Shown piece by piece: positions 1 to 27,526 of a stretch of 27,526 nt of DNA. Source of the stretch: a virus. The stretch covers positions 1-27,526 of IMG/VR virus record IMGVR_UViG_3300025592_000056; one strand, given 5' to 3'. The position numbers and the translations under genes were made by a program. Position 1 is the stretch's first letter; each line of letters starts with the position of its first letter. The notes beneath the pieces were generated by a model. It saw nothing but the letters and a program-made list of their open reading frames with translations. It was not told the origin of the DNA and searched no databases.

Positions 1-44
1 TCTGCTTCTGTATTTGACTCTTCTACTTGATTTTCTTCACTCAT
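1..44 (-). CDS. N-terminus of the gene after the sliding clamp (cut by window edge)
   Basis: Only the first 14 codons are present, beginning with ATG at 44 and running off the left edge; they read MSEENQVEESNTEA. A GTAGGAG ribosome site overlaps the stop codon of gene 45 and sits about eight bases before the ATG, so translation is probably coupled to the clamp gene. In T4 the gene after 45 is 44, the clamp-loader ATPase. That is a positional guess: the visible acidic N-terminus does not match the T4 gp44 start. Confidence 0.6.
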   Translation of the reverse strand, partial: MSEENQVEESNTEA

Positions 45-55
45 TTTGTTTTCTC

Positions 56-718
56 CTACTTATTATCTAATGCTAACCAATACAATGTATCACCAGCTGT
101 TACGGATGCAATTGACTTTGATGAAACATCAAAAGCGTATGCATCACTATTACTAAATTTAAAATTGTTAATGTTAAACACAAAACTAAATTCAGATTCA
201 ATACTACCGTTAGACCTAACGGATAGCTTAAATTCGTTTGAGGTATTATTACTAGTATCAGTCACAGTAAGATCAACCTCAGACGATCCATTTGGTGTTA
301 CAACCATACTAGGCACATTCAATGCTGAAGATGCTTTGCGAATGGTCATAAGCTGTTCATGTGTAATGTTAAACTTAACAGCAGAATCAGGCATCTTAGG
401 TTCATTCTTAGCAACTACTAAATTGCCAATCTCTGAGAAGAAGTATTTGATACTAGATGTGCCATTACTGATAGCCACAAACTTCTTATTTTCATCAAAA
501 GCCAACTCAGGATCTTCAAACATTCCTACTGCTGATAAGAACTCAGGGAGATCGTAGATTCCAAAGTCATAGGGAAACTCCTCTAAGATTGGCGACTTGG
601 CCATGATGTTTTTAGACACCCCAACGGTCTTTAACACCTTATCGGTAGTACAAGCTATGTTAGCGTTAATTGTAGCAAAGTTCTTTAGAACTTCAATTGT
701 TTCGTTACTTAAAACCAT
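56..718 (-). CDS. 45: Sliding clamp (T4 gp45-like DNA polymerase processivity factor)
   Basis: This 220-residue protein, close to T4 gp45 (228), is the ring-shaped clamp that tethers the replicative polymerase to DNA and, in T4-type phages, activates late transcription together with gp55. The N-terminus (residues 10-18, LKNFATINA) and the IYDLPEFLSAVG segment near 54-65 match the corresponding T4 stretches LKNFATINS and IYDLNGFLG, and the spacing of later segments such as FVFNINNFKF also follows T4. The ATG at 718 has an AAGGAG ribosome site nine bases upstream. A consensus sigma70-type promoter at 747-775 lies directly before it, so the gene can be expressed early and independently of the upstream ATPase gene. 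The next gene follows with its ribosome site inside this stop codon. Confidence 0.93.
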   Translation of the reverse strand: MVLSNETIEVLKNFATINANIACTTDKVLKTVGVSKNIMAKSPILEEFPYDFGIYDLPEFLSAVGMFEDPELAFDENKKFVAISNGTSSIKYFFSEIGNLVVAKNEPKMPDSAVKFNITHEQLMTIRKASSALNVPSMVVTPNGSSEVDLTVTDTSNNTSNEFKLSVRSNGSIESEFSFVFNINNFKFSNSDAYAFDVSSKSIASVTAGDTLYWLALDNK

Positions 719-746
719 GATATATTTCTCCTTTTCAATACACTAT

Positions 747-775
747 ATTATACACTATTTCGATGATAAAGTCAA
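747..775 (-). promoter_or_regulatory. Sigma70-type promoter for gene 45
   Basis: On the minus strand a TTGACT -35 hexamer (775-770) and a perfect TATAAT -10 hexamer (752-747) are separated by 17 bases, the optimal host sigma70 spacing. It lies between the stop codon of the CobS-like gene and the ATG of gene 45. The -35 is preceded by AGCTG, as at the gene 55 promoter. Confidence 0.88.
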
Positions 776-779
776 CAGC

Positions 780-1889
780 TTAATAACCATAATCTGTAGT
801 ACCAGTATCATTTGGATATTCTCCAACACTCTTCACTGTAGCATCAACTTTTGTGTAAAGATCTAAGAAAGCATCTCTGGTGTCATCATCGAAACGATTG
901 ATACACAGTTGAACAGCCTTATCTCTCTTACCAAAGATGCCAAACGTTTGAACAATGTGGCACAAACGTCTTGTTGAGATTACCTCATCAATGCCTTCAT
1001 CCTCATAAGTCTTACGAATGGTATCGGCCCAACCAATTAATAAATCAGCAAATTCATCATCAACCGAGTTAAACTTCTCCATGTGATTCATAAGAATTTT
1101 CTTCTCTGTCTTAGGTGTTGGGTACTTCTGTTCAATTGTAATTGTAAAGCGTTCTAAGAATGCCTCATCTAAAATTGTAGCAGCAGTAAAGCGACCATCA
1201 TCAGAACCTTTACCTTTAGTATTGGCTGTAGCAATCGCATTAAACCCTTTAGCAGGTTTAACAACTTCACCAGTCTTCTTAATAAGAATTGGCTTACCCT
1301 CTAAAACTCCTTGAAGAGCCATAATCTTATTAGTTCCACGATCGATTTCGTCGATCAATAATATAGCACCAGCCTCCATAGCTTTAATCACAGGACCTTT
1401 TTGGAACACTGTTTCACCATTCAATAGTCTAAAGCCACCAATCAAGTCATCCTCATCTGTTTCAGGTGAGATTTGAACTCTTACATACTCACGACCAGCT
1501 TTAGCACAGGCTTGTTCAATCATGAATGTCTTACCATTACCTGATAAACCTGTCACGAACGTTGGGTAGAATTCTCCCGACTTAATAATTTTTGATATGT
1601 CAGTTGAGTTTCCCCAAGCAACAAATGTACCATCAATCTCTGGAACGTAAACTTCATCATTAGATACAGATGACACTCCAATGTTTTGTACTGTTGATTT
1701 AGCTGATCTGAATGGAACTAGTGCTGCTTCTAAGTTATACACTCCACGTGAAACTTTAGGAAATCTCCTAACATGAGCAGCAGCTGTGTGCTTACTAACT
1801 CCAAGTTCAACTGCAACACCCACAACATCTTTTACTGTAAAATTTACTTTGTTATCCATTTCTGCTAACTTCTTGATCACTTGATTCAT
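780..1889 (-). CDS. MoxR/CobS-like AAA+ ATPase with N-terminal HTH
   Basis: This 369-residue AAA+ ATPase resembles the proteins annotated as CobS in marine T4-like phages. Visible motifs are Walker A GLSGNGKT (114-121), Walker B ILLIDEID (176-183), sensor 1 ATANT (220-224), a DEAFLERF arginine-finger segment (241-248) and sensor 2 STRR (305-308). Residues 16-52 look like a helix-turn-helix domain. In bacteria, CobS pairs with CobT in cobalt chelation, and related MoxR ATPases pair with VWA-domain partners to remodel other proteins. Here the partner is the VWA/HExxH gene just upstream. No CobN-like chelatase subunit is visible, so a cobalamin role is not established; a MoxR-VWA chaperone role is equally possible. 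It has its own promoter and a leader copied from the partner gene. Confidence 0.85.
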   Translation of the reverse strand: MNQVIKKLAEMDNKVNFTVKDVVGVAVELGVSKHTAAAHVRRFPKVSRGVYNLEAALVPFRSAKSTVQNIGVSSVSNDEVYVPEIDGTFVAWGNSTDISKIIKSGEFYPTFVTGLSGNGKTFMIEQACAKAGREYVRVQISPETDEDDLIGGFRLLNGETVFQKGPVIKAMEAGAILLIDEIDRGTNKIMALQGVLEGKPILIKKTGEVVKPAKGFNAIATANTKGKGSDDGRFTAATILDEAFLERFTITIEQKYPTPKTEKKILMNHMEKFNSVDDEFADLLIGWADTIRKTYEDEGIDEVISTRRLCHIVQTFGIFGKRDKAVQLCINRFDDDTRDAFLDLYTKVDATVKSVGEYPNDTGTTDYGY

Positions 1890-1896
1890 AATGTCT

Positions 1897-1928
1897 TACT
1901 CCTTTTCTGATTGTTATAATTACATTAT
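1897..1928 (-). repeat. Duplicated leader, copy at the CobS-like gene
   Basis: These 32 bases run from the last bases of the -10 hexamer through the AAAAGGAGTA ribosome site and are identical to 4276-4307 before the CobT-like gene. Both copies sit directly in front of their start codons. The shared segment makes the two 5' untranslated regions almost the same, which suggests matched expression of the two partners. Confidence 0.9.
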
Positions 1929-1952
1929 ACTCTAAAACGATGGAAAGGTCAA
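1924..1952 (-). promoter_or_regulatory. Sigma70-type promoter for the CobS-like gene
   Basis: TTGACC (-35, 1952-1947) and TATAAT (-10, 1929-1924) are separated by 17 bases on the minus strand. A TATTTAGATG block at 1983-1974 lies 22 bases upstream of the -35, as it does (21 bases) at the CobT-like promoter, so the duplication includes upstream sequence. Confidence 0.87.
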
Positions 1953-1986
1953 CAATTATTTTCAGTTAATTCCCATCTAAATAATG

Positions 1987-2008
1987 TGGGTACTTTAAAG
2001 ACTACCCA
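1987..2008 (-). other. Hairpin downstream of the 53-residue membrane protein gene
   Basis: A perfect 6-bp inverted repeat (TGGGTA/TACCCA) with a 10-base loop lies 11 bases after the stop at 2020. The following bases (ATTATTTAG) are not a real U-tract, so it may be a weak terminator, an mRNA 3'-end stabiliser, or chance. Confidence 0.35.
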
Positions 2009-2019
2009 GGTCTATCATA

Positions 2020-2181
2020 TCACACTAACTCTTCTACCACTCCTAACACCTCTGCTGCGATGAGCAAACTAGCTGCCCACACAAGTGAAAACGGCAATAC
2101 CGCATATCCTAGGAATCTAAATCCTGATTTAACAAAACTTATAAATTGATGCTTATCTGCATCAGGGTACTCATTTAACAT
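2020..2181 (-). CDS. Small membrane protein (53 residues) between the CobT-like and CobS-like genes
   Basis: The frame starts at ATG 2181, nine bases after the CobT-like stop, with an AGGAG ribosome site overlapping that stop codon, so it is translationally coupled. It encodes a short charged N-terminus (MLNEYPDADKHQF) and then a hydrophobic stretch at about residues 24-45 (FLGYAVLPFSLVWAASLLIAAE) that should form one membrane helix. I do not recognise the family with certainty. Its place between the two partner genes, and a hairpin after its stop, suggest it ends the CobT-like operon and could anchor that complex at the membrane; this is inference. Confidence 0.72.
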   Translation of the reverse strand: MLNEYPDADKHQFISFVKSGFRFLGYAVLPFSLVWAASLLIAAEVLGVVEELV

Positions 2182-2189
2182 ATTACTCC

Positions 2190-4271
2190 TTACGCTGCTA
2201 ACGTATCTGTTATTGTTGACACCAATTTCTTAGTGTGTTTCTTACTCTTACTAAAGCTTCTAAACTGCTTCTTAATATCCTTAATGGCGATATCATTACC
2301 GTTTTTGTTATCTTTAATTTCAAACTCATCATCACTTCGTTGACCAACTTTTACTACCGACCACGTATCATATCCACACGCATTTTTAGCACTGATAATA
2401 CCTTCGCTGTTGAACTCTCTATATTTGAGGTTGCTAGCAGCGTAACTACCTTCACCAGATTTACGAATTTTGTAATACCCCTCTTTGAAATCATACTTAC
2501 TTTCAGCTAAGAACAAACACATTACTGTTGCTCCAGTTTGTCTCTTCATCTCCTTAACACAGTTTGTGTATAGCTCATCAGTGCTAGAACCCATCACAGC
2601 CTTACCATGGAAGTCCATAACAACTTTTGACGAGGTTATATCGCTGTAATTATCGCCATAAACTCTCTTAACGTCAATGTAATTAGCATCACCATCAGTC
2701 AATACAATAATGTTGGTGTTTTGAATAGCATATCTCGCTTGAAACTTCTTAACAATGGTTGTCAGTAACATAGTGGTTTCGATTAGAGGAGTTGAACCCA
2801 TTCTCTCGTATGAACATAAATCGTTGTAATTAACACCCGACTCATACCACGCATTTGAATCTCCAGATAAAACAGCAGCAGTAAAGAAGTGTTTAATACT
2901 AGTATTATATTCGCTCTTAGATAACATGTTGTTAGTTATCTCAACCAACTTTACACGATCAGCTCCTAACATAGATCCAGCTGTTTTAAAATCTCCACTT
3001 AATGTATTATTTGATCCTGAAGTGAATGTATAAATTTCGAATGGAATATTAACCCTCTTGCAAAACTGAGCTAGTATAATTGTTTGCTTAACAACGTCAA
3101 CTATGATTCTAGTCATTGAACCTGACCAATCAACTGCCATTACAATACCATGATTCTTGGCTTGGGCCAATTTAGTAACAGTCTTGAAGATGTCTTCAGA
3201 GTACTGGTACTGGTGAAGCTTATTGACGTCTAACGAACCCTTCTTAGCTGTTTGTGAACGACTGTATTCGAAAGCAGCTTTCTTACGCTCGAACTCACGA
3301 GCCATAGCCATCACAATCTTTTTTGAATCGTTCATGAATTCGTTATATTTGGTGTTAATATACTCCGACTCATATACCTTAGTGTTAATATTACGTTCCT
3401 TACGGGCAGCTGACAGCTGTTTATAATCGATTACTAACTTGTTAATATCAGCATCCTTCAAACCGTTACAGAATGCTGGTTGCTTACCTTCTTCATCCTT
3501 TTCTAATAAGTCTGATGAATTGCTTCGTTGAGCTTGATCTGTTAGCGACTCACTTTCATCGATTGGAGTATCACCTGATGTTCCTTCAGTCTCTTCGCAG
3601 ATATCATCACCTGATTCCATTGGCGATCCTGTTTCATCCGATTGATCACCAGTTGTGTCATTTGTTTCTGTGTCATCATTTTCTTCTCCTTCTTCTTCTT
3701 CTTCTTCTTCATAATCTTCTTTGTTTGCTAAGTAAGTATTAATCTCTTTACAAGCGTTTAATACATCATCCCAAGTTTCAACAGCCATTGCTAAATCTAC
3801 AAACAGTTGTTCAGTAGCATCAAATGATACTTCAGCATAACCTCGGCCTTTAGATTGGATGTTTAGTTTATCCATAAAACCATACTTAGTAAGGTCCTTT
3901 CCTACAGTACCAAATAGATCATCATCAAATAGTGTCTTATAACCACTCTTAAATGATTTAACGATACCAGGGTAAGTTCTTTGAATTAGTTTTTCGATGC
4001 GAATGTCTTCAATGATGTTGATCATTGAGCGTGGAACACCAGGGATAGTCTTATCTGAATCGTGCCAGCCATCAGCTGGTGTATATAGTGCATGTCCAAC
4101 TTCATGGCCAACTAATAAGTCGTGAACAGCTTTGCCTTTGTCTGCCCACAATGGAAGACTAAGGACTCTATCAACTACGTTGAATGATGCTGTCTGAAAG
4201 TTGCCGTGTTGAACCGTAAGGTTCTCCTTTGCTAGTAACTTTGCTAAATGATCTTGACTTTGTAAATTCAT
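2190..4271 (-). CDS. CobT-like protein: HExxH domain, acidic linker, VWA domain
   Basis: This 693-residue protein has three parts. An N-terminal metallopeptidase-like domain carries GHEVGHALYT (HExxH at 56-60) followed by IEDIRIEKLI (about 88-97), whose acidic residues could supply a third zinc ligand. A very acidic linker (about 188-265) includes a run of Glu encoded by a TTC/GAA trinucleotide tract at 3688-3710. A C-terminal von Willebrand A domain has the MIDAS residues DWSGS (382-386), Thr495 and the TDGD segment (526-529). The linker-plus-VWA layout is like cobaltochelatase CobT and other MoxR-partner VWA proteins. The AAA+ partner lies just downstream. The VWA domain probably binds the ATPase ring or a client through a divalent metal. 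Whether the HExxH site is an active peptidase is unknown. Confidence 0.83.
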   Translation of the reverse strand: MNLQSQDHLAKLLAKENLTVQHGNFQTASFNVVDRVLSLPLWADKGKAVHDLLVGHEVGHALYTPADGWHDSDKTIPGVPRSMINIIEDIRIEKLIQRTYPGIVKSFKSGYKTLFDDDLFGTVGKDLTKYGFMDKLNIQSKGRGYAEVSFDATEQLFVDLAMAVETWDDVLNACKEINTYLANKEDYEEEEEEEGEENDDTETNDTTGDQSDETGSPMESGDDICEETEGTSGDTPIDESESLTDQAQRSNSSDLLEKDEEGKQPAFCNGLKDADINKLVIDYKQLSAARKERNINTKVYESEYINTKYNEFMNDSKKIVMAMAREFERKKAAFEYSRSQTAKKGSLDVNKLHQYQYSEDIFKTVTKLAQAKNHGIVMAVDWSGSMTRIIVDVVKQTIILAQFCKRVNIPFEIYTFTSGSNNTLSGDFKTAGSMLGADRVKLVEITNNMLSKSEYNTSIKHFFTAAVLSGDSNAWYESGVNYNDLCSYERMGSTPLIETTMLLTTIVKKFQARYAIQNTNIIVLTDGDANYIDVKRVYGDNYSDITSSKVVMDFHGKAVMGSSTDELYTNCVKEMKRQTGATVMCLFLAESKYDFKEGYYKIRKSGEGSYAASNLKYREFNSEGIISAKNACGYDTWSVVKVGQRSDDEFEIKDNKNGNDIAIKDIKKQFRSFSKSKKHTKKLVSTITDTLAA

Positions 4272-4275
4272 AACG

Positions 4276-4307
4276 TACTCCTTTTCTGATTGTTATAATT
4301 ACATTAT
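4276..4307 (-). repeat. Duplicated leader, copy at the CobT-like gene
   Basis: Identical over 32 bases to 1897-1928. It contains the end of the -10 region, the transcribed leader and the AAAAGGAGTA ribosome site. The two promoters differ in the first base of the -10 (GATAAT here, TATAAT at the CobS-like gene). Confidence 0.9.
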
Positions 4308-4331
4308 CCACTATTTTAATCAAAAGGTCAA
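4303..4331 (-). promoter_or_regulatory. Sigma70-type promoter for the CobT-like gene
   Basis: TTGACC (-35, 4331-4326), a 17-base spacer and GATAAT (-10, 4308-4303) on the minus strand. TTAACTG directly precedes the -35, and TATTTAGATG lies at 4361-4352. Both blocks recur before the CobS-like gene. Confidence 0.83.
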
Positions 4332-4370
4332 CAGTTAATTTACTTTATTTACATCTAAATAGTAAGCTCT

Positions 4371-4589
4371 TTAAAAATAGTTGATGACGCCAATAATATT
4401 GATCACTTGGAATATCATTTGCATAGTAACAAAGTGATACATCTTCTGTCTATATCCCATGATGCCTAATGCTACACCAGATATCATAAACATAATGAAA
4501 CCCCATTTAGTGTATATCGTATTAGATGCTATCAGTAAAGCTCCAGCAATACCCGATACAGCACCTATGATTTCCATTAACTTATTCAT
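4371..4589 (-). CDS. Small multi-span membrane protein
   Basis: A 72-residue, almost wholly hydrophobic protein with about three predicted membrane segments (roughly residues 5-22, 29-46 and 52-70). Its ATG overlaps the stop codon of gene 46 (ATGA), so it is translationally coupled to the recombination nuclease genes. The segment IIGAVSGIAGALLIASNTIYTKWG is reminiscent of short phage proteins labelled PnuC-like or YgjV-like, but one third of a transporter length is not enough to assign nicotinamide riboside transport. The following 100 bases hold the CobT-like promoter and leader. Confidence 0.75.
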   Translation of the reverse strand: MNKLMEIIGAVSGIAGALLIASNTIYTKWGFIMFMISGVALGIMGYRQKMYHFVTMQMIFQVINIIGVINYF

Positions 4590-6277
4590 AACAACTGAGA
4601 GAAGTTGTTAGGCTTGCTGAATGTAAGTTTAGCATCTAACTTGGACTCTAGTATGTCAGGCTTATGCGATATAATGAATGTGTTGGTATCATCCCCCATA
4701 GAATACAGAATCTTCATTAGATTATCAACACCATCATCATCCAACGATGAGTCGAATGTTTCATCTAGTATCAACAGATTAGTATTGGTAGAGTTCTTCA
4801 TTTGTGCGATCTTACGCCACGCAAACAACAGTGATAAATCTATACGCATCTTCTCGCCTTCTGAGAAGTTAGCATATACAAATGAATCCCTATGACGACT
4901 CTTAATAGTTTCAGTGAAGCTCTCATCCAGATTAAATGATACAAAGAAGTCTAGTGTTTGCAAATACTGATTGATTAGAATATTCATTGCAGGCAGATAC
5001 TCTCTAATAACCTTAGTTCGAATGCCTGAGTCCTTCAACAATTCTTGAGCTATATCATTATACATAGATTTCTCATTTAACTCGTCCAAGTCGTCTCTAT
5101 ATTCATCTGCTTGAATTTGAAACAGACTCAATTCAGATTCTTTATCAGTTAAATCCACCAACTTAACATCAGCCTTCTTTGTTCCCCGCAGCATTTCTAT
5201 ACTTGACTGAATACTAGATGCCTTACGCTGAGCTGCTGCTAACCTATCTAGCTCTACCTGAAGTTCCATTATAGCATCAGAATTATGCTGATCGTCTTGA
5301 TCAATGGTTTCTTTGTCCTTAAGCAATATTTTAGCAGAGGCCTTAATAGATCTTACACGCTCATCCTTCACAAATTGAGATATAGACTGATTGCATGTAG
5401 GACACTCATCATTGTTCATATAAAACAAGTGTTCTTCTGTTAAGTTGGATATAGACTTTTTAATCTCGCCGGCCTGTGACATAAACTCTTTACTGATGTT
5501 AGTTAACACTTGCATTTGTTGTTTAGATACGGTGGGCCACGTAGAAGCTTCTTTGGATAATGCAATACCTTCTTCAGTCAACTTGTCTATGTCTGATTGA
5601 ATAGCAGCATCTGCTGTATCATGATCATCAAGTTGAGACTGATTAATTGCTGTCATATCTGTTATGTGACTGGTTAAATATTGAATCTTGCCTTTAAGAA
5701 CATCCAACTCAGCTTTAGCATCTTTACTTTTACCTCTAGTATCTGATACACGTTCCTTCAAGATACCTTTCATCTTACTGAATATGTTAATATCCAACAG
5801 GTCTTCAATAACCTCACGTCTATGATTAGTAGACAACTGCATGAATGGAATAAATGAACTGGATCCTAGTACTACGATCTGATGGAATGATTTGTGATTA
5901 AGCTTTAATATGTTCTGTTCTAAGAACTTCTGATAATCTCTCACTGAAGCACTCTGATCAATCATACTACCATCTTGCCATATCTCAAAGTTATTAGGCT
6001 TAATACCACGTACAATCTTAAAGTCATGTCCTGCAGTATTGAACTCAACAGATACTTCAGTACCTTTGAGATTAACTGAGTTAATCAATTGATTCTTACT
6101 AACGTTTCTATGAGGCTTACCAAACAATGCAAATGATAATGCATCTAACATAGAAGACTTACCAGCTCCATTATGCCCAACCACAAGAGTAGACTTAGAT
6201 GCATCTAATTGAATCTCGATTGCATTTGCTCCTGCTGACAGAAAGTTTTTGTATTTTAGTTTAGAAAATTTTATCAT
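4586..6277 (-). CDS. 46: Recombination nuclease ATPase subunit (T4 gp46, Rad50/SbcC family)
   Basis: At 563 residues this has the T4 gp46 length (560). It is the ABC-type ATPase of the gp46/47 complex that resects DNA ends for recombination-dependent replication. Walker A GHNGAGKS is at 34-41, the zinc-hook CPTC at 292-295 sits in the middle of a coiled-coil region (about 170-400), the ABC signature FSEGEK is at 471-476, Walker B LLILDET at 501-507 and the switch His in ISHK at 536-539. Its ATG overlaps the gene 47 stop (ATGA) and its own stop overlaps the next ATG, giving one tightly coupled operon 55-47-46. Confidence 0.95.
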   Translation of the reverse strand: MIKFSKLKYKNFLSAGANAIEIQLDASKSTLVVGHNGAGKSSMLDALSFALFGKPHRNVSKNQLINSVNLKGTEVSVEFNTAGHDFKIVRGIKPNNFEIWQDGSMIDQSASVRDYQKFLEQNILKLNHKSFHQIVVLGSSSFIPFMQLSTNHRREVIEDLLDINIFSKMKGILKERVSDTRGKSKDAKAELDVLKGKIQYLTSHITDMTAINQSQLDDHDTADAAIQSDIDKLTEEGIALSKEASTWPTVSKQQMQVLTNISKEFMSQAGEIKKSISNLTEEHLFYMNNDECPTCNQSISQFVKDERVRSIKASAKILLKDKETIDQDDQHNSDAIMELQVELDRLAAAQRKASSIQSSIEMLRGTKKADVKLVDLTDKESELSLFQIQADEYRDDLDELNEKSMYNDIAQELLKDSGIRTKVIREYLPAMNILINQYLQTLDFFVSFNLDESFTETIKSRHRDSFVYANFSEGEKMRIDLSLLFAWRKIAQMKNSTNTNLLILDETFDSSLDDDGVDNLMKILYSMGDDTNTFIISHKPDILESKLDAKLTFSKPNNFSQLL

Positions 6278-7332
6278 GAGATATCCATATCAAGTGCTTC
6301 ATTATATAAGGTGTTCATGAGGGTCTTTAACTTATCCTTATCTAAATCAGTATTAACCCCATCTATATAATTATACATTAAATCGGTTGTATTGTCAACA
6401 TCTTCAATGGAAGTAATTACATTTTCTCCTAAGAATTCTTGGAAGTTTTCTACTACCTTCAATTCATGGGTTTCAATGTCAGATAGTTTATCAATGAATT
6501 TATCAAACATGAATGGATCATTTTTATTCTCGACAACAACTTTTATAAACTTATTAACATACATACTGACATCTTCTTTATAATAATCTACATCAGTATC
6601 ATCATAATAAATCTTTTCAAATAGTGTGTTAGGGTTGCGCACCTTAATAATGTCTTTAGTATTGGTATCGAACACATGAAAGAACTTATCATCAGCTGAG
6701 TCAGCCCAAGTGAATTCCATTTGACTTCCTAGATATCTCACATTACCCACTTGAGATGCTACATGATAGTGTCCCGACAACACTTGATCGTAATGACTAA
6801 AGATATCAGCAGACATACCATGAGTCTGCACAACACCTCTCATTAACTCAAATCCTGATAACTCCAAATGAGACATAATAACTCCGTCATTCTTTCTAAT
6901 GAAATCCATAGAGGTTTCATAGTTGTTAGCACTGATCCAAGGTAATAGATTGATATTGCATCCATCATATACAACAGATGTTGGATTCATAATGATATTA
7001 ACATTAGATGTGTAGTAACCAAGTAGCTCTTTCAATGAACACAGATCATTAGTATTCTTATGATATACATCATGATTACCAGGAATAATATCCATCATCA
7101 TACCTTTATCCCGGAGGGGCTCTAAGAACATTCGTCTATTGCTATTTAAAGCTTTAAAGTTTACATTCTTCCTATGATCATAATAATCACCTAAATGTAT
7201 AACTTGTTTGATATCATGATCTTCACAGTAAGGGAAGAAAACCTCTTCGTAAAACTTCCTCTGATACTCAATGAATATCTCAGAGGAGTTTCTCACTCCA
7301 GAATGAGTATCGTTTAGAATTGCAATTAACAA
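6274..7332 (-). CDS. 47: Recombination nuclease subunit (T4 gp47, Mre11/SbcD family)
   Basis: This 352-residue metallophosphoesterase is the nuclease partner of gp46 (T4 gp47 is 339). Metal-binding motifs are visible in order: NDTH (D8, H10), GDYYDH (D49), GNHD (N86, H87), SHLE (H155) and GHYH (H188, H190). The N-terminus MLIAILNDTHSGV aligns with T4 gp47 MKILNLGDWHLGV, which fixes the start at the TTG codon 7332-7330. This unusual start overlaps the gene 55 stop by seven bases, so initiation probably depends on ribosomes ending gene 55; an AAGGGG sequence lies about 13 bases upstream. Confidence 0.93.
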   Translation of the reverse strand: MLIAILNDTHSGVRNSSEIFIEYQRKFYEEVFFPYCEDHDIKQVIHLGDYYDHRKNVNFKALNSNRRMFLEPLRDKGMMMDIIPGNHDVYHKNTNDLCSLKELLGYYTSNVNIIMNPTSVVYDGCNINLLPWISANNYETSMDFIRKNDGVIMSHLELSGFELMRGVVQTHGMSADIFSHYDQVLSGHYHVASQVGNVRYLGSQMEFTWADSADDKFFHVFDTNTKDIIKVRNPNTLFEKIYYDDTDVDYYKEDVSMYVNKFIKVVVENKNDPFMFDKFIDKLSDIETHELKVVENFQEFLGENVITSIEDVDNTTDLMYNYIDGVNTDLDKDKLKTLMNTLYNEALDMDIS

Positions 7333-7919
7333 AACAGTTCAAGCCCCTTTTTCTTTTTCTCTTCTATTTTCTCTTCCTTAGCAAAGGTCTTAATAGCATC
7401 ATCTTTAGCTTGAATATTAGAGATTTTTTCTCTTAATGTTTCGATGAATGACTGATCAACAGGACTATTAACATCAATACCAACCATAAACGATTCAACA
7501 TCAGCTTGTTCCATAAATCTATATTTAATATCAGCTTGCTTCTTCTCTTTAATAATACGTCTGATGAATGCAAAGTATGCAATTTGAGTGAAGTATGAAA
7601 ATGCATTTGGCTTACCTGTACGAGTGGCAGCTTCAATATTATAGTTGTATACAGCTTTAAGACAATTCTCTACTCCATCCATAACCATCTCGTCTCTGTA
7701 TGTGTATCGCACAAAGTTAGGTTTATGAGATAATCCTTCACAGATTTTCATAAAACATGTAGCAATATAATCTGTTACTTGTGGGAGTTTATCGGGAGTG
7801 TCTTCTTGGGCCTCTCTATATGATGATACATAATCTACCACAGCATATGAGAAATCCCTGTTGTTTACGTAATGTGGTTTATCTCTTGGTTTGATCTTTT
7901 CGGGGTTCTTTTCCGACAT
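7326..7919 (-). CDS. 55: Late-transcription sigma factor (T4 gp55-like)
   Basis: This 197-residue protein (T4 gp55 is 185) directs host RNA polymerase core to late promoters. T4-like segments include HYVNNRDF near the N-terminus, the ICEGLSHKPNF and RDEMVMDGVENCLKAV stretches and AYFAFIRRIIKEKKQ (compare T4 NAFVQRIKKERKE). The C-terminus ends KKKGLELFC. GLELF occupies the position of the T4 LDFLYE clamp-binding motif, so contact with gp45 is likely. It has its own sigma70-type promoter (7955-7983) and a GCAGGAG ribosome site. TATAAATA promoters elsewhere in the window are its expected targets. A T4 gp33-like co-activator was not found here. Confidence 0.88.
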   Translation of the reverse strand: MSEKNPEKIKPRDKPHYVNNRDFSYAVVDYVSSYREAQEDTPDKLPQVTDYIATCFMKICEGLSHKPNFVRYTYRDEMVMDGVENCLKAVYNYNIEAATRTGKPNAFSYFTQIAYFAFIRRIIKEKKQADIKYRFMEQADVESFMVGIDVNSPVDQSFIETLREKISNIQAKDDAIKTFAKEEKIEEKKKKGLELFC

Positions 7920-7954
7920 AATGCTCCTGCAAGTTTTTGGTTAATAATACCTAT

Positions 7955-7983
7955 ATTATACACTATTCGTCGGGAGAAGTCAA
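7955..7983 (-). promoter_or_regulatory. Sigma70-type promoter for the 55-47-46 operon
   Basis: TTGACT (-35, 7983-7978), a 17-base spacer and TATAAT (-10, 7960-7955) on the minus strand, with a predicted start near 7947. Its -35 is back to back with that of a plus-strand promoter. Confidence 0.88.
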
Positions 7984-8003
7984 CAGCTAAATTAACTGTT
8001 GAC
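7979..8003. repeat. Inverted repeat joining two divergent -35 elements
   Basis: GTCAACAG (7979-7986) and CTGTTGAC (7996-8003) form a perfect 8-bp inverted repeat around a 9-base AT-rich centre. Each arm overlaps the -35 hexamer of one promoter, so any dimeric regulator binding here would control both directions. Confidence 0.85.
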
Positions 8004-8027
8004 CTTTTGGTGTTTTTAGTGTATAAT
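7999..8027 (+). promoter_or_regulatory. Plus-strand sigma70-type promoter (antisense to the downstream gene)
   Basis: TTGACC (7999-8004), a 17-base spacer and TATAAT (8022-8027) on the plus strand, with a predicted start near 8035. No plus-strand gene of normal size follows. The transcript would begin with about 28 fairly G-rich bases and then run antisense into the Sm-like gene (8063-8398). A 15-codon frame with an AGGGG ribosome site starts at ATG 8066 and ends at 8113. Confidence 0.75.
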
Positions 8028-8062
8028 ATAAGTGTGGCCGGGAAGGCTGGAAAGCAGGGGAA

Positions 8063-8398
8063 TTAATGGAGGATAGTATCTTTATCTATAGACTGATCAA
8101 TAGATGCAGTTGAATCAACTATGTCTAATATTAATCTCAAGTACTGAGCTTTCATCCAAGGTACTACATTAGATTCCATCAATACTTGATACGAGTCTAA
8201 CATATGAACACTATCAGTTGAGAATGGTAACCATGGAGTTAATACATATTCATTATTATCAGCTATATTAACTAACATTGGTTCTTCCAACATCATGTTA
8301 TGATCAACATCTAATGTGTCATGTACGAATGCAAGTATAGTTTCACCATTAATAAGTTTAATATACCTTATGTTAAGATCTGATAATGTGGTATCCAT
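8063..8398 (-). CDS. Sm-like-fold hypothetical protein
   Basis: A 111-residue protein that starts at ATG 8398, eight bases after the uvsW stop, with no strong ribosome site. The N-terminal 65 residues (IRYIKLINGETILAFV, MMLEEPMLVNI, YVLTPWLPFS) have the strand pattern of Sm/LSm barrels: a 'liNGE' first strand, then 'l.eP..v', then a strand before a short 'V..Y' strand. Small proteins of this type occur in other marine T4-like phages, but their role is not known to me. It sits in the place between uvsW and 55. Sequence similarity to the T4 co-activator gp33 is not seen. Its 3' end is covered by a possible antisense transcript. Confidence 0.72.
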   Translation of the reverse strand: MDTTLSDLNIRYIKLINGETILAFVHDTLDVDHNMMLEEPMLVNIADNNEYVLTPWLPFSTDSVHMLDSYQVLMESNVVPWMKAQYLRLILDIVDSTASIDQSIDKDTILH

Positions 8399-8406
8399 AC
8401 TACTAC

Positions 8407-9882
8407 TTATATCATATCAACTTCATGAATTTTAAACTTAAACTTCTGCTTAGCATATATCTTAACACGTTCAGCTGAGTGGTTCAATGTATAATTCTTC
8501 TTACTCATCCAATGAAAGTCATCAGCTATATCATATACCTTAGCAGGTTCTCCATTATCACTCTTCCTCAGTACCCTACCAACGCTTTGTAGTATCTTAA
8601 TTTGAGACTTAGATGGACTTGCAAAGATGATGTTGTGTAGATTCTTAATGTTAATCCCTGTAGAGAATGTGCCAAGACTCGCCACAATAATAGCATCATT
8701 TTCTCTCTCGGTCAAAGCTCTGATCTCTTCTCGAGTATCAGCATCTGTTGAACCAGCAACAAAGAATATGCTTCTTTTGGGATCAGCAGCATCTTCTATC
8801 AGTTTATGTAAAGGGATGCCGTGTTTATGAACAAATTGAAACAACACTAGAGTATTACCTTTTTGGGCTAGTGCTAAATTTTTAATGAAATTGTTGCGTG
8901 GCGCATATGTAACTATATGATCAATTTCATCTTGATATTTCATCTTACATACCATCTTAGCTATTACTGGATCATGTTTTAATAGTATTACATCAATTGA
9001 TACATCAGATAAGTGGTTATTGTCTATAAGCTTCTTAGTTGAAGTAACATTATATACTGGACCAAAAAGTCCCTCTAACACCAATTGGTGGGTTTGGGTC
9101 CCATCAAGGGTTCCTGTCAGACCGAATCTATACATAGCATTTGAACATTTAGATAGGATAGATGTAAGAGACTTAGCTTTAAAGTTGTGAGCTTCATCAC
9201 CAATGACCATACCGAATTGTTTGAAGTACTGCTTAGGCATTTTATATAGACTTTGCCAAGTACTGATATACACTTGAACATCTGAATTTTTATCTTTACC
9301 TGCCATGATTTGGTGACACACATCAGGATTAAATGTTTCATCATCTTGTGCGTAATCAGCAAAGTCTCCATACATTTGTTTTACAAGAGATGTTGTGGGT
9401 ACTATCAAGAGCACCTTTAGTTTTTTATTGTATTCTAAGAAGTGTCGTATTAAGAGATATATGATTAACGACTTGCCTGATGCTGTAGGGCTTAGCAATA
9501 CACCATTACAGTTTACCAATGCATGTTTAACAGCATCCTTTTGATAATCTCTAGGTTTAATACAATTGTCCTTACCTAAAGGAAGCCAATCTATCCAATC
9601 TATATTGCTATCATATTCCTCTTTAATAGGGACTTCTAATTGATAGCTTCTCTCTGCACAAAATTGTTCTATGTACTTTTGAAGTCCTTGGTATATCTTA
9701 TTAGTTCTTAAATCGAGCAGACGGATCTTACCATCCCACATCTTATTCTTGAATGCAGGAACAAACTTGTATCCTGGAACATAGAAGGTAAAAAATTCAG
9801 ACAACTCCATAAGGATACCTCTATCCTCTGAAATAACTCTTAAATATACTTCATCGATTTTTTCTAATTTAATATCAGACAC
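8407..9882 (-). CDS. uvsW: UvsW-like recombination helicase
   Basis: An SF2 helicase of 491 residues (T4 UvsW is about 500) that unwinds branched DNA and R-loops and turns off origin replication late in infection. Numbered from the GTG start, the N-terminal DIKLEKIDEVYLRV to PGYKFVP segment aligns with T4 UvsW MDIKVHFHDFSHVRI to ADGYRFNP. PRDYQK (about 110), Walker A SPTASGKS (131-138), DEAH (229-232), GLTGT (254-258) and SVGRVLRK follow. The frame is open upstream to a TTG at 9918, but the T4 alignment begins just after GTG 9882, which overlaps the uvsY stop by eight bases, so I chose that start; a GAGG lies close upstream. The C-terminus ends in EVDMI, like T4 KTVNLI. Confidence 0.92.
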   Translation of the reverse strand: MSDIKLEKIDEVYLRVISEDRGILMELSEFFTFYVPGYKFVPAFKNKMWDGKIRLLDLRTNKIYQGLQKYIEQFCAERSYQLEVPIKEEYDSNIDWIDWLPLGKDNCIKPRDYQKDAVKHALVNCNGVLLSPTASGKSLIIYLLIRHFLEYNKKLKVLLIVPTTSLVKQMYGDFADYAQDDETFNPDVCHQIMAGKDKNSDVQVYISTWQSLYKMPKQYFKQFGMVIGDEAHNFKAKSLTSILSKCSNAMYRFGLTGTLDGTQTHQLVLEGLFGPVYNVTSTKKLIDNNHLSDVSIDVILLKHDPVIAKMVCKMKYQDEIDHIVTYAPRNNFIKNLALAQKGNTLVLFQFVHKHGIPLHKLIEDAADPKRSIFFVAGSTDADTREEIRALTERENDAIIVASLGTFSTGINIKNLHNIIFASPSKSQIKILQSVGRVLRKSDNGEPAKVYDIADDFHWMSKKNYTLNHSAERVKIYAKQKFKFKIHEVDMI

Positions 9883-10321
9883 CAGCCTCAAACGATCTCC
9901 ATTTAATAATGTTGCCAATTTGCTGATGTCTCCATCGGATTGTATCCAATATCTCTTTAATGGTATCTACCATAACAGTTTGGTATTCCAATTTTAATTG
10001 AGCTTCTTGTATATCCTTATCTGAATTATAAAAGTAATTCATATCTCCTTTAAGTGGTTTGTTTAATCCATTAAATGGATCGTAGTCCCATCCTAGTATG
10101 TCCATTTGAGGCTGACTCATCTTTCCATTATAGTATAACCATTTATCTTTAAGTAGGTTATCATACGCTTGTTGTATTGTTTTCTTCTTGAGTTTAGCTA
10201 CGGTGATTAAGCTGAGATATTTAGAATGCAAAGATGCATTCTTAATTGTTGTGTCATCAAGTTTGAATTGATCAATGACTCCGTCCTTTTCCCACATATC
10301 AAGTATTTCTTGTATATCCAT
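9875..10321 (-). CDS. uvsY: UvsY-like recombination mediator
   Basis: This 148-residue protein (T4 UvsY is 137) loads the UvsX recombinase on gp32-coated single-stranded DNA. Recognition rests on the helical pattern and on conserved spots: an IDQFKLDDTTIKNASLHSKYL stretch (compare T4 IDSTKLQYEAANNVMLYSKWL), LYYNGK (T4 DYYSGR), the DKDI region, and a C-terminal RSFEAGV against T4 RAFEAGK. The ATG at 10321 has an AAGGAAG site and a TATAAATA late promoter 29 bases upstream. The stop overlaps the uvsW start, so the two are co-translated. Confidence 0.88.
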   Translation of the reverse strand: MDIQEILDMWEKDGVIDQFKLDDTTIKNASLHSKYLSLITVAKLKKKTIQQAYDNLLKDKWLYYNGKMSQPQMDILGWDYDPFNGLNKPLKGDMNYFYNSDKDIQEAQLKLEYQTVMVDTIKEILDTIRWRHQQIGNIIKWRSFEAGV

Positions 10322-10349
10322 AATATAACTTCCTTCATAATATATAACT

Positions 10350-10357
10350 TATTTATA
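10350..10357 (-). promoter_or_regulatory. Late promoter (TATAAATA) for uvsY-uvsW
   Basis: An exact T4-type late -10 octamer on the minus strand, 29 bases before the uvsY ATG and just after the tRNA array. It would be read by RNA polymerase carrying gp55. Confidence 0.78.
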
Positions 10358-10368
10358 TGTGTTTAAAA

Positions 10369-10417
10369 TGGTGAGACTGCCGTTATCCGATGATTGGTCG
10401 GGTGGACTCATGTCTCA
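10369..10417 (-). other. tRNA-like remnant ending in CCA
   Basis: Directly after tRNA-Gln, a 49-base minus-strand segment has a 6-bp closing stem (TGAGAC/GTCTCA) followed immediately by CCA, and inside it a 4-bp hairpin (CCGA/TCGG) with a 7-base loop CCAATCA. It lacks T and D arms. It may be a decayed or minimal tRNA, an RNA-processing element, or chance. Confidence 0.35.
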
Positions 10418-10422
10418 TAAAC

Positions 10423-10496
10423 TGGCAGAGGTACAAGGATTTGAACCTTGAATGCTGGAGTCAAAGTCCAGAGTGTTACCATTACACTATACCTCA
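10423..10496 (-). tRNA. tRNA-Gln (TTG)
   Basis: A 74-base cloverleaf on the minus strand. The anticodon loop CTTTGAC in a CTGGA/TCCAG stem gives anticodon TTG, reading CAA. The T loop is TTCAAAT in an AAGG/CCTT stem. The acceptor stem has a U1-U72 mismatch above six good pairs, the discriminator is G, and CCA is encoded. A weak 1-72 pair and G73 are typical of tRNA-Gln. Confidence 0.93.
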
Positions 10497-10504
10497 ATAA
10501 AACT

Positions 10505-10581
10505 TGGTACCGCTCCCCAGATTCGAACTGGGACTGAATGAGGTCTAAGCTCATCGCCTCTGCCAGTTGGGCTAGAGCGGC
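10505..10581 (-). tRNA. tRNA with anticodon TAG (Leu), short variable loop
   Basis: A 77-base cloverleaf with acceptor GCCGCTC/GAGCGGT, T arm CCCAG-TTCGAAT-CTGGG, discriminator A and encoded CCA. The anticodon stem ATGAG/CTCAT closes the loop CTTAGAC, giving anticodon TAG, which reads CTA (Leu). Bacterial tRNA-Leu normally has a long variable arm; this one has only about five bases (TCAGT). It may be a divergent phage tRNA-Leu or may be charged with another amino acid. Confidence 0.85.
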
Positions 10582-10592
10582 AATAAAAATGG

Positions 10593-10667
10593 TGGTGCCG
10601 AATGAGAGATTTGAACTCCCGACCTACTGATTACAAATCAGTTGCACTACCACTGTGCTAATTCGGC
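10593..10667 (-). tRNA. tRNA-Thr (TGT)
   Basis: A 75-base cloverleaf: acceptor GCCGAAT/ATTCGGC, anticodon stem ACTGA/TCAGT with loop TTTGTAA giving TGT (reads ACA), T loop TTCAAAT, discriminator A, CCA encoded. Only one base separates it from the tRNA-His 3' end. Confidence 0.94.
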
Positions 10668-10668
10668 T

Positions 10669-10744
10669 TGGGGTGTCGTATGAGAATCGAACTCATATTA
10701 ACGGAATCACAATCCGTGGTACTAACCGTTATACTAACAACACC
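10669..10744 (-). tRNA. tRNA-His (GTG)
   Basis: A 76-base gene including G-1. The anticodon stem ACGGA/TCCGT holds loop TTGTGAT with anticodon GTG. The encoded G-1 can pair with C73, the hallmark of tRNA-His, above a seven-pair acceptor stem GTGTTGT/ACGACAC, and CCA is encoded. Confidence 0.94.
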
Positions 10745-10750
10745 ATAAAC

Positions 10751-10826
10751 TGGTCAGGGATCTAGGATTTGAACCTAGGACGATAAGTTCCAAACCTATC
10801 ATGTTACCAAACTACACCAATCCCTG
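10751..10826 (-). tRNA. tRNA-Pro (TGG)
   Basis: A 76-base cloverleaf: acceptor CAGGGAT/ATCCCTG with the C1-G72 pair typical of tRNA-Pro, anticodon stem ATAGG/CTTAT with loop TTTGGAA giving TGG, T loop TTCAAAT, discriminator A, CCA encoded. Confidence 0.94.
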
Positions 10827-10833
10827 AATAAAT

Positions 10834-10925
10834 TGGAGGAAGGAGGAGGAGTCGAACCCCAATCCCGCAAAGGATACCTTGTGTTCAAAACAAGTCGCAG
10901 GACCAACCCCGCTGCATCACCTTCC
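10834..10925 (-). tRNA. tRNA-Ser (TGA)
   Basis: A 92-base gene with the long variable arm expected for Ser. The anticodon stem CTTGT/ACAAG and loop TTTGAAC give TGA (reads TCA); the D stem is GCAG/CTGC and CCA is encoded. Oddities are T-T at 7-66, T-C at 49-65 and discriminator T in place of the usual G, so function may be weakened. It begins eight bases after the U-tract of the upstream terminator. Confidence 0.88.
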
Positions 10926-10932
10926 ATAAACT

Positions 10933-10968
10933 AAAAAACCCCTCTTTGATATTATCTCCGAGGGGTTT
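10933..10968 (-). terminator. Intrinsic terminator between the 32-codon ORF and the tRNA array
   Basis: On the minus strand AAACCCCTC pairs with GAGGGGTTT across a 15-base loop, and the stem runs into TTTTTT. Transcripts from the promoter at 11120-11147 should mostly stop here, just before tRNA-Ser, so tRNA output would come from read-through or an unseen promoter. Confidence 0.88.
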
Positions 10969-10992
10969 ATAAAACTGTTTTGAATATTTAAA

Positions 10993-11091
10993 TTATTCTA
11001 AACCATTGCTTCCCTCGTCTTTTATTTGACGTATCGGTCTAACCGTACTCGGTTGCGATTGTGTGAGAGATTGTAGGTTTATGTTATTCAT
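10993..11091 (-). CDS. Possible 32-residue microprotein
   Basis: The frame from ATG 11091 to TAA 10993 reads MNNINLQSLTQSQPSTVRPI and then RQIKDEGSNGLE. It starts about 20 bases after the predicted start site of the promoter at 11120-11147 and ends 25 bases before a strong terminator, so it fills a self-contained transcription unit. The ribosome site is weak (AAGTAAAG). No family is recognised. The unit could instead encode a small RNA. Confidence 0.5.
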   Translation of the reverse strand: MNNINLQSLTQSQPSTVRPIRQIKDEGSNGLE

Positions 11092-11119
11092 GTCTTTACT
11101 TATATGGTTTATACTATGT

Positions 11120-11147
11120 ATTATACACCATTTTTCAAAAAAGTCAA
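11120..11147 (-). promoter_or_regulatory. Sigma70-type promoter of the 32-codon ORF unit
   Basis: TTGACT (-35, 11147-11142) and TATAAT (-10, 11125-11120), 16-base spacer, preceded by TTAACCG, close to the TTAACTG seen at other promoters in the window. It begins ten bases after the stop of the tube-fold gene. Confidence 0.84.
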
Positions 11148-11156
11148 CGGTTAATT

Positions 11157-11612
11157 TTAAACTATTTCAAAATAACTATAACTGAATGATACAACTGCGG
11201 TAAGGTATTCAACATCTGTTGTGGTGATGTCAAATGGTAATGAAGAAAGTGTTGTTGGATATGCATCAATAAATCTAATTTGCTTAGTTACATTGTTCGC
11301 ACTCGATAAGATGTTAAGTGTTAAATCTCTCACATTATCAGAGCTGTTGTTATCATCAACTTGATTATATAACCAATCATATATCTCTTTGTAATTGATT
11401 AAATCTTCATCAACTAAGAATGAACAATCGAATTGGCCGTATTCAATCTTATCTGCAGCGATTGCAATAGATCTACTTGGAGTATGATAAGGTGCCCCAT
11501 TAACGGATACGTCAGGCAATATCATTGTCTGTACGGTGAATTCAGCGGTTGGATAAACTACAGTATCTAACTGTAGTACGAATGATGTTGGGTTTAGGAA
11601 GTTTGTGCTCAT
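11157..11612 (-). CDS. Second tail-tube-fold structural protein (gp19-like)
   Basis: A 151-residue protein with the pattern of gp19/tube-fold virion proteins found after gene 23 in marine T4-like phages: FLNPTSFVLQLD, FTVQTMILPDVSV, FSCSFLVDEDL-type segment (here CSFLVDEDLINYKEIYDWL), IRFIDAYPTTLSSLPFD and a final strand VSFSYSYFEIV. It is shorter than the main tube protein gp19 (175), so a tube terminator or initiator, or a connector-ring role, is likely but not provable here. The start at ATG 11612 has no ribosome site, and a TATAAATA late box ends only seven bases upstream, which would make its mRNA nearly leaderless. A strong terminator isolates it from gene 23. Confidence 0.8.
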   Translation of the reverse strand: MSTNFLNPTSFVLQLDTVVYPTAEFTVQTMILPDVSVNGAPYHTPSRSIAIAADKIEYGQFDCSFLVDEDLINYKEIYDWLYNQVDDNNSSDNVRDLTLNILSSANNVTKQIRFIDAYPTTLSSLPFDITTTDVEYLTAVVSFSYSYFEIV

Positions 11613-11618
11613 ACAATC

Positions 11619-11626
11619 TATTTATA
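11619..11626 (-). promoter_or_regulatory. Late promoter (TATAAATA) for the second tube-fold gene
   Basis: An exact late octamer, between the gene 23 terminator and the ATG at 11612. With the usual T4 spacing the transcript would start at about 11613. Confidence 0.75.
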
Positions 11627-11650
11627 GGGATTCAATTTACATCAGACGAT

Positions 11651-11676
11651 AAAAAAGCCCCCTTTCGGGGGCTTTT
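11651..11676 (-). terminator. Intrinsic terminator after gene 23
   Basis: A perfect GCCCCC/GGGGGC stem with a GAAA loop on the minus strand, extended by A-T pairs and ending in TTTTTT. It lies 12 bases beyond the gene 23 stop. The A-rich flank also gives a TTTT tract on the plus strand, so it may work in both directions. Confidence 0.95.
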
Positions 11677-11688
11677 ATCATTCAGTTA

Positions 11689-12822
11689 TTACAGGTTAGT
11701 AATAGTGAATGTGCGGTAGTATACGTTTGAATCTGCAGCATTCGAAGTGAATGGATTAGCAGTCATGCCGTAACGAGTTTTAAAACCAATACGTGGTTGG
11801 AAATCATTCTCGCCAACAGTCTTCATCATAGATAAAGGAACGTATGGACAGTAGAAGATACCAGCATCGTAAGAGTTAGTACCCTTATAACCAACAGTAA
11901 CGTAGTCTGAAGTTGCAAAAGGGTCAACATATAACTTGATGCCACCGTTAAGTGTACCAACGAATAAGTTACCAGTTACATCAGCAAGAGAAACGTTTGC
12001 AGTGTTACCATACTGAACATTACCTGTAGCATTTAATGCTGCAGCAACGTTAGAAGAGATAATCGCAAAGTTACCTTTACCACGACGAGTAGCGATTGCA
12101 ATTGCATTAGCTTCTTTGTCAATGTGAGTAATAAGGTTCTTGTAGATTTCAACTTCCCAACGACCACCAGATGAACCACCAACAGCAGCATCAAAGTTTG
12201 CACCAGGTACAGCAGCAGTATTCATAGTTTGAATCATTTCACGGTTGATCTCGCCTAAGATCTCAGTAGAAAGGATTGAAGCTAATTCAGACTCAGCATT
12301 AAGACCATGTACAGCTTTAAGGTCTTGAGCTAATTCCATTGTGTAGTTAGCCTTTAATTGACGAGACTCAGCAGTTACTGTAGACTTTTCAATTGAGAAA
12401 CCCATTTCAGCAAAAGTAGAACCTTCAGCAGTAGCTGTAGACATCTTACCTGAGAATGAAGTGTTAGGCTCATTGAACAATGCTTCAGTTGGAGCAGTAG
12501 ATGATGTGCCGTCTGCATAGTTTGACTTCATAGCGAAGATCAAGCCAGTAGGACCTTTCATAGGTTGTACACCAGCTACGTCAAACGCTAAAAGGTTTGG
12601 AGTAGAACGACGTACTAAAGAAATCATAACTGGATCCCAGTTGTTGATTGCACCAGTTGCGTCTGAACCGCCAGCTACTGATTGCTCTTTAAGAGAGATT
12701 TCTTGGTTCTCAAGAACGATTGCTGTAACAGCACGTTTATGAGAGTCTGTGATTGAACCAGCGTCAGCTGCTTCTAATACAGGATTCCACTTTTCCTGTA
12801 GTTGTGTTGCATTTAATTCCAT
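11689..12822 (-). CDS. 23: Major capsid protein (T4 gp23-like)
   Basis: This 377-residue protein forms the hexamers of the head shell. The N-terminal scaffold-contact part (LQEKWNPVLEAAD, KRAVTAIVLENQEISLKE) matches T4 LQEKWAPVLD and KAVTAQLLENQE, followed by WDPVMISLVRRSTPNLLAFDVAGVQPMKGPTGLIFAM and the C-terminal PFTSNAADSNVYYRTFTI. An LKE motif ending at residue 46 is a plausible cleavage site for the head protease gp21 ((L/I)xE). It is much shorter than T4 gp23 (521), so the insertion domain is probably missing. The ATG has an AGGAG site; transcription likely comes from upstream late promoters, as only a one-mismatch late box (TCTAAATA, 12835-12842) lies nearby. Confidence 0.95.
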   Translation of the reverse strand: MELNATQLQEKWNPVLEAADAGSITDSHKRAVTAIVLENQEISLKEQSVAGGSDATGAINNWDPVMISLVRRSTPNLLAFDVAGVQPMKGPTGLIFAMKSNYADGTSSTAPTEALFNEPNTSFSGKMSTATAEGSTFAEMGFSIEKSTVTAESRQLKANYTMELAQDLKAVHGLNAESELASILSTEILGEINREMIQTMNTAAVPGANFDAAVGGSSGGRWEVEIYKNLITHIDKEANAIAIATRRGKGNFAIISSNVAAALNATGNVQYGNTANVSLADVTGNLFVGTLNGGIKLYVDPFATSDYVTVGYKGTNSYDAGIFYCPYVPLSMMKTVGENDFQPRIGFKTRYGMTANPFTSNAADSNVYYRTFTITNL

Positions 12823-12843
12823 TTGATATTCTCCTATTTAGAA

Positions 12844-13857
12844 TTATTTAAGTTTTGACATTGCATCAAGGTACGAAGCCATATCGCTTGTAACTTGTGT
12901 GTCATCTTTGGTGTCTTCAGTAATAGCGTCAATTTCTTCAGCTACTACTTCTTTGTCGTCTTTCGTAAGGTAAGACTCTTTAATTGTTGCAACTTTAGAT
13001 GCAAACTCTTCTAAATCAGCAGCGTCAATAGACTCTGTCAATTCTTTAAGTTTAGCAGCTTCAGTAGCGGCAAGACCTTCACTAGCTTCAGTAACAATTG
13101 CAGCCATCTCGAAAGATTTAACTTTCTCTGATAACTCAACATTTGCTGCAGTAGCTGTATTTAGTTGATCCTTAGCATCAGATACTTCTTCAGTTAAAGC
13201 GTCAACGATCTCAACTTTATCTTCTGGTACATTGATGTAATGCTCAGTAAACACACCGTGCATAGCATTGATAAATGATTCTGTGATTTCTGATTTTAAT
13301 CCGTGCTCAATTGCAACTTCGTTATCAGTCATCCAGTTCTCAACTACGTAGTTAAGGTAACCATCAACTTTATCAACTAAATCTTCTTTAATTGCTGTAA
13401 CTTCTTCAGTCAAATCAGACGCATAACGCTCTTCTAATTGTACTGTTGCTGTTGCAACTTTATTTTGTAAAGCAGCTTCAAAGATTGTACCAGCTTTTGC
13501 CTTAAAACCTTCTGATAAAGACTCTTCGCCTTTAACTAAAGCATCAAGATCTTCTTTAAAAGTTTCTTCTTTCTGAACTTTCTTAGCTGATTCTTTCTTC
13601 TCAGTTTCTACTTCACCTTCTTCGTCATCACCTTCTTCGTCTTCATCTTCATATTCATCTTCCGATTCAACTTTAGCTTTCGCCTTAGCTTTCTCAGCAG
13701 CTTCAAAGATTGCATCTAATTCATCTTTATTCATTTCTTGTAAAGATGCATTAATTGCAGATATCGTACGAGCTTCTGTTAAGGGAGCTTCTACTTCTGT
13801 ATTAGTTTCCTCAACAATAACCTCTTCAGTAATGTCTTTAATTTCTTCATTTGACAT
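12844..13857 (-). CDS. 22: Prohead scaffolding core protein (T4 gp22-like)
   Basis: A 337-residue, very acidic and helical protein between the protease and capsid genes, the position of T4 gene 22 (269 residues). It has a charged low-complexity tract (about residues 62-92, Glu/Asp then Lys), long heptad-like helices rich in Ala, Glu and Leu, and several (L/I)xE sites such as LTE near residue 28 that would be cut when gp21 clears the core. The identity rests on position and composition rather than on strict motifs. The start has an AGGAG site. Confidence 0.85.
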   Translation of the reverse strand: MSNEEIKDITEEVIVEETNTEVEAPLTEARTISAINASLQEMNKDELDAIFEAAEKAKAKAKVESEDEYEDEDEEGDDEEGEVETEKKESAKKVQKEETFKEDLDALVKGEESLSEGFKAKAGTIFEAALQNKVATATVQLEERYASDLTEEVTAIKEDLVDKVDGYLNYVVENWMTDNEVAIEHGLKSEITESFINAMHGVFTEHYINVPEDKVEIVDALTEEVSDAKDQLNTATAANVELSEKVKSFEMAAIVTEASEGLAATEAAKLKELTESIDAADLEEFASKVATIKESYLTKDDKEVVAEEIDAITEDTKDDTQVTSDMASYLDAMSKLK

Positions 13858-13877
13858 ATTATTTACTCCTGTTAGAG

Positions 13878-14540
13878 TTATAGTTTAGAGAGGAAATGTT
13901 CAAATCCGCTTACTTCTGAATCTGTATTATCTACAACTTCTTCCGTTACGACTTCCATCATTTCAGTCTCACCTTCTTCAATTTGCTCAGAAACTATATA
14001 ATGACCTGTATTATCCATAGTCCAATCAACACCTTCCATAATGCCATTTACAAATGCATTAGGTGCTGATGGGTCTTGAACAATATCAACTGTGCTAAGA
14101 TGAAAATCATCTTTAACATAATTAACGCCATTTTTCATTTCTATGCTTCCCATACCACGACTTGAAACACCAAGTTGAACACCACCTTCAACCAAACCTT
14201 TTACAATTTGCCCCATAGGGGTATCTAAAATAAGTGCTTTCCCAATCACATTATTACCGTCCCATTTAAGTTCTGTAATTCTGTGACTAACTTTATCTAA
14301 GTTGATTGATGGACCTTCTGGGTGATTTAACTCACCAACGGCCCTACCAGTCATTACTTGTTCATTGTTGTATCTATCTACTGCATTATTAAGAACTTCT
14401 CTAGTATAAACTCTACCATTTCGGTTCTTGCCTTCTGCCTGCATAAAGATACCTTCGATATAAGTTTCTTTCTTACCATTCTTTCCTTCGGTAATAGAGT
14501 AACCTAATCCTTCATTTGTATACTCTGCTATTAACTTCAT
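13878..14540 (-). CDS. 21: Prohead maturation protease (T4 gp21-like)
   Basis: This 220-residue serine protease (T4 gp21 is 212) cleaves scaffold and capsid at (L/I)xE sites. The catalytic His is in LNHPEGP (H73), the Ser in GVSSRGMG (S126/S127), and the third residue is likely Asp in VDIVQDPSAP (D152 or D156); spacing is close to the T4 H85-S140-D168 set. The IAE at residues 4-6 and ITE at 16-18 could be self-cleavage sites. The Asp/Glu-rich C-terminal tail (about 180-205) resembles a removable propeptide. It follows the small core-type genes by one base. Confidence 0.93.
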   Translation of the reverse strand: MKLIAEYTNEGLGYSITEGKNGKKETYIEGIFMQAEGKNRNGRVYTREVLNNAVDRYNNEQVMTGRAVGELNHPEGPSINLDKVSHRITELKWDGNNVIGKALILDTPMGQIVKGLVEGGVQLGVSSRGMGSIEMKNGVNYVKDDFHLSTVDIVQDPSAPNAFVNGIMEGVDWTMDNTGHYIVSEQIEEGETEMMEVVTEEVVDNTDSEVSGFEHFLSKL

Positions 14541-14541
14541 G

Positions 14542-14745
14542 CTAATCCTTCATTTTCCCAGCGTCTATAGCTGTTTCTATATCTTGAACTGCTTTCTTCA
14601 TCTTGTTGACAGCCTTCTTATCTGTAGCTGCATTACTAAATGCTTTAATTAACCCCTTTAATGAGTTATGATATACATCATAGGCTTTGTCAAAATCATC
14701 CAACTTGCCTTCATTAATTGTGTTATATGCTTCATGAATGTTCAT
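14542..14745 (-). CDS. Putative internal head protein with targeting peptide (67 residues)
   Basis: A small, charged, mostly helical protein in the gene 68 position of T4, one base before gene 21. Its N-terminus MNIHEAYNTINE is like those of the next two proteins upstream and ends in INE, a gp21-type cleavage site. The rest (GKLDD...KMKD) is Lys/Asp-rich. By analogy with T4 internal proteins (MKTYQEFIAE leader), the first 12 residues may target it to the prohead core and then be removed. A gene 68 equivalent is an alternative. Confidence 0.72.
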   Translation of the reverse strand: MNIHEAYNTINEGKLDDFDKAYDVYHNSLKGLIKAFSNAATDKKAVNKMKKAVQDIETAIDAGKMKD

Positions 14746-14746
14746 A

Positions 14747-14989
14747 CTATTTTCCTATTTTTAACGATGTTGGTAAACCTCTTTCTCTCATATCATCTGA
14801 TGAGAACCAAGTGGTATACGTTGTGTACCACATATCATCCCATCGTTTATGAATATCTTTAGTGGTGCCAACATATTTGACCTGGGCATAAGCAGTTAGA
14901 ATATCCTCAAGCGCTTTTACAGCTTTCTTTTCATCAAACTTCTTTTCAATGATTACTTGCATATCATTATATGCTTCTGTTAAGTTCAC
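14747..14989 (-). CDS. Putative internal head protein with targeting peptide (80 residues)
   Basis: It starts at a GTG codon (14989-14987) with a GGGAG site eight bases upstream. The N-terminus MNLTEAYNDMQVIIE shares MN(I/L)xEAYN with the downstream gene and ends in IIE, a likely gp21 site after residue 15. The remainder has an unusual aromatic-rich part (WDDMWYTTYTTWFSSDDMRERGLP, about 50-73) that looks like a compact fold, so it may be a packaged protein delivered to the host. Function unknown. Confidence 0.72.
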   Translation of the reverse strand: MNLTEAYNDMQVIIEKKFDEKKAVKALEDILTAYAQVKYVGTTKDIHKRWDDMWYTTYTTWFSSDDMRERGLPTSLKIGK

Positions 14990-14991
14990 TA

Positions 14992-15222
14992 CTATACTCC
15001 CATTACTTTTAAAAAATCTTTAAGACCCTTTTCAGCATCTTTAAGCGACTTGAATTTATCAAGTTTTTGATCATCTATATACAAGTTAAATTTACTGGTA
15101 ATCACTGCAGTAGTCTTCTTATCTTTACCTAACTTGGTAAATTCCTTTTCTACAGTTTCACCAGATGGCAACTTCAGTTTCTTTTCGATTATTAAGTTAA
15201 ATGATTCTTTAAATGTCTTCAT
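14992..15222 (-). CDS. Putative internal head protein with targeting peptide (76 residues)
   Basis: Start chosen at ATG 15222, not the in-frame ATG 15246, because MKTFKESFNLIIE then matches the T4 capsid-targeting leader MKTYQEFIAE and ends in IIE, a gp21-type site after residue 13. The body is a small Lys-rich alpha/beta protein (KLPSGETVEKEF, TAVITSKFNLYIDDQKL, a helix KDAEKGLKDFLKVMG). It overlaps gene 67 by 14 bases and is followed after two bases by the next small gene. Function unknown. Confidence 0.75.
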   Translation of the reverse strand: MKTFKESFNLIIEKKLKLPSGETVEKEFTKLGKDKKTTAVITSKFNLYIDDQKLDKFKSLKDAEKGLKDFLKVMGV

Positions 15223-15382
15223 CTGCGTCTTTATCAGCAGTGCCATACATTTGGCCAGCCAACTCTTGTTTATGTGTGTCCAATGCTACATTAATTTTAT
15301 CAGACATCAACCCATTAAACTCGTTGTTGCTGTCCTGCACGTCACCAGTTTGTATGGCGTCAATTAAATTATTTAAATCCAT
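15209..15382 (-). CDS. 67: Prohead core protein (T4 gp67-like)
   Basis: This 57-residue protein starts at ATG 15382 with an AGAGGA site and sits directly after the portal gene, where T4 has gene 67. It is acidic, with the sequence MDLNNLIDAIQTGDVQDSNN at the start (compare T4 MEGLIEAIKSND) and an Asp/Glu-rich end (DKDADEDI). gp67 is an essential scaffold component in T4 that is degraded during maturation. A late promoter lies 22 bases before the start codon. Confidence 0.78.
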   Translation of the reverse strand: MDLNNLIDAIQTGDVQDSNNEFNGLMSDKINVALDTHKQELAGQMYGTADKDADEDI

Positions 15383-15403
15383 AATATTTTCCTCTGTGTA
15401 ATA

Positions 15404-15411
15404 TATTTATA
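15404..15411 (-). promoter_or_regulatory. Late promoter (TATAAATA) for 67 and the head genes
   Basis: An exact late octamer between the portal stop (15423) and the gene 67 ATG (15382). It probably supplies the head-core, protease, scaffold and capsid genes up to the terminator after 23. Confidence 0.8.
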
Positions 15412-15422
15412 AGAATTGATAT

Positions 15423-16907
15423 CTACTCTTCATCAAAATCTTCATCTTCTGAAGGTTCAGCTTCAATTTGTTTATCAATTTCTGCAATCATCTCTTCATC
15501 TTGTTTAAGAATGTTCTTTCTAATCCATTCTTTAGAATAGTATGTACCAACATACTCATCTATTATTTGTAATGTTTCAACTCTTTCTTTAAGAATCTCT
15601 GCATCTTTAAGCTCTGCATAATAGTTATCTTTAATGAATTCAATATCAAGATCTTCTTTAATACTCTTCCAGTCTGAAGGAACAATAATCTTTTTAAGGA
15701 TCAATTGTCTCTTTAATACTTCATAGAATAATCCAGAGAACTTAGTACGCACTCTATCAATAAACTTCTGAAACTTCAACTCATCACGAGTAATCTCCGA
15801 TGAACGCCCAACGTTAAATGCAGATTCTGCCTCTAAACGAGATATAGGGACATTCAGCGACTTATATAATTTCTTTTGGAAGTATATAATATCTTCTACT
15901 TCACCTAAGTTTTGACCACCTGGTAATGTAGTAATCTCTGTACCTCTGCCGCCTTCACGACGAGGTAACCAAAAGTCTTCCATCATACTCTTATGATCTT
16001 TCTGATCTTTAACTTCACCAGTTGTTGGATCATATACAATCTTATTGCGATACTTATTCATCGTGTTGTTTAAGTACTCTTCAGCCTTACCCTTAGGCAA
16101 GTTGCCAACATCAATATAGAATATACGACGTTCTGGAGATCTTGAAACACGATAGATAACCAATGAGTCTTCCATCATAGATAACTGATTCAAAGGTTTT
16201 AGAGCTTTGTTTAAGTAACCCACAACCTTATCTCTTGTGTCATTCAATAAACCAGAGTTCACTTGAATAATTGCATCTGTAGAGATCTTCAACCCCTCGG
16301 AGTTATTAACATGCTCTTGATCTTGATAAAGGTAATACTCACTCACCTCTTGTACTAATTCTGCACCAGTTGAGGGATCTTTTTCCTTAATGATCTCTTT
16401 AACCTTACGAATCTTTGTGGGGTCAATTTGAACAAGTTTTTGAATACCATTCGAACCATTCTTGTCAATTATAACATGATGGAATAATCTGCCGTCAATA
16501 TACCAACGTCTGAATAAGTCGTAACTTGTATCAGAGAAATCTAATAGTTTCAATACAGTTTTAAACTCTTCTTGGATAAGCTTCTTAACATTATCAGCTT
16601 GCTCTAAATCGTCAAGGTTTAACTTGATAACTTCACCACCAACTGTAGTAATGGCTTCATTTGTAATATCTTCAATAGCTGCATCTATCTCAGGATAGCT
16701 AGATATTGAACGATACTTCATTATTAACTCAGAGTCAGACTTGAATTGGTTACCATCTATATCAGTATACTGACCAAAGTATGCTCCAGACGGAGATATC
16801 TGGTAAGCACCGTCTTCATTGTCGGGCACAAACGTGTTAGCTTTAATTTTTTCTTCGGACTTCTTACGTTTAAACGAGAATCCAAATAATTTGTTATCTT
16901 CTGCCAT
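15423..16907 (-). CDS. 20: Portal vertex protein (T4 gp20-like)
   Basis: This 494-residue protein (T4 gp20 is 524) forms the dodecameric DNA-packaging ring. It is recognised by YRSISSYPEIDAAIEDITNEAI near residue 66, FRRWYIDGRLFHHVIID, IYRVSRSPERRIFYIDVGNLPKGKAEEYLN, NKIVYDPTTGEVKDQKDHKSMMEDFWLPRREGGRGTEITTLPGGQNLG and RLEAESAFNVGRSSEITRDELKFQKFIDRVR, all near-invariant in T4-like portals. The C-terminus is acidic. It is preceded by a terminator and its own late promoter, so it begins a new late transcription unit. Confidence 0.97.
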   Translation of the reverse strand: MAEDNKLFGFSFKRKKSEEKIKANTFVPDNEDGAYQISPSGAYFGQYTDIDGNQFKSDSELIMKYRSISSYPEIDAAIEDITNEAITTVGGEVIKLNLDDLEQADNVKKLIQEEFKTVLKLLDFSDTSYDLFRRWYIDGRLFHHVIIDKNGSNGIQKLVQIDPTKIRKVKEIIKEKDPSTGAELVQEVSEYYLYQDQEHVNNSEGLKISTDAIIQVNSGLLNDTRDKVVGYLNKALKPLNQLSMMEDSLVIYRVSRSPERRIFYIDVGNLPKGKAEEYLNNTMNKYRNKIVYDPTTGEVKDQKDHKSMMEDFWLPRREGGRGTEITTLPGGQNLGEVEDIIYFQKKLYKSLNVPISRLEAESAFNVGRSSEITRDELKFQKFIDRVRTKFSGLFYEVLKRQLILKKIIVPSDWKSIKEDLDIEFIKDNYYAELKDAEILKERVETLQIIDEYVGTYYSKEWIRKNILKQDEEMIAEIDKQIEAEPSEDEDFDEE

Positions 16908-16951
16908 AATTTCTTTATGTAAGTATATTACTCTTTTATAATCATTATAGT

Positions 16952-16959
16952 TATTTATA
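16952..16959 (-). promoter_or_regulatory. Late promoter (TATAAATA) for gene 20
   Basis: An exact late octamer, 45 bases upstream of the gene 20 ATG and just after the gene 19 terminator. Confidence 0.82.
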
Positions 16960-16963
16960 ACGC

Positions 16964-16994
16964 TTATAAAAGAGTACTCTTGCGAGTACTCTTT
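16964..16994 (-). terminator. Intrinsic terminator after gene 19
   Basis: A perfect 11-bp inverted repeat (AAAGAGTACTC / GAGTACTCTTT, 16969-16979 and 16984-16994) with a 4-base loop, followed on the minus strand by a short TTTTAT tract. It begins 12 bases beyond the gene 19 stop. Confidence 0.85.
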
Positions 16995-17005
16995 ATTATA
17001 CTATA

Positions 17006-17533
17006 TTATGTTGTCGAGTTCGACTCCCAATATTGTACTTGAAGTTCTACAGTGAACTCTTCAATTGTATTCTCAGTGTCATAAGATACTTCAATAGCAC
17101 CTAAATTAGTTGGGAAACAACCTCTGATGTTGTATGATTTAACTTCAGTTCCATCTTTGTCTAACTGTGCAACGATCATGTCTGACATGTAATCGTTAGG
17201 GTTAGTTAAACCAGTGTTAGCGTTATGTTGGTTAATGCCGTTCATCCATTCTTCGAATGCATTACGTACATCAAAACCAGTATCATTAATAACTGTAATA
17301 GTCCAAGGTTCGAATGTTCTATCGCCAGCAATTTGTAATTGTCTGCCGCGGAACGGAACCATGATTGGTGATATTACAGAACTTGGTAAAGACGCTGCCT
17401 TTACCATAAATGAAGCTAGTTCAACATCTGCAGTAACATATCCAGGGAAACCTAAAGTTGCCTTGAATAAATTAGCTCTTGCACCGCCACCGGTTAGTTT
17501 TGCTTTAAAATCGTCTACGCCTAAAATCGCCAT
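17006..17533 (-). CDS. 19: Tail tube protein (T4 gp19-like)
   Basis: This 175-residue protein (T4 gp19 is 163) forms the stacked hexamer rings of the inner tail tube. Segments MVKAASLPSSVISPIMVPFRGRQLQIAGDRTFEPWTITVINDTGFDVRNAFEEWMNGIN, then YNIRGCFPTNLGAIEVSYDTENTIEEFTVELQVQYWE are typical. It follows the sheath gene by two bases, so tube and sheath are co-translated, and ends at a terminator. The gene at 11157-11612 is a shorter relative by fold. Confidence 0.95.
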   Translation of the reverse strand: MAILGVDDFKAKLTGGGARANLFKATLGFPGYVTADVELASFMVKAASLPSSVISPIMVPFRGRQLQIAGDRTFEPWTITVINDTGFDVRNAFEEWMNGINQHNANTGLTNPNDYMSDMIVAQLDKDGTEVKSYNIRGCFPTNLGAIEVSYDTENTIEEFTVELQVQYWESNSTT

Positions 17534-17535
17534 GA

Positions 17536-19224
17536 TTAGTTACCTCCAGCAATTTCACTAAATTCAACACCAGTTCTAGTAGCAATGAAGTTTAATGTAA
17601 TAAAGTTAATAGAACGTGCAGGCTTGATGTAAATATCAGCTACGAAACGATTAGTATCGATTACGTTACCAGTATTGTTAGTATCATCACAAACCACTTT
17701 AAAGTCTGTAATACCTCTACGTCCTTTGATATCTCTTAAGAAAGGTTCAGTCATATTTCTAAATTGTGCTCTAGTGAACTCATCATTGAATTCAAATAAA
17801 GACGCTTTAGAAGCACGTGAAATTGCTTTCTCTAAAGTAATGAATAATCTACGTACGTTGATTCTATCAAATGCAGATGCTTTAAACTGTAAAGTCTTAT
17901 CACCATATAGCACTGTACCAGCACCTGGGAATGCAACGATAGGGTTAATACCTACCTTGTATAAATCATCTCTGTCTACTTGCTTAGGATTAAATGCTAA
18001 CTTAGTAACATTTCTTACGTTACCGCGAGTAAATCCAGCAGGAGAGAACCACGCATCAGCAACCATATCAGCATTAGCAGATAAACCAGCCATAGAACCA
18101 GAAGCAGCTAACCAACGGTATTTGTCGTTATACTTATCGTATACGTACAATGCACCAGAATCAGCAAAAGCATATGAAGAAGATGTTAATGTATTTCTCC
18201 ATGTCTTGAGATCAGTAACTTCAGACCCATTATTATTAGCTGTAGCTCCAATTGGAGGAGATACAAATGCAACACAATCTTTACGAGAGTCAGCAAGTGA
18301 AATCATCTTATTAGCAACAGTAGTTGCATCAGAACCAGCCATAACAGAACCGTTCATTAGTAATGAAATCTCAACAGTCTCTGGATCAGAAAACATATCT
18401 AAACCAATCATAATTTCACCGGTTGTTAATACGTTATCATCAACACCACCAGATAGATCATGGCCTAATAAGTTATCAGGATCTCCATCAATAATAGTAT
18501 CAAATGTTCTGCCAGCTAATGTAAGACCCGAGGTAGAGATTGTAGTAGGTGCATTAAGCACATTTACCCATCTTGATCTTTTATTGATTACGTTAATCCA
18601 GTAATTAGAAGTTCCGTCTGAAGCAAAAGCATCAGATCCTTGTGAAACATATTCATAAGATTCTAATACAGTATTTGCTGTACCAGTAATAGCTCCTGTA
18701 TAATCAACTACAACTACGTGCATCTCATCGTTAGAACCGCCAACGGCTGTAGCTCCATCAGATGTACCAGGTGCTGATGTAAATACACCAGCAAAATTCC
18801 AAGCTGCAAATCCTACAGAGTCTACACAAATTTCAACTCCAAGGCTATTGCCAATCGCACCAGGATATTTAGCTACAATTGATGCAGCTCCTGAGTAAGA
18901 TTCTACCTCACTATCATTTTTTAGTAGTACTCCAGTTCCGCCAGATGCAGCATTTAATGCTGACGCTCCAACCGATCTTACAACTCGTAACGAGTCACCA
19001 TAACTTAAAAATTGTGTTGCTGTTAATACTGTGCTGAATGTGTCATCATTCGGCTGCCCGAAGATTTGAACTAATTGTTTTTCTGATCCTACTGTAATAA
19101 TCGTATCAGCTGGGCCCCACTGGAATGAACCAGCGATTGCTCCGATAGACGCAGATGTTGCAGGGATAACATTAGTCAAATCGATTTCTTTTACCTGTAC
19201 TCCAGGTGATACTAGAAATGCCAT
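17536..19224 (-). CDS. 18: Contractile tail sheath protein (T4 gp18-like)
   Basis: This 562-residue protein (T4 gp18 is 659) forms the contractile sheath. The N-terminus FLVSPGVQVKEIDLTNVIPATSASIGAIAGSFQWGPAD and the C-terminal half (SAFDRINVRRLFITLEKAISRASKASLFEFNDEFTRAQFRNMTEPFLRDIKGRRGI to INFITLNFIATRTGVEFSEI) are the family's conserved core that forms the inter-subunit mesh. The middle (about 100-290) is the variable outer domain. A late promoter lies 65 bases upstream of the ATG. Confidence 0.96.
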   Translation of the reverse strand: MAFLVSPGVQVKEIDLTNVIPATSASIGAIAGSFQWGPADTIITVGSEKQLVQIFGQPNDDTFSTVLTATQFLSYGDSLRVVRSVGASALNAASGGTGVLLKNDSEVESYSGAASIVAKYPGAIGNSLGVEICVDSVGFAAWNFAGVFTSAPGTSDGATAVGGSNDEMHVVVVDYTGAITGTANTVLESYEYVSQGSDAFASDGTSNYWINVINKRSRWVNVLNAPTTISTSGLTLAGRTFDTIIDGDPDNLLGHDLSGGVDDNVLTTGEIMIGLDMFSDPETVEISLLMNGSVMAGSDATTVANKMISLADSRKDCVAFVSPPIGATANNNGSEVTDLKTWRNTLTSSSYAFADSGALYVYDKYNDKYRWLAASGSMAGLSANADMVADAWFSPAGFTRGNVRNVTKLAFNPKQVDRDDLYKVGINPIVAFPGAGTVLYGDKTLQFKASAFDRINVRRLFITLEKAISRASKASLFEFNDEFTRAQFRNMTEPFLRDIKGRRGITDFKVVCDDTNNTGNVIDTNRFVADIYIKPARSINFITLNFIATRTGVEFSEIAGGN

Positions 19225-19288
19225 TGTTTTCTTCTCCTAATCAAAGATGTAATAAGTTTATTCATAATACGTTTATATTCAATATAGT

Positions 19289-19296
19289 TATTTATA
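19289..19296 (-). promoter_or_regulatory. Late promoter (TATAAATA) for 18-19
   Basis: An exact late octamer on the minus strand, just after the gene 17 stop (19301) and 65 bases before the gene 18 ATG. Sheath and tube then form one unit ending at the terminator at 16964-16994. Confidence 0.82.
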
Positions 19297-19300
19297 AGTA

Positions 19301-20869
19301 TTAGCCTTTCCACACTTCCCACTGAGGCCCTTCATCGTATTCCTGATAATCGCCAAACGACCCGACAGGGATTAACTCAGCTTCAATGGATGCTACCTTT
19401 TCAGCATATAACATACCCTTCATATCAATGTCGGTGGATTCCGCAAACCAAGGAGTTGTAGAAAAATACCCTAGCATAACAAGGTTCATCATAAGATCAT
19501 CATGATTTCCGTGATCAGCCTCATAGCTATTACCCTTAGCAATAAATGTAGACATCTCTTGAATTGTATTCATATCTACTATTTCTAACTTACCCTGTTC
19601 TAATATATCTTTAATAGTTGAACAACCAATTCGTTTAGTCTTTCTTGTCATTGTAATACCGATAGCATTAGCCTTAGTATACGATTCAACAAATACATTT
19701 TCATACTCTAAATCATAGTATAATCCGTTACAAACAACAGCGCCTTGATCATTGCTTTCAATAACCACGTAAGCTTCGTTATAATATTTTGCGTACTTAT
19801 ATATGATATCTGGAAACAGTAACGGACTAACCATATTATCTCTAAATACAGCAACTTGTTTAAACGGCTTCTCAGTTACATCTATAACGTTAAACGTAGA
19901 GTAATCCATACCTCTACCCCTAGCAACATCCACTAATGTAATGTATTGATGTCCTTCCACAGGATTTTCATATATACTAACATGATTCTGAATAGCAATT
20001 GGCTCTTTAGCCTTTAACGCTAATAGTGTTTCAGCATTAATAAGTGTATTGCCTGTACCATGGAAATTGTTTCCAAACTCTTGGTCGAATTGTAACTCAG
20101 ATGTATTAGAGATTGTCATCCTCTTCCACTCTTCATCTCTACTAGGAACGTCCCACCAATCAACGCGGAAAGCTTTGAACTCATTAGTACCTTGCAATGC
20201 CCCTTCGTATATCTTTTGAAATATGTTACCTAATCCATTAGCTGTAGATGTAATAATAACCTTAGTGGTTTTACCAGCTGATATAACAGGATATGTACTT
20301 GTATAGAACTCCGTAGCATTATCTACAAACGCAAACTCATCAAGGTATAGTAAGTTAATTGACATACCACGAATAGAGCTGCCAGAAGTAGCTGCTGCTA
20401 TTAATCGTGAGTTATTGGAAAACTCAATTGATCCCTTGTTTAATGCTTTTGTTCCTGGCTGTAAGAAGAACGGTAGATTCTCTAACATAAGAGTGATACG
20501 GGTTAACATCTCACGAGCAGTAGCACCTTTGTTAGCAAGAACAGCAATTGTTTGTTCTGAGTGGAATAGTGCAAACCATAATAGATATGCTACTGTAGAT
20601 ATAGACTTACCTGATTGACGACATGCTAATACAATAGAGAATCGATTATCCTGAAAATGTCTAAACATCTCTTTTTGATAATCATATAACTTAAATGGGA
20701 CCAACCCATCATCCAACGATATTACTTTACAATACTTCATAGCAAAGTATACAGAATCATCCATACACTTTTGATATTCTAATATATCCTCTTTAGACCA
20801 CTCTTGTGTGACACCGTCACGTTTAACTTGAGCGTTACCTAAATAACTATCCGGTTTCTGTATCGCCAT
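19301..20869 (-). CDS. 17: Terminase large subunit (T4 gp17-like)
   Basis: A 522-residue packaging motor (T4 gp17 is 610). The ATPase domain has Walker A CRQSGKS (about 83-89) and Walker B LLYLDEFAF (about 175), then a TSTANGLGN coupling motif. The RNase H-fold nuclease domain shows DVARGRGMDYS, VIESNDQG and the HDDLMMNLVM motif near the end. The in-frame TTG at 20872 is passed over for the ATG at 20869, which overlaps the gene 16 end by 23 bases, so both subunits are co-translated. The next gene, 18, has its own late promoter. Confidence 0.96.
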   Translation of the reverse strand: MAIQKPDSYLGNAQVKRDGVTQEWSKEDILEYQKCMDDSVYFAMKYCKVISLDDGLVPFKLYDYQKEMFRHFQDNRFSIVLACRQSGKSISTVAYLLWFALFHSEQTIAVLANKGATAREMLTRITLMLENLPFFLQPGTKALNKGSIEFSNNSRLIAAATSGSSIRGMSINLLYLDEFAFVDNATEFYTSTYPVISAGKTTKVIITSTANGLGNIFQKIYEGALQGTNEFKAFRVDWWDVPSRDEEWKRMTISNTSELQFDQEFGNNFHGTGNTLINAETLLALKAKEPIAIQNHVSIYENPVEGHQYITLVDVARGRGMDYSTFNVIDVTEKPFKQVAVFRDNMVSPLLFPDIIYKYAKYYNEAYVVIESNDQGAVVCNGLYYDLEYENVFVESYTKANAIGITMTRKTKRIGCSTIKDILEQGKLEIVDMNTIQEMSTFIAKGNSYEADHGNHDDLMMNLVMLGYFSTTPWFAESTDIDMKGMLYAEKVASIEAELIPVGSFGDYQEYDEGPQWEVWKG

Positions 20870-21185
20870 CAATCACTTTCTCATCCTGTAACATTCTTTG
20901 TAAATCTGTAGTAGACCCAATAAAAAGATTATTGTTTGTAACTCCAGGTAGTACTGGGGATGATGGATCTACTTGTTTTATATCTTTATTGGATTTATGT
21001 AGCTTCATCAACTTGTCGTTGATGTCTGCCTTTTGTTTGATTAGTTGTCCAAGTACTTCGAAAGCCCTGGGGTGTTCGGATTCTCTAGCAAGTTCCATCA
21101 TTAGTTCAATGGCCTCTTCCCCTTGCTCACTCAAATCATACAGGCTATCCCTGATATGATCATAATCTTTTTGTAAATCACTCAT
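20847..21185 (-). CDS. 16: Terminase small subunit (T4 gp16-like)
   Basis: This 112-residue helical protein is shorter than T4 gp16 (164). The DYDHIRDSLYDLSEQGEEAIELMMELARESEHPRAFEVLGQLIKQKADINDKLMKLHK stretch (about 7-65) is the conserved coiled-coil oligomerisation core of marine T4-like small terminases. It regulates gp17 and recognises DNA for packaging. It begins 14 bases after gene 15 and its end overlaps the start of 17. Confidence 0.9.
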   Translation of the reverse strand: MSDLQKDYDHIRDSLYDLSEQGEEAIELMMELARESEHPRAFEVLGQLIKQKADINDKLMKLHKSNKDIKQVDPSSPVLPGVTNNNLFIGSTTDLQRMLQDEKVIDGDTETG

Positions 21186-21199
21186 AATATAATGTATCC

Positions 21200-21922
21200 T
21201 TAATTAAAAAAGTCTATGGTCTCCGTATATGGTAGAGTAGTACCATCGACTTTTTGCACTTCCATATTCTCTCCGGAATCAGTATCTTTGTAATATACTT
21301 CTGTTTTATTAATAACACTTCGATCTTGAATACCATTATAGTATCTAATTCTTGTTTCAAATGTTAATGTGTATACAATGGTTCTTCTACTTAAAAAATC
21401 ACCTTCATACTCATCATTCAACCCAACTCCAGTTAATATTATTGGAGTGTCACTTGATATATCCATTGTAGGTATATCTTTAATGGTTACTGTATAATCT
21501 GGTTGAAACTTAGGTAATATTTGCTCTAATATTTGTAATGCATCATCCTGAGACTTTGTCATAATATTAAGTTCAAACCCTACTTTATATACTGCAGGCG
21601 ATCCTAACGATGTTACATGTTTTTTATCTAAGGGATCTACAGTAACAAACTTCTTGGTCTTGTTAATTCTAGCAGCGCCATCATAACTCATATCAATAAT
21701 TTCAAATGACATGCGTGGTAATTTAAGTGCTATCTTAGTATCATCTAAATCTTTTGTTCTGCTTAAGAACTTCTGACGGGGACCATATGCTAATGGTATC
21801 TTAATTTCTTGTAATAGCTTACCTGTATTATCTACTTTTTGAATAGATAGGTCGTTGAATATGCTTCCGAATACTGAAACCATACGTCTTGTACTTGAAT
21901 TATAAAAGTGGTCCTTAAACAT
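21200..21922 (-). CDS. 15: Tail completion / sheath terminator protein (T4 gp15-like)
   Basis: This 240-residue protein (T4 gp15 is 272) caps the tail tube and sheath and joins the tail to the neck. The N-terminus FYNSSTRRMVSVFGSIFNDLSIQK, then IPLAYGPRQKFLSR, LPRMSFEIIDMSYD and VGFELNIMTKSQDDALQILEQILPKFQPDYTVTIKD are characteristic. The gene 14 stop and this ATG overlap by one base (TAATG), so neck and tail-terminator subunits are co-translated. Confidence 0.94.
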   Translation of the reverse strand: MFKDHFYNSSTRRMVSVFGSIFNDLSIQKVDNTGKLLQEIKIPLAYGPRQKFLSRTKDLDDTKIALKLPRMSFEIIDMSYDGAARINKTKKFVTVDPLDKKHVTSLGSPAVYKVGFELNIMTKSQDDALQILEQILPKFQPDYTVTIKDIPTMDISSDTPIILTGVGLNDEYEGDFLSRRTIVYTLTFETRIRYYNGIQDRSVINKTEVYYKDTDSGENMEVQKVDGTTLPYTETIDFFN

Positions 21923-22827
21923 TATGGCATCCCGAACGGATTAGTCTCACTGAAATCAATGATGTCATCTGCTGCTGTTTCAAATTCATCATTACGTGCA
22001 TACTCATCTTTGTTAAAATTGGTTGCATTATCTGCTGCTGCAACATTATATGTAGCGCCGGATTCTGTACCAACAATGGCTTTAAGTGGATCAGGATCAA
22101 CATACAGCTGTCTGAACTTACCATCAGTAGTAACTAATGATACTACTGTTAAGTTTCCACCCAAACCAGTATCTTCCCATGCAGCTACTTCGCCTTCAAT
22201 GTTAATAGGAGCTCCCGTTGCATCATTCACACCGGTCCATTGAGTTACTGTCTCACCTATAGAATAATCACCAGACCCACTATCCAATGTATATGTATAT
22301 GATGTAGCATTAAGAGTCTCTATCTTATCAACCATGTCTATATCTGTATCGAACTCTTCATCAGTGTATTCGAACAATTCAGCTTGTAATTTGTATACAG
22401 GAACATTCTGTAATTGATAGAATGGCATTTCATGCTCAACCATCTTAATCTCAAATAAACTCTTAGACATAGGAAGGTATAACAAGTCCCCTTCCATAGG
22501 TCTTCCTGTATTGGTCCATTTATTAATCTGTTTTTCCCAACGACGCTTAGCAACAATGAATGTTGCCTGATCTCTAATCTCTAAACCAAATTTAGCTAGT
22601 AAATCCCCATCACCTTCAAACCCATCTACATTCTCAATATACATTTCAACAACGTAAGAGTCCGTAAACTTAGAATATGATTCGTTTAGTATATCATCTT
22701 TAGATATCTCTTGTCTTGGTATGTATATAATATCCTGGCCATAAATCTGCATTGACTCTATGATTAAATCTTCATAAAGCTCCTGCTCTGATTTTACTGA
22801 TCCTGAAAAGTATACTGAAGTTGCCAT
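21922..22827 (-). CDS. 14: Neck protein (T4 gp14-like)
   Basis: This 301-residue protein (T4 gp14 is 256) forms part of the neck collar between head and tail. The N-terminus DLIIESMQIYGQDIIYIPRQ, then LNESYSKFTDSYVVEMYIENVDGFEGDGDLLAKFGLEIRDQATFIVAKRRWE, GDLLYLPMSKSLFEIKMVEHEMPFYQLQNVPVYKLQAELFEYTDEEFDT match the family. About 75 residues (roughly 185-260) after this core form a Thr/Gly/Asp-rich insertion absent from T4. Gene 13 is not directly adjacent here: a 335-residue gene lies between. Confidence 0.93.
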   Translation of the reverse strand: MATSVYFSGSVKSEQELYEDLIIESMQIYGQDIIYIPRQEISKDDILNESYSKFTDSYVVEMYIENVDGFEGDGDLLAKFGLEIRDQATFIVAKRRWEKQINKWTNTGRPMEGDLLYLPMSKSLFEIKMVEHEMPFYQLQNVPVYKLQAELFEYTDEEFDTDIDMVDKIETLNATSYTYTLDSGSGDYSIGETVTQWTGVNDATGAPINIEGEVAAWEDTGLGGNLTVVSLVTTDGKFRQLYVDPDPLKAIVGTESGATYNVAAADNATNFNKDEYARNDEFETAADDIIDFSETNPFGMP

Positions 22828-22828
22828 A

Positions 22829-23836
22829 TCAATTCACCACGCTATAAGAAACTGCAACAGGCCATGCCTTGGTCAGGTTGCTTGAAATTTGTGGGTCAAA
22901 TGATATTGCAGCTGACCCAGCAGGCACTGAAACTATCATGTTTAATTTATTAGCGTCATGAGTAATAACCGAAACATACTCACTTGCTGGCCACGTTAAT
23001 GTTACTGCTCGGCTTATCCAGGTTTGATCAACATCGTAAGCATCAACCATGCTAAACCCAGTGGATAAATTCTCGTTGTTGACGTCATGGATACCAGACC
23101 ATACATCACCTTTATATCCAAGACCATCCTGCGCATTTGCTTCACTTGATGCTAACACCACCGAATAACTTCTCCAGCCTGCTACAATATACCCACTAAG
23201 GCTGGCTTGTAATTTGGTCATCAAGCTATCCATCATGGTTTCAGCATCGGCCTTATCAGCAGCGCTTTGGTCTGTTACATCAGCATCCCACAAATCCCAA
23301 AGCTTATGAATATTGTCAAGAAAGCCCGTATTACCATCCAAGAAATAGTCGTTATCTAACTCTTCAGCACTAGTATGTGTTAACAACCCAGCGGCAAGAG
23401 CTTGTGATGGAGTGTATCCGTATGCACCTGCTAGATCTGCAGCCAGATCATCATTACTATAGCCAGCACCACCTTTACGTGATTCTTTGCCCCACCATTC
23501 AACCCAACCATCAAACAATTCCACAGCCAAGCCAATGCCTGTGGATGCATTAGCACCAAAAGCTTGTGCCAATACTAATGATTGCCCATAATGAGCAATT
23601 AAATCTGAGTTGGCCCCAGTATGTGGGTGCCATTTATCAATATGCTTAGATATCATAGAAACAACTGGACTTGCATTATTAATCCATGAGCCTGGATTGA
23701 TAATATTAATATCTACATTAGCAGCAGCATCCTTGATTATATTCCACTCTCTATCCCTTTGCGTAGAGTTGGATGTATGGCCAAATCCGTTATTTAGATG
23801 CCCCACTAAACTGTCCAATATTATAGATGAATTCAT
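22829..23836 (-). CDS. Unrecognised 335-residue protein inserted between neck genes 13 and 14
   Basis: The ATG at 23836 follows the gene 13 stop by four bases and its stop is one base before the gene 14 ATG, so it is translated in step with the neck proteins. The N-terminal two thirds look helical with a clustered pattern of polar residues: DLIAHYGQS (H82), AVELFDGW (E105), SNDDLAADLAGAYG (D129-D134) and THTSAEELDND. That H...E...D spacing recalls helical hydrolase-like domains, but no family is named. The last third (about 215-335) is probably beta-rich (VISVPAGSAAISFDPQ). T4 has nothing at this position. It may be a neck decoration or a virion enzyme. Confidence 0.7.
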   Translation of the reverse strand: MNSSIILDSLVGHLNNGFGHTSNSTQRDREWNIIKDAAANVDINIINPGSWINNASPVVSMISKHIDKWHPHTGANSDLIAHYGQSLVLAQAFGANASTGIGLAVELFDGWVEWWGKESRKGGAGYSNDDLAADLAGAYGYTPSQALAAGLLTHTSAEELDNDYFLDGNTGFLDNIHKLWDLWDADVTDQSAADKADAETMMDSLMTKLQASLSGYIVAGWRSYSVVLASSEANAQDGLGYKGDVWSGIHDVNNENLSTGFSMVDAYDVDQTWISRAVTLTWPASEYVSVITHDANKLNMIVSVPAGSAAISFDPQISSNLTKAWPVAVSYSVVN

Positions 23837-23840
23837 ATCT

Positions 23841-24587
23841 CTATCCCATCATGAAGTCATCTGGCATTTGCCAAGCTAACTGCATCTCTTCTTCTAATTT
23901 GTTAATTTCTTCTACAGCATCTTGATAGATTTGAAGACCATTCATAGTAACTCCACCTGGCAATTGCATACCTTCGAACTTGCTCATGTTAGTACCCCAT
24001 TGTCTCTTAATCAATGCAGTTACATATTTCTTTAAGAACATATCATTATATACATCTGTGTACGTTTGAGGATCTACAATTTGATAAGCCTCAACAACAA
24101 TGTAATCATCAACCTGTAGATCGCCAAATCCTTCATCGATATGAAGCTTATTCATATGTCTATTGAATCTAAGTAACTCAGTAGAGTTAATAACATGGTC
24201 AAGCAATGCTAGGTTTTGAGCTCTCATTGAGTAATCAATTACATTAGAATTGGCCATTGTATTGAATGAATACATATCTTGAAGTCTCATATTGTATTCA
24301 ACATCAAAGAACTTCTCAACTGAACCAGAACCAAAGTCTAGTAATCGAGTAATAGATGTTATTGAATCAGGAATTGTAATGAAACTATTAGCAATATCAT
24401 CAGCCGATAACTGATGTTTAAGGTATGTCTTGATAATAGCATCAGAATGATACTCTTGATAATACTGTAACGCATCATCAATTCTATCTTCTACTTGATC
24501 CTCATCTACATTAATCTCAATCACAGGAGCACCTAATGCTCTCATTGCGTGATCTATTAATCCGTTCCTGTTAGTTACTTTAGCCAT
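23841..24587 (-). CDS. 13: Neck protein (T4 gp13-like)
   Basis: This 248-residue protein (T4 gp13 is 309) binds the portal and completes the neck. The opening ALGAPVIEINVDEDQVEDRIDDALQYYQEYHSDA, then the middle SRVTRLLDFG-like segment (here TSITRLLDFGSG), DVEYNMRLQDMYSF and the end YVTALIKRQWGTNMSKFEGMQLPGGVTMNGLQIYQDAVEEI are conserved in T4-like phages. A late promoter lies 23 bases before the ATG. Confidence 0.93.
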   Translation of the reverse strand: MAKVTNRNGLIDHAMRALGAPVIEINVDEDQVEDRIDDALQYYQEYHSDAIIKTYLKHQLSADDIANSFITIPDSITSITRLLDFGSGSVEKFFDVEYNMRLQDMYSFNTMANSNVIDYSMRAQNLALLDHVINSTELLRFNRHMNKLHIDEGFGDLQVDDYIVVEAYQIVDPQTYTDVYNDMFLKKYVTALIKRQWGTNMSKFEGMQLPGGVTMNGLQIYQDAVEEINKLEEEMQLAWQMPDDFMMG

Positions 24588-24609
24588 ACCTAGTCCTGTT
24601 ATATAGTCT

Positions 24610-24617
24610 TATTTATA
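24610..24617 (-). promoter_or_regulatory. Late promoter (TATAAATA) for gene 13
   Basis: An exact late octamer between the stop of the transglycosylase-like gene (24618) and the gene 13 ATG (24587). It probably serves the neck, terminase and tail-terminator genes 13 to 17. Confidence 0.82.
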
Positions 24618-25370
24618 TCAATCAAAAACACTAAACCATGAAGATGTAGGTTTTGAGTTCTTCTGACATATAAAGAATTCCTTTGATCTCTTATTAGTAG
24701 CAGCATCTGGTGCTGTGTGATGACCATAATCGTATAGAGTCTTACACGAAGTTTCATTGCCACTTTGAAGAGCTACCCAATCCTCATCAGCGCTCTTAGC
24801 CTTAGCATGAACAATAGTTAATGCTATTACTTGGTCATAAGTTAATGCATTAATTAATTCAATATGATCCTTTGATTCATCCTTTAATTCCTCTACCCAA
24901 TCTGGTGTTTTTAATATACCTAATCTTGCACTTATTGGTGTTCTAGGGTGCCATGTTCTTTCACCATAAGATGCATATTTTCCTTCCCTATTATATCTTT
25001 CTACTGAATTACTCCAATAGTTAGCCATAGTAGGTAATGTGGCTTTAGTTATTTGGGTATAACCATAGGCAGTGTTACCGTCCTTATCTGTATTTAGAAC
25101 ATCTTGTCTCCAATCAGATTCCATACCAGCTACATTATCAGCCCACCAAAGCACGCCTGCCCTAAAATTATCAAAGTCTACTGTACTTGCATTAAAATCA
25201 AATCCAGGCTTATTATATCTTAATATATCATCATACACTAATTCAATTGCCGCGGCAGTCCATCCCCCAGTAGCTTCTTTAAGGTTATCACTACGCTGCT
25301 TTTTATCAACACATAAGAGACAAGTGTTTCTTCGTTTGGGTAACAACCCAATAAGAAATGAATCTATCAT
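24618..25370 (-). CDS. Lytic transglycosylase-like protein
   Basis: A 250-residue protein with an SLT/lysozyme-like core. GMESDW (catalytic Glu candidate E84) is followed about 17 residues later by AYGYTQIT (101-108), corresponding to the 'E-S' and 'A.G..Q' motifs of lytic transglycosylases, and further on by TYDQVIALTIVHA. Such enzymes cut peptidoglycan glycan strands in virion entry or lysis. The ATG overlaps the preceding HExxH gene stop (ATGA). No signal peptide is seen, so it is likely to act as a virion part or need a holin. An Arg/Lys/Cys-rich stretch (about 11-24) precedes the core. The 22-residue distance from the next gene's late promoter suggests it ends its own unit. Confidence 0.7.
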   Translation of the reverse strand: MIDSFLIGLLPKRRNTCLLCVDKKQRSDNLKEATGGWTAAAIELVYDDILRYNKPGFDFNASTVDFDNFRAGVLWWADNVAGMESDWRQDVLNTDKDGNTAYGYTQITKATLPTMANYWSNSVERYNREGKYASYGERTWHPRTPISARLGILKTPDWVEELKDESKDHIELINALTYDQVIALTIVHAKAKSADEDWVALQSGNETSCKTLYDYGHHTAPDAATNKRSKEFFICQKNSKPTSSWFSVFD

Positions 25371-26176
25371 TTGTTCTTTTCCATAATCAATAGTTTCTTG
25401 TCAGGCCATACAAATTTTTCAATTAGTACCACCATGCTTTCTGTAAATGGGTGGTTATCATAAAACACATCGCCAAACTTATTATAATTATTCGACACGG
25501 CAATATTAGTTTTAAGCCGAACAAGGGTTTCGTCTATTTTAGCTATTTCATCTGAATATGGCTCAATACTAAAGTCTTGTCGAATAGCCATTCTGTTCAG
25601 ATCTGTCATATAATCTTCAGAGAACTTATTATTTTTAATAGCCTCTACATATTCAGATTCGTCAACGGTAATTAGGTCATCCCAACTATTCCAAAACCCA
25701 CCATATTCTTGTAAAATCCCTGTTAATTGATTTGATACTTTATCTATCTCATTTATTGAACTGGTACCTTTATGAGCATATTCATGTATAAGGGTACCAA
25801 ACCATTGCCACGTACCACCAATAGGTGACATACTTATATTAAACCAATTACCTCTAGGTGCGAATTGTCCATTATAACCATCAATTGATTTAGATAATAT
25901 AATTTGAGGCATATCAGTTGTTATAGGTAGATAGAAGTGTGGATACTCTAACACATAAGCACCATCATCAAGGGACTCTACAATAAAGTAGATCTTACTA
26001 TCCAAATCGGCTTTGGCTTCTACCAATGAATTAAACTTATTAGAGGTAGAAAAGAAATAATCGAATGAAGGAATAACTCCTTCTGGTTCTAATTTAAAGT
26101 TTTTAAAGAATTCATTTAAATGGTTTCTCAAACGAGCTCTTTTATCTATTTTAGAGGGTAACGGTATTAATCCCAT
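25367..26176 (-). CDS. HExxH metallopeptidase-like protein, copy 2
   Basis: A 269-residue protein with TLIHEYAHKG (H131, E132, H135), the zinc-binding HExxH pattern. It is a diverged paralog of the gene upstream: both open with an RLRNHLNEFFKNF / KLRARLHAFFDGY helix, share a YVLEYPHFYLPI / WILDYPNHYLSI strand before the motif, and have VIEKFVWP-like ends (IEKFVWPD / IEKIKLMAWPR). A third zinc ligand could not be placed. It overlaps both neighbours, by ten and four bases, so three genes form one operon with the transglycosylase-like protein. The substrate is unknown: host cell-wall peptides or surface proteins are possibilities. Confidence 0.7.
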   Translation of the reverse strand: MGLIPLPSKIDKRARLRNHLNEFFKNFKLEPEGVIPSFDYFFSTSNKFNSLVEAKADLDSKIYFIVESLDDGAYVLEYPHFYLPITTDMPQIILSKSIDGYNGQFAPRGNWFNISMSPIGGTWQWFGTLIHEYAHKGTSSINEIDKVSNQLTGILQEYGGFWNSWDDLITVDESEYVEAIKNNKFSEDYMTDLNRMAIRQDFSIEPYSDEIAKIDETLVRLKTNIAVSNNYNKFGDVFYDNHPFTESMVVLIEKFVWPDKKLLIMEKNK

Positions 26177-27093
26177 AATGAACCCCCTTTAAATATATTT
26201 ATTAAGGCTGGTTTATTTTCAGGTAACCGCGGCCAAGCCATCAGTTTTATCTTTTCTATAAACTTTTGAGAAAATACATTTTCTATACCTGGCATAAACA
26301 AGTAACTTATGTCATCATGTAAAGCATTAGATACTGAAACATCAGCAGTTCCCCTAGCAACAACCTCTTCTAGGTATTGTTTAGATATAAAGCCATTCCA
26401 TACGAATGATTGTATGGTTTCAGAAGCCCTATCGAAAGCTGGATTATCGGTTAGTTTATCCATTGCATCTTGAATATATCCATATCCTAACTTAGCTAGG
26501 CCTGGGGGTAATACTAAATTAGAAACCTTTTCATGGACCAAAGGCCAGTTAGGTTGACCATCATCCCCAAGTACATCTTTATGGAACCAATCTAAAGGAT
26601 TATAGGTCTCCCAATCAGGGTATTGTTCTAATCCTAGTCTAACCGAATGGGTATACTCATGAACTACAAGTCTTAGCGATTCAGTTGGGGTTGAGGTCTT
26701 AGTAGAGAAGGTATTGTTTGTTTGAATTATAAGAACTTTACGTTTATCACCCCAAGCACCCTTTAAGTAATTAGCTTTAGTTTTAATGCCACGTTGGGCT
26801 ACAATCTTATGGTGGCTTGCATCAATAGATAAATAGTGGTTGGGGTAATCTAATATCCATTCATTACCTAGTAAGTCGCTAGTGGCCTTTTCAATGAATT
26901 GACCTAAAAAATATTCAGCAGTAGGTGCATCAGGATGCCAAAGGGCAGTAATACCCTGAGCTTCATTAAATGCTATAAGGGTAGGATCAGTTGCGTCCCA
27001 TATATACCCATCGAAAAACGCATGTAGTCTAGCGCGTAGTTTATCTCTATAGTTTAATACCTTAGCTGGTTCTAATTTATTGGGTGTTCCCAT
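26167..27093 (-). CDS. HExxH metallopeptidase-like protein, copy 1
   Basis: A 308-residue protein with LVVHEYTHSVR (H145, E146, H149), a canonical zinc metallopeptidase helix, preceded by a beta strand KRKVLIIQTNNTF as in many such folds. It is longer than its paralog downstream, with an extra segment after the motif (EQYPDWETYNPLDWFHKDVL). Its end overlaps the paralog by ten bases. The start at ATG 27093 has only a weak ribosome site, seven bases after the preceding stop. No signal peptide or membrane segment is seen. Whether it is an enzyme or a structural relic of one cannot be settled here. Confidence 0.7.
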   Translation of the reverse strand: MGTPNKLEPAKVLNYRDKLRARLHAFFDGYIWDATDPTLIAFNEAQGITALWHPDAPTAEYFLGQFIEKATSDLLGNEWILDYPNHYLSIDASHHKIVAQRGIKTKANYLKGAWGDKRKVLIIQTNNTFSTKTSTPTESLRLVVHEYTHSVRLGLEQYPDWETYNPLDWFHKDVLGDDGQPNWPLVHEKVSNLVLPPGLAKLGYGYIQDAMDKLTDNPAFDRASETIQSFVWNGFISKQYLEEVVARGTADVSVSNALHDDISYLFMPGIENVFSQKFIEKIKLMAWPRLPENKPALINIFKGGSLWD

Positions 27094-27099
27094 TTCATG

Positions 27100-27526
27100 T
27101 TACTTAGTGAACCAGATTTGTACTGAATCGTCTTTATAAGATGATGAATCCGCTTGCCATTTAGCATAGAAGTTCTTAGCCCCTAATGCCTTGATCTCTT
27201 TCTTAACAGCTGGGATAGTAGGTTTACCCTTAGCATCAGCCCAAGCAACTTTAGCTTTCTTTTTAAAGTCATTAATATTCATCATAGCGCCACGTGTACC
27301 CTTACGAGCATCAGCAAATGAAAGACCATCAATACATACAGCAATGTTATTTCTGCCATCATTCTGAATAGTACAATCACTGCCTTTTGCTTCATCAAGT
27401 GATTCTTCTACGGTCCATTTCACCTTTCCGATGATACCTTCAATCCTATTCAAACGAGCTTTCCAATCTTGATTTTCATCAGATGTCTTGAGTTCAGTTT
27501 TAAGAATTTTCAGATGTTTATTGATT
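27100..27526 (-). CDS. Unrecognised protein, 5' end beyond the window
   Basis: The frame is open to the right edge, so at least 141 codons are present and the real start is outside. An internal TTG at 27453 is not a convincing start. The visible part begins with a charged coiled-coil-like helix (INKHLKILKTELKTSDENQD), then two short Cys-containing strands (SDCTIQNDGRNNIAVCIDG) and a Lys/Ala-rich end with Trp residues. No family is recognised. It lies seven bases before the first HExxH gene, so it probably belongs to the same late operon. Confidence 0.7.
   Translation of the reverse strand, partial: INKHLKILKTELKTSDENQDWKARLNRIEGIIGKVKWTVEESLDEAKGSDCTIQNDGRNNIAVCIDGLSFADARKGTRGAMMNINDFKKKAKVAWADAKGKPTIPAVKKEIKALGAKNFYAKWQADSSSYKDDSVQIWFTK

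Follow-up and report, generated by a model that had tools for sequence, protein, structure and literature searches.

The cobS-like and cobT-like genes of a T4-like marine myovirus each stand behind a copy of the same promoter-leader cassette, and we consider it on balance probable, from the sequences compared here, that these paired cassettes serve matched early expression of the two genes and are kept alike lineage by lineage. The comparisons reveal a repeat which appears, in its leader, to be specific to the pair, which recurs with other sequences in related phages, and which has an operon as its apparent alternative.

The main genes of the cobS/cobT part of the window (the whole stretch of DNA that was analysed, a 27.5-kb fragment of this phage) all lie on the minus strand, in the order uvsY, uvsW, a small ORF, gp55, gp47, gp46, a 72-aa membrane ORF, the cobT-like gene, a 54-aa membrane ORF, the cobS-like gene and gp45 (Table 1). 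The product of the cobS-like gene is solidly identified as CobS, having a MoxR-type AAA+ core related to cobaltochelatase CobS. The cobT product is best called CobT-like: it belongs with phrog_459 and its VWA domain carries a MIDAS motif, DWSGSM..T..DGD/E, which was invariant in 8/8 members of an alignment read by eye; the match to the CobT equivalog TIGR01651 is weak (19.7 bits, short of the cut-off of 759), and a profile search of the PDB returned no match for this protein. Beside the MIDAS motif, the CobT-like proteins of the window (2190-4271, minus strand) and of its relatives have an invariant HEVGHAL (HExxH), a possible metal site which may account for their ‘peptidase’ label; cobS and cobT are known to co-occur in many tailed viruses, with cobT often mislabelled peptidase (PMC8651126), and a core-genome comparison found CobS in all of its cyanophage genomes (PMC3037559). 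Small membrane-protein ORFs (2015-2181 and 4371-4589, minus strand) stand ahead of the two cassettes; in the second, similarity to a fragment of an NMN-family transporter falls below the cut-off (E 2e-4).

Table 1. Genes, promoters and repeated elements of the cobS/cobT region and other promoters of the same class in the window.
Feature	Position	Strand	Evidence
gp45 promoter, same class, different leader	747..775	-	sequence pattern
cobS-like AAA+ ATPase (CobS/NorQ/CbbQ type)	780..1889	-	AAA_5 2.9e-20; phrog_249 2.3e-111; PDB CobS 9ujv 3.4e-19
cobS copy of the 32-nt identical block (ATAAT of -10, initial transcribed region, Shine-Dalgarno)	1897..1928	-	sequence identity; leader 24/24 vs cobT
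cobS promoter, TTGACC-N17-TATAAT	1924..1952	-	sequence pattern
TATTTAGATG block upstream of cobS promoter, weakly conserved	1974..1983	-	sequence
cobT-like protein, MIDAS motif DWSGSM..T..DGD and HEVGHAL	2190..4271	-	phrog_459 ‘peptidase’ 1.4e-148; TIGR01651 CobT 2.8e-4 (below cut-off); alignment
cobT copy of the 32-nt identical block	4276..4307	-	sequence identity; leader 24/24 vs cobS
cobT promoter, TTGACC-N17-GATAAT	4303..4331	-	sequence pattern
TATTTAGATG block upstream of cobT promoter	4352..4361	-	sequence; hairpin not significant
gp55 promoter, same class, different leader	7955..7983	-	sequence pattern
Divergent promoter, same class, without plus-strand ORF after it	7999..8027	+	sequence pattern
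tRNA-array promoter, same class	11120..11147	-	sequence pattern

The cassettes, one on each side of cobT, form direct repeats separated by about 2.4 kb, with 80% identity over 75 nt (1897-1971 and 4276-4350). A preliminary description of this DNA had reported a 32-nt identical block upstream of both genes and one promoter pattern at both; the block proved exact, and the two promoters do share the pattern, differing in the first letter of the -10. The exact run begins inside the -10, spans the leader and stops at the Shine-Dalgarno sequence, and since it thereby includes the ATAAT of the -10 as well as the leader and the Shine-Dalgarno, ‘leader’ and ‘promoter’ overlap. Within IMG/VR the 21-nt leader core ATAACAATCAGAAAAGGAGTA is restricted to seven near-identical contigs, a confinement which puts the repeat beyond chance. 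Two copies are present in 4/7 of these, the same four that also include the cobT start region, and contigs spanning both gene starts have the core at cobS and cobT alike.

The two halves of the cassette behave differently. The promoter is present at cobS and cobT, as first described, but it is neither confined to the pair nor a special copy, as nine other promoters share its -35/-10 pattern. The window and same-species contigs together hold 11 promoters of one class, CTGTTGAC(C/T)..AGTGTATAAT and close variants: those of cobS, cobT, gp45, gp55, the tRNAs, gp44, gp43, a queD-like gene and two small ORFs, and one divergent promoter (those of gp44, gp43, the queD-like gene and the two small ORFs being seen in the same-species contigs). 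To judge by this pattern, the promoter half is of the general early type of this phage and of host-sigma70 type. Over the 30 nt before the -10, the cobS/cobT pair scores 20, inside the range of the other pairs (mean 16.9, maximum 24); over the first 24 nt after it, cobS and cobT are identical at 24/24 positions, whereas the other 54 pairs among the 11 promoters of the species average 11.7, with a maximum of 15/24. Thus the pair is ordinary before the -10 and identical after it, which makes the promoter general and the leader pair-specific. No dispersed leader copies were found in the window and same-species contigs, where the leader stands at cobS and cobT alone; its uniqueness within the species is judged from overlapping contigs, the record being a 27.5-kb fragment. 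From the -10 onward the leader would thus be specific to cobS and cobT.

It could be argued that nothing here is pair-specific, any two early genes sharing a consensus promoter and leader, and the nine further promoters with CTGTTGAC..AGTGTATAAT or close variants are what such an argument would predict. However, none of the nine shares the 24-nt leader (at most 15/24), and the same holds in the related genome G018, where the cobS/cobT pair agrees at 20/24 leader positions, the next pair at 18 and the mean pair at 11.2. We consider this explanation very improbable for the pair as a whole, rejecting it for the leader while accepting it for the -35/-10.

The divergent promoter of the class (7999-8027, plus strand), a perfect match to the early pattern, lies back-to-back with the gp55 promoter, also in same-species contigs, and points into the 3′ end of the minus-strand gene at 8063-8398; it is a candidate source of antisense or small RNA. 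Beside the five-tRNA array, the region 10838-10925 (minus strand), with a long variable arm, is likely a sixth tRNA; it matches the Rfam tRNA-Sec model (E 0.0064), and ARAGORN did not call it. Above threshold, an Rfam search of the window gave only tRNAs.

Further upstream, the TATTTAGATG blocks of the preliminary description are present at the positions it gave, but their distance to the -35, put there at 21-22 nt, counts to 21 nt at cobS and 20 nt at cobT. CATCTAAATA (which is TATTTAGATG on the minus strand) occurs at 1974 and 4352, and a third copy lies on the plus strand at 23791. Among the relatives, TATTTAGATG was found in one other lineage only (L021, before cobS), so that it is unconvincing as the site of a regulator, and we reject it as a conserved one. 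It is perhaps a decayed stem-loop. Stem-loops upstream of the window's promoters are not significant (z = 0.17 for cobS, -1.03 for cobT); significant ones occur in some relatives (L021, L038, L041, L061).

The pairing itself reaches far beyond the window. From 80 IMG/VR loci and nine phage isolates we obtained 31 distinct genomes in which both gene starts could be read, and in 15 of these the cobS and cobT upstream regions match each other with a score of at least 35 (ten of at least 60), against a background of 200 shuffles per genome whose maxima were mostly 21-34; there was no match in L054 and a weak one in L071. The genome's own pair beats any same-gene match in other genomes in L000, L016, L021, L032, L035, L061 and L087. 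Mean identity within pairs is 0.76 in the -35, 0.92 in the extended -10, 0.77-0.83 in the first 14 nt after the -10 and 0.51 in the spacer; cobS-cobS comparisons between genomes at the same positions give 0.30-0.46. Throughout one clade (L057-L086) the leader is ACAGTTA(A/G)TTA and variants, with 28 copies in 211 kb, all before cobS or cobT; 25 of the 28 were assigned automatically, the script having failed to label the remaining three, which are also cobT/cobS starts (in L083, and in L121, which is the same contig as L073). Exact-motif counts likewise give cobS and cobT alone, or nearly so, in G000, G009, G010, G011, G015 and G018. Thus the earlier idea that the two genes are wired alike extends to pairs matched within genomes though their sequence varies between genomes. 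The test set beforehand, whether related phages keep the genes and lack the shared blocks, came out divided: the letters do change, but the pairwise match of the two signals persists.

How the likeness arose is less simple than the copying of the cassette alone, as was first suggested. Divergence is seen in the spacer between -35 and -10 but not in the leader, and which parts of the cassette are in common varies with the lineage (L061 has the stem-loop and -35 without the leader; L035 the stem-loop and leader without the -35), all of which indicates ongoing co-evolution or recombination rather than one duplication. One possibility, to our minds somewhat unlikely, is neutral concerted evolution, in which the direct repeats flanking cobT recombine or convert and their likeness records recombination, not matched dosage. 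The placing of the repeats around cobT would favour this, as would the upstream stem-loops of the relatives named above and the different pieces common to different lineages, which also argue against selection on one fixed element alone. Extra cassette copies adjoin small mobile ORFs: a further copy precedes a small ORF in G003, G005, G012 and G013, and in G004 the cassette is separated from cobT by a 74-aa ORF (L095, 9609-9860), which has a homologue with its own promoter in the window's species (L009, 6033). These small ORFs (MKKIT.., about 71-74 aa) appear, from their sequence and settings, to be a mobile small-gene module. However, the gp45 promoter of the window lies 1.2 kb from cobS, a shorter distance than that to the cobT promoter, but scores only 29-40, against 93 for the cobS/cobT pair; this dissimilarity, with the divergence of the spacer between conserved functional elements, argues against recombination alone, as does a motif exclusive to the pair across many genomes of the L057-L086 clade.

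Matched early expression, the reading that we favour, would work through a cassette at each gene, made up of a strong host-sigma70-type early-class promoter and a short leader. The part specifically common to cobS and cobT would be the initial-transcribed/leader segment, some 15-25 nt long with the Shine-Dalgarno at its end. Cassettes kept alike in each lineage would allow the AAA+ ring subunit and its VWA partner to be made at the same time and rate, and their likeness would probably be held by selection on the -10, start and leader, aided by recombination between the direct copies flanking cobT; early timing, equal dosage and the cause of the likeness are what we infer here. That the signals stay matched while their sequence changes between lineages suggests a need for the two proteins to be produced jointly.

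Operons offer another route to the same end. The relatives with flipped gene order (L037-L052) have cobS and then cobT with almost no gap and a single cassette before cobS, which would drive both genes, and pelagiphage Mosig has cobT, a small ORF and cobS in close succession. The cyanophages have a different cobS/cobT promoter, in which an inverted repeat, GNCAGT-N6-ACTGNC, lies upstream and stops 31-32 nt short of TATAAT; at least 8/10 positions of the repeat are found before 51 of 83 cobS and 45 of 55 cobT genes, as against 1% in shuffles. We rejected the idea that this bipartite promoter is unique to the two genes, as matrix scans of six complete genomes (L226-L283) gave 8-17 copies per genome; cobS and cobT rank first and second in 4/6 of these, by a matrix trained on cobS/cobT sites. 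In S-SSM4 (complete, 182.8 kb) TGCTATAATAANTATATAAACA occurs without mismatch exactly twice, at cobT and cobS. Promoters of this class are usually without a -35 and often have a terminator-like hairpin between repeat and -10; no earlier description of the class was found in the literature searched.

The cyanophage repeat, carried at a fixed distance by the promoters of both genes, might hint at a putative dedicated trans-acting regulator, of phage or host, such as the preliminary description supposed; it would recognise the -10/start/leader either in DNA, as an operator, or in RNA, close to the ribosome-binding site. A shared element unique or nearly unique to cobS/cobT would also suit such a regulator, as would the palindromes that lie across the start region in several lineages (GGTACC, AGTACT, AGATCT). 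We nevertheless hold it to be quite unlikely. The cyanophage repeat serves all of its 8-17 promoters per genome, and the start-region palindrome was rejected as an operator, its enrichment being weak (a mean of 3.8 of 5 against 3.0 in shuffles, with some automatic -10 anchors misplaced, in L000 and L021) and slightly raised at general promoters too. The leader RNA is unstructured, so that a hairpin or other RNA structure in it was also rejected. RegA binds the AUG-proximal region (PMC3014915), and a RegA translational operator does not fit, as the shared block ends at the Shine-Dalgarno and the AUG-proximal sequences, TAAGACATT and TACGTT, differ between cobS and cobT. Nor is this a T4 middle (MotA) promoter: the MotA box TGCTT is absent at -30, where both cassettes have GTTGACC. 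A wider proposal, which we put forward as rather unlikely, is that T4-like marine phages use the leader as an element dedicated to co-regulation, which a co-diverging factor reads as a lineage-specific cobST code, with an operon or another promoter class replacing it where it is missing.

The nearest parallel may be the PeSL (promoter-early stem-loop) cassettes of T4-type phages, attributed to Arbiol 2010 and Comeau 2014 (both cited in PMC4503421), whose short repeats reportedly recombine or convert. Like these, the cobS/cobT cassette is a short, repeated, intergenic cassette of a T4-type phage with a strong sigma70-like early promoter (to which the 11 promoters of the TTGACC-N17-(T/G)ATAAT class seem to conform), is associated with module shuffling and has a stem-loop in several relatives. 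It differs in that the window has no significant upstream stem-loop, where a PeSL cassette has a stem-loop terminator just ahead of its promoter, in that its cassettes do not lie in a hyperplastic region, and in that its promoter part is dispersed but its distinctive part, the leader, is not, being limited to two functionally linked genes. It could thus work like a PeSL cassette but with a pair-specific leader. T4 early promoters, built of UP, -35, TGn and -10 elements, similarly have a near-consensus -35/-10 with extra conserved positions (PMC2988021), as does G018 with GTTTAC..TGTGGTATAAT and a TGn element; in contrast, the window's promoters have GTG or GAG, not TGn, before the TATAAT, and no pairing of two genes via a common leader is known among T4 early promoters. 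Repeated intergenic sequences also act as promoters in halovirus HF2, with positions kept across the genus (PMC8707807), but those are archaeal promoters with many copies per genome and without gene-pair specificity. The viral cobST two-gene cluster (PMC8651126) likewise brings cobS and cobT together, but gene content, not shared regulation, was treated there.

The matched start signals of cobS and cobT, a pair widespread in tailed viruses, offer a concrete, testable co-regulation element. Our comparisons also show that promoter-leader pairs can evolve in concert inside one phage genome. Matched start signals, re-made in each lineage or replaced by an operon, are independent evidence that CobS and CobT work as a single complex whose two parts are required in step.
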